From Branchiostoma floridae (taxonomy: Eukaryota > Chordata > Leptocardii > Amphioxiformes > Branchiostomatidae), in assembly GCF_000003815.2 (NCBI RefSeq), contig NC_049991.1, forward strand, positions 14,926,154 to 14,990,153: 64,000 nt of DNA, in the 5' to 3' direction. Below the pieces are notes generated by a model. That model ran no database searches. It saw only the letters and a list, made by a program, of their open reading frames with translations, and was not told the DNA's origin. The translations under genes were made by a program, and so were the position numbers. Shown here piece after piece: positions 1 through 64,000 of this stretch. Position 1 is the stretch's first letter, and every line of letters starts with the position of its first letter.

Positions 1-22
1 GAACTTAAATGCATTTACAGTA
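1..22. mobile_element. Right end of a foldback MITE cut by the window edge
   Basis: The first 22 bases match the right terminus of the foldback element that is complete at 60706-60917 (an end of the type GAACTTAAATG.ATTTACAGTA). The rest of the element lies left of the window. Confidence 0.6.
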
Positions 23-185
23 TTACTGTTGCAGAGAATTTGTTTCCACCACATGTCTTTTCCCCCTCCCACTGTAATTCTGATCCCCACAAAAATAAAA
101 GAATCCACAGTATATCATTATATCACAATGTTATGAGTGGGCCATAATATTAAATCTTTAAAATGGGAACAAAATCTGATTAAAA

Positions 186-500
186 CCTATGAAATATGAC
201 ATAACCATCTACTGTACATATGGCACAGTACTTTCTCTTGCTTCAATACTGGCTATCACGTGGAAGGGCAAGCTAGATGCTGGCACTGCTTTGACAAATG
301 GCTGCTGGATTTTTGGCGCTGAACAACATTTTAAAGAAAGCCAAATTCCTATGAAATACTACATAACCCTTTACTACACATATGGTACAGCACTTTCTCT
401 TGCTTCAGCACTGGAATCACGTGAAAGAACAAGCTACATGCTGGTACTGCTTGGAAAAATTACCACTGATTTTTGGCACTGAACAGAAAGAAAGAATTCC
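186..500. repeat. Two-copy tandem duplication, period ~162 bp
   Basis: The block beginning CCTATGAAATA at 186 recurs at 348. Shared internal landmarks are ACTTTCTCTTGCTTCA and GATTTTTGGC.CTGAACA. The copies differ at many positions and by small indels, so this is an old duplication. Confidence 0.85.
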
Positions 501-3500
501 TGTTTAAATATAAAAAAGGCTGATATAAATTTTTCCCAACTAGGCGAGGCTTGCATCCTTGTTTTACAACCACCTTACCACTATGGAGCCAGACGCAGGG
601 AGATGCTGCATGTTGATGCATGGTAAATTGCATTATGTAGCAGCCTTGTTATCTGGGGCTGCATGCATGGAGGCTGGGAGCTGGAGAATTGTGGATCTGA
701 CAGGACTTATTTCCCATATTGATCCTGCGCTGCATCCTGACAGGGCCCAGGGTCTGCAGGCATAATTCCGCTCCCAACGACACACTCGCCACAATCAAAT
801 TTCGCACTCTCGTAACTTCCCCCTCCCCTCGGACGGATTAGAATGTTTCTGATATCCGAGCACATTAAAGTTTATCCTGCAGTTTGCAGAAGTTCCACCT
901 TGATTATTTCCAGTTGAGGATTTGGTGAGAGACGTTACTTTATATTTCATTATTGTGGTAATCATTCCTGGCAATCCCGAGAGAGCGCCCCTCATTTCCA
1001 GAGCTAATAGCAAGTCCCTACCAGCCATATTTACTATTTCCCACAAGAAATTTCAACCCATTTCCAAGTACCGCAAAGAGAGTTCACATATCTCCGAGCA
1101 TCCTCTTCTGCTTACTACGACTTGTCCAATTTATGCATGAGTGTGATTCACAATTTATTAGCTCCTATCTTCCGCCTGACACGCCGTAATACCACGAGAA
1201 GAAGCAGATTAAGAAAATTCTCACCTCTATTTTCTACGCTCACGTTATCTTTCGGTTTGAATTTTGTAAAAGGTTAAGTCTGTACGGTAGCTTCCACCCT
1301 GTCTCACCCTGGCCTATTTGTAACCTGCATGAATCGCTGTATACATTAATCCTGACATAATGTAATCAAACAGCTTTGTAAAGGATAATATTCATCAATT
1401 GTTGATTATACAACAACTGAAGGTCAATCAAATACCAGACAATCAAAATACATCAGCAAGTCGCTGATATCTGGTGAATTATTCAACAACGCTGAAAGAA
1501 TCTTCAAAATATCACTTCACAGAGTTTACATGAGCTGTTGTTTTTCTTTACTTTGCCCTTTAACAAACTACTTGCTTCTTTAGATCTGTACGTGCAAGCG
1601 TACATGTGGCAAAGAATTATTCTCGCAACGTACATGAAGGGAATGCCAACTCTACCGTGCCCAAAAAATTCTGCATGATGATTTGCTGCATAATTTCCCG
1701 TCACAGTATCGACCACTGGGGCCATTTTAATACATACAGAATTGGGTATAATGCCAGCGTGCCCCGGCTGTATGTGTTTTACATGGAGCCCCGTGAAGTA
1801 TTGATTGTGTTTTTACAGCAGGGAAGGCAACATAGGGATACAGGGGGTACAACAGAGCCCACGCTAAACAGCAAGAACAACAAGCCTTTTTAGCACCCAT
1901 AGCAAGGCTGGAGTATATTTAATGTATGTTTCAATGTCAGTTTGGTTTCTTGTCAATTTTATTGTAGGCAGTCATTACCAGCCTCAGCCTTTGTAATATT
2001 TTGTTACATTCTCGGTAATTCCTAAAAAAAACAACAACAAGGCTGTTCAATCATTGAGAAATCTTAAGATGTAAGCAAACCAAGTGTCTGGTTGATCGTA
2101 ATAATAATATACAATATGAGAATATTAGTTGCAACAAAATATGATGCTATAAAAATCTTGCTTTTATATGAACATGGAGTACAGGTGTAATATTTCATTT
2201 ACTCATAATAAGACTCAGTGCAGAACTACATCATATCAAAACAATTTATCAGATTCTTATTAAGTTATTGTTCTTGGTTAACACAAACTATAAAATTTTG
2301 ATTTTGACTTTGCATTCAAAGGAGTGTTCGAGTATTTACCAAACTTTGTCACTTATAGTAATACACATGCAGGATCTTTTATTGAAGTCTTTCATTTGCC
2401 GAACCTTAACCAATAAAAACTGAAAAAGAATTTTTCCAGGGAACTGTACAAAATAGAAACATGTCCATTAAATTATCATCAGACGTAGCGTCACAACTCC
2501 TATATCATATAATAAATGTAGCATTCAAGCATCATATCTACCTACCTATCAAAGCAACCTTCACCTATATCATGATATATTAACCAGATATGATATGATA
2601 TGAATAAATATGAATATAGAATAGCTTACTTGTTGCAAGGTAAAGAAGTGTGAATGATGCCCAAAGCTGATGACTACACTCAGAGCACCACTGTGCCCTG
2701 TTGCTTATAGATGATATCTTTTCCAACATTGGACAGTCAAAATATAACTGTATAAATATATCCAGGAATCACGTTAACAAAACACAAGCAATGCATGATT
2801 CAAGTACTTAGAAAATATACATTATCTTTTTAGGTCTATTTTCTGACCTTAAGAAATATCTAACATACTGACCTATGGCACCTACATCATGTCTTGCATG
2901 TAAATGTCTACTCAAAAGTGTTGTAATTATGTAACAGCTACCTAATTGATTTTGGGTGTATTTTCTGAACACTAGTAGTAGTAGTAGTACTGTACCACAG
3001 AGACTAAGTGTACGGTGTAGTATAAGTAAGAAACTAACATAAGAGTTTATTAGATACATCTCCTATTTAACTACATACACATGCACTCATCTATGATGTG
3101 ATGAATAATGATAACAGATTGAATCCCTATATCTAACCCCTACTTTCATACAATGAGATGCCTCCACATTAAACAAAAGTTGATGTCGCTCAGGGGAAGC
3201 TAGGAATATCAGCGGGGAGGCTCTTGACCTCCAGTGAAGATGTATTCGCATGACGTACCCCTGGGATGGTGGGGGGAAAAATGGCAGGCCAACAGGAGTC
3301 CAGGCCGACCAACCCGGGATCAATAGCCATTAGAATGTATTGCCAAAGGAATAGCACAACCTTGAAATATTCAGCATAGTTTTACAGTCACTTGGCATCT
3401 TACAAGTACTGTTAGGACAACGCAGGTGTCCGTTTTTTACATTACCAGGACAGTAAGTGCAATTCCTCTCATGTTGGATGTCAATATATCTCTGTAAGAC

Positions 3501-3856
3501 AGGAAATGGACAATAAAACAGGAAGCAAACTTTTGTTCCAGTATCTCAAGTTAACCAGGACAACAAAATCATGCACTTGACATATCCGTAAGAAAATACA
3601 GTACACAATTTGAGATTTACAGTAGTAGTCTGACCTAAAGTGACGAATAGGCAGTTAAATTTCAATCAATTTTTTATAGCAACAGAAAACAGCAGCAAGG
3701 TCTTGCCAGTCCTTGTCGAAGTGTGGCCCACTTAACTTAAGATGTTGAATTTTGCTCATAAAACTGGGACATCATTACAGTACATCTTCCTGGGCACTGA
3801 GTCATGGAACACCTGCAGTGCTCATCCTATTGTGGCATGTCATGAACTTTTAATAA

Positions 3857-4587
3857 CAGGGCTCGAAATACACTTTTCAGTCAACTTGCACCAGTGCAAG
3901 TTAAGCCAAAGGTAACTTGCACCAAAAGAAACTTACTTGCACAACCCAAAATAGTGAACTGTTAACCCTTTATTCTTCTTCTGAAAATTTGCAAATATAT
4001 GGGGATACATAAAGACCACATGTTTGGATATTTGTTTTCCAAAGCGTATTTTATTTTGGATTTCAAATTGTACAACAAATGTGAATTTAGGCTTAATTTA
4101 AGACAATTCAATGTCTACAACTTGATAAGATCAATAGATTTCTTCTGGACTCTTCGAGTGACTTCCATCACTATTCTTAACCATCGCTAGAACAACTCAA
4201 TACAAACACATATAACTGGAAAATCCAGTTGATCATATCAAAGTCACTAAATTGTATGCAAAATGTATTTACTCATATGCAAATCAAGGTAAGACAACAT
4301 CATAGGAATTATTAGCATTATAGAGATGGAATTGTCTTCAAATTTTGTTTACCTGGATGTCTAACCAAGTTTAGAAATAACAAATTTAGGCTATTTTTTT
4401 TATTCAGTGTTGTTTTCTTTTACCTTTCAATGGCAGACAATATTGTTGGTGTGTGTAAGCTTTTTCTAAAGTCAGGTATTAGTGGATAAAAGTAACTTGC
4501 ACTGGTGCAAGTTTGGTCCAAACTTACTTGTACCACACCAATTTTACATGCACAAACTTGCATATGCATGTGGTATTTCGAGCCCTG
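3857..4587. mobile_element. Inverted-repeat DNA transposon, CAGGGCTCGAAAT type (731 bp)
   Basis: The left end CAGGGCTCGAAATAC is mirrored at the right by GTATTTCGAGCCCTG. Subterminal CTTGCAC/GTGCAAG palindromes occur inside both ends. The flanks are AT-rich and I cannot define a clean target duplication. CAGGG termini are common in hAT-like non-autonomous elements, so superfamily membership is an inference. No transposase coding is visible. Confidence 0.75.
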
Positions 4588-5454
4588 AATAAAGACCATG
4601 AAAAACACTATACTTGTCCCTAGAGTAGTGGAAGATGTTACTGCTTTTTGTATGACTTGATTTCTTCACCTAAAACTTTGCGGACAACTTAGGACAGGGA
4701 CTAGACGTCACAGCGAGAGGCAGTATTTAGCTAGTATTCTAGCTGCAGCTTGTTTTGCTACCCATATGATAGACATACATCTTTATATGGACTGTCATTA
4801 CCACAGCTTATTTTCCATATTCTAATAAAGCCTGCTATAGCCTTAAACAATGTTTTCCCCAAATTGTATCCAAATAGAGCACCAAATAGAACAAAAATGT
4901 TATGTCTTCCCGAAATAATATGTAAATTTGCATAAAACCCCAGACCGAGATTTTTCTGATATCCCACTCCCAACAGGTTGACTTTACAAATGCCTGGAGC
5001 TGTTGGGAGACTGCCACTGAGTACAGTACAGAACAAGTAGTACTTTGTAGCTGTCTGGGGGTGAAGGAGGTTTCCGAGATACAGTATCAGGAAAAGTGGA
5101 AAAAAGTTTACGTCATCCGGATATCTCGAACTTCTATGACTAGTATGAGTTAAGTGTGCATATGTTTGAAGTTTGGTATGTCCTAAAAACTTCTAATGGT
5201 GCGAATGGTTTTCCTGGCTTGCCCGTGATAATCTAAGTGCCGCTAGGATGAACATTATACAACAGACCTTCACTGTTGTGTAAATAACTTCACAGCAGTC
5301 ACATTAGTGATGATCACCTGCCTGTGTTAAAGAAAGAGGCATGAAACCCCAGGAAAGACTTCTGTGGGTGACAATACATTTCTGGCTGTAGTTGACAGAA
5401 TTAAATTTATATATTAATGTGTCAGAACTGAGAAGAAAATAGCTGCATAAACAC

Positions 5455-5562
5455 TTACTCTCCAAGCAGAGGTTAGGCTCCGGCTGTTTCTTGACCTTTT
5501 TCTATCAGGCTTTCTATCATGTACTGAAATCTTGAGTCTCCTAACATCTGCTTGGAGAGTAA
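5455..5562. mobile_element. Short MITE with CTCTCCAAGCAGA ends
   Basis: TTACTCTCCAAGCAG at the left is mirrored by CTGCTTGGAGAGTAA at the right, and an inner GGTTAGG/CCTAACA pairing extends the arms. The ends resemble those of the elements at 48517-48655 and 59159-59337. No clear target duplication is visible. Confidence 0.65.
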
Positions 5563-6179
5563 TAATTACTTTCTCAATTCAGTGGGAGTTTAAGGTCCTT
5601 GATTGGTACAGATAATATGTTTCAAATCGCAAGAAAAATGTGTGTCGAGAGTATTACACAAACTTCCAAATTATCATATTTGTTGCACAGGTACTTCTAA
5701 TAGTTTCTGTGACCTTGGCCATGAATTCAACAACAATGTAGTTATAATATCTACAGATACTAGAGGTGCTCCTAGTCATTCCAAACATGCAATTCAAGCA
5801 CTCTGGCAGTTGCTCTACGTCACCCTGAGGGAAACATCTAGATGTATTTATAGATATGACAGTCCCATTTCAAATGCACTATGTAGCAGTTCTTGGAATT
5901 GACAGCACTACTTCCTGTGAATAAGATGTTTCATATTCACACTATGCATATAATGATGTATATGCCTCTAATATATGTGCTTAGCAGATTGCTTTTACCA
6001 CTTATTTAAAATTTCAATTTTAGAAGTTAAATTTTTGTGAATATTTCAGTCATATTTTACATGTTATAATATTTGTGATTAGCATATCTCACTTGCAATT
6101 AAACGTTTCAATTCTTTTCAAATATGACCCAATTACACTAACTGTTGGAAAGCCTATTGAATCTATTCTTGCATTTTTT

Positions 6180-6510
6180 TTCTCTAAAAAAATTGCCCTT
6201 TTTAGAATTTTTTCACTGAAAAATTTGATTTTTTATATTCGCAAATAATTGCACATTTTAGATCTTTAATTGCATGTATGATAACCTTGTTTGGCTGTAA
6301 ACTAGAGCCCCAGAGAAACCTTTTAGAATTTTCCTGGAAAAAATATTGCCTTTCTTACATTATTTCAAATTTAAAAAATCGCCTTTTTAGATTCCCAATT
6401 AATTGCACATTTCAGATTTTGAACTGCACGTATGATAACCTTGTTTGGCTGTCAACTCGAGCCCCAGAGAAACCTTTTAGAATTTTCCAGGAAAACCAGG
6501 CAGGAATGCA
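6180..6510. repeat. Two-copy tandem duplication, period ~154 bp
   Basis: AATTGCACATTT followed by a shared stretch (GTATGATAACCTTGTTTGGC, then GAGCCCCAGAGAAACC) occurs at 6247 and again at 6401. Both copies end in TTTTAGAATTTTCC. Not coding. Confidence 0.85.
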
Positions 6511-7120
6511 ATCACAGCTACAGGGCAGTGGCTGACCCACACCCCCATTACCATGCGGAAAAGCCTCCAAACGCAGAACCCCGTGGAGAACTGTTGATCA
6601 AATGCATCAGGGCAAAATTACTCTGCTACAGCTGACGATCACATGTGGAACAGGAGCGGGGAGAGACAAATCTATTCTCGCCTTATTATTACGCAGCGAT
6701 GGCGATACGATAAGAATGCCCCACAGTAGTACATGTAATTTGATGGGATAAGTCTTGTAGGGTGGAAGGTGTGTTTGGTTGAGTGTGGAGTGGGAGGGGG
6801 GCATGTGTGATGTTTTCCCAAAGATATTCTAAGAAGATGCTTGCCATTGACATAATGAAAAATTTATGTCCTAAAAAATTATACTAATACCCTAAATACC
6901 TTTAAGTTGGGGGGGGGGCTTTAAATGGGGTAGGGAAAATTTGCATTTGCAGTAGTTTTCAGTTCATGTTCAAAACAAGGGGCTGGAAAAGGTGGGCAGA
7001 GGACAGAACAAATATTTTTGGCGACGCCTGATTGGCGAGCCTAATAGTATAGTGAGCGACCATTTGCAAAGAATTCTAAAAACTGTACAGGCATCTCAGG
7101 AATTTTTTTTCCGCGCATCA

Positions 7121-7664
7121 TGCCGCGCATCATGCCGGACTGAACCATTACCTTCACGGGTATGCTTTCCAGACGTGTGCACAGCAGTGTATTCTCGCGG
7201 GGCGATTTTCGATTGATCGCCGTGCAAAATTGAGAAAAGCCTAGGACTTCAGACGTACCAGAATTGTAGTATGTAGTATGGTGGTCATGGAAATGTAAAC
7301 ATTTGAAACAGGGGATAAAGGATTGTTGAAATATGTTCCTCGGAAAATAACCCGTGAGTCGTGGAAATCACTTCCGGGTTTTGCCGCGCATCATACCGGA
7401 CTGAACCATTACCTCCACGGGTATGCTTTCCAGTACCAGGTACCAGGGCACATATACGTGTGCACAGCAGTGTATTCTCGCGAGGCGATTTTCGATTGAT
7501 CGCCGTGCAAAATTGAGAAAAGCCTAGTACTTCAGACGTACCAGAATTGTAGTATGTAGTATGGTGGTCATGGAAATGTAAACATTTGAAACAGGGGATA
7601 AATGATGGTTGAAATATGTTCCTCGGAAAATGACCCGTGAGTCGTGGAAATCACTTCCGGGTTC
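7121..7664. repeat. Tandem duplication of a ~261-bp block
   Basis: Copy 1 (7121-7381) and copy 2 (7382-7664) both run from TGCCGCGCATCAT.CCGGAC to the CACTTCCGGGTT region. They differ by few substitutions, and copy 2 carries a ~22-bp insertion after GCTTTCCAG. The high identity implies a recent duplication. Confidence 0.9.
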
Positions 7665-7839
7665 GTTCGTTTGGAGTTTGGAAAGTTTGGTGCGGCCTTC
7701 TTCACCTTTGATATCTTTGTTTCAAAAATGCAAACTAATGTGTGAAACAAGCATTGTTTGAGCTTAAATGATGTATAACATGTGGGGTTGTGAGATAGCG
7801 ATGTGATAGTTAACATCGCCATTAAAGAACGTTATATTT

Positions 7840-8220
7840 TGGGTAGCGTTTGTATGTGTGTCTGTTTGTAGAAGACCACCATAACTCTAGAACGCCTGGA
7901 TGGATTGTATTGATATTCGGTATGTGGGTAGGTCTTGTTGAGACCTGGAAACGATTAGATTTTGGGTCCCCTAGCGGCCTGTTACGGTACTGCAGCGGAA
8001 CTTCCTGGTTTGATATCTCGAGTTCTGGACATGTCGCGGCTATGAATTTTAAGTTGTAGACAGCTTTTGATGCCGTGAGTAAGTGGTATAGGTTTGGGCC
8101 CCCTAGCGGCTTGTTTTGGAACTGCAGGACAGGTGTAGTGTCAGACTTTGAAAGGGAATAACTCAAGAAGGGGTTGACGGATTGTTATGATTTTTAGTAT
8201 GTGGATAGGTTACGTGATGC
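7840..8220. repeat. Diverged direct repeat with CCCCTAGCGGC landmarks
   Basis: A segment ending GGTATGTGGGTAGGT (near 7920) recurs as AGTATGTGGATAGGT (near 8197). The block TTGGGTCCCCTAGCGGC.TGTT (near 7965) recurs as TTTGGGCCCCCTAGCGGC.TGTT (near 8095). A distant relative, CCCCTAGCAGCTTG, lies in an LRRC45 intron at about 37986. Likely an interspersed repeat of unknown class. Confidence 0.55.
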
Positions 8221-8229
8221 TTCATATAA

Positions 8230-9150
8230 TTCTATATCAATTATGCAGATTGGAAGCTAATTTGCATAATTGATTGGAAAATCGTCTAAACATGCTCAGT
8301 TCAATTATAGGACCATTGCAACATGTGACCTTTGTAACTTAAAAAGAGAATATTGATAGATATATATTGTGCAAAATAAAGACCTAATTTGCATAATTAA
8401 TGAGAAAATGCTTTCATGTCATTGTGGTAAATGGCGGGAATTTCATACTTGTAGCATTTGGAAGTTATGTACAGGTGAACATCGTTGAATATTGATTATG
8501 CAAATGAGGTCCTTATTTGCATGAATTATCAGAAAAAGCGACAAAATCCTCCTTTCTTAACATATATTGCGCACGTCTGTTTGGTGAAGGAGATGATCAA
8601 GTTATATAATTTATGCAAATGAGAGCCTTATTTGCATAATTAATGACGAAGGTATGGGGTCGTGGAACTCTAGTTCAACATGTGTGACTTGCTCTAAGTG
8701 GTGCGCCGCATCCGGACCATGAAAAACGGCCGTATCTAGAGGCGTAAGTGCGCGTATGACTCTACATCAGTTATCAATTCATAGCCGCGTAATAGGACAC
8801 TCAGTCAAACATATAGCATATGCAATTTAAAAATAGAGAAATATAGATAGACATAAAATGATACAAATTGTTATCTAATTTGCATAATCATTGAGAAATT
8901 GTTATAATATCAAAGTGGTTGATGATGATAATTTCATTCTTGCAACATTTGGCAAATACGATATTTGAACGTTATTAGACATACATCAAGTAAATTAGGG
9001 TCTCATTTACATAAATTATTAGAAAATACTACAATAGCTTTCTTTGCTAAGACTTTGATATTTCTAGCCTATTGTTATTTAGCTAGAGAAGATGATCAAC
9101 TGATGATATGATTTATGTAAATGAAGGTCTGATTTGTAAAATTGATGAGA
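8230..9150. repeat. Diverged tandem array with octamer-like ATTTGCAT cores
   Basis: The core TAATTTGCATAATTAATGA, or close variants on both strands, recurs near 8255, 8390, 8510, 8625, 8880, 9000 and 9125, at spacings of about 115-140 bp. One spacing is about twice that, which suggests a lost or degraded unit. Units between cores are poorly conserved. Confidence 0.7.
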
Positions 9151-11523
9151 AGCATTCACATTATTAGTTCACCCTTCACTCACAAGAGAACCCCTTTTGA
9201 CAGCAATCCTCTCTAAACATTAATCGCCAGGCGAATGGAATACGACTATTAAAACCCATTGATAACAACAATCCTTAATATTTATAAACAATAAAACCGT
9301 CGCCATGGCAATAATTTTAATTGCCACACTTTTTACTGTAGGTTCAAGATGTTTAAGATTGCAGTTTTATATTTAAAGTTTAAGATTGCAGTGGAGAAAT
9401 CCAAGCAAAAAACTGTGAACAATAAACTACTGAATAGATTTCAACATTTACAGCAACTGCTTCCTTGTACTAGTACTCTGGATTAACTTTTAGAATGCCT
9501 AGAGCAATATTCCGAGACAAGTGACCTTCCAAGGTCAAAAGAAAGCAATACAATTTTAACATTCCTCTTTATTTTTTATTCCTAGTTGCCCTTGCCCATA
9601 AAAAGACATCCACAATTCCACATACATATACAGTGAATTAAAATGGCATCATAATGATGTTTTATAACCAGTAAATGAAGATGCACATTAACATGGGAAA
9701 TAAGATTTCAGTTGTTCTTTTATTACTATAGAGTAATACCGCACAAAATCATACTGCATCACACATATTCGTCTTAACCTTACAAAGCTGTGAAATTTAT
9801 CGCCTAGCTTCCGAAGAATATAATTAACTTGAACAGTTCAATATATATTTGTGCCAAAGTCATAAATCTGTGTTCCTCGAGCAATTCATTTCTGCTACCT
9901 AGCCACAGGTGCTACTGAGGAATTGACAGCAGAACCAGGAATGACACGTTTGAATTGCCTCATCTTCCATAATGGGCATCTAAGACTTCGGGAAAAAATC
10001 CTATCATATCAGGTAAAGGATGAAAGACAGATTAGATGGAAAACTAAATAAGGGATGATATTTTTATCTTCTTATAAGTATTGATCATGGGAAGTGAGGT
10101 CCTTGCCACCATTCAATTAGGGATTATTGAATTATGCTGATATTGCCTGCAGATTGTGCACTGTGAATATGTGCTTCACCCTAAATATTCGAGGCAAAGT
10201 ATGAAATGATGTTAAGGTGTTTGAGTGCAAAAGCTGTTAGGGCTAAAACCTACACAATAGCATGTCCAAAACATACAATACAAAAACCAGAAGCTCTAAT
10301 GCAGTACCAAAACAAGCTGCTAGGAGGCCTAAAATCTTATAACTTAGAGGCCTCATAAAGACCCCACATACCAAATATCAAACAATACACACAGATATTC
10401 TTGAATTATCGTGTTCACAGATAGACGAATATATGTAGCCTACAGCAAATGTTATCAAAAGTCATATTGCCAAAATTTATGCATACTGTAGAGTGCTGAA
10501 AGTGAAAGGAAAGTGATACTAAAATAGCACAGCAACCTCCAGCAACAGAGGGGGCAAATTTGATATTGTCTCAGGATAATAATGACTGTGGGGGATGGTC
10601 TTCAGGAGAGCTTTCATTCCGTCAACACTAATGTTAATGTGTGTGACATTTTTGGAATATTCTACTGTTTATTTACAAAATAAAAACTGATTACATAATA
10701 ATACTCAATGGAATGATACACATCTGATATAACTGTCATTTTTTTTAAATGTGCAAGAACAGGTCCTAATCAAGCAGCTATTCACATCCACGATATCGAT
10801 GGCTTTGCATACTTTATCTATAGAAAACATGGAGTCATCCTACAACAAGCACAAGTCTACCAGTATGCCCATAAATAAGACAACAACTCTAGGGGTTCAC
10901 GCCTCTAACCAAAACTGAACCCAACTGCTGCCTTTGCCTCAGGACTCAAAATGATTTTGTACCTACCCCAAAAATTCAAGAGAAAAAGAACAAAAATGTT
11001 TAGGTGCATAGAATTATGTACTTAATTACAAACCTTGCCAATGCCTCTCTTCACAATTTGAATCTGAAGTAAAATAGCTAACTTCAAAATCTTGAAACAG
11101 GTAATATACCATATTTTAGGTTTTACCCGGCATAATCCATTGTTTTTTTTATGCCTAGATGTCAAGAATATAATATCCAGAGTATAATGTATTATAGTGA
11201 ACAATCCTTAGATATCATGTAATCCCCACAAACATCTATGGTGCATGCAAAATACAAAATTAGGTGCTCTGTTCCAATTTTGGGTGCATAAAAGTACAAA
11301 CACAGCCAGTATTTTGAGCCCTCTTTGGCTCAAGCACAGAAATTTGTATAGTCTGAATCGACGCCATACAAAAACACATGTACAATGAGACAGAAGGCAA
11401 ATGTCAGCTACAGTTAGCGTAGCAGGCAGGAATGCTGCCGTGAATTCTGAATGTTGCTGAGGAGCCGGGAGAAGCAGTGCATATTTCTATGGCAACCATT
11501 GTAGGTAAGAGTGGCCCACAGGC

Positions 11524-11973
11524 TAGGGGTGGGTACCAGTACAGAAAATTCAGGTACAGGTTTTGCTTAGGTCTAAAGAATCAAGTCCAGGTCCGGACAT
11601 GAACCTAGACCTGTTTATCTGTGAAAACATATGAATGGGCGATACTCAAAACAATGGTCCATTTCGCTTCAAAGGATTCTGTCTGGTGGAGTATGCAACG
11701 TCCATTGGCGTTTTAAAATTCTATCTTCATGTAAACAACTCTAACTGCCTATGTTTTATACCAAGTTGAACTGTAGAAACTTAACTAACGTAAAAATCAA
11801 CTCTCCTCTACATGTACTTCGCCCTTGTTCTTTTCTTTTACCTGTAAGCCCCAAACACATTAACGCCTGCCGACAAAATCTTTTCTGGAATCAGGTATAC
11901 ATGTAGCATCCAGTCCACTGATTTTTTTCTGAGAAAAAATGGTTTTGGTACACCGTAATGGTTCCCGCCCCTA
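11524..11973. mobile_element. hAT-like non-autonomous transposon (450 bp)
   Basis: The left terminus TAGGGGTGGGTACC is mirrored imperfectly by GGTTCCCGCCCCTA at the right. The flanking 8-mers are CCACAGGC (11516-11523) and CTACAGGC (11974-11981), a 7/8 target duplication. Such terminal sequences with 8-bp duplications are typical of hAT elements. No transposase is visible. Confidence 0.8.
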
Positions 11974-12271
11974 CTACAGGCCAAGACATGCTCGTAGCCA
12001 CATTCATAACATAAAACAATTTCCCAGCAAGCCGCTCCGAATATTTGAAGCAATATAGAAAATGTAAGTCATGGACCGTCGTAATATTGGGTTGCTGGCT
12101 TGGCTGTGATGTGTTGGACAGGGCAAATAGGATAGACATTTTAGGTGCCATATTGGACCACTAACTTACTTTATCCCATGATCACAATGCTAGTATCATC
12201 ATCATCATTGTCGCATATCAGTGTTCGCTAGTGTACCACATTAGGTACAATACTGACTAAAGCAGTTGGTA

Positions 12272-12300
12272 TTTGACTTGACTTGACTTGACTTGACTTG
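12272..12300. repeat. (TTGAC)n microsatellite
   Basis: About five consecutive ACTTG/TTGAC units. Confidence 0.95.
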
Positions 12301-15255
12301 GATCCACATTTAGCTTAACAATGTTGTCAGCTATTCTTCCTGCAGTCCTCCACATAGAAAAAAAGAATACAACTTATATAAGTCATAAGAATAATATCTT
12401 TATATCCAATGTCAATATTAGAGAATCTAAAAGTGCATAGTACATGTCGTGTAAAGATTTGTCCCTCATCCCAATATGGCTACTAGTAACTTGCATGTAC
12501 ATTCACAAGTTGTAAGGAGAAGTGTTTATTAGGATAAAGGATTATCTGATCAGAAACATCTTGATTCGCTAAAAGTAAGACCTAGTAATAGATGTACATA
12601 GCCCACTAGAATTTAGTAGAAAGAACCAGGTATGCAAAACATGGCCCAAACAAATACCAGTCATAATCCATTTAAAGGGAAACTGCCTGGCATTTCTGAT
12701 GATTTACGTTGCGTTTTGTTTAGCTTGATGTTCAGATCAAATGTCCAGCAGTTCAGTCAGAAATGCCACTTCAACTGCCAGCAAACACATTAACAAGCCA
12801 CATTCAAACTTGGAGTTGACAAAGATCAAATACTAGTACCTTTCACTTGCAAATTGCCTGTGTGTATGATTCCCGTATCCCTCCAAAGTCACTGCAATAT
12901 TCCAATTCAATATTGTACGCAAGAGACGCAAACTGCTGGATGCAGGCCAATCGTGATGAGGAGACCTTATCAAGTAAGTAGTAAGGAAGTAATATTCAAT
13001 GCAGTTTATGAGTTTTTAAGACTTGATTTTATTTTCCCATTAAATAAATATGTACCTACTGGCTGCAAAATACACCTGATATCATACACCCGATATTATT
13101 AAGATACAAAAATTACAAAGTAAAAATTAAAAAAAAATGCAGGTACTTCTGTGATTCTGTTCAACTTTATTCTGCTCACTTTCTGGGCTTTTCCCACCCA
13201 ATAAGCAGGGGTGAGGAGACAGATGAGAGGGGCTAACAAACGTGGCAGGCTGTGTAGACCATCACAATCTTCTCCATACATCAACAAACTTCTGTAGCCA
13301 CTGGCGAGGCCAACCTTCAGCACTACTCCACCTTTCCTGCCTTCATCTCTACACTGTGAGTTATGTTGCATCGACTGAAAATAACAACTTGCCTCTATAC
13401 CTTTACATCCCATACAGATCAGTAGCCACCATTGTGGTGTATTACATAACAGAACCATAAAATCATCGAGCCAGTCTTCACAATAATCTACTAGCATTCT
13501 CTTATGTCGTTCACAGCCTGATAGTGTTTCCAGCCTACAACGGAATCAGCTTGTTGAAACGGAAAGGAGAACCTTTTTGTTTTTGAAGACGGATAAACAA
13601 ATAAGAGAGAGATTTAGGGATTTGGCTGGTTGACTGTGATGTACACAAGCCATTTGTAACTGTGGTCACAACTGAAGAGAAGTATGACCTGCTGAATCTT
13701 ATCTTGCCTTTTACGCAACAGCTGATCGATCACATGCTTGTCCGCAGAGACGACCAAAATATCATCAGAACTTTATTTCTACAGCCTGTGTTAAAGACAC
13801 CAGCATAGAATAAAGTCTTACCCTAGTCTTAGTTACTGCGCTATTTCTGTACTAGTACAGTACTGCTACTAGACTTCTTGCTATGACAACTAGGAATAGC
13901 GAATGTCTGACAAGCGATACTCATGCTACATAGTTACAAGCTGGAAAGGTCAAATGTGACGGTGAAATTAAAAGGGTATCAGAACAACTGGTCTGTGCCA
14001 AAACTGTCGTGTAAAACTGAGTGGTAAGCCAGTCATTATGTCAAAATGTAAATTCCACATAACGTTAGCATGTCTTGTCTAGATTTAGACTGGCGATAAT
14101 TTGGATCTATTCGATAGAGTTCTTTTTTTCTTTTTATGATACAAAAATCTTATGTGCAAAGATGTTAAGCCTGGGTATGTCTACAGATTTAGATTCTTTT
14201 CTGTCCCACTCATTAGTTGGGAGTTGATATTGCTGTTTTTTTGTTCTCAAATCTGTCATTATAAGCTTACGAAAATCCGTTTACATCAATTTAATATCAT
14301 GAAGTTCAAATTTTTGGTCAGACAGTGTGACGTTTTCTTCCACCCTGAGAAGGAAATTGTCGTCCCGGTACGGAAGGACGGCTATTGGAGATAGCCCTGG
14401 TTTAGACCTATTAACTCCATCATCCACACAAAGTTTTACCTACAAGGGATGAAGTGATGATAATGTACATGGAGGTGCCAACGTTAACACATTTATCAAA
14501 CATCCCACGTCTTCCCTTAGTCACTTTTACCACAAACTGTCTCATCAGTCATGTGTCTTCCCTTGATGACAGAATTAGGTAGAGGTGAATTTTACAGTCT
14601 GCACCTTGTGGAGAATTAGCTAGGGATTGTGTTAAAAAAAAAACACACCCATAGGGCTCCTGGTTCAACCCTCGCTATCACAAATTCATGGGAGGGAGTC
14701 GACAGCCATTCCCATCATTGTGGGGTCAGCGCAGCAGCATTTGTCTTCCCTCCAACAATGGAGGCCGTCGCGGCGCACACTTGTGGAACGTAATGAGCAG
14801 CCAAAGGACAATCATTCCACAATCACGCAAATGGAAAGGATCACGCGCAAGCCAGGTCGTTGGCACCATGTGTCCGTAAATTGTTATGCTGAAGTGCTGA
14901 TCTCCGAGGCTTAGATTAAGTGATAAATATTTCGAAGAAACAGGATGTTGAGGATCCTACCACAGGAAAGGAACGTAATCTCACAGAACAGAGATACGCA
15001 CACATGGAACAACTCTACTAGGATGTAGCGACATCAGCATCAATGCCTTAAGACAGAGAGCTTTCTTATCAACATCAACCACGTGTACGTTTCTCTGTGT
15101 TCTAGTCAACACCTAGTAATTATTAAAAGTGCATTTTCAAATGCTGTCTCCTGTCCATTGTCATAATGTGCTTTCCTAAATGTACACTACGATAGTGTGA
15201 TGAACTCTAATTTAATTTTATGGCCAAGTTTATCATCCTGAATAACGTACATGCA

Positions 15256-15840
15256 GGTAACATATAATTACTCAATTTTCAGAGCAGCCTTGCTTAGTTA
15301 ACCCTTTAGATACATATTTACTGCTTTATGTACTATATATGACGTCTATGACTTGAATAGACAAACAGACATCAAAGCTGCCATATCCTACTAAAGAACA
15401 TAGCATTACTGGCAATTTTTAAAGCAACCTTGCTTACTTAATCGTCGGAAAATATTCACCGATTTTATGTACAACACATAATGTGTGCGACTAGACGAAC
15501 AACCATATCCATTTTCAGAACATACAACTAAAGGCAACACACAGTTACTCTATTTTCAAACCAACCTTGCTTAGTTAATCATCAGATACATATTCACTGA
15601 CTTTATATACAACACAAAATGTCTATGAGAGACAAACAACCATGGAAGTTGCCATATCCTACTACAGAACATAGTTTTTTTAATGGTTACACACAGTTGC
15701 TAAATTTTCAAAGCAACCTTGCTTAGTTAATCATCAGATACATATTTACTGACATTATGTACAACACATAATGTCTATGAGAGACAAACAGCCAGGGAAG
15801 CTGCCATATCCTACTACAGAACATACCATTAATGGTTATC
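15256..15840. repeat. Four-copy tandem array, unit ~140 bp
   Basis: Each unit contains AGC(A)ACCTTGCTTA.TTAATC, a TTTATGTACAACACATAATGT-like stretch and, in most units, GCCATATCCTACTA.AGAACATA. Copies start near 15256, 15406, 15536 and 15690. The last two are most alike and the first is most diverged. Confidence 0.9.
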
Positions 15841-18359
15841 AAGGCACAAAGCCAGGTAATTTAATGTAGTGGCCCCTAAATCTGGCCACAAAGATGGTAT
15901 CAGCTGGGCTGTGAGTGGCAGACCAGTGTAGTAATAACCTGGCTGTGATAATGTGCTGGAAACTCTGCCTGGAATTAAATCAATACTGTGCAACAAATTG
16001 GGTTGGTCGTGTGGTAGCTGCGGCAACAGAAATCGGCTCCCAACATGGCTGGTTGACGCGAACGAACATCTCAGATTGTGCCTCCAAGCAACTCTTTTTA
16101 TCATTTCAACCAACTAGGTCAGCCTTAGGTTTCAAACTGAGAGCCGCAAATTACAATCTTTTCGGTTCCTCAAGTAGATTTCGTATGAAGTAAAAGATCA
16201 ACATACAACTAGGTTTATGACATTAAATTTGAAGGAGTTTATGCACTATTATATCTTATAATTCGATTATATCATCCTATGCATTCATATTACATGTAGT
16301 CGTGTAAAATATTATACTTGAAACACTGAAAATACCCATGTTTTCATCAAAATATTTCTATCACATCAAAATGTCACCAATTTTCCCCGTCCGTATCTTT
16401 ATGGTCATACTGCATGCACATAATAAACTCATTTATGTACTCAAGTTCATACAATGCGCTTTGCTTGACTTTAATATGCAGCTGAAGGGTCCTGGTCTGA
16501 TCCTAAACCCTAGTTCTAATTGGCATTGACACCGGGAAGGTTAAACTCTGGGTGAAAGTTTAGAGCCATTAAGGTTTGGCCTGACAGAGATTTCTGACAT
16601 CACGCAGACATACTTATTCATCACACATACTGAACATCGTGTAACTACAAATCTTCACATTCTTACTTAGCCCTGAAACAGGAACACACTTCCTAAGTAT
16701 TGGTGAAACATCTACTTAGAATTCCACATGCAGAATTCCTGCAGACAACTTCCGTCTGAGCCGAGAAGACCATCCAAAAGACAATTTCCCTGCCCAGCCA
16801 CCCGAATAATTGTGAAATGAATCATACAGGAGACTGGGGAGAGGCCTTTTGCCACAACAGTGCGCCGACATCCTGGGAGAGAGAGCTGTTGAGGAGAAGA
16901 CAAATGCAGCTGAGAGTTGCCACACTCCCTGACAGTCCCCGTTTGTACAAACATGGGAAGATATAGTATGTCCTGGGTGACATACATGTCTGAAACATTA
17001 GAGCCACCATCCAACAAATTTCCCTATCCCTTTCACTGCAACCTGCTGACAAGTGCTGAAATATCAGAAAAGGTGTTTATGTACGGTTGCCTCTATCTGA
17101 TACTCTATATATACAACAAATGTAATAACTAACTAAAAACAAACAGTGCGAGAGTGCAAAATGTACATATACATGTTGCAAGGATACTTGTGGCAGAAAT
17201 GGCACTTAAGAAAAATAAACGGAGCCCACTTATTTGTCTACAGTGTATGCAGAGCTATTGACATTGTCTGAATGTGGAGCCAGTACTGTTCCCCTGAATA
17301 CTTTCACTTCAACTAGTCAAGGTTTACTTTTTGGACGTGTGTCAACCTGGGACAAAGGTCGGCCGTCTACATTTTTGATCTGGTCCTGTTTATGTTCACA
17401 TCTAACTTTGGCCACAGTTTTGCTATCACTGAGTGCATAGATTATTTGATAATACCACTGACTGTACTTAGTCTATATGTACTTGCTGAAAATTAGCAAC
17501 GTTTAAGTAGCATTATCAGTTTTTCTGCTATGAAAGTATGAATTGTAATATAAGATATCAAATAAATGGAATATTATGTTTACATTGCTATGCTGTTACA
17601 AGCAAACTATGCACTAATCCACAGGAACATTTATCTACCCTGCTCTGAGCCTGACAAACAGCATAACAACTTTCCCCTCACCCCTCCCATACTGTTGTTG
17701 GTGTAACATTCTGGAGAAGACAGGACCAAAACAAACAGAACTGGTTCCCCACCTCTGGGGATGTCAGAGGTCAGGGAGAGAATTTGGTTGGCACGCTGCG
17801 TCCTGTCTTCTCCCCTATCAACCAACTGTTTTGGGCTGATGTCAAAAGATACGGCAGCAAGATATATGTGGACAACTTGTTGCTTTTCATTATGATAGAA
17901 AAGGAACCTACAGGCTATACATGGCATTAAGGTTCCATCAATCTCAACAGGTACATGTACCTGCAAAATTAATGTCACCACTACCGGGAAAGGGCTGTAC
18001 AGTAAAACTGTTTTCAGATAACAAGCATCCAGGTCAAGGCAATCTAAGGAAATTGAGTCCTATCATTGACAGCATTATGCACCTCGTACAATATAAGTTG
18101 TAGAAATTTGCTAAAAAGGGCTTGGGGCTTGGAAGTAAGGAAATAAAATCTTTGATAAGGTGTTAAAAGAACAACATTAGATAGAAACATCTTGACAGGT
18201 ATCAACATCTTTCTGACAAGCTAATTTACAACTAGTTGGTCATAATTATAAATTAGCACCTATTCATTTGATTTGCTGGACTGACAACAATGACTGAACG
18301 AGGACAAATTAAGAAGTAAATGTTCTTCCACAACCAACCTATAATTTACAAATAAACAG

Positions 18360-18790
18360 CTACCTCCTGATCATTTGTCATGATGAGCAATGATTAGGGA
18401 TAGGTAATGACGGAGGAGAATAATTGTTTGTTTTACGAGGTGTCTGTGAGATGGAGTAATGGAGCCGGCACCTGTCTCCAACTGCCGTACATCAAACACC
18501 TCAACTCAAGTGTGATCATCCTTACTACAGCAAACATTGGACCTAATTGAGCGTGTCATTGGCACAAAGCGAATGATAATGACAGAAAAATTTACTTCCC
18601 CTGCACCAAGCCAGGCCAGATTGATGAGGAAATCTGCTGTGTTAATTACGCGCAGCTGAGGAAAATCAATGCCAAGCAATGAGTTGGTGGAGCCCCTGAT
18701 TATGACCTGGTAAGAAATGATGGCTGACCTATGACCCAGACCATTCACATCATGCAGCCATGACAGCTCTGGTGGACTTTGTATTTTATA
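18360..18790. promoter_or_regulatory. Possible conserved non-coding (enhancer-like) block
   Basis: This 430-bp stretch has balanced, high-complexity composition unlike the surrounding AT-rich repeats. It has no splice-linked reading frame and holds several homeodomain-type cores, including TTAATTAC and CCTAATTG, plus TAATGACA. It lies about 700 bp beyond the 3' end of the SAM-domain gene. No conservation data were available, so this is a weak call. Confidence 0.25.
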
Positions 18791-19008
18791 AACAGGTGGA
18801 CAGAGTCGGTGCTAATGTTGTCCTTCCCTTGTTTGCTCTACTAGAACTGTTTGCTCTGGAGTTATCGCACATGACACTGTTACAAAGCTGAACTGCCCTT
18901 CCCCTTTAAAATGGCATAAAGCTACGTTCCTAAGTAATACAAATCAAAACATTGTCCTTTAAGTTATAGTTTTATTGGCTAAAATGGGGTGCTGTATCAA
19001 CAAACCTG

Positions 19009-19014
19009 TTTATT
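19009..19014 (-). terminator. Candidate polyadenylation signal of the SAM-domain gene
   Basis: AATAAA on the minus strand, about 470 bp downstream of the stop codon. A second AATAAA lies at 18971-18976. Confidence 0.4.
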
Positions 19015-19477
19015 TTACACTTAGCTGTAATCTTTGTAATCCTTATCTGCATGGCTGACCATTTAGCTGTTAATTTTTAGCAGTTCAAAAATGTTACGCT
19101 GAAACGTTAGGAGAGAAACTGTGAAAACAGAGAGAGAGATAACAACTTTTACAGGGTCTCTCTCGCATGTTGTAGTTTGTTTTTCTATGAAGTGAAGACA
19201 AAAGAATGTGTTTTCATAGCTCAGACAACAGAAACCTGTTCCTCTACTTTCTCCTGTGACACAGACTGGCCTCTCTAGTGTAACAAGATACACCAGAGGC
19301 AGCAAACACCTTTTCAAAAGCTTCCAACCAAGGCTTCTAACAAAGGCACCTGGGCGGGAAGTGTAAACAAAGGGACCTAATGATTTAGCGAGTAACTCAC
19401 AACGAGGACACCACTTGTTTCTGCTCCAGGCAGTGAGTTTGGTGGGCTGTGCCACTTTCTATGTGTTCTGTGTTACG

Positions 19478-20471
19478 TTATCCAGTATGGCAAGGCACTG
19501 GCAGGGTTGTGGCAGACCCATACTGCACACCGGTGTGTGAATATGTGTGAATTCCTACCGTTTGCTGCTGGACTTTGGGCGGGTTTGGCACATTTTGTGT
19601 GGGTGGCGGTCTGTACTGCTCTTCTACATAGCCTGGAGGGCCGTACATTGGTTTGGAAGGCGCTGAGTCGAAGTTCTGTGGCGGTGGGCCAACCATTCCA
19701 GGGGAGGTGGGGTGAGTGTAGGGGTCAAGTTGCGAGCCCTCTGGTGTACCTGTGGATGGGGAGGAAAGCGTCACGTCGTGAGCTCGGATGTCACGAGGGG
19801 ATGTTAAAGACTAGAGAGGAATACAGCACGTGAACAGGTGTCATACGGAACCCACCTGACATCCCGCGACTCGTGGCATTCCTGGCCACGTTCCTGAGAG
19901 CCGAGCTGGCGGGGTTGACGATGGGGTTGGGGCCCGGCGAGGGCGTGTGATGCGGCGGTGCGGGCATGCCGCCGACGGGGTCGGGCAGGCTGGGGACGTT
20001 CTGCGGCGGCGTCGACCCCGCTGTGGAACGATACCCTACGAGTCAACAGCCATGATTACTTGCGGGGCATCGTCAGAGATTTTCAACAAGTCAATCAAAG
20101 CACTCAACACTGTTATAATTCCCAAATGAATACAACGAACGTACAAAGAAGAGCGATACGTACCCAGAATCGTCTGTTTTAACACCGAGACGTTTTCCAA
20201 GATTTTCTCACAGTCTTCCGGCTTCACTCCCATCTGTTGGAGCGTGTGAAGTTGCAGTTGACAAACCTAGGGAATCAGAAATAGCACATTTAGCGACGTA
20301 TCTACCCCCCTCCCCATACATGAGGAGTTCGGCGCCGAAAAAAATGAGCTCGACCATGTTGGCTGACTCGCCACTCACCGATTGAAGCGTCTCAAATCCG
20401 AATCTGTGAAAGATTTCGGCGTATTGTCCACACATAAATGTGTCGAGCCATCTCTCCACTGGCCCAGGCAT
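19478..20471 (-). CDS. SAM-domain, proline-rich protein (4 exons, 215 aa)
   Basis: Coding exons on the minus strand are 20379-20471, 20164-20266, 19856-20035 and 19478-19749. All introns are GT-AG and the frame is continuous from ATG at 20471 to TAA at 19478. Residues 1-65 form a SAM domain: an opening W8-L9-D10, then G15-Q16-Y17, F21 and F26, then MGV before the last helix. SAM domains mediate protein-protein and sometimes RNA or lipid binding. Residues from about 67 on are low-complexity and rich in Pro, Gly, Asn, Gln and Tyr, with GPPGY and PPPTQNVPNPP blocks and no further domain. I cannot assign it to a named vertebrate gene. A SAM fold plus a disordered Pro-rich tail suggests a scaffold or cofactor role, but that is inference. 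The third exon has two in-frame acceptors 15 nt apart. PRPF31 follows on the same strand. Confidence 0.82.
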
Positions 20472-20598
20472 CGCTGCAACCTGCTAGCCGACGTTATTTT
20501 AGACTAAAACCGGCAAACTTAGTTGCAGGAAAGGGCAACACGACGAACTTTGTCAGCTACTCATTATCATAATTGATGCAAAGGTGAAATCGAAATCC

Positions 20599-20607
20599 TC
20601 ACGTGAC
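20599..20607. promoter_or_regulatory. TCACGTGAC E-box upstream of the SAM-domain gene
   Basis: A perfect palindromic CACGTG E-box with T/A flanks, 128 bp upstream of the start codon. USF, MITF and TFEB factors bind this class of site. Use in this species is inferred. Confidence 0.4.
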
Positions 20608-22415
20608 TTTGTTTATCGAAGTGCATGACGGGTGGCGCGGATATGGGACTAACCATTACTCCTGGGTGGGGGTGGCTACAAATAATGATAGATTATCCAT
20701 CAATATATCAAAGTGGTTGGTGTGTGTGCGTGGGTACGCATACGAAGACCTACACCATCTTGTTTAGCAGCAATAAAGTTGCTGATTTTTCATCTAACAC
20801 CTCTCCATCGAAGTTGTATTTTAGCATACACCAGCAAATTGTCCGAAAGACATGGGCAGCCATAACATTACATCATGTTATGTTTTGAACTTGATGCTGT
20901 CATCTTCTCATCCTTATGGTGGTGGATTTATATCTCATATGTAGTGGCACCTAAGGTGACAAGCTTCCCATCAATGCACCAAATCATATTGTACCAATTG
21001 TCTCTGCCAGAATATTTCCAATTTTATTGCTCTAAAAATCGCTCTGGGCCCCTTTAATACTTCCGACAAATGTTTTAAAAATACCAGCAATAACAATACA
21101 GAAGCAATGAAGAAACAGCACTTTATCAGGAAAAATTGTCATATTAAAACAAAGAATGCAACAGTTCAGCTATATTCTTCGATGCCAAACAATGTGCATT
21201 TCCTTGATTGCTGACAAGGCCAGTTCACATTACGTATGTTCTAATCTTACAAGTTCAGACACAAAAAAAACACATACTGAATACCAATTAAGGGCTGTCT
21301 TTAATCTGTCCTTGAAGTTGACTGTACATGACCTTGGCAGTGCGGTATCTTCAAATAAGGGAGTACATGTAGGCACCTGACCTGTCAGTAGTACATGTAA
21401 TTACAATTGGTACATGGCATAGGCCTTAAACACACAGAGTGATATTGTCACAGAAAGCCAAGGTACCCTATAAAGGTAAGCAAAATGAATTTATTGTTTG
21501 CAAAAGATTAGGTACAATCATACAAAAAGTAATAACAATAATCAGAGGCTGCCATTGATGTTTGTACAACTGAAATATCAACTGCTATGAGAAAAAAAAT
21601 TGACCCAACTGGTATGAACCACTAGGTTGTGTGCCATCCTCCGTAGTTACCACTGGCAAAATCCTTTCGCTTGCTTGCCACAGAAGACATTTGGAGGTTT
21701 GTATTGCTTTAGCAAAGGCAGTGGCTCACCTTGTACACCAAGGTTGAAAACCTCATAAATATCTAAAATGCTATCTACAGGATTCACTGAAAAAATTGTG
21801 ATGAAAAAAATCATGTTACATGTCACTACTCCAGCATTTATAATGAATGAAGATTTCTATGACATCATGTCTCTTCAAATATCTATATAAACAGTAATAC
21901 AAAACTGTATTTCATGAAGAGTTGCCTGAGTATCATCAGGAGAAAGAAACAGTGTGTGAGTGTTTCACATATACAGTCATTTCTTGATGCTTATTTTACT
22001 ACCTTTGGTTCCGTAGATCAAATCACAAAATCAGTTTAACTATCAAGCAAATACTTTTCCCAAACAGAAGAAATAAAATCTGATAAATAGATTTCATTCT
22101 ATTATGTATTTTGTATCATGTTATTTGTATGAGTAATAGTATGAGTAAATGTAGAACTTAACATGATGTAATCTGTATCTTTGTTACATTTTGTCTGTCC
22201 CTTACTTCTTCCCTCATGACAAGTAGCCTGCAGGCTGATTTTAGCTTCCCAGGCAAACTATTTACAGTCATATAAATATTGTTCCTAGTACATGCATAAA
22301 CTGTACCTATAAAAGGCCACAGGCATACCAAAAAAAGGACAAATTTTCTTCTAACTTAAGATTTCCTCATTAGGCCAGAGAGACATAAAATAGCTTCAGA
22401 CATTACAATAGAAAA

Positions 22416-22749
22416 CAGGGTTGGACAAGTCCACTAGCCCTATTGTCCAGGGCAAGTAAAAGTGCTGATTGGACAAGTGCATGACCTACCCCACTTGCCC
22501 GATCGGGCAAGTAAGATTTTTCCATTGAGTGAGATTTTGATATACTTGTTCCTTTTTACAGTCATGGCATCAAACAATGGTCAACATAGAAAAATAGAGG
22601 CAATAATAAGAATTCCATTGCTGGAAGTGAAAATGAACATAAAAGTGACATTTGAATTTTAGGCAAGTGAAAAATTGGTTCGGGCAAGTAATTTTTTTGT
22701 GTGCTTGCCCGATAGGACAAGTGAATTTTAGAAAACTTGTCCAACCCTG
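22416..22749. mobile_element. Inverted-repeat MITE in the PRPF31 3' region
   Basis: CAGGGTTGGACAAGT at the left is mirrored by ACTTGTCCAACCCTG at the right. Internal GGACAAGTG and CTTGCCCGAT motifs repeat as palindromes. It lies 46 bp past the PRPF31 stop codon, so it is probably transcribed as part of the 3' UTR. Confidence 0.75.
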
Positions 22750-22794
22750 AAAAAGAGTCCTCGATGCAAAGAAAACCTAAACATTCTGTAAGCA

Positions 22795-25700
22795 TCACTG
22801 CTCCATGCTGTCCTGTTCCACCTTGACGAAGCCAGTGGTACTGGAGAAATATTTTCCCTGCTTGTCACCCATTTTCTTCTCCGCTGCATTTGGATTCACA
22901 ATCTCCAGACCCTGATGGGAAAAGAGCGAAATAAAATCTTAACTACAAAAGCATGGCACTTTCATCATCATCATAACCATCATCTTCTTAAATCACAGTG
23001 CATTTGTCAATAAGAACAACAAACACGTCAAAGAAGGTTAGGTTTCCACTAGGACGGCACTCTCACCGCTCTCTCTCTGCCAAATAAAATTTGACATATC
23101 GGTGATGATATCGCTCAACGAATTGTATAGAAAAGAAACAAATCTTTTTATACTTTGTTTATTTTTTTGTCTTCTCAGTCACACTTTTACGTTTTGTATA
23201 ATATACCGAGTGTGAAAGCAAAGGTTACGCATATCCTATTTAGGTCGCAGTGAGAGCGCAGCGCGATCGCTGTCTAGTGGAAGGGGGGGTCGAAGATATG
23301 TGAAAAACCAGTTACTCAAGCAACTGGATATGATTTTGGAAACCTTTATTAACAAACAGTAGCATTGATAAAAGCATCTTCTTTCAATTTATGACTTTCT
23401 GAAAACAGAGACAAAGAAGTAATGCTCTTCACCACGGTTGAAAAAGGTTAAAACACAAAGTGAGTCATTTCATCAGGTTCTAAAATCACTGGATAACAAC
23501 CAACATACAGATAATTTTCAACAATAGCCACTGTTTCGGTGATTGTCTGTCACCGGAAATACTGACTGGTTCTACTCCACAAAGCAACTAGGTGTTGCTG
23601 CTAGCAATGTGATGCCAAACATTGTCATACCAGTACATACAAAGATGTGATAGTACAAATATTTATATCTGTTGTAAATTAAGAACCCTGTTATATGGTG
23701 GAACATAACATAAGTGGAGACAAATGTCCAAGTCTCTGAAACACCATATTTGCTTTGAAGGAGTCTTGTCTTAAGAAAGTGAGCAATGTGTTCACCTGTA
23801 GTGGAGTGAAGGCTACACTTGAGGCTGTTCCTGACACCTGCCCTCTAACAGAGGTTCTCCCACCATAACTAATCTTTCCTGCGTACGTTGTTCTTCCTCC
23901 ATACACCTGCTGCTTCTGAAGGTTTTTCTGATAAAAAAACAGAAGACATAAAACCATTCATTAATCCAACATGTACAGCTTTCCCATCATTTCCCCATGA
24001 AAGATATTCAAAAAATACTGCTTTATAGTGTAGAAAATTGCCATGTTTCATTTGGACCTCAACAACTACCAACATGCAAAAATTCAAACAAATTCATTAA
24101 AAGGGTCCTGAGTTATAGGTGTAAACGCACAAACACAGACAGAAACAGTACCCCATTGTAAGTAAACCTCCTTCCCAGAAGTAACAAGTAGTTTTCATCA
24201 ATATAATAATAATTTTTTTACAATATAATAAATTGGTCAAGCATGAGAACTGTCCAAATATGCGACATAAAAGTATAAGACTTAATTCTGAGACATTTAC
24301 ATAATAAATCGGTCAGGCATGAGAGCTGTGCAAATATGCTACACGAAAGTAAAAGTGTAGTTGGCTAGGTATCAGCTGACTTTCAATGTTTCCTTCTCAC
24401 CTGTAGTGTCTTGGAGATCTTGACCTGTGTCTTGTTGTCTACCTGTGGCCCACGGACTCTCCCTGTTCCTCCCTTCCCAACCATACCTAATGAGAAGCCC
24501 AGGTCGTCCTGGTAGGCATCCTCTTCAATCTGGAAGGGAAAAATAACCACATAAATAGGTTTTGATAAGTAATTGAATACACAGAATAGACAAAACTCAA
24601 ATATAATAATGAATCTTCTGATTGAGCTAGTTAGTAGTAACAGCTGGCTCAGACATTTCACTAACCACCATGGCTAGCAAGTGAAAGGATTGAGCCAGTA
24701 GTCTCAATGGAGGCCGGCACTCAGGCTTTTACATGCAGTTAAGTGAATCTTTTGATAATAAGTCTATTTGACAAGCAAGGTGCAAAAATTAATTGAGTTG
24801 GACTGTCACCACAAGAAAAATAGAGCTAGTTACAGTACAGTGTACTACACTTCGCCTCTGCAAACTGCATTCTGTTGGCCTGTTTACTAAAAGTTGAAAA
24901 AATTAACTGAGTTGGACTGTCACCACAAGAGAAATAGAGCTAGTTGTAGTGTACAGTGTAGTATACTTCACCTCTGCAAACTGCCTTCTGTTATCCTGTT
25001 TTCTAAACTATGTCATCCCTAGCCTCTCTTAGTAACCCATCTACTTAACAATAACAAGCAAAGTAGGCGAGGTCCCTAAAAACTGGACTGTTACCACAAG
25101 AGAAACAGAGTTTGCACAGTGTCGTACACTTCACCTCTGCAAACTGCATTCTATTGGCCTGTTTTCTAAACTATGTCATCACTAGCCTCTCTTAGTAACC
25201 CATCTACTTAACAATAACAAAGTAGGCAATGTCTTAAAAACTGGACTATCACCACAAGAGAAATAGAGTTTGCACCATGCACTACACTTCACCTCTGCAA
25301 ACTGCATTCTGTTGGCCTGTTTTCTAAACTCCGTCATCCCCAGCCTCTCCTTCATCTTCCTGTACCGCCGTCCTCCCCGCTTCTTCCTCCCGGGATCGAT
25401 GGGCGCGGGTAGCGGCTTCTCGTGTTTGACGGGAGGAGGCTCCTGCCACTTGTCCAGCTTCTTCTGTATCTCGTCCTTGAGGTTGCTCCCGACAACGCCG
25501 CTGGCCGACTCGTGGAAACTGTCCACCCGCGCTGCTAGGGTGCACTTGGCTGATACCAAACGGGCAGCTTTTTTTCTTAGATCCTATAGCAACAAATGGA
25601 ATACTTGTTCTTGTCACAGAGAGAGAGAGAGAGAGCAACTTAACATTTTCTATTGCTACTTCTGTTACATATAACTTCACCAGTTTGGCTTTTTTTTACC

Positions 25701-28700
25701 ATTATCATCTTTTTCTCACACATCAACTGCTCTTGCTCTTATAAAGTGAATACTTTTCATTTTTGGCACATCAAAAGTGAAATGAACACAAAGGATAACA
25801 ACACAGTGCCCCTACATCCTCCAAAGGGCTATGAACTACATTTACCTTCTGTCCTTTTGTATGTCTCTCACTTTAGTAGTACATCTTTAATATGTGGCTC
25901 TGTCAAAATAAGTAACTAACTTGTTGCAACCTGAATAAAGTCAAAGTTATTAACTTGAGTCCAGTGCCAGTCTGCCTGAAAGAAAAATAAATGTCAGAAG
26001 AAGTACCCACCGCAGGCATATTCTGCACCTGCTCACTGTAGTAGATGAAGCCGGTGTGGGGCATGATGGCAGTGGAGGAGAAACCAGCTAGTGTTCTCTT
26101 CTGGGCACCCAGAACCAGCACGTTACAGGACGGCATCTTGGAGAGAGAAGTCAGGCCTCCTGCCACACCTGAATAACAGGAGTGCCATTGGGTTAATTTT
26201 TTTTAGATGGCTTCAAATAGTAGTGACCTGTTGTTATCACAAGCTGACCCTTGAAGCATTTTAATGGTAATGCAATATTCTAACTTCAAATTGAAAAAAA
26301 ATGGTTTAATGAGTATTTTTCACATCACATCATCTTCATGTCCAAATTTAAAGAGGCCCTCTGGGCACTTAGCTGTTTAAATGTTTGAATCATTTTAATA
26401 CAAACTACAGTTAAGGATAGACTACACTCTACGTGTGTTGTTCTAATTACTGAGATTTTGGAAACGAAATAAGAATTGTTTCTAAAACAGTGGTAAAATT
26501 AAAAATGGACTCCCCAAGCACAAACTTACCCATGAGTTTGGCGGCTGTTGATGCCCCTACAATGATGGACAAGTTTGGAGCGATGAAGGACATTCTGGAC
26601 TCCACGTACTCATAGATCTTCAGCTTGGCTGCGTTCAGGTCCACGGCCATGTCACAGGCCTCGTTTATGTCATTCAGGTCATCTGAGGACAGGATAGACC
26701 TGAGAGGGGAAAAAAAGTTTCTGTCACCTCTAGGCATGATGAATAATAATATTTATAAACCTGTCAACAAAAAAGAGCCATGAAGTTTTATGAAGAGCAA
26801 GCAGTTTTATTTTCTATTTCTTTTTCTCCAAGTCAAATGCAGCCACACTCTTAAGCCTTTGGACAATGATGTGATTCATGTACTGCTCCTTACAGATTAA
26901 AACAGTTGTATGCTCCTGCAAGTTTTTGGCTATGTATTTAGAAAAGTGATAATTAAATCATACTCTGCTGGGAGAGCTTGGATGCATTAGCCATGACATG
27001 AGAGATGCTGCCTGGCCAGAACCTCCCAGAGTAATCATTGTCTGATGGAAGCTGCAATATAGAAAATGATGTCTACCAAGACAAAAAGAGTTTAGGAAGA
27101 GATTAAATCATTTCCACACAAACCTACCCTTGAGTGGTGGAGGCGGTGACACTGACCACCATGATGGTAGCGTTTGTCAGGATGGTCGGGAGGACTTCGT
27201 TGTTCTTTGTCTTTTCTAGATCATTGCCAATCTCCTGTTCAACAGAAAAAAAAAAACATTGACTGTTAACATCTCAATGTAAAAGTAGGTCTGGAAAATT
27301 TTGTGATTCAGAACTCTTCAGCTCTATACACAGTCTTTCAAAATATGTGTACATCAAGTTTACAGTGTAAGGGGCATTCTGAAGTCCAGCCTTGTTATGC
27401 TTTGGTTGCTCCCTAAAGGTATCTTTCTGCCAACAACGGAATAGCCCCATATGCTGGTTGCAACAAACCGTAGGGGATACAAATCAAAGCATAGAGATCC
27501 CAAATGCCCAACTGAGCTGGGTGAGAACCGTGTGCATGCACATCATTTGGACAATATACATGTATGTTTACCTAGAACACAGGGATAAGACACTAACCCT
27601 GACAGTCCTGATGTAGTCCAGTGCCATGGGGACCAGAGACTCCAGCTCAGGAAATCTTTTGGAGTAGATGTCACGGACAAACTTGTGGATGATGTCTGTG
27701 GAGGAAGCATACAAGTTAAAACCTCACTGGCACTGGTATAATGTTTTCTTACCAAAGAAAAACTTGCCATCATCAAAGCTTGACATCTGAGGAAGCACAT
27801 CTAATGCTCTTAAGATAGAGGACAAGAGATGATAAACCAGACAGTAACTGAGTTAGAGTGTCCGCAAACTGTGAGAAATGTCCAGTGTATTGTTTCATGA
27901 CTACAGGTTTGTAAGTCTTGGTACTCCTTTGCAGACAACAATGACTCTCATTATACTCTTCATCAAATTCATGGGGTGTATGACATCATGTGGCTTCTGA
28001 GACCAAAAATTGATGTACAGAGACGTCTAAACTTTGCACTTTGTGGTTTGTTGTGAAAAGTTATGAGTAATGCAGTATCCTGTATATTACTGATGAAAAG
28101 AAGAACAAGCCATACTTACTGATCTCATTCTCAATCTCCACAGTGAGGTTGTTAGCTTCCACAATCAGCTGGTACTCTGGGTCAGCTTCCACTGGTCCCA
28201 CCACTGGGGGAGAGGCAAGGGCTTGGTCAAGATGTTTTCATTTGGACAAACTAATGAAGATGACATACCAAACTAATAATCTTGGTCCTAATGAATCTTA
28301 TGCGTTGTATTACATATATTACAGCATAGTTCTCAACAAGCAAGTCAAATGGATGTAAAGCTAAAAAGCTGCAACCACTATGAAAAGGTACACAGGTATA
28401 CAAGGCAGTCTTTGCAATACAAGAAAGGGCGAGCTATTGACAGGATGTTCTAGCCTTTTCACTACCATCTTCTGTAGTGACTGCTGGCTCAATCCTTTCG
28501 CTTGAAAAAGGATTAAGCCAGCAGTTACTACGAGGATGTACTCAGGAGGCTAAGGATGTTCTTGTCAATATCCATGTCAAAAATACAGGCCATTCACTGT
28601 AAGTAGTGATTCACTGTAAGTAGTGATTAACTGTAAGTAGTGTAACCCTGACATACTTTCATCCCTGAAGCCGCTGCTTGTGTAGTGATCGATCTGTTCC

Positions 28701-28867
28701 ATGATGTGTTTTAACTGCTGCGAATCCCGCAGCTTGGCGATGGAGGCGATCCCGTCCTGCTTCACCTCCATCTCCATGGTAACCTCCTCCACATCCTCGA
28801 TCTCCTTCTCCTCATTCTCCGGAGCCTCCTCCTCCAGATCAGCCAGGAGCTCGTCTGCTAGAGACAT
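22795..28867 (-). CDS. PRPF31: Pre-mRNA processing factor 31 (U4/U6 snRNP 61 kDa protein)
   Basis: PRPF31 bridges the U4 snRNA-15.5K complex to U5 proteins (PRPF6) when the tri-snRNP assembles in the nucleus. Ten coding exons on the minus strand are 28657-28867, 28120-28203, 27598-27695, 27128-27234, 26530-26699, 26011-26168, 25293-25583, 24401-24529, 23796-23927 and 22795-22911. All introns are GT-AG and the frame is unbroken for 498 aa (the human protein has 499). The N-terminus [13 protein letters not shown] matches the family. An acidic stretch is followed by the NOSIC/coiled-coil region, then the Nop RNP-binding domain ([10 protein letters not shown] near 214-224, [11 protein letters not shown] after it). 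A basic nuclear localisation segment ([15 protein letters not shown], about 342-356) precedes the C-terminal [20 protein letters not shown] signature. The intron after exon 7 carries duplicated exon-end copies. RBM7 is divergent upstream. Identification is very secure. Confidence 0.97.
24785..25260 (-). pseudogene. Three tandem copies of the PRPF31 exon 7 3' end inside the next intron
   Basis: The exon 7/donor segment (about 25238-25345) recurs as degraded copies near 24785-24880, 24897-25075 and 25081-25237. Each contains CTCTGCAAACTGC.TTCTGTT, which is the reverse of the exon's final codons, next to the AC..CTTCACCTC donor region and an ACTGTCACCACAAGAGAAAT intron segment. Two copies also share CTAGCCTCTCTTAGTAACCC. 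They are not needed for the reading frame and look like decayed pseudo-exon ends. Confidence 0.85.
25616..25636. repeat. (GA)n microsatellite in PRPF31 intron 6
   Basis: About ten GA units just beyond the exon 7 acceptor. Confidence 0.9.
28474..28531. repeat. Compact hairpin repeat, 25-bp arms, 8-base loop
   Basis: Arms 28474-28498 and 28507-28531 are inverted copies with two mismatches, around the loop CGCTTGAA. It lies in PRPF31 intron 1. Related half-copies appear near 21640-21680 and 24661-24700 (TGGCTCAATCCTTTC.CTTG type), so it is a small interspersed foldback element. Confidence 0.75.
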
Positions 28868-29252
28868 CCTGATTGGCTGGCAGTCTCAGCTGGGCACAGA
28901 ATACCTGAAGTTGTGAACAAAGGGATCAGAACAGCTGTAATGTTAATAATAGTATTGTAAAAGGGTAAAATGTTTGCGCTGGTTATGTATGTTAATTACA
29001 GTTTTCGCTGTGACCTCTTTACTGCAAACTTTATATACCACCAGTGACCACTTATTGCTGTGTTTCAAACACAAAGTAAACACCACTGAACACCCCATTT
29101 CCCAAAAATAACTAGATACTGTACTGGAATTGAATTATTTTGACTAGTTCATTCTGCTTTTGCTGAAGAAGAGTGATGGATGTCACTCGAAACGTCCGGA
29201 AGTAAATATCCGTTTTTTATCCAGTTGTAGAAATTGAATTGTATTTGAATAT

Positions 29253-30248
29253 CGCTGTGGCTATTGACACACTCAGTGTGCCAATAGCCAAACAGGCTAT
29301 TGACACACCGAGATGCCAGTCAGCCAATCAGAGCTTGTAACGCTCCTTTCTGGCAATATTTTACACAAGCAATAGTTGATTAGACATTGTTCGGAAGATT
29401 AGACATTGGAATCTTTGAATCTTGGAATGAACGGACGTATTCAAGTTATGCCCTACATTTGGATACCTGTTAATACAGCCCTCATCGTGAATGTTTGGCG
29501 TAGCGTAGTGGATAGAGCGTTGGACCCGGGAATTCGTGACAGCAACTCCGACCCGGTTCGAGTCCGCGCCCGAGTTTTTTTAAATTTTTTTTTTCAATTT
29601 TTTCTTGTCCCTTTTTAAACATCCATTTGATATAAGAATATTTTATATATAAACAACTTTTAAAGTTTCTGTTAACATCATAAACCAAAAATAACACTGA
29701 CCACAAAACATGTCATAATTTTCGGCCGTGTGGTTCCGGCGCTATCGGCAGCGACTCAGAAGAATATTTCTTTCACATTAAAAATAATGGAGGTAAAACA
29801 ACAACTATAACTTCGCTTCCTTAGTGATATAAGTTTTGAGGCCGCAAATTCTCCAATACGGCAGGAATTCGTCGGTAAACACAGCTGAAAACGTGTTCCT
29901 GACCGATCCAACATGGCTGCCATGATCACATGCGGTGACAGTAAAACTAGCACCCTATATGATAGCAGATTCCGATGTTTAAAATTGTGCCGTAAACACG
30001 TGAAAAAGATCGTATTTTGGTTTGATAATGGACACAGGATGCCATTTGTATTTTTCAGAGTGTTGATTGTCAAATATAATCGTAAGATTTCCTCATTTTA
30101 GTGGTTTCTAGCACTGGGTGTGTCAATAGCCTAAACAGGCTATCGCCACACTGAGTGTGCCAATAGCCTAAACAGGCTATCGACACACTCAGTGTGTCAA
30201 TAGCCTGTTTAGGCTATCGACACACTGGGTGTGTCAATAGCCTCGCTC
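29253..30248. mobile_element. ~1-kb TIR transposon with 9-bp target duplication and internal tRNA-like segment
   Basis: The ends are inverted repeats built on GGCTATTGACACAC / GTGTGTCAATAGCC, reiterated several times at the right end (30120-30246). The flanks are TTTGAATAT at 29244-29252 and TTTGAATAT at 30249-30257, an exact 9-bp duplication. Inside are CCAATCAGAG near 29325, a tRNA-like segment at 29494-29573 and then T-rich DNA. It also contains CAACATGGCTGCCATGAT near 29908. A 9-bp duplication with long arms suggests a Mutator-like or similar non-autonomous element. No transposase is visible. Confidence 0.85.
29494..29573 (+). other. tRNA-like sequence inside the transposon
   Basis: A box A-like TAGCGTAGTGGATAGAGCG and a box B GGTTCGAGTCC (29555-29565) occur at tRNA spacing, and a T-rich tract follows. 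The ends do not form a clear acceptor stem, so it is a tRNA-derived sequence and not a called tRNA gene. Confidence 0.6.
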
Positions 30249-30953
30249 TTTGAATATTACTTACCTGGATGTCTGCAGGTAAGAAATAAAAGCATAAAAC
30301 AGTACATTGAACATGGAATAGACACTATTTAATACCAGAACAAAACAGAAGCATGCACTGGTGCTGGTCCAAAGCATCCCATCCCAAACAAATGCCCCCC
30401 TCCCTCCTCGCTAAAACCCTTGACTGCTTTGATAATTTCAAGCCACAAAAATGATTCCGAAACATTCGAACATCTCAGAATATACGAAAACTGTGAGAAT
30501 GTACTTACAGTTCCTCACAGCACTACAGAAGGAGTGCCAAACAGACGTTTTCCCGAAGTTGATGGCCCAAATTTCGCCTCACGCTGTTTCGACGTTCAGT
30601 AGGCAAAGCATTGTGGGAAATTTGCCATATCCACTGCAAAAAGAGGTGAATCGAATAACAATTCTTTAAATACATACAAAAGATAAGCTATGATAGTATA
30701 AATAAAAGTACAGAAAGATACTTTAACTTACTTTCAGATTCCTTTAATGCAGTCAATCATCAATATCATGTAAATTAGGGTACAAACAGGCTGATGTAAC
30801 AATTTTATACCCCTATAGAGTAATGTAATACTAATAACCTGTCAGGGTTAGAGGTTACGTGGCTTGGTGAATCAGTGGGTTCGGGAGCGTGCTCTGGACT
30901 TGGTGGAAAAACTTCAATTTCTCCCTCAACAAACCTATCTGTAGCGTGCAGGC

Positions 30954-32591
30954 ATGGTCATGGAAGACGGCAAAGAAGAGCGGACTCTGTGGGTCGGGAA
31001 CCTCAGCTCTCAAGTCACGGAGGAGCTTCTTTATGAGCTTTTTCTCCAGGTCTGATTTGGAAATCTTATAATGAATTTGTTGCCAGCAAAATGCGGAGTG
31101 GTTGTTTGTATGATAAAGTCTAGTATAACGCCTATTAATGATGATAGTGAAATTATGGTAATCAATTAATGGGTCCTTAATAGTCTATGAATATGATACC
31201 ACATTTACAATAAGCAGCCATCACAATGATGAGCATCAAAACACACATCATAACTTTCTACAGAAACTAAGCATTTTAATGCGCTTCGGCCGCTTCCTAA
31301 TTTTCCAAGGAAAGAAGTAAATTACTTTTGGAGCTTGAATAAACAGTTTATGTTTTGTTACATTTCAGGCTGGTCCGCTTGTTGGAGTCAAAATCCCTAT
31401 GGATGCCAACACCGGCAAGCCTAGGAGCTACGCGTTCATAGAGTTCAAACACGCTGTCTCCGTCCCCTACACCATCGAACTGATGAACGGCATCCGGCTG
31501 CACGAGCAATCGCTGCGCCTGCAGTGCCGCACCGGCTCCAAGCACGCCAGTCCCGCACATGGCGGCGTGGACAGCCCCAACGCCACCCCCACCCACCAGC
31601 CACAGTTCGCCTCCCCCACCCCGCCCCAGCTCCAGAGGGCCTTCACCATCCCCGCCATGAACCCCCCACCCCAGGGGTTCAACCACCTGCTGGGGTTCCC
31701 CACCCCCATGACCCCAGGGGCAGGCATGATGCCGTCCCCCATGGGCTTGCCGATGATGAACCCTCACCAGATGGCACAACAGGTAAATATGACTGCATAG
31801 CCGGCATGTGGAATTTTGTCAGTTTTACCACTTTTCAAGTACAGGATAGGTGCTAGCCTGTTTTAACGTGTTAACAGGCATTTCTCTCTGGCTTTCTATT
31901 TTCTCAAAAGTTTTGGCACAGAAACAAATTTTGAATGCTCACCAACTAGAGAACAAATTGTTAAATCCTGAAAAACAAGTCTTTTCTTCTTTATTTAGTT
32001 GAAAACTGTTTCTTCTCTGTTTGTCTGTGTGTCTCTCTATCAAGTCACCACCTTTGGTAGAGAGTGGTCCAGATGATGTAAGTATGGACTACTAGAGACT
32101 GTCTTTTTCGTGTTTTGTGACTTATTTCAACATACATTGTACTATATGTATGTAGATTTGAACTTGTCCTCTTCATCCCATGTGACACATAAGGCTGTGA
32201 TCAGTTTCTTCCACTGGTGTCTAGGTATGCAAAAAGGTAAAAATTGAAGCTATAGAACCTCAAACTCAGGAGAAAGCACGATGCTGGGTATCTAATGTAT
32301 TCAGATGTAATAATGACATTCGGAACATTGTTCTTACAGATGCAAAGAACGCCGATGAATCAACAGATGCAGATGAGCCACCACAGGTCAAACTACAACA
32401 ACATGGGCAATCGGAACGACTACAGTCCCATGGACACCCCTCACAGGGGATCCAGGGACAGAGACCACAGAGACCAGCGGGGCTGGGGAAGGGATTCGGA
32501 CTACCGTGGGGGGAGGGACGCAGATTATCGTGACCGCAGCAGGGACAGAGATAACAGGAGAGATAGCAGACACTATCAGCACAGGAGATAG
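30954..32591 (+). CDS. RBM7: RNA-binding protein 7 (NEXT complex RRM protein)
   Basis: RBM7 binds U-rich nuclear RNAs and, with ZCCHC8 and MTREX, forms the NEXT complex that feeds transcripts to the nuclear exosome. Exons are 30954-31049, 31369-31782 and 32340-32591, giving 253 aa. The RRM occupies about residues 10-86, with RNP2 LWVGNL (12-17) and RNP1 RSYAFIEF (51-58). Family hallmarks are EELLYELFLQAGP and HAVSVPYTIELMNGI. Residues 90-170 are Pro/Met-rich and the C-terminus is rich in RD, RS and DYR repeats. A second in-frame ATG lies two codons in, at 30960. The intron 1 donor GTCTGA is weak. A 15-nt microexon (32063-32077) could be spliced into intron 2. RBM11 is the main alternative; the chordate outgroup gene probably represents both. 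Confidence 0.92.
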
Positions 32592-34134
32592 GGCTTTTGT
32601 TGTGTGGTTCCCTGAGATTCTTTGAAGATATGGACAATAGATTGTTTTTCAACATAAAGGACATGGACTTTTTTTTACTGCATTTCTGGCTTGATTACTT
32701 TTCTCTCTGTAGAGAGATGGGGATAAAAACTAGTTTTAAAGTGAACAACCTTTTTTCGTGTGAGGGGATTATATTAAGGCAAACATTGCTCATTGTTAAT
32801 CTCCAGCCATACTTTGTGAATGGTTTTACTCAAGTTTTTTTACACAGTGGATCATTAGCATTGCTTTGGGCCTCCAGGCAATTTACAAATATGTCTTATG
32901 TCCCTAAGAAAGGTTTTACTAAGAGAGGCAATAACTACATGGTTGATCCATCCGGTGATGTTTTATTTTGTTTTTTAAATCCATTTTCTGTGTACATATT
33001 GGCTTTTACTACTAACAATGTACATACATGTATTTGATTTGATTGTTCAAGTTACTTGTACTAATCTAAGTTTAGTGTTGTCATAGATAGGTTTCACACT
33101 TTTGTAGCAACTGTGCAATGGTGGGGATGTTAGCTGCGCAACAAAAGATCTTATAGTTATACACACATAACCGGTTACTTAAAAACTATTACAGCACATG
33201 TTTTATATCTTGGATCATTCAACCATTTCCATCTAGAGTAAACTGAAACTGAAACTACATCACATGGACATTAAATATGACGGTTTTTGCTCTGTCCACA
33301 AGTCTGTGTTGTCTAATTTTTTTTACAGATGACATTATTCACGGTGTTGTTTTATATAACAAAGAAGCTAACGTAACCTCTCAATAGATGTGAAACAAGT
33401 AAGCAGTAAGCAAGCAGATGTGAATTTGTAGTATAGAGTTACACTGAGCTGCTCAGTTCAAGGAGGTTATATAGAGACCTCCTTGCTCAGTTCAATGCCC
33501 ATGAAAGTGAAAAAAAAAAGACCTTTTAACATAAAAAATGGTGGTGGACAGCCACTCCTAGATTAAGGTTAGTCTATATAAAAATATCAATGAAGGATAA
33601 ACCTTGATGCAAATGAAAATCTGTCTTTGTCGATACAGATTATATGGAGAGTATGCTGTTGGAGAAGTCCTGGCGAATTTGTAGCAAATATTCTATTTTA
33701 TTAGCTTCAAGTTCACTCATTTTCCTGCCCCAAAATAGCGCTATTTTCAAAACGATATTTGAAATCGGTACAGCCCACATGGACCTAGTGGAAGACTGTT
33801 GAGGCACTTGTGTTACGTTGTTATTTATGTCCGCCAGAGGGCGCAGCTGAGTGGTGCACGCGATGAACGACTTTTGTGTTGCGTTACTCATCATATCTGC
33901 TAGGCGGCGTAGCTGAGACGTCGCTGAGATTGTAGACTATTTCAAGTACATTAGGGGTGTCTTGTTATGTCAACCTCGTAAATGAGAGGTTATGCCAGTT
34001 ATAGTATACTAAAAGAAACCAATTATACCAGTAATAGTATAATTTATTTACTTAAAATAATTGAATTTGTATATTTTAGCTACAAAACGTGATTTTATAT
34101 AGTGATTAATTTCAAAGCCTCCCCACAAACCTAA

Positions 34135-34238
34135 TAGATTGTTCCTTGAAGATGGCGGCTGACTCAAACGGTTGAAGCAACAACAACATTCAAGCAGACG
34201 CAATTAATTCACTTTTCGGTGAAATTTCAGCGTTTTCG
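34135..34238 (+). promoter_or_regulatory. Candidate non-coding first exon / promoter of LRRC45
   Basis: TTGAAGATGGCGGCTGAC near 34145 matches the YY1 consensus AAGATGGCGGC, common just downstream of housekeeping start sites. The ATG in it opens a 7-codon frame ending TGA. A GTGAGT donor follows at 34239 (CGTTTTC|GTGAGT). Possible acceptors before the LRRC45 start codon are at about 35427 and 35433. Expression is inferred. Confidence 0.4.
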
Positions 34239-35204
34239 TGAGTATCCACATGTGTAGTTACAATACAAGGAGATACTTAGCTTGTTACATGATGCTTTGA
34301 TTTGTTTCCATTCAGATTTCGTCATTTTTAGATTCTGGAGCGTTATTCGATTTTACAAATTCAGTTTCAATTTCATGGCCTTGGTTTGTCTTTGTAAAAG
34401 TTGTACTTGTAGTTCAAGCAATCCACTCATTGTGCAATATCCTTACTGCGAAAAATATCTAGATTCCTATATCTGTGTATTGAAAGCAATTTTGACGAAT
34501 CCACCAAACTGTGGATTTTGAAAGGAGCGTAAGTACATTTGCTTTTACGGCCGGATGCATGTCGAACAGTAAGATGCTAATTATGGCTTTTGTTGTAAAG
34601 TTGAGTTATATCTTGTATCCAATGATTCCAATGTATTTCTAAACATGAACTTTTGCATAATATTAAACGTTGTAGCGCCTCGACCACGTACTAGTATAAG
34701 ATTATTAATCATTAGCCGTATGAAGATCAAATTTATAAGTTACCAAGCACCAACACAATGTTGAAATTACCCTGAGTACAAAGGCTCTTTCCAAAATGAT
34801 ACCAACACCTTGACCAACACACCAGTCTGATTCTTATCCATTACAGGCAGCAAATATTTGCCAATATATCTATATAATCAATTTATTAAATGTATAGGTA
34901 GCATGTCTGAAAAACTTAGAGCTAAGCAGGATATACAAGACAAAGGGAAAAAACAAGATGGTGTAATTACATTTGTAATTTAAAATTGCTGTAGAAGGGT
35001 TAGGAGGTTTTTCATGTTTTAAGTTTGCAATCAAAACAATTCTGTAATACATGTTCATAATTAAAATTGGGAATGCATATTCGTGGTGTAGTGAAGAGCC
35101 ACAAAACTAACACTGTAAACATTTCAAGATTTACAGTAGTGTGATAGATGATGGATTGAGGTTAAAAATTCTAAACGACAACAGGCTGACAATACAGAGG
35201 GTTG

Positions 35205-35340
35205 TGACCTGGATACCAGACCCCAGCCCGATATCAATAATATCTATCGTGCAGAGACAAATTCGGGGGCCTGCTGTTGGCCCTAGAGCCGAGGAGTTGG
35301 GCTGTATAGGCTGTGAAAATAGTCTGGCATCCAGGCCAAG
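35205..35340. mobile_element. Short foldback element just upstream of the LRRC45 start
   Basis: CCTGGATACCAGAC at the left is mirrored by GTCTGGCATCCAGG at the right, with CCCAGCCCGATATC versus GTTGGGCTGTAT subterminally. A related half-element (GGTTACCAAACCCCAGCCCGAT) lies at about 52343. No clear target duplication. Confidence 0.55.
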
Positions 35341-35446
35341 ATGGATTTTGTCTAACTGCCATCTTTGCCCCTATAATATTACTTCAGGTATCACACTGAC
35401 TGCGTTCACTTTCCGATCCCCAAACACAGTCACAGTTGTCATCACT

Positions 35447-38400
35447 ATGGATGAGTTCCGTCGGCTGTACCTGCAGCTGTGTAAGGACCACGACACCGAA
35501 CCTCAGGAGTCGGTACTGCAGCAGGTCAAGGAGCTGGGGTCGTCCCCGAAACATGGGCCCAGCAGACTGGATCTTTCCACTATCAGGTGCGAGAGCACTT
35601 ACCTGAACTCTAAACTCATGGGCCCAGTAAACGGGATCTGTTTAACTATAACTAGTATCAATTAGGAACAAGAGCACTAACCCTAACCCCCAAACATGGG
35701 TCAATGAGTATTTTTATTCTAGACCTTCCACTGCCTGCCTTATATAATGTGTGATGATTGTAAAGTTTGTGACGGATACCCGAAAACAATTAGAATTTAC
35801 TACAAATAGTGCAAGATTATACATGTTCTACTAGTATGACATGTACTTGTAACTTAATATGCATCATTATATGTTTTTCACTCAACATGTGTGTTGTTTC
35901 TGTAGCCTCCATGTGGACACGTGTGCAGTCCTGGGGAAGGCCTTGTCGACTGACCGGTCCTTCTCTGAGATCAGACTTGCTGACTGTATGCTGAATGAGG
36001 AAGGTACTACTACATGTACTTGTTAGAAATTACAACCCAGTGCCATAAATTTCTCTTTGGAAATTCCTTCACCATTATTATTGTGTATGACATTTTCATC
36101 CTTCAAGCTAAAAATTCAGAATCTCATGGAAGTCCGCTGTTTCTTTTCTCAGGTGCCAAATTGCTACTACATGGTTTGTGTTCTAACACAATGGTCAAGA
36201 ACCTGGACCTCAAGGTATGTTGTTGCTGTGCATAGTGACACATAGGTCAGCAATTTCCTTGCTTACAGTTACTGTAGCAGAGTATATGTTTCCGGGGGAA
36301 AGGTTGCTAGCCCTCAATGTACCAGGGTATGTACAATTTAGTTTTTGTTTTATCAACTTCAAACTGCATTTGGATATTGTTTACTCACCGTATAAAGTGC
36401 ACAAAGAGATTGTTTGCAATTTTACAGCATGCATTTATTTTGATAGATAGGAAAATTTATATTCATGTACAGTGGAAAAGAGCACAGTCTTTTGAAACGT
36501 GATTTTGTAATACAAAAATGTAACAAGAAGTATTTTCCCACAGCTGTATCCTGTTTATGTAAAGGTTGTACAGACACATGTTTACCTAGTTAATGGTTTG
36601 TGTCATGTTTTTCAGGGGAACAACTTGAGAGGTGTGGGTGCAGAGTCCATCGGAAAACTGTTGAAGTTTAACAAATCCCTAAGAAGGTCAGTGGACATGG
36701 AAGATGGTAGTGATTAGAATCGGATATGTGTTGGCAAATCATATGTTTTAATCAAGCCTTGCATTTGTAGAGGTTAGTCATCAATAACTGAAAACAAACT
36801 AACATAAAAGTACATATTACAAAGTACTTGTACAAAGTACATCCAATTTGGAAACATCACAACAATACTAGTACAATGTATTGCATTGCAACTTTAAAAT
36901 GAGAAGTCAATTTATACACAAGGTCACAGTTTACTGGATCTAGAAGGTCCACTGGGTCAATTTTTTTGCATGACTGTGTACGATTTGCCCTTTTCTTCTG
37001 TTTTTGTTTAAAAAATATAATATTTATATATCCATCAATTTTATGTAAGGATCTTCAGTTTTTGGCTAGACTAGTTTAAGGTGATTTCCGTCCCAATAGG
37101 AACCTTTCTGTCTTGGGACACCGAGGGACGTGTCCTGTAGACAGCCAGCCCTTTAGTACTGACTATCCAAAAGCCCAAGGGAAATTATGTTACTATAATG
37201 TATTGGGTTTTAATTGCTGCTATCAATGTGTTTAATGTTGAGGTCATTGAAGTGTCCTTGTGGATTTGCTAATGTGTGAGATGTGGGGTAAACTGCCTAA
37301 GGGCATCTTGCTGCTATAGAATATGTTGGGGCTTGAAATTCATAAGCAGAATGTTAATGAAACCTTACTGCCACTCTTCAAAGCTTGAATAAAAAACTCT
37401 ATTTCTGACTTTAAAATTTTTAAACAAGTTAGAGACAACAAAGAAGGGTTTATTTTTTCCTTACACTTTTCTTGTGTCTACTATCATGCAAACATGTAGC
37501 AGTGTTGAATATCATAATTTCATGTTCTGAAAGTGAGACATTCTGCACTTTCAGAACATGAAATGATACTCAACAGTGTTGGTTAGTTCAACAGTGTTAG
37601 TTCCATTGACATTTTTTTGTCTGAATGCACCCTCCTTGTCCCACAGTGTGTGTCTGGAGTGGAACTCCCTGGGCATGTTTGCCAGTTCCTTCACCATCCT
37701 GTGTGAGGGTCTGGGTGCTAACCACACGCTGCAGGTGTTGGACCTCAGGAACAACCAGATCACTCATGACGAGGCTGCCGAGATCGCAGCAGCTCTCAGG
37801 AAGAACCAAACTCTCAGGACATTAGGTGGGTATAGTGGACTGTACCTCTAGCTGGTTTCTTGTCCAAGACGTTTGTGTTAGACTTGGTAGGCTAGTATCT
37901 CTGTTCATAAACTGGACAGGTAAAATTATAATCATTAGCTTTTTGTAGGCCTTTGCCAAGGTAAAGAAATAGTTATGTGATCAGTCCCCTAGCAGCTTGT
38001 ATTTAAACTGCAGATTACAATCATTTATGGAGACAACTTAAGCATTTCTACTATGGTATTCTGAGATTTGTAATCTACAAGTGCCATCTTAAGTTTCAGA
38101 ATTTGACACTAACATATGACAATCACATTTATATATTTTCTGTGACATCTATACTCTATACTTTCCATTCCCAAAAGCTGCGTGGCCGAGCCCGGTTTGG
38201 AAATGTGATGTAGGCCTTAAAGCAGGATTTGTGTTCCCTTTTCCAGACTTGAGGTGGAACAATGCAGGGATAGTTGGAGGGAGGGAGCTGTTGTCTTCCC
38301 TCCAGCAGAACAAAACCCTGACTAAGATGGAGCTCAGTGGCAACAACGTGCCTGCAGACACCATCAAGGCTATAGGTAAAGATAACACTCCATCTGAGCC

Positions 38401-41400
38401 AAAGGGTGGTGATTTGCCATACTATTAAGTTGTCTTCTGTGTACATGTACTTCTTTACCTTTGACGGCAATTATTGGTGCTCCCTGATATGTAATATTTG
38501 ATTCCTGTTATTGTCCTTATTTTGGAGGGGGGGGGGGGGTACTATAATTAAGGAATATCCTCGTGCAACTTGTTTCTGGGCTGTTTTTAACCGCTCAAAG
38601 TATCAAATTATGATGTAAATGTGAGAATACAGTGCAGTAGATGTCAATATCATGCAGATTGCCTTATTCAGAATATTTCCACTTTGACGCTGTAATATTG
38701 CTTAGGTTGCCTTTAATTGTTAAGGATTTTCAAAAGAGTCCAGCTCCAAAAAATATACATTTTCTATTGTTTCATGTTTCAGAACAAGCCCTGTCCACCA
38801 ACGCTGACCGTATCCTGATGACCAGTGAGTACCAGGACAGGACCCGCATGCTGACCAACGAGATAGACAGCATCAAGAAGGACAGATCCCTGCAGGTGTG
38901 TGGGCTGAAGGCTGAAATCTGTTACCACACTACTTAGGTTTTACATCTGATTCAGTGCGCAGAGAAAGGGAAGTTGTTTCTATCATCCATGACTACGTGT
39001 AAAATATTCCATGTATTTGTGGCTATCTGTCTCCAAAAATGGTGACAAAAGTATCATTAAAGAAAGAAAACAATCAACTACATTGTGCAATATGAAAAGG
39101 TTCTATTCACTAGCTAAAAATGCTTGATACTGTAAATGCCTCTAAGTTCAAGGTCATTTGATTTTGCAGTAGGCAGAAATGGTCAGGAGTGTTCCCAGTG
39201 GTTTTCAGTTTGTGGGCAAATGACTCGGATCGGGGGAGCTAAGGTGTACAGAAGAGAAAACAGGCATTTTTGCAATAGTGGGGCTACCATAAAAGCCACA
39301 AACATTAAACCATGATGAAAATTTCAGCATTTACAGTGTATCAGTCATCAGTGATATGTCTCGTGGGATTTGGCTGTCTTCTCGGTATTAATGCCCATCT
39401 ACAATGATTAACATGTAGGATCCGTCCCTGTAGACTCGGAGTGTCAGGCTCAGTAAGAACATCCATCTGTAGTACCACATGGGCATAAATCATTCATGGG
39501 CGCTGCTAGCCTGTAAGCCACCTGGGGACGGATCCAGGTGTTAAGGTAGTGTTTATAGACTGGCTCCCTAGAGGCCTGTAAGTCTGCATATTGTGGTTGT
39601 GTACTAAGCTGACTCAATAGTGAATGTTTGACACTTGTGCCTTGCTTGGTTTGATCTCTCTCTGTCTATTTCATGCCTAGAAAAATAAGCTATACCAGGG
39701 AGGCAGGTTTCTAACCAAAATCCATATTTAGTTTTGGTTAAAAACCTGGTGAACAACAGATTGCGTTCAGTCACCGATGAATGGTAGTGCTAGTGGATGC
39801 TGTCTAAAATGTCTGATCGTTTCCAAAATCAATCAGTTACTTTTTTAGTAAACGTTATGTTGCATAAACCAGGGAGTCATCATGACAGCTTACCGAGGCA
39901 GCCGCTCTAAACATGTGAGTTTAACTGGTTTTGATAGTTGCTTATTGTATTGAGAGGGGCCTAAGAAAGGGTTGTGGATAACAGGTAAGCACATTGTACA
40001 GTTGAACGATGAGTATGAAGAGAGTTAACGTTGTTGATCCAGTGTCTTGGTCCACATTCTTCTGGTATGTTATGAGGAGAAGGTATCTGTTAAAACAGGT
40101 AAGAAGATGTGATATGTTTTGTGGCACATGCTAGCTATAAATTGCAGAATTGCAGCTTGTGTTCTAAGTCCCAGTAGTTCCTGCCCTGTGAAACAAGGGA
40201 GCTGCTGCCATGGAGAAGTGGACACATGTAGATGGCTGTCTCCAAGACCTGTCCTAGGATGGATATTTTCTTGTTGGGAGAGACAAAGATTTCACCCTGT
40301 CCATTCAGAGTATCCAAATCCATGACTGATAAAAATGAATTCAATTTTCTGTAATCTTAAAATAACAGATTCAACAAATTGAATAAAAACCAACGGCATG
40401 CACTCTCAAACAATGAGTGGGAGTGAAAATATTTAATGCCTGAGTGTACATAAGTTGGAAACGGCTGTTATTGCCCTGCATACTAGCCTGGGGTACCATC
40501 CATTTTTTTCTGGGGCTTCTTGAACTTGCTGCCACAAAAAAATCAGGGCAGCAAGTGCAAGGAGCCCCTCTAGAAATCGGACAGCTATAGCTAGATACAG
40601 GCAGGATGCTTAAAGCTGACAGTACATTTTGTATCTGCTACCTGTGTTGTGCAGGTCAGTGACCTGTTGGACAGGATAGACCAGCAGAATGAGAATATGT
40701 CTAAGACACAACGCTCGTCGGCGCACAAGATTGGACGCCTGCAAGAAGCCCTGGAGGAGAGGAAGTCTAACTTCAATTCTCTGGCTGCCAAGTACGTTTT
40801 CTTTGTGTTGCAGAAATCATTGTGTTCTTAATGTGTATGGAGCATAATTTCTTAATCATATGTAACAATTTTTTCATGTCCAAAATGTTTGGATTTGAAC
40901 AATTCGTATGACTTTACATGGTTTTATGTCACAGTCATTAACAAAGTATTTTCATGTACCTTTCAAGCAGTTACAAATTCCAGATTCTTATACTGCCCTG
41001 GGAGTTGCCAAAAATATTTTTCAACATTTATATATTATCTGCTTTTCTCAACATTTCTGGCATCACAAATCATCGGCTTCTGTCCTATTTTCACAACAAT
41101 TCATCTGACATAGACTTCCGCAATAAGAAAATCATAATCTCTTTCAACAGATTGAAAATGACAGAAGCAGCCCTGGCATTGGCTGAGCAGAAGTCACATG
41201 ATCTGGGGGAGCTGCTGACCAAGTCACGACAGGAGAACAACCAGTCACAGGTGCACCATCAGGCAGAGCTCATGAAGGAAAAAGAGGTAAGAAGCTCAAC
41301 TTTGCTGAGGGAAAAAAATGAGAAAGTGTAAGCCTAAAAAATCTTAAGTCCAATTCCAGAATGATCTCTTCAGGGTAAAAGAGGTTAGTTAAAGAAATTC

Positions 41401-44400
41401 ACCCCAAAGAAGAATTCAAAGTCGCGAAAACAAAATTGGGTCCTGTGGCACCCCTATTAAGAAATTTGTACAGATTTTCAATTTTTCATTTGAATTTTCA
41501 GTCCCAAATTGTAAGAGGAGACAAATGTTTTTTTTTAAAACACCACAGATATTTTTTTTGACACTTGTGACATTGATTGAAATTTTCAGTAACAAATTGT
41601 CACACATGAATTGCTTGCATTGAGATTGAAAACAGGACTCAGAGATTTAATCACCTTCAAGCCCTAAATGTGATAGATGAAGTGTGATGAGACAGTTGAA
41701 GTGAACTTTAATGGCTGTCATGTCTGCAGGACCGTAATGCTTCTGATGCCAAGATGAGGAAGGATCTGGCAGGGGTGCACGACAGGAACCTGCAGCTGGA
41801 GTCAAAGGTCAGGGCCACAAGTCACCGTTTCATTGATTTTGTGATGCCACTTGAAGATTGTACCGGTAACTAAAATGTGATATTTGATATGATATGAAAA
41901 GAGTTGATGATCTAGTTGACGTATATGGTGGGTCTTGAGTGTTGAAGAAAAGTTCTAGTGGGAGGTAGTGGTGCGTACCGAAGCTCACATTCCGGTTCAG
42001 GTCCGGACTCGAGTCCAAAGATTCCGGTTCAGGTCCGGACTTATAAGTCCGTTTTTTTACGGTCGCTAAAGTTTCCCAATTAACGTTAGACACAAGCATA
42101 AAGCGACTTGCTCTACTGCAGCTACCCATTTGCGTATCCGGCGCCCGCCGCTGGGCCGCATGCTATCAAAATATTACCAAAGACGACTGCATCATTTTCA
42201 AAGGTGTAGAAACATCGATTTTTAATAAAAACTATCGGGAAATCACGGCAAAATTCGACATTTTCCGCTTGTTTTTTCCGCTTTCCAGAAAACCGGTTTT
42301 TGACGTTCCGGTTTTAACCGGACTTGAACCGAAAGTTATAGCAAGTCCAAGTCCGGTTCGACGAACCGGTACGCACCACTAGTGGGAGGTAAATTTCTTT
42401 CCAATCTTTTGAATCAATGTGTATGGGCCATTCTTGTAGTGATTCAGCAACAATCTTAAAGAGGATCAATATCTATTGAGTTGTGTCAATACTTCAGTCT
42501 GTGACACCTTTCACCATACATGTAGACTGAAACTTTTTATGCAGATCTTGGCATGAAGTAGACTCCCTTGCAGTCTTCGGGAAGGGCTGTTGAGGAAGGG
42601 AGTTTGCAGAAACTCGCTATCACGGCAAACTCCCTTTCTCAACAAACTCCCTTTCCTGGCACAATAGAACATAGCCAACGTTGAAAATCGCAGACCAACG
42701 CGCCCCCCCCCCCCCCGTGTAGACTATTTGACATTCAGTAGTTTCTAGCGAGGACCAATCAGATAGCTGCTGGCAGGTCACTGACATTGGGCGATAACTG
42801 CGAGCTTTTCGCACCCTTCCTTATCATGCAAATGCCGTGAACTCAAATCAAGCAGGCATTATTGTTCGTCATTTTGCACCGTGCGGGAGCTTTACTTGCT
42901 CACAAACAACTCTACATATCAGTTTAAAAAGTTTACTTTGGTGATCAAAAGGTGATGGGACTGTAGCGAGTTTTCTTGCCATTAAACTTGTTGAAATGAT
43001 GGCCTTACAGTTTATTTCCGTCTCTTTTATTACGCGCTTTTTTCATTAAATTGAATCGCAAGGCTTCGTGGCGTAGTTGACTGGTGATTGGATTTCTAAC
43101 TTTTGGACCAGAGTTCGAACCTGACGTGGTGCAATTTTTTTTACTTTTTTAAAAAGTTTTTTTCTTTGTTGAATATTTTACTATTTATCACTATGCGGTC
43201 GTACTTTTGTAACTGAAGTGTTTCGCTTCTTGTCACTCCCCAAAAATGTTGTCACCCCAAAAAAGTTGTGACTTTTAGTACGTGTCACCCTATGTTTCAG
43301 TGCTATTTCCTTGCATTCACAAAAATAAAAACAGTACGTAGTTCTACAACTTACAACTTGTACCTTGTAACAAGGTAAAGAGACGTATCTGATGACCCGG
43401 TGTACAGCGGCTGTAGTAAGTTGTCAAATATATGCGTTATGCACTCAAGTCGTGTTGTTTGCTGATTATTCAGTCCGTCCTTCTATTCTATATAACCAGC
43501 ATTCAAAGGGACCAGCTCATAAAAATACATGCTGCAAACTAAAGGAAGCCCCACAAAGATGTCCTTTGTAATGTAGTGACGGTATTTAACAGCTAGTAAT
43601 CGACGGACAATAGGTATGAAACATTCCTCCCTGACCCTCGCGTACCACCGGTCTGACGTTAATTGGTTACTCTGCATTTGAAAGAACCGGCTTCATGGGC
43701 GTTGACCTCGCTAGAAATCTACTTCATAACATTTAGAGCTAGGCCCCCCCCCCCCCAAAAAAAACAGCCCCTTCCCGAAGACTGCAAGGGAGTCTAGGCA
43801 TGAAGTAGCTATTTGGAATAGACTAAAAGCTCAATGTAGAATATATGAAATTACATGATGGACATAAATGTGCTTTTGACAAAATATTTAACATGTGGCT
43901 GGTGATGTTTACTATCTATATACAACTATGTTTTTGAAATCAACTAGATCTAATTAGACTGTGATTATAATAAAAAGATATACAACTACAACTTTGAGAT
44001 TGGAACAACGAGAAATCACCGACTGTGGTTATTGGAAACCTTGATAGATGTCATTTGATTGACAGGTGGACGAGTTAGAGAGGCGGAACCGGGCCCAGCA
44101 GGACCAGGTGTTTGAGCTGAAGGAAACTGTCGCACATCTCAACGCACAGATCAAGGTTACAAACACACAGTCTGATGGTAAGGTTTGGTGCCAACAGAAT
44201 TCTGTAGAGGACGTAAAATAAGATACAGTCAAACTTGCAAGTTTCCGGGGATTAGATTTCGCATTAACGGGAAAATGGAGTGTTTGCGGTGGTTTTGAGT
44301 TCATGGTAGCACCATCCCGCGTTGCATTTACAATTCTGTACTGTAGTCACATACTACAAATCGCCAGTCAGAAACCACTTACTGTTTACTTGGCAAAGGT

Positions 44401-47400
44401 ACTACAAAGGGACAGAATAGTCTCAGACTGGCAGATTTTCAAATACTATTAGGTAAATAGTTATGTAACCAGTCATCATGGTATATTTGTGACTTCAAGA
44501 ACAAGTGGTTACTATACCGTACTGTGTAAATCGTCAACTGAGTCAATCCTTTTATCTATTCTCACACATACAGAGAGACAACAGAGAGAACAGCAGAAGC
44601 ACAAGGATGCCATGAAGGATGCAGAACACCTCAGGCAACAGGAGGTGGATCAAACATTACAGTACAGTTTTGTATACTAAGGTTACAGAATCTTCAGCAA
44701 ATTGAAGTTGTTAGTTTCATAAATGAAGAAGGAGTAAGTCCCCAAACCCCAAATTTGATCCATATATGCATTACCTCTTTCATCTTACATTTTTGCCATA
44801 GTTATGGTTTTAGCTCTTACAACATGTAACTTCTCTTTGTAAAATGTTCCTGACATCCATGTATCTCCTCTTCCCCCTGCCAGGTGAGCAGAGTGCGGCT
44901 GGAGGCGGAGGAGACGGAGCGGGTTCTGAAGGAGCGCATACAGAAGATGGAGATGCACAGGATGGAACTGGAGGAGGTCAGAGTTATTGTCTCAACAGAG
45001 CCTAGAATCAGTGTTACTACTGTTAGGACAGCTAGTTTGGCCAATTTAAGACATTTAAAAAAAAGCACTAAACTGGCTGGAAGACATGAAGAAAAAAACG
45101 CAAAAGAAAAACGAACGCCTAAAAATGTCAATAAAACAGCTGGAGCCAAACCTCTTCTTGGAGAGTATGTTAGTACATATGTTGGTAGTATGGTGGCTAG
45201 TTTGTGGTAGCTTGGAGCCTTTGTACTTGAAGAATCATAGAAAATTGTCTTGCAGCCTAAGGCCAGAGCTGGTGCGGGTAAGTTTATATATACAAATGTA
45301 GCCACTGCAAGTATGCTGAGAAAACTAATTTGGTGACTCTAAAGGCAAAACAATTTCCAGCTGATTGTCACCTGATTGTCTTCCTCTGTGTTGCACTTGT
45401 GTCATCAAGCAGCATTTTGGTTTGTGCTATAGGAAATCAGTCGTCACAAGTCTTCCCTGGTGTCGGAGAAGTCAAAGAATGAGGAACAGTTGCAACAGGC
45501 CAAGACCAGGATCAAACATGAACAGGTACTTCTGCAACTTTCAGCTTCACTCTTGCTGTAGCTGTAGAGAAATACAAGCCTCCTCTATACAAAATTAGAG
45601 TGAGACCAATTGTACTGTATGGGGTCATATTGTGTTCAGATCCTGTCTTGTTACTTATCTTTTTCCCTTGCTGAAGGCACATTACACGTTACTTTCCTCA
45701 CTCCATGCACTTGTAAAAAATGGGTACCTGACTTCGGTTGGGGAGGTAAATGGGAGTGGAAGGGGAGGTTTGAGCTCCACTTCCCAGTACATGCACATTT
45801 TTTTGTATAATGATCAGTGCAGATAGATCAGTTCTCAACGTAAAAAAAGCTTTCTCCTTCAAGATTCAAATGTGAACATTTCCACCTGTAGCAACAGCGG
45901 GTTACCCAGCTGGAAGAGAGGCTGCGCATGGAACAGATGTCCAAGGAAGAGTTACAGGTATTGTCACAATTATTACAATTTTTACAAGAGTACCCAAGGG
46001 ACCTAGATAATCTGGTCATCTCAGACAAGCGGTCTTTTTAATGAAGAAGGAGAGTGACAAGCTGCAGAGCAAGACAGACAGTCAAGGATTTCAAAGTTCA
46101 TCTCCTTAAATCATTGACATCCATGTTCAACTTGCAAATAGAATATATGTGTACATGAAATGTTATACCTACTGATTGAAGTAAAATTGAAATGCTTCCC
46201 AAATTTAGGGGTTTTCGTCCCTATTTTATGTATTTGTTGAATGGTTGTGATCTGAAAGCATTCCTGTGATAGTAATGCATGATTTGTACAAACTTTAGCC
46301 GCCTTGTTATGGAAAAAGCTTCCTTGGATCCTTGTCAATGGTTGGTTTTGTAAGTCTGCTTGAAAATTCTTTGATGTCAGAATTGTACGACAGCTTATGG
46401 TGATTGTGACTGCGCCATTAAATTGATATTTCTGTGTCCCCAGAACCACAGCGACCACCAGTCATCACAGATCACCGAGCTCCAGACCAAGCACACGGGG
46501 GCTGTCATGGAGGTCGAGGGCCTCAAGAGGAAGATAGAGGAGATCAACCAGGTGGGCGTTTCATTTGTTTTGTATACTGTAAATGCATTTAACTTTTTGC
46601 GGGATTTACTTTGAAATTCGCATTAGCAGGAAAATGGAGTGTTTGCGGTGGTTTTAAGTTTGCGGTACTGCCATAAACTGCAGTCTCATACTATAATGGA
46701 AAATGTTCGCAGTGGTTTTTAAGTTTGCGGTGAAGTGTTCACCGCAAAAACCGCGAACTTGAAACTACCGGGTGCTGCGAACATTTTTGCATTAATATTA
46801 CTGGTACATGGTACAGGCTGAGTAAAACCAGACTGTAATGTTTGATGCACTCATGTACAGGGATGGACCCCTACCCTTCTTGATAAGTGTGGTGGGTTCT
46901 TTAACGTGCTTGAAGTTTGGCTCTCCTCAAATGCAGGACCTCCAACTTTTTATCCCATCCAGTAGGACATTCCTAGTAGTATCCATATAGTAGTATTTGA
47001 TTATACTGCTGCTGAGGTCCCTGACACAGGGGTAGGCAGCAGTCGGCTAGTCTTCACTTCCTGACCATTGAATTTATACTCAAATGTTGTGTTTTGACAG
47101 CACCTTTTAACAAAATAGTTTTCTGAAGCCCAAGGCGACTACATAAAACAACCCTTCAACTCCTGATGTGCTTTTCAGGAGCTTGCTGGGAAGAATGCGG
47201 AGAAGATGACAGCCGTGGAGAAGGTTCGACTGGAGCTGAATCAGCAGACGTCCAAACTGGAGGCTGAGAAACTTGCCAACAGCGAGCTGAACGAGAGGCT
47301 GGAGAAAGTAGAAAAACAACTCAGAGGTCAGACTTCTATTGATGTAGATGCAATGCAGGAAATTTTGTTTGACTGAGACCCAGGATTTCTGATTTAAACA

Positions 47401-49371
47401 TTCCTGTCATTGAGGTGTTACAGAACTAGGAGTGGGTACCAGTGCAGAAAATTCAGGTAGAGGTACGGTCCAGGTCCAGAGGATCAGACTTCCATTGATT
47501 AAGATGCAGCGCAAGCAGTTTTGATAGTAAGACTGGCACTTAGTTGCTGTTGCCCCAGAATTTCTGATTTAAAAGGCTACACATTAACCAGTATAATTCT
47601 CGTTATTGAGATGTTAAGGTTCATATTCTTAACAGGTGTTAATCCAAGGTTTGAGAAAGGGTGAGGTGTCTATCACAGGCCTTGGCTGGCAAACCATGAT
47701 TAATGGTTGGCACGTTGCAAAGGAAAATTTTGGTTTCATTGTAAATTTGTTAACTTTCATTGTTGAATCTGACATTTTAAACTCAAAAAATATATTTTCA
47801 TGTCATCAAATCAACATTCTGTCTATCACAAGACTGAAGCAAATTTCCATCCTGGGTTGGAGGGAATGTCCTAGAGAAAACCCTGGCCCTGTACATGTAT
47901 CTTTGTGTCCTTGACAGTCAGGATGTTCAAGTACATCAATATAATTTGCAGCCTCAAAGGTCCTTGTTAACATCTCCAGACACATCCTTAATTCAACTCT
48001 TCCTCCGCATGATTTACGACACAGTTAACACAGGGCTGTACCCTAGTCATACTTCATAGCTCTGCCTGTCTCTTACTCTGCAATGATGAATGAACTTGAA
48101 CACACAATTGGCCAGAAGCCATCTCATGAGCAATGGGAGTAGAATACAAATTCACCTGTGGCCCATTTAGTTGAACGTGAAGGATATACTTGTTCATGGA
48201 GAATGGCTGGTTCCCCCTTGATCTTTAAAGGAAATCACTGGAGGAGTTTTATCTGTTAGATTGTTTAACTGTTAGTGCCATAAGATCATGTAGCTTGTAT
48301 TGAAGACTTTGTTGTGTAAGAATTATGTTAAATTTATTAACAATACACATGTTGCCATGAATTACTATGATGTGATACACATGGCATTAATAATAGGTAC
48401 TTTTCTTGTACTTTTCTACTTGCTTCAGAGACTGACATAAGAAAATTTTGAACAAATCAGTGACCTAAAAAAAAAGAACTGCAATGTTTACTATCCTCCT
48501 TTTATTACAAGGATGCTAATCTCCAAGCATATCCTAAGGTGCCATAAGATAGTATCAATGCTGGCCAAGGAGTATAGCCGGCCAAAGGGAGTCAAATGGC
48601 CACCTACGGTGGGTTTGATACTATATTACGCCACCGTGGATCTGCTTGGAGATTACAAGGATGCATCATAACAAATCATTGACTTGCCCTCAGATAGGAC
48701 GTTAAATGGAGGTCCCACACCTCAAGTACATTAAAGAAGACACCACACAAGACTAGGGGTCCTTCCCAGAGTGAGTGGATCAAACCTCACAGCCTGGTTT
48801 CTGGGTTGACATCTTGAAATGGTGATGTCACCTTTTACTTTTAGGATTTATGTCAATCCTTCAACAAATAAGATACAACTTCAACAAGTAAAATTAACTA
48901 CTGTAAATACAGAAACTTTTGTGGTGGTTTGATGTTTGCGGTTTTCACGGTGACAGCTTCACCACGAGCTTAAAACCACCGCAAACATTTTTCCATGGCG
49001 GTAAGAGACTACAGTGCATGGTGCTACCGCGAACTTAAAACCACCGTGAAAAGTCCTTTTTCCTGCTACTGCAAAATTAAATCCCCGCGAACTTGTATTT
49101 ATAGTATTTATATGTAAATAAAAAATGCTGGTTTTAATTTTACCTCCTTTTGGTCCTACAATCCTCCCATCTCCCTTTCTCTCCAGACCAGAACCACCGG
49201 CACCGTGAGGAGAGGCGCGACCTTGAGACGGAGGTGACATCCCTGAGGGAGCAGGTCCGGATGAAGGATGCTGAGATCAGCAGGATCAGGGATGAGGAGG
49301 CGCAGAGAGCCAGGATGCTGCAGTCGGCCATCAATAACTATGTGGGCGGAGCTACCGGGGGAAGGAGCTGA
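35447..49371 (+). CDS. LRRC45: Leucine-rich repeat-containing protein 45 (centrosome linker)
   Basis: LRRC45 is a fibre component of the proximal centriole linker that keeps centrosomes together. Eighteen coding exons: 35447-35586, 35906-36003, 36153-36214, 36616-36686, 37647-37825, 38247-38375, 38783-38895, 40655-40791, 41151-41286, 41730-41807, 44066-44177, 44574-44644, 44884-44976, 45433-45525, 45892-45957, 46444-46551, 47179-47326 and 49187-49371. The frame is continuous for 672 aa (the human protein has 670). The N-terminus [14 protein letters not shown] matches the family. Leucine-rich repeats fill about residues 45-225 ([31 protein letters not shown]). From about 230 to the end is a long Gln/Glu/Lys-rich coiled coil, with [20 protein letters not shown] and the C-terminal [13 protein letters not shown] signature. 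Exon 11 was extended to the GTAAGG donor at 44178 because it keeps frame; the exon 12 donor (GTGGAT) is weak. Very secure identification. Confidence 0.95.
39418..39536. mobile_element. ~120-bp foldback repeat in LRRC45 intron 7
   Basis: GGATCCGTCCC at the left is mirrored by GGGACGGATCC at the right. No coding content. Confidence 0.5.
41966..42381. mobile_element. hAT-like MITE (416 bp) in LRRC45 intron 10
   Basis: Perfect 15-bp inverted termini TAGTGGTGCGTACCG / CGGTACGCACCACTA are flanked by the exact 8-bp duplication GTGGGAGG (41958-41965 and 42382-42389). Internal GGTTCAGGTCCGGAC repeats resemble the interior of the element at 11524. It is non-autonomous. Confidence 0.92.
42559..43796. 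mobile_element. 1.24-kb TIR transposon with 9-bp target duplication and internal tRNA-like segment
   Basis: The 33-34-bp inverted termini begin TAGACTCCCTTGCAGTCTTC and end with its mirror; the arms differ by one G in a GGGG run. The flanks GGCATGAAG at 42550-42558 and 43797-43805 are an exact 9-bp duplication. Subterminal AAACTCCCTTTC repeats, a CCAATCAGAT motif near 42755, a tRNA-like segment at 43062-43132 and a following T-rich tract lie inside. Poly(C) runs sit near both ends. No transposase is visible. Confidence 0.9.
43062..43132 (+). other. tRNA-like sequence inside the intron 10 transposon
   Basis: A box A-like TGGCGTAGTTGACTGG and a box B-like AGTTCGAACCT (43112-43122) occur at tRNA spacing, followed directly by a T-run. 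No full cloverleaf can be argued by eye. Confidence 0.55.
44220..44350. mobile_element. Degraded copy of the GTTTGCGGTGG foldback MITE
   Basis: GGAAAATGGAGTGTTTGCGG followed by TGGTTTTGAGTTC matches the copy at 46575-46795. The right half is eroded. Confidence 0.55.
45655..45775 (+). mobile_element. SINE core fragment (headless)
   Basis: CCCTTGCTGAAGGCACATTA, then a CACTCC..GCACTTGTAAAAAATGGGTACC stretch, matches the body of the SINE at 52150-52300. The tRNA-derived head is missing. It lies in LRRC45 intron 14. Confidence 0.65.
46575..46795. mobile_element. Foldback MITE, TACTGTAAATGCA family, in LRRC45 intron 16
   Basis: It starts TACTGTAAATGCATTTAA and contains nested inverted GTTTGCGGTG / CACCGCAAA arms around 46720-46760. 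The right terminus is degraded. Confidence 0.75.
47427..47485. mobile_element. Left-end fragment of the hAT-like element seen at 11524
   Basis: TAGGAGTGGGTACCAGTGCAG and AGAAAATTCAGGTA match the left end of the 11524 element. The right terminus is absent. Confidence 0.6.
48517..48655. mobile_element. 139-bp MITE with 9-bp target duplication, LRRC45 intron 17
   Basis: TAATCTCCAAGCA at the left is mirrored by TGCTTGGAGATTA at the right. The flanks CAAGGATGC at 48508-48516 and 48656-48664 are identical. The interior is itself palindromic (GATAGTATCAA / TTTGATACTAT). Confidence 0.88.
48899..49105. mobile_element. Foldback MITE, TACTGTAAATACA family, LRRC45 intron 17
   Basis: It starts TACTGTAAATACAG and ends TGTATTTATAGTA, with internal GCGGTTTTCACGGTGA and ACCGCGAACTTAAAACCACC blocks shared with 60706-60917. 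It ends about 80 bp before the last LRRC45 exon. Confidence 0.8.
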
Positions 49372-49394
49372 TACAAACCATGGAATCTCAGTGA

Positions 49395-49805
49395 GGCCAC
49401 ACCAACTTAATTTCTCGGTTCTCAAATTCTTTGTAAAAATAATGCTGGGTTGGAATATCATCATAACTGAATGAATGATTGGTTTATTTGCAACAAATAA
49501 GCATACACATACATACCGTTACAACCTTACATTGCTAAATTAGGGTATGAGACGTAAACATTTTTTAAAAATTCATTCAACAATGTTTAACTAAAAGGTA
49601 AGGTGGTATTTCTGAATCTGGATGTTCTACATCTGAACTGTATAATTATGAAAATATAGTCTGAGCGGAAAGTCTGTACCTTAGTCGATACAGTTTCAGA
49701 AACTGACGTGAACAGATTGAAAAGCATGTTTTACTCCCAGCCTCCTGTTCTTATGATTTTACAAAACATTTCTTAGAAACAACAAGTTAAATTGGTGTGG
49801 CCTTA
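49395..49805. mobile_element. Inverted-repeat MITE in the LRRC45 3' UTR
   Basis: The termini GGCCACACCAACTTAA and TTAAATTGGTGTGGCC match the element at 60948-61308. Neighbouring trinucleotides TGA and TTA only partly agree as a duplication. Confidence 0.65.
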
Positions 49806-50399
49806 AATTGTAAGACGTACAGAGCATTGCCATTATCTTAAAATGATCTTTTTCAGCAGGTAACAATATGTTAAAAACATACCTGACAGATAAGAATGAA
49901 ATAGAATCAGCAATGTAGAGCAGTGATCTTACAGGATATTTTTTGCAGCCAAAAATGTCTTCTTACAAGAAGTGAATGCTGGGAATGAAGAGTACTAATA
50001 TCATCCTTTTACCAACAATATTTTTCTACAGTCTGAAACTTTTTTTACATCCTGAACATGGTTCTACTGTATGTGTGTCACTGTCAATTATACTAAATTT
50101 TTATGTACTGTGTGTGCCATTGAGTCTTTCACACAATCACAGGTTACTTCACTTGAAAATTGCACTGTATTGCCATTCTGTACTAGCATTATTTTAGATC
50201 ATGTAAAACTGTCTTCCAGTTAGTCCTTCGAAGTTCAAGGATAGCTGAAAAATCTAGAGGAATGAATTCTACTGTCCTCATATAAATGTTGTGTTTGAAA
50301 CTCACATTTTACCTTAAGCAATTTTTTCCGTTTTAAACTCACATTGTACCTTTTCTGTAGCTTTATTCACAGAGACCCTGTACATACATTAGTTGTTCT

Positions 50400-50421
50400 A
50401 ATAAATGTATTGAGCAATAAA
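50400..50421 (+). terminator. LRRC45 polyadenylation signals (two AATAAA)
   Basis: AATAAA at 50400-50405 and again at 50416-50421, about 1.03 kb past the stop codon. Confidence 0.6.
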
Positions 50422-50733
50422 ACAGAAATGTCATATATTAAAGTGCTTTATACAATGTGTACTTGAAGGGTTTGGAATGATTTTTTTGAAAAAGTAAAAA
50501 AGACCGTGAAAAAAAGAGGATGCTGCCTTCATTATGAAATCTAAATATGGCTATGCTCGCATGGATGTCATTCATATAATTGAATGCATTACCCAAGCAC
50601 AAAATGAAAGCTGGAGACCCTGTTTAGAATATGTATTAACGTTACATTCACCTGCATAATTTGCATAAAACTGATAACTCATCTAATCAATACTTTGCTG
50701 TGTAACGACTGTGCGACTATGGTAAGAACTCTC

Positions 50734-53700
50734 TCATGTTCCATTGTCCATACTCATACAGACGGGGTTGTCCTTATATGGGCCTTCGTCCTCCAAAACT
50801 CCCCAAGGAGCACAAATCCAGGGGTCATAGGTCACTTTCTGCCAGGCTTGCAGCTGGCTGCGCAGCTCCTGCAACACGTCACGGTAGTCACTGTTATCCG
50901 CTAGGTTAACGGTCTCCTGTGGATCGCTCTTTAGGTCATACAGCTCCCATTGAGGGCGGTAGTAGTAGTTTTTCAGCGTTTTGAACCAGTGCAAGGGTTG
51001 CCCCTTCCTAGTCCTGTTCAAAAGGTCCTGAAAGCTTGGGGAGAGGTAGAAGTCTTGATCGATGGGGAAGGGCATGGCAAAGTTGAGGTTCTGGATGAGG
51101 TGATAGTCTCCTGTTCTTATAATCCTCATGGGGTAGAACATGGTGACCTCGTGAAGGTCATGGCTTGCGTAGACCGTGTTCCACGACTGTTCTTCCTTCA
51201 GTGCTGGCAGGAGAGACTTCCCCGTCAGCTTCACTAACTTGTTCTTACCAAATATCTCGTACTCTGGATACTCCAGCCCAAACCAGTCCAGTACTGTTGG
51301 CACGACATCCAGCAGGCTGGCAAAACTGTCGGTGGTTTGACCCCAGCGCGAGGTGTGGAGGGGGGAGGACAGGAGAAGGGGTTCCGCCATGCCAGAGTTG
51401 TAGAGGTTGGTGCGACCGTTGGGGAAGGGGATGCCGTTGTCGGAGCTGTACAGGATCAGCGTGTCCTTGTCGTGGCCGGCAGCTTGTAGTTCCTGTAGGA
51501 TCAGGCCAATACCTACAAGGACACAAGAAAAGTTGATGCATGTTTCAAACTGTTACTAAGAACAGAAGGGAACCTGTAAATACACCAAAAAGCAGTTACT
51601 CAAGCAACTGGATATAATTTTGGAACTGCGGCGTATCTTATTACCTGCATGTCTAACCTTCATCGACGTAACCTGTAATAAATGTAAATGTCTTAACATC
51701 ATTAACCAAATCTACATAATAAGTGTGATCCAAAGAGCACACACAGAGAAGTAGCCAACTGAAGGGCCTGTGCAAAAAATTTAAAATGCTATAGAGATCT
51801 CTACAGCCACCAAATACATCAGCATTGATGCCTGCAGACAATTGTCAGAAAGAGCACTTGAAAATGTTTCAATGGTATAACATGGAATGGCTGTCAAGAC
51901 AGAAGAAAGAAAGCATCAAAAGAGAATGATGGTGCACTATGCAAGAGTACCTGATGCGTGCAGATAATGGATTGAAAGCTTACACAAAAAATCTATCAAA
52001 AAATGGAAGGGATCTTCCGAGATCAAGAAAAATGGAAAAGACGATGCTCTCAGCTGACAGGCCCTAAAGCCTACCTGGCGAAGATGTAAGATGGTATAAT
52101 ATTTGGAGTGGCTATGAAGACAGAATGTAGAAAAGGAGAACAGCAGCCAGACCGTGTGGCGCAATCGGCAGCACGTTTGACTCAGATCCAGAAGGTCCCG
52201 AGTTTGAACCCTGCGTGTCACTGATCCTGTGCCCTTGGGAAAGTCACTTTACACGACTTTCTTCACTTCACTCAAGTGAAAAATGAGTATATAGGCTACA
52301 AAGGTCTTCAGCAAGTTGAAGTTGGTAGCCTCAAAACTAGTCTGGTTACCAAACCCCAGCCCGATCTCAAGTATCTATATCCCAGCACGAAATATATTTT
52401 TGAGGTTGGGGTATGGTATCCGGGCTGCCTCAAAATGAAAGAAGAAGAAGAACAGCCCACCTTGATCCAACCTGCTGATGGTTGTGTACTGAGCTGCCAG
52501 GTCACTCCTTGCCGCTGGCGTGTCCTGTACGAACGGAGGCACCACCACTTCCTCTGGGGAGTAGTGCACAGGAGTCCAGTCAGGAATCAGCCCCATGCCC
52601 GGCTCCCCGTTACCAAACTTCTCACAGAAGTTCCCGAACTGCGGGTTGGTGTGGCCACAGCGATGAGGGTCATGGAATCCGATGTACAGGAAGAAGGGCC
52701 TAGAATGATAAATGTATTACCAGGATTTAATAAATGTTCTGCTTTATTAAGGAATAATCAACAAATTATGACATGAAAAAAGGGATACATGAGTATCTAA
52801 AATACGTCTGGTTTGCCAGAGCTCGTTACTCCATAACTACTAAACTTCACTTGACAGATCACTCAATGAACTAACTATAGGCACCAATTTTTAAAAAATT
52901 GAACGTGTTGTGTATTTTGTTCTTTTTTAAATCACACGAATCTAATCCTTGTCAACCCACGGTCAGTCAGCAATTGCCATCTACTGGAAAGAGAGCCTAG
53001 GACAGTCTGTTTATTCAGACCTCCATTAGTGTATAATAATGTTGTGACACTTCTTCCTGGAGACCATTCAAGTACAAATAATGAAATTTAAAACTTATAC
53101 AACAATGAAGAAAATTGAATGTAATATATGAAATCAACATAGAGGAAAAATATATAAGTACAATATAATGAAATGTGGTAAATAAAATTGTGAACTGAGG
53201 TCGGTAAGAATCCCCACCTGTCATCCTTCTGCTGCAGGAACTTCCTGACCAGGAGTTTGATGAGGGTGATGTTCCTGCCCACCTGCATGATGTGGTTGTT
53301 CTCCTCAGTGTGAGCAAACTCAAAAGGGTACACGGACTCGGGACCAACATGCTTCTTACCTACAATCCCTGGGGAAGAAATTAATGAATAACATATACTA
53401 GTAGTTACAATGTATCTTCAAGATAGGTACAGCTCAGTCAAGTACTAACTTGTGTCTACATGATATGTTCTGGCTTTCTTCCACTGATTTATTGTAAAAC
53501 AAACGTGTTTGTTAGTATGGTACCTCTTTTAAAAGACATACCCATAATTTAGGCATAAATGGATGTGACAGTTACAAATTGTCATTTATGAAATACAAAA
53601 TGTAGCTACTTAGAATTAGTTAGATAAGGTCTTGTACTGTAGCTGTAATTTGTAGCTGAAATCTAATTTTTGGCAAATATGGCTCTGAAGATTATTTCTA

Positions 53701-55490
53701 TGATACCTGTTCTTATTCCAGATTGATTGAGCAGGAGAGGTAAGCTTCTGACAGTGTCAAAAGAGTTGAAGTGATGGTAGCCCTGGTGCAACCCATACAT
53801 GCCATTCTGGTGCTGGGGAAGACCTGGAAACGAAATACAAACAACAAAAATATTGGCATGTCTAACAAATATTTTCATTTGTTTGACTGAATATAGTCCA
53901 TGATTGTCTCCATCAGACTGTCTAACATGGGCCCTTTTAAAAATGGTCACCTCGGTTGAAATTATGGGGTAGGCAAGCAGAAGAGACAAGCATTTTTGCA
54001 ATGGGTTCATAGACACTGCCTGACCACCACTGAGGATCTGCTTGGAGATTAGGGAGCAGCATGCAGCCTCATAAAATCCAGCCATGAATTCAACACCCAC
54101 CCTATTTTGCTATAAATGTCAACATTTTTGTAGTAGTAGTACAGTGAAACCTGTCCAAAAAACAACCTGCCGCAGGCAACCACCTGCTGTCAGAGTACAC
54201 ATTGAAACAGTCCTGTCCATTTTTACATAGTTAAGACCCCCTTCCAAGCAACCACCTGTCTTCCCCAACCAGCAACTACTTTTTTAAAGTCCCAAAAAAG
54301 CATTCAACCTCCAATAACGTTTGTCTGGTCCAATGGCAAGCTTACATACTGCCACTTTGAAAAGTGTGTTTGAGAGATCTTTATAAATCAAGTGCAGTAT
54401 CCCCAGGTATGCACAGTTTAGATCATACAGGAGTGCATTATACTGCATGCCACCGAGGATCTGCTTGAAGACTAGTTGCTGCCCTGACCTGTGAGGATGG
54501 CGGAGCGGCTGGGTGAACAGCTGCTGACAGAGGTGAAGGCTTGTGTGAAGGTCAGGCTGCGGCTGGCCAGGCTGTTCAGGTGAGGGGTCTTACACACCGT
54601 GTTGTTGTACACCTGCATCTCAAAACCTGCATCGTCACCTGTTGTAAAACATAAAGACATCAAGATATGGACTCATGAATGGGGTCTAAACTCCTTTGCA
54701 AAATTCACTACGCTTGTGCGTATGTCAAAGGTAAAGGCCCGTCAGACGTAAACTGTCTCGTCTCCACCATTGTCTTGATATGGGTAACAATGTCTGGAAC
54801 TTAATGGTGCCTGCAAAATGGCACAACGTTTAGTAGTAATATGTTCATGGGGCCTTATGTTCACTGGCAATATTACCCAAGAACTCCTGTCTTCTGCACA
54901 TGCATAGTGAACTCTGCCAAAGAGCTTATTATTACTCAGTATGATACTTTAATTCCACCATTTCTCCCCGTGGCTAATGGCAACACCATAGCTTCTTCTT
55001 CTTCAATGACCAAAAACATTCCCTACATTATAAAAATAAAGTTTCCGGTTGCTGACTTCCTGTCTATAATATTTCTTGGCAGGGCACTTTGCTTTGCTCA
55101 TAAATTGTTACAACTTGAACAACACAATTTTATTCATATGCCCCTGACAAAGAAGAAAGCTACCTGTCAACATACACCACATGAAAACATAACTTTCTCC
55201 CACGACGAGTTTCATATACTAGTAACCCTTCATAGCTGCTTGCTCTATGTTTACATGGTATATCATTTGTTATACATCATGGATCATCTTGAGTTAGTAC
55301 GCCCCTCCCACCTACGTTTTATAGGATTCTCCAACTGTTGTATCAAGAACCTTTCTTCTCTGTTGCTTAAGACATGAACTTAACCTTCACCTATAATGAC
55401 GAGGACGTTTCTGTTCCCTGAAGCGCTCCCAACACGGCTGGCAAAACAAAAACACGACAGGAAGACAAAAAATCTCGTGATGTTCGCCAT
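50734..55490 (-). CDS. SGSH: N-sulfoglucosamine sulfohydrolase (heparan N-sulfatase)
   Basis: SGSH removes N-linked sulfate from glucosamine during lysosomal heparan sulfate breakdown. Minus-strand exons are 55391-55490, 54489-54638, 53707-53823, 53218-53368, 52461-52699 and 50734-51512. All introns are GT-AG and the frame is continuous for 511 aa (the human protein has 502). Residues 1-24 are a hydrophobic signal peptide. Asp35-Asp36 are the metal ligands after the first strand. CSPSR at 74-78 is the sulfatase signature whose Cys74 becomes formylglycine. KKHVG (127-131) and SDNG (276-279, Asp277-Asn278) complete the active site. N-glycosylation sequons include NRT near the C-terminus. All catalytic residues I can place are intact, so the enzyme should be active. 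The start ATG lies in AAAGATGGCG, a YY1-like context. Divergent from eRF3; tail-to-tail with LRRC45. Confidence 0.97.
52150..52300 (+). mobile_element. tRNA-headed SINE in SGSH intron 5
   Basis: The head GACCGTGTGGCGCAATCGGC (box A) and GAGTTTGAACCC (box B, 52200-52211) is followed by a body CCCTTGGGAAAGTCACTTTA...AAGTGAAAAATGAG. The body is shared with 45655-45775, which makes it an interspersed family. It is antisense to SGSH. Confidence 0.85.
54130..54320. repeat. Interspersed repeat with CAACCACCTG motifs
   Basis: CAACCTGCCGCAGGCAACCA and CAAGCAACCACCTGTC are internal reiterations in SGSH intron 1-2. A remnant GAGGATCTGCTTG.AGA end of the 48517-type MITE occurs on either side (about 54035 and 54455). 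Class not resolved. Confidence 0.4.
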
Positions 55491-56970
55491 CTTTGTTTTG
55501 ACCTTTCACCTCAATATTGCGGATTGGGGACGTTTCAGAAAACATTGCATGGTGGTGGATAGTAACGTCACGCCATTGCGTAAGTCTCAAGGATTATATA
55601 AGGGGATGAAATAATAATTTGCGCAAGAAAAATAAAATAAAAATTAAATTGTACACGCTAAAAATGACGTGAAATGCATGGTGGAATTTGCCCCGATAAT
55701 AAATCCCGTTTGTGACACTTTCTGGTTGATCCCTTAAATCAATGGATAGAATTTATAGAAAGGAGCTTGTTGTGGAAGAAAGATAATCTGACGATGAATG
55801 TGCGTTTCAAAAGTACAGTGTAAAAACTTACATTGCTGCCACAAATGAATTCAATTATTGTTTGTCTACTTTTGACCAATGATACAACCCCCCTTGTTTT
55901 ACACATTTCCACAACTTATTTAACGTTATTCATTCATTCATCTCAAAACAGGTGGGTGGCCCCTAACCGTTACGACTTCTGAAAGTTTTCCAAGGGGGGC
56001 CACCATACATGTAAAATACACTCTGTAAGTTCTTAAGGTGGCACAATGGCACGTTTCTTAAGAAAATCACTCTTGGGTAACAAATACTAACTATAGTATT
56101 GAACAAAGTTTTATTGTTGAACTCTTCAGTGAGCGAACAAACTTTAATTTGGCTCCACATGTCAATGTCAACTACAAGAGACGCTCGTGTGAATCGCCCA
56201 CCATTTCCGTCCAGACGAATATTAGGTTCTTTTTCTCAAGCCAATATTAAAGATTATTTGAGGAGCCAACTGCAAGGGGCTTGCTGCCTACAATGTCTCG
56301 CGCGTTCAATGACGTTAGTTCATTGATCGGTAAATCAGCAGAATATCAACAGTTGTTAACGTTATGTGAAACGAAAGAAAGAAAGAAACAGAAAGAGAGG
56401 AAGAAGGAAGGAATGAAAGAAAGAGAAATAAAGAAACAAACAAAGAAGGAAAAGTGCAGATTTGTTTTTTTTTTAAATTCTAAAATGAGTTCACATTTGC
56501 TACAATTCGATGCTTTTACTAGTACTTTTACCAACTTCGGCTGCTCTAAAAGCAGAAACAATCAAATATTTTCTTCATTCTTCAACCAATATTGTGGTTA
56601 ACGGCGTTATAGCCTGAACGTTATTTGCTCATTTTGTAGTCCTAAACATTTTGGAACATAGTCCTAAACATTTTGGAAGGAACGGACGAAAATTGATGCA
56701 GGTTGATATAACATTCATATAATCAAGGAGTTTATAGAAAGAACCGTCTCGATATCACCAAGTCCGTATTTCATGATGAAAAAAAAATCTGTCTCAATCC
56801 TCTCATGCCTCCGTATCACATTGCGCAATCATGTCGTCCTTCCGCACGTGCGCACATGCGTGGTACGCGCCAGATGACGTCACGCCGGCACACGAGGTTG
56901 TGTCGTGAGTTCTCCTGTAGCCTCTCAGAAGGCACCGTTTCTACTTAAATTCCGCGGTTTTACGCCCAAC
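55491..56970. other. Divergent SGSH-eRF3 promoter region
   Basis: A 1.5-kb spacer separates the two start codons. The SGSH side holds ACGTCACG near 55564. A purine-rich GAAA run lies at 56368-56450. A GC-rich, CpG-containing block at 56815-56900 just upstream of eRF3 carries the C/EBP-like and CRE sites. No gene is visible inside. Confidence 0.6.
56820..56882 (+). promoter_or_regulatory. C/EBP-like and CRE sites in the eRF3 promoter
   Basis: ATTGCGCAAT (56820-56829) is a perfect C/EBP palindrome, and TGACGTCA (56875-56882) is a perfect CREB/ATF site 88 bp before the start codon. Between them TGCGCACATGCG resembles an NRF1 site with one extra base pair. Occupancy is inferred. Confidence 0.5.
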
Positions 56971-59900
56971 ATGGACCCAACGAACGGACAGTACCAGGAG
57001 CCCGATTCTTGGGAGCAAGTAGCGGACTCAGGACCGGCAAACACCGAGGCACCGCTACAAATTCAGAAGCCTTTTTCCAGCTTGAACATCAATGCCCCGG
57101 ATTTCGTACCATCTTGGTTGACAAAGACCTCTCCGTCCCAGGAACAGCAGCCAGGTTCGCACGATTCTGATAAAATACTCGATCTGAAGACATGTATTTT
57201 GTTCCCTGCAATACTAGGTCGGGAGATGTGCCGATTTCTACCTGATCTTGCTGTCTGTACACTCGTACGAACGTCTGTCGATTGTCCGAAAAAATGTCCG
57301 CCATGTTTTTGGCGCACGCAGGCATGGGGGAAAATATGACATGGCATGGCACTTTTCACACGATCAGCTGACTGGTCTGCCTACGCCTACATCACCGCAG
57401 GTCTTTCCTAAAAACTCTGTACCACTTCTTCTATTCTCTTTGGTTGGTAAATTATACATGTCACTGGTTTAGATACTAGGGCAGATGTCTGTCCATTCAA
57501 AATATGTGGTGCGAAGTGGGGGGGGGGGGGCATAATGGTGACTCACTGTTATGCTCAACCATGTATGGTAAACAAGACATTTTCTGTAACAACCGTTGTA
57601 CCAAATCTCCTCATGGAAAAACACTATGGAATTTTCATATGTATGGTTGATTGGCAGTCAGTTGTGAAGTGTTGTTGGTGTTCTCGGCTGTTATTAACAA
57701 CTTAGTGGGAAACAATTTGTGGCCTACTGCTCCCATCTTGCTTTTCAGTCAACTTTCAAGGAGATGTAAACAAAAGCTTGAAAAGGGGAACTGGGTTTTC
57801 ATTCATTGTTGGTCAGGAACGCTAACATTTTAGTTTCCGTGATCTAACTGGAGCATGTGCACCCATCTCAATAGAAGACTGGCAAGCACATAGCTTGGCA
57901 TTTGTAATAATTTGTCAGGTGCTGATATTTACACATATCATACATGTAACGTTATAACGTTAAACTTAAACTGTTGTTTCTCTTGTAGACTATGCCAAAA
58001 TATTTCATGCTGACCATGAATTCACATGCGAAACTTCACAGTCAAAACTCCAGGCCCATTGCTTAGTCATGTTGAGTACGTACCATATGTTTCATGGAAC
58101 GATATAGAGCCTATTGAACTGCCACTGCCCACCATGCATCAAGTAATAACCCCTCATGGTTGTACAGTATGTTGGCCTTAGATAACCTTTTCCTGTTTTA
58201 ACATCAGCCATTATTATAATATGGCATTGACCTGGTTATTGGACTTGTTATTTGGCCAACAGTCTGTCTGTAAGGTGACCTTGGATTTGATATTTTGTAA
58301 ACTGGTAGAAAGGTAGTCATTTGGATACTCACTATGATCTTTTGGTATGTAAAGACATCCACAACTTACAAGCTCTTTAAGATTGTCTGTATGTAGTTAT
58401 TCTCCACATTCTCTATCCCCTCTTTCCTATAGATGCCCAGCAATATTACGGTATGGAAGAAATGTCAGGTTATTGGACTCGCTTCTTGGGCAACAGCCTG
58501 TAAAGTGACCTTGAATGTTATATTCTTTAAACCTATACAAAGGTCGTAATTTATCGAAAGTGTAATTTGGATAGTTCAGAATTTTGGCAGCTAAAGATGG
58601 CTACAACCTACAATTTCTCTTCCTGTAAGTGTAAACTGTAATTATTCTCCACTTTCCTTGTCCCTTTTCTTACCTCGACTCGTCCTGCAATAAAAGAGTA
58701 CTAGTATGTAAGAAAAGTGCAGGCTGAGAAAACCAAGTCTAAGTAAATGGTGCCTATTTCTCTGTACAAAACAATAATAACTCTTCCTGGACACTACTCA
58801 GTATACTTATATTTTGGAGTTGATAACAAGATTACAGACTTAGCCATAACTTGATAAGTAAGGTTACATGGTAGAAGAACTAAAGCTGTTTGCAGCAATT
58901 TTCTGTCTAGGCTGAGTCTGAAAAGACTTGCCTGACTTGCATTCTTACTTTCAGAAGCTTGCATGCTTGTAAACTCAATATGTCCCATCATGATCATGGC
59001 CTTGAACAGTTGTCAATCAGTATTCTGAACTGACTGGTAGTTTGTAGACGGGAGAAGTTGTTATTATATGTCTATACTGGATGATAGATTTGTCAGAAAT
59101 GGGGAGAGTGGCCCAGATGGCCAGAGACATCGCACACTTCCCCTTAAAGTTGAATAAGTAATCTCCAAGCAGATCCTACGGTAGCATAAGATAATATCAA
59201 AAGCTGCCAGAGGAGTGAAGCCGGCCTAAGGAGTATGTTTGGCTACCAGTGGCTGATGACACCCTTTGGCCAGCTATACTCCTTAAAGCCAGCTTTGATA
59301 CTATTTTATGCCACTAGTTAAATGTGCCTGTAGATTATGTATAAGGTGTTTCACAGGAAGTGTGTTGCGTAATTTGTAAACAAACATAGATGGAGCAGAT
59401 AGCGATGCTGTGTATGTGTTATGTAGGGATTGTCCCATTTTGAAATTGCTATCTTTGCCTTATCTGGTGCCTAATTCACTACAGTACAGGATGGTATACA
59501 TATAGGTGTGTATGTTAAAGTTGTCTGGTGTTAAGCCAACTTTTCCAGTTGTATTTTTAGCCAGCTGTAGCGTAGACATATCATCTCAGTGACAGTAGTA
59601 AGGGCACAGGGGTAGGGCCAAGGATATACTGTTTATGGTAATTCCTGATTTTTTCAATGTACTTTTATGTTCAAAGTTTTCAAGGTGACAACTGTAACAT
59701 GAACATTATTGATAACAAATAAATTGCCGACTTTGTTTTTTTACCTGCACCTGCCGCCACTGTGAACATTTAGTTCTGAGAACAAGTTAAATTTTCTTAG
59801 ACTGTGAAAGTTTGGTACCGAGAAGACAAAGTGAATGAATTACAGTAGCTAGCCTTGGGTGACTGTTCTTTAGTCTGTGTAATGCAGACTCCACTGTCTG

Positions 59901-62900
59901 GGGCTAACTGGATGTTGGGTAGGCTGCTATAATCACAATTTAATCAGGTTCTTTATTTTTCCCAAACATTGCTTTTGGCCTTGTATTCTAACTATACACA
60001 GTATGCCAGTGGTCAATTGATAACCATTGTAAGCATCACCAACCAAACATGTTGAAAATGCTGGTGAATATGTATCATACTTTCCGTATGTTTTGTATTG
60101 TTAGATAAAATACTACCTAAACACTGCAATGTACTTCACAGTCACAGTAGAAATACAAGGCACAATTCTGGTTAACCATGGTTTGGTATGGTTCTTTCCA
60201 GATGCAGTACAGTCAGATTATACTAAGCTGTCCTCATCTATGCTTGAAAAGGTAGTGTTAATAATAGAGCTTAAATATGTAAAGGAAATATTTTGCTTAT
60301 AACACAGGTACTAAATATAACAAGCAACTTCCCTAAAAGGTTGGTGTTCCTTATTAATTTGGTAAACATACTTACCACCTCTATGCACTTTATATTGATA
60401 TTTAATGACAAAGGCCAAATGTAGCCAGTGCCCTTGAGGCTCTACATGTAGAGAGTTTGGTTTGACAAGGCCGTGTTTGAATTAACAAGCAGACAAGACA
60501 AGTGATTGAATAGCAAAGTTACCATTGTTGACTCGAAAGCCTGTGAATTGGCTTCATAATGGTTTTGTGGGGAGATAGTGAGAGCTTTGAGTCAGGCCTG
60601 AAATAAGGTAGAGTCAGATACAGATGAAAATACAGTCTATAGATATAGATACAGATACAGATACAGTCATCAGTGCCAGTGGGATAGTGCTATGTTCCAA
60701 GGCAGTACTGTAAATGCAGAAATGTTCGCGGTGGATTAATGTTCGCGGTATTCGCGGTGACCACTTCACCGCGAACTTAAAACCACCGCGAACATTTTTC
60801 TATAATGGTATAAGACTGCAGTCTATGGTGTTACCGCGAACTTAAATCCACCGCGAAAAGTCCCTTTTCCTGCTACTGTGAAATTAAATCCCTGCGAACT
60901 TAAATGTATTTACAGTATTAGCTATCTTGTCATATATTCTGTCCTTAGGCCACACCAATTTAATTTCTTGGTTCACGGATTTTTTCATAAATAATATGGA
61001 GCGAGAGGGCGAAATAAAAATAAAAATTGTAAAATGGTTGGGGTAAAGGTAACGGCTAATCCAAAACACAAAGAAAAAAAGTTTTCAGCTTGAAAAAAGT
61101 ACAAAAACACTATTATTGTACAGTAACAGCACCTGTACCCACACTTTAAGGAGATTATAATATAAAGGCCAATTTGCTACACCAGAAAGTTGCTGAATGG
61201 CTTCATTAATGGTGAAAATTTGCTGAGTGGTAATTTTTATTTTTATTTTTTTCCCCAAAAAATAGGAGCGAGCGAATCCGTGAACCAAGAAATTAAATTG
61301 GTGTGGCCTTAAATGGCCTCAGTCCAAAAACGTCTGAGCATTGATAATCAATAACAACCAGTTTCCCAAAATACTGACAGAATAACATTGATAATATACC
61401 ACAGCCCATTGACACCTTTTGGAAAGCCTGTGTCATATGATGTGTACTGAATGCATAATGTATATATGTTTGGAAAAGCACATGTTAAATCATCCCATGG
61501 GGTTGAGAGTACCACCCCAAACACCTGTTGGCTTCATTTAGATGCACACCACTTAGCATGCACAGACAGCCCTACACCAGGGTGTGGTTCTACACTTGAA
61601 GCATTCAGACTGCAGCACTGTCCATATCAAATTCTGCCAATAAGTCCATACCGATATCTGTATGCCAAAGGTTAGCAGTATTGACATGACTGTCACCACA
61701 GTAAGGTAGACAGATGCTGGGACCAGCTAGTTAATGGTGTTTGGGGCCTTGCCATGTGCAATTAGGAAAGCAAGTGCACTGTAGAGTAATAAGTTGGTGG
61801 AAAATGATTCAGCGTTGTTGGTTTTTACTAGCATTGAGGTTTAGCCCAATTTCATGAAGCGGCAAGGAGTTCTTTGTCTACGTTTACTGTAAAAGGAGAA
61901 ATCTTTGCGGGGATTCTATTTGGTGATGGTCTGAAAATGGAGTGTTTGTAGTGGTTTAAAATCTGGGGTCAAAATTGCCATGCAGGATTTTACTGTCAGA
62001 GGAGAAATGTTTACAGTGGTTTTAAGTTGATGACAAAGAGGTCACAGTGAAAACCATGAACATTTACCCATCTTGAACACTTATCCATTTACAGTATAAG
62101 TCTTGCTGTCAAGATTAGAGCATGTTTCTGGATATAGAGAAACTATGTCTATGAAACAAAGATCATGCATCTGCTTTTATTTTGAAAGTTGACATTTGAA
62201 TGCATCTTCAAGTTGTATGTGCACTGTAGCTATTATTATCAATGACAAAAAAAGCACACATCAAATTTCAAATACCATGACAAGTTAATTATTTCATTTT
62301 GTATTTTCCCAATGAATGAATAAGATTCTGAATAGACAACGGATTTTTTTTTTTTTTTTCAATAAACATTACAAAGACATACAAAGGACAAGTGCCACAA
62401 CTTGGATGGATACAGACAGAGAAGGACCTTTTATCTTACATGTTGTATGTTCGGAATTTTAGTTGTAAAAGGAAATGTCGGATACTGGGTTTGATGTCAT
62501 TAACAAAGCAGATGTATAGGCTATATTTAGCTATCATTATACAAAACTCAAGGTATGCTGGTTCTATTACACAATATATTATCGTATTCTTGCTTAAACG
62601 TATATCTTGCTTTGTCACGCTTTTCCACCAATATCTAAATTGTTGCCAAAATTCTATAGTATATCTACAATGAATAAACAAATGTTCTATGGTATGCTTT
62701 TCATCGCAATTGTTACAACTGTCTTTCTCTACCAGGTTTACCTTACTTAACCAACTGTTAGTCGGCAAGAAATGGTGTACAATCTTATATTGAAAGTATT
62801 GCAGTTTAGTTTCTTTGGTAGTTGTGAATATAACACTATAAGCTTTTTTAACATTATCTTCACCGATGTCATTATAGACAACGGATAGATTACAAACCAC

Positions 62901-63354
62901 GTCTCAAGTTGAAGAGCTGAGATAAATAATAAGTAAGGTGTTGTTATCTTAAGTTAACCTTGGCAGGGTTTTAACATTGTAAAGCGCTGCTCAGCGGGGT
63001 GTTGTGTTGATGTGGATATATGATAAGACGTGTGCAGTGGCTGATATAGTGGCCATTACGGCCCTGTGGAGTATTGCCAGTAATGGGGGTTATGTCCTTC
63101 CTACAGATTTTTTTAAAAATATCCAGTCGTTTACTGATGATTCCACTAAAAAGCTACAAAAGGACTGAGATTTTTGGAGCTGTAAGAATCTGGACAAGTG
63201 AATAATTTGAAAAGTTTGACTTGGAACAATGAAACAGAGAGAAGGACTAAAAAAAACTGCTGTTCTGTCCTTCCTACAGACGCAGCGTCCCCAGCAGCAG
63301 GGTCAGCAGACAATGCCATGGACGTGGAGACTGCTGCGGGAGGAGATACACAAG
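56971..63354 (+). CDS. GSPT1: eRF3 (eukaryotic release factor 3 GTPase), N-terminal exons, partial
   Basis: eRF3 is the GTPase partner of eRF1 in translation termination. Exons seen are 56971-57154 and 63280-63354, both consistent with phase-1 GT-AG introns; the gene runs past the right edge. Translation gives 86 residues. The start MDP..., then PDSWEQ (11-16), matches the vertebrate GSPT N-terminus. LNINAPDFVP (38-47) is a PAM2 motif for binding the MLLE domain of poly(A)-binding protein. The second exon encodes an Ala/Asp-rich linker (ADNAMDVETAAGGD). ATG 56971 is the first ATG in its frame. The GTPase domain is outside the window, so the name rests on the N-terminal motifs alone. Another PAM2 protein is the main alternative. 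Confidence 0.78.
59159..59337. mobile_element. MITE related to the 48517-48655 element (179 bp)
   Basis: It starts TAATCTCCAAGCAGATCCTA and ends GCCTGTAGATTA. Inner arms GATAATATCAAAGCTGCC / CCAGCTTTGATACTATTTTA are well preserved. The flanks do not give a clean duplication. Confidence 0.8.
60706..60917. mobile_element. Best-preserved TACTGTAAATGCA foldback MITE (212 bp)
   Basis: TACTGTAAATGCA at the left and TGTATTTACAGTA at the right form the terminal arms. Inside are GTTCGCGGTGG, GGTATTCGCGGTGA and ACCGCGAACTTAAAACCACC, so most of the element can fold on itself. Other copies here are at 1, 44220, 46575, 48899 and 61884. Confidence 0.88.
60948..61308. mobile_element. Long-arm MITE with TTA target duplication (361 bp)
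   Basis: The arms begin GGCCACACCAATTTAATTTC and are mirrored at the right for about 36 bp (to the ACGGATT / AATCCGT region). TTA flanks both ends. A TWA-type 3-bp duplication fits PIF/Harbinger; superfamily is inferred. Confidence 0.8.
61884..62097. mobile_element. Degraded copy of the TACTGTAAATGCA foldback MITE
   Basis: It runs from TTTACTGTAAAAGGAGAAAT to CATTTACAGTAT, with internal GGAGTGTTTGTAGTGG and CAGTGAAAACCATGAACATT. Most CpGs of the intact family are lost. Confidence 0.55.
62345..62873 (-). mobile_element. 5'-truncated non-LTR retrotransposon (LINE) fragment
   Basis: On the minus strand the insert encodes about 145 residues of the RT C-terminal region. These include a C-x2-C...H-x4-H-x3-C zinc-knuckle-like segment (CNNC, then HTIEHLFIHC) with upstream KIVHHFLPTNSWL and downstream WQQFRYWW, as in LINE ORF2 tails. 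The stop is at 62436-62438. The 3' end is a poly(A), seen as a T-run from about 62344. ATAGACAACGGAT flanks both sides (62332-62344 and 62874-62886). The missing 5' part means it is inactive. Confidence 0.9.
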
Positions 63355-64000
63355 GTAGAACTTTTTTTTTTTTAATTGAATTTTTCAACATGAAGTTATA
63401 GATACACACATACAGAAAAACCGAACCTCTCTAATGCACCAAGCTATCCTTATCTATCATCCCTCATTGTATACATAACAAGTCATATAATTTTTTATAT
63501 ACATGTGGTTATATCATGGTTATTATCAAAAGGTAAACTCTCCTCATTTCTACAATTCCCTAGCCTGGGTGCCATCCGGATGGTAGTTCACTCTGACGTT
63601 TATTATACACTAAATACAGTCGCTTCTCGCTCTGACTTTTATTATATGCTATATACAGTCACTTTTCTGCTATTCCGTCAGGGAACCTTTAATAATGTCT
63701 GCAATCATCCAAATTTTGGACGGGAGCATGGTTAGTCAATACACATGAGCAAATTAAAGATTGGGTTCAACCGCTTGTTTGAACAGGCCTTCCAACACCC
63801 GAAATGCCCTCCGTCCGCTTGCGAGAGGGCCTGTTGTCATTGAACAAGTGCTCCGTTCCTTAATTCGCTCATTAACTGACGTTACCACCAAAAGATTTGA
63901 ACATATATCTCCCCAGACGGGTAGCAGAAGCAAACATAGGAACAAACTGGATGGTAGCCAGACAGTTGCCCTACGTGAAGTTCAAATGAGATTAGAGAAG
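63355..64000. other. Start of eRF3 intron 2 and right window edge
   Basis: No further eRF3 exon is recognisable. A GC-richer block from about 63750 to the end has an interrupted open frame on each strand and no domain; it may be a transposon remnant or a new repeat. Confidence 0.45.

Follow-up and report, generated by a model that had tools for sequence, protein, structure and literature searches.

tRNA-derived SINEs, which are amplified genome-wide, begin with a degenerate head that resembles a tRNA and contains A and B boxes. Among DNA transposons, the closest described systems are Tm1 of root-knot nematodes and Muta1 of Aedes aegypti. The Tm1 report (PMC3169594) describes a Mutator/Foldback family with a MULE-type transposase, motif-free 9-bp target duplications, composite arms of tandem units (~14 bp each, in varying number), short asymmetric non-inverted end motifs of 7 bp, and MITE-like members; one Tm1 class bears an RNA-level host motif, the histone hairpin. 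Muta1, as described in its report (PMC5225508), is an active MULE classed as a Foldback element. It encodes a transposase, its movement was shown, and it has 8-9 bp duplications, a composite TIR with subterminal tandem repeats, and hundreds of non-autonomous derivatives of varied internal sequence; the word "tRNA" is absent from the main text of PMC5225508. Within the literature that we covered, including passages of PMC5802833 and PMC7786948, we recognized no report of a TIR element with an internal tRNA-like or Pol III unit; as many transposon-library reports lie outside that coverage, this argues only weakly that none has been described.

We analysed a 64,000-nt stretch of the Branchiostoma floridae genome (contig NC_049991.1, positions 14,926,154 to 14,990,153, forward strand; hereafter the window) and describe in it a non-autonomous transposon, E1, whose features are collected in Table 1. 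E1 shares with Tm1 the motif-free 9-bp duplications, the composite arms of tandem units, the short asymmetric non-inverted ends and the MITE-like character, whereas its end motifs are 6 bp long, its units are 37-bp palindromes, and its RNA-level cargo is a Pol III unit and not a histone hairpin. The likeness to Muta1 is partial and concerns the duplication length, the composite, repeat-bearing TIR and the abundance of non-autonomous copies.

A degenerate tRNA-like part with A and B boxes and the amplification are common to E1 and tRNA-derived SINEs. Unlike SINEs, E1 has DNA-transposon ends and a 9-bp duplication around the whole element, and its cassette ends in a terminator, not in a retroposon tail. 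We also considered the cassette as an inserted SINE and rejected this, as the best repeat flanking the cassette was matched by 171 of 500 shuffles.

Table 1. Features of E1 and of the comparison region at 42559 (window coordinates).
Feature	Position	Strand	Remarks
E1, whole non-autonomous transposon	29253..30248	+	996 bp; 40 near-full genome copies scored
Left copy of the 9-bp target-site duplication TTTGAATAT	29244..29252	+	exact repeat; empty-site alignment
Right copy of the 9-bp target-site duplication TTTGAATAT	30249..30257	+	exact repeat; empty-site alignment
E1-type ends			CGCTGTGGCTATTGAC...CAATAGCCTCGCTC
E1 left terminal hexamer CGCTGT, outside the inverted repeat	29253..29258	+	identical in 29/30 copies
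E1 right terminal hexamer TCGCTC, outside the inverted repeat	30243..30248	+	conserved in 28/30 copies
E1 left arm	29259..29312	+	one full and one half unit, 31-bp palindrome, short spacers
E1 right arm	30112..30242	+	about 3.6 units of 37-bp palindromic repeat; hairpin z -14
CCAATCAG, CCAAT-box-like, conserved in the E1 family	29324..29331	+	39/40 copies
E1 substitution hotspot, coinciding with the predicted Pol III transcript	29477..29607	+	two-rate likelihood segmentation, lnL gain 144, 40 copies
E1 A box TAGCGTAGTGG	29501..29511	+	exact fit to TRGYNNARNNG
E1 B box GGTTCGAGTCC	29555..29565	+	exact fit to GGTTCGANTCC
E1 T7 run, Pol III terminator	29575..29581	+	more T-runs up to 29603; first T-run past the B box at least 5 in 40/40 copies
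Comparison region, with an inner element nested in a small outer TIR element	42559..43796	+	28-bp perfect TIRs, 9-bp duplication GGCATGAAG
E2i, inner tRNA-bearing element	42717..43743	+	GTGTAGACTATTTGAC...TTTAGAGCTAGG, at oligo-C run
E2i 12-nt subterminal inverted repeat	42742 and 43706		~25 nt inside the ends
E2i Pol III unit	43046..43134	+	leader, tRNA-like body, then T8
E2i hot leader	43046-43062	+	
E2i A box	43069-43079	+	
E2i B box	43112-43122	+	

The initial annotation placed a TIR element with a 9-bp duplication at this position, which we could confirm: TTTGAATAT is repeated exactly on both sides. E1 interrupts the tail of a dispersed repeat, and another copy of this tail, at 4318-4380, is free of the insertion. 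With a single TTTGAATAT between them, the two flanks of E1 aligned to this empty site without a gap over the junction and with a score of 58, the best of 1000 shuffles reaching 32. The arms, CCAATCAG, the tRNA-like segment and the T-rich tract also follow each other as annotated; the outer 6 nt at each end, however, lie outside the inverted repeat. The inverted repeat proper, GGCTATTGACACAC, begins 6 nt inward of each end, and the outer hexamers are non-inverted yet conserved among 30 copies (Table 1). Of the 30 copies fetched first, 29 have the left end, CGCTGTGG, and 28 have the right end, CCTCGCTC; the only one of the 30 lacking the left hexamer was L030, whose match begins at element base 20. 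Each arm of the window copy is built of tandem palindromes that repeat every 36-37 bp, about 2 imperfect units on the left and 3.6 on the right. We also observed that the right arm (30112-30242) forms a hairpin of ~100 nt (z -14) with a weak, below-threshold Rfam likeness to miRNA precursors; it is a possible source of small RNA. Taken alone, CCAATCAG was not significantly enriched in the whole window (5 found, 2.8 expected; at least 5 in 17 of 100 shuffles).

Mutator/Foldback elements, MULEs among them, make target duplications of 8-10 bp and have composite arms of tandem or palindromic units. The E1 duplication was an exact 9 bp in 23 of 30 copies, with at least 7 of 9 positions matching in 26 of 30, and the arms are built of such units, as counted in the window copy. 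The arms and the conserved non-inverted 6-nt ends resemble the Mutator/Foldback type, and the name MULE, where applied to E1, is a structural assignment. With its 996 bp, its lack of coding sequence and its many near-identical copies, E1 also has the character of a MITE, or non-autonomous element; none of the three reading frames tested gave a Pfam match. Exact-pattern scans of viral contigs returned no match to the E1 arm, the E1 cassette, the outer 42559 TIR or the flanking repeat, and a scan of the same kind in prokaryote genomes returned none to the E1 arm.

The genome (513,431,437 bases in 431 contigs) was searched with a 1021-base E1 query. The best 40 of 418 candidates were scored, and all 40 were near-full, each spanning some 840 or more of the query bases. 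Five of them match exactly from the first base to the last, and the 39 copies beside the window's own have identities of 94-97%. The 23 sites with an exact duplication were 87% A+T, and we noticed no motif in them. We must also note that the E1 and E2i copy sets consist of the best-scoring copies and are not a random sample, so copies without the unit are under-represented. As a side observation, some E1 copies lie in pairs, in opposite orientation and ~0.5-1.2 kb apart: L005 with L014 (C1:4858248, 4859918), L015 with C17:1792586, and L028 with C5:867171. The duplications of the C1 pair, the one pair in which both members were checked, differ (ATCATAAAT against a run of A). Local hopping or a target preference would account for such pairs.

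On one side of E1 lies a gene for an RRM protein that resembles RBM7 (its top PDB match, E 3e-29), on the other a gene with a PRPF31-like N-terminus (E 5e-5), and both read away from the element. E1 occupies 996 of the 2086 bases between the start codons at 28867 and 30954, in agreement with the earlier statement that it fills nearly half of the PRPF31-RBM7 interval. Two further TIR elements were observed in the window. The element at 41966-42381, which we take to be hAT-like, has ends TAGTGGTGCGTACCG, an 8-bp duplication GTGGGAGG and a CpG o/e of 1.58, and lies 177 bp before the outer 42559 element. The short element at 48517-48655 (TAATCTCCAAGCA, 9-bp duplication CAAGGATGC) has relatives in L005, L010, L021 and L022. 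Neither carries a Pol III unit with A and B boxes; the former has a good B-box-like motif in its end, without an A box or terminator.

The cargo of E1 has the parts of a type 2 Pol III promoter: an A box, a B box at tRNA spacing and a T-run terminator. When the window was scanned for B boxes within reach of an A box, only the B box of E1 was exact. The combined A and B boxes were scored with a matrix built from 25 human tRNAs, whose median is 31.4 bits. Over 64 kb and both strands, E1 (34.5 bits) and the cassette at 42559 (25.2 bits) ranked 1 and 2, and none of 400 shuffles of each element equalled its score. Outside the E1 copies, in ~87 kb of flanks from L002-L030, there was one further unit of at least 22 bits, in L021. 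The stretch L021:841-903, presumably tRNA-Glu-like, scored 44.5 bits against Rfam tRNA and has no T-run within 30 nt of its B box.

The E1 cassette is not a tRNA gene: it fails as a cloverleaf, and the tRNA fold has been lost. ARAGORN at its default threshold called no tRNA at the cassette. At 90% of the threshold, it called E1 and three other places in the window (5 of 1000 E1 shuffles gave a call), and the 42559 cassette was called only at 80%, where 421 of 1000 shuffles also gave one. Among the E1 copies, 3/40 were called at 90% and 17/40 at 80%. tRNA-likeness judged by ARAGORN alone is thus weak. There was no match to Rfam tRNA in the window, in the cassette or in any E1 copy of 20 other loci. 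A selected RNA structure in E1 was likewise rejected, as we found no covariation in the RNA pairing among 40 copies, and the cassettes of the window fold no better than shuffles.

The main finding concerns the rate at which this unit changes. The hot segment delimited by the two-rate segmentation carries 1.79 changes per non-CpG site compared to 0.27 in the rest of E1, i.e. 6.5 times more (40 copies). Its edges are sharp, being confined within 2 lnL to 29476-29477 on the 5' side and to 29607-29609 on the 3' side. The former is 24 nt upstream of the A box, close to the expected start of a Pol III transcript, and the latter falls directly past the T-runs. Taken one by one, 38 of the 40 copies have a unit faster than the rest. 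In a count over 29 copies, with the tree built from E1 without the unit and CpG sites left out, we obtained 1.44 changes per non-CpG site in the unit and 0.21 in the rest (0 of 20000 site permutations), and the contrast persists with a tree from the whole element. Singletons numbered 30 in 79 unit sites against 84 in 587 sites of the rest (about 2.6-fold denser); shared variants at the same sites numbered 35 and 24 (about 11-fold). The weaker rise of the singletons may be due to weaker transcription of dead copies, recurrent change at fast sites, or an exchange process. The spectrum of the hotspot is broad, with transitions and transversions mixed. No clear strand asymmetry of substitutions was found in the 40 copies, which counts against a transcription-linked origin, as some mutation of that kind would leave asymmetry.

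Two other causes of the hotspot were set aside. DNA folding of the hot segment was ordinary (z 0.07 and -0.15 for the two strands), and the strongly folding arms are not hot. The contrast is present with CpG sites left out, which speaks against CpG decay. High CpG was also rejected as a sign of Pol III protection, since the hAT-like element nearby, which lacks such a unit, has a higher ratio than E1 (1.58 vs 0.98).

Inside the hotspot, the promoter has been retained. The B box took 6 changes in its 11 sites compared to 159 in the 78 other hot sites outside the T-runs, and only 44 of 20000 permutations were as low (40 copies). The A box was not significantly slow (16 events; 5447 of 20000 permutations as low), while 11 of the 17 copy-level A-box substitutions among the 40 copies stay inside the consensus. 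The mean promoter score of the copies was 32.9, as opposed to 30.0 with substitutions relocated randomly, and 0 of 5000 simulations reached the observed value. With the promoter score and the B box held and no covariation in the RNA, what has been kept is the promoter and not the RNA. Retention of a promoter under such fast change points to a selected function. This was one of two readings of the cargo in the initial annotation; the other, common ancestry with the cassette at 42559, fared worse.

The region at 42559 was described earlier as an element of the same plan as E1, but it proved to be a nest of an outer TIR element and an inner one, E2i. When the best 40 of 979 candidates from a genome search with this region were scored, nearly all matches outside the window fell within about 42700-43765. 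The E2i copies with both ends intact had C-rich runs on both sides in 20/20 cases, and L042 and L044 have an identical CCCCCTCCCCC on either side. Because the matches stop short of the outer TIRs and the flanks are C-rich, the tRNA-like part belongs to E2i, which landed in an oligo-C run of the outer TIR element. CCAATCAG was present in 1/24 E2i copies, 22 of which have CCAATCAA, as opposed to 39/40 E1 copies; given this and its count in the window, we rejected it as a shared family part. The shared TIR plan and the shared motif thus both fail.

E1 and E2i have no common ends or target type. The A-to-B spacing is 54 in E1 and 43 in the 42559 cassette, and with a z of 2.4, the cassettes are directly less similar than the lower quartile (2.9) of human tRNA pairs; common ancestry of the cassettes is thus not supported. 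Pointing the other way are the parts that follow the tRNA-like segments, which aligned with a score of 331, above 200/200 shuffles (maximum 319), and the alignment of whole E1 with the whole 42559 region, which beat 196/200 shuffles. The alignment starts in the T-rich tracts, and we therefore provisionally read it as local composition. The view that two distinct families carry a tRNA-like cargo in many copies held up: the cargo was analysed in 40 E1 copies and is kept in 23 of the 24 E2i copies aligned (30 fetched), the exception being L069, which is rearranged there.

The E2i rates, in changes per site over 23 copies, are 1.9 for the leader, 0.39 for the tRNA-like part, 0.11 for the B box and 0.93 for the T-rich trailer, with 0.23 and 0.25 for the 5' and 3' flanking parts; they leave out L069, which otherwise gave a false hotspot of 285 bp. 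The unit is faster than the rest in 20/23 copies, yet the body is barely faster than the flanks (0.39 vs 0.24; 267 of 10000 permutations). The best-fitting fast segment is the leader alone, at 43043-43058, or 43047-43058 without L059. Its start at 43043 (range 43040-43047; 43047 without L059, range 43046-43047) lies 22-29 nt upstream of the A box, compared to 24 nt in E1. E2i does not repeat the whole-transcript hotspot of E1: a rate raised over the predicted transcribed stretch, as expected from transcription-associated mutagenesis, was found in E1, and in E2i only in the leader and the T-rich trailer. Misalignment of homopolymers may have inflated the trailer rate. If the whole E2i transcript had a raised rate, its body would have to be constrained.

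Several other processes could in principle give such a pattern. The cargo may be passive, a tRNA gene or pseudogene captured once and decaying, while the rest of the element is slow only through transposition constraint. Loss of the tRNA fold in nearly all copies (ARAGORN at 90%, 3/40; no Rfam tRNA in 20 loci) and an RNA without covariation would fit this. Nevertheless, the unit is also richer in singletons, most of which arose after insertion; the 3' core, whose tested frames had no Pfam match, is about as slow as the 5' part; the 5' edge is sharp, and its distance to the A box is comparable in both families; and the B box is spared and promoter strength kept. We consider a passive cargo unlikely. 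Somewhat less probable still is that gene conversion or recombination with other tRNA-like cassettes diversifies the unit. Shared variants conflict in many pairs, 196/820 within the unit and 252/1107 between unit and rest, but the proportion within the rest is not much lower (61/351). Moreover, the variants of 30 copies look like scattered single substitutions and not blocks, and many conflicts are expected in any case from recurrent mutation at fast sites.

A Pol III transcript might also be copied into error-prone cDNA and written back into the elements. The transcript-like edges of the E1 hot segment, its broad substitution spectrum and the recurrence of variants in copies not grouped by the rest of the element are compatible with such rewriting. 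In E2i, however, leader and trailer are hot and the body hardly so, for which mutation plus selection gives a better fit, and we regard rewriting as very improbable. We give the least credence to the idea that the hotspot is artificial, produced by the alignment, by mixed subfamilies or by the choice of copies. The copies analysed are the best-scoring ones, and the rearranged L069 spread a false hotspot in E2i until it was dropped. On the other hand, the E1 unit aligns with few gaps ahead of the T-runs, 38/40 copies are individually hot, and the hotspot persists whether the tree is built from the rest or from the whole element.

We find it probable, on the evidence of the sequences, that E1 is a Mutator/Foldback-like non-autonomous transposon with a germline-active Pol III gene that is mutated by its own transcription and whose promoter is under selection. 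E1 would be moved in trans by a transposase encoded elsewhere and would carry a degenerate tRNA-derived gene, with TFIIIC binding the predicted A and B boxes. The Pol III transcript would be ~100 nt long, starting near 29480 and ending in the T-runs at 29575-29603. Judging by the shape and size of the hotspot, germline transcription would open the DNA and raise the mutation rate about sixfold over that stretch only. In copies ancestral to later ones, the promoter and especially its B box would have been kept, while RNA sequence and tRNA fold drifted. Selection would then act on the recruitment of Pol III and TFIIIC, not on a particular RNA, and this recruitment would presumably aid the transposon. 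The likeliest benefit, a speculation that we hold with considerable doubt, would be open, unsilenced germline chromatin accessible to the transposase. E2i, an unrelated family, may have reached the same arrangement independently.

Since the raised rate is tied to the predicted transcript in two unrelated families and the boxes are held, the pattern is as would be left by transcription-associated mutagenesis of a germline-active Pol III gene. A 2018 PNAS paper reportedly found several-fold raised mutation at tRNA genes, and the size of our hotspot agrees with that rate. Host tRNA genes and E1 alike have a several-fold raised substitution over the Pol III unit with a constrained promoter, and E2i is like tRNA genes in having a hot leader and trailer around a slower body. 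E1 is unlike them in having a hot tRNA body and in retaining no functional tRNA. Tentatively, and with less confidence than for E1 itself, we suggest that at least two unrelated DNA-transposon families may have independently adopted a Pol III gene as a working part, with TFIIIC and Pol III keeping copies accessible to the transposase and the substitution load of each copy's unit recording the strength of its germline Pol III transcription.

The mutation rate of tRNA genes themselves is hard to see because selection removes changes. E1 offers many near-identical Pol III units scattered over the genome; each comes with ~640 bp of element DNA as an internal control, and none has a tRNA to maintain. 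If the proposed explanation is true, Pol III transcription-associated mutagenesis would be measurable copy by copy and by chromatin context. At this locus, E1 places a predicted Pol III unit between the starts of two RNA-processing genes, PRPF31 and RBM7. For DNA transposons, the finding provides a testable idea, namely that a Pol III promoter may serve as a cis-acting mobility aid.
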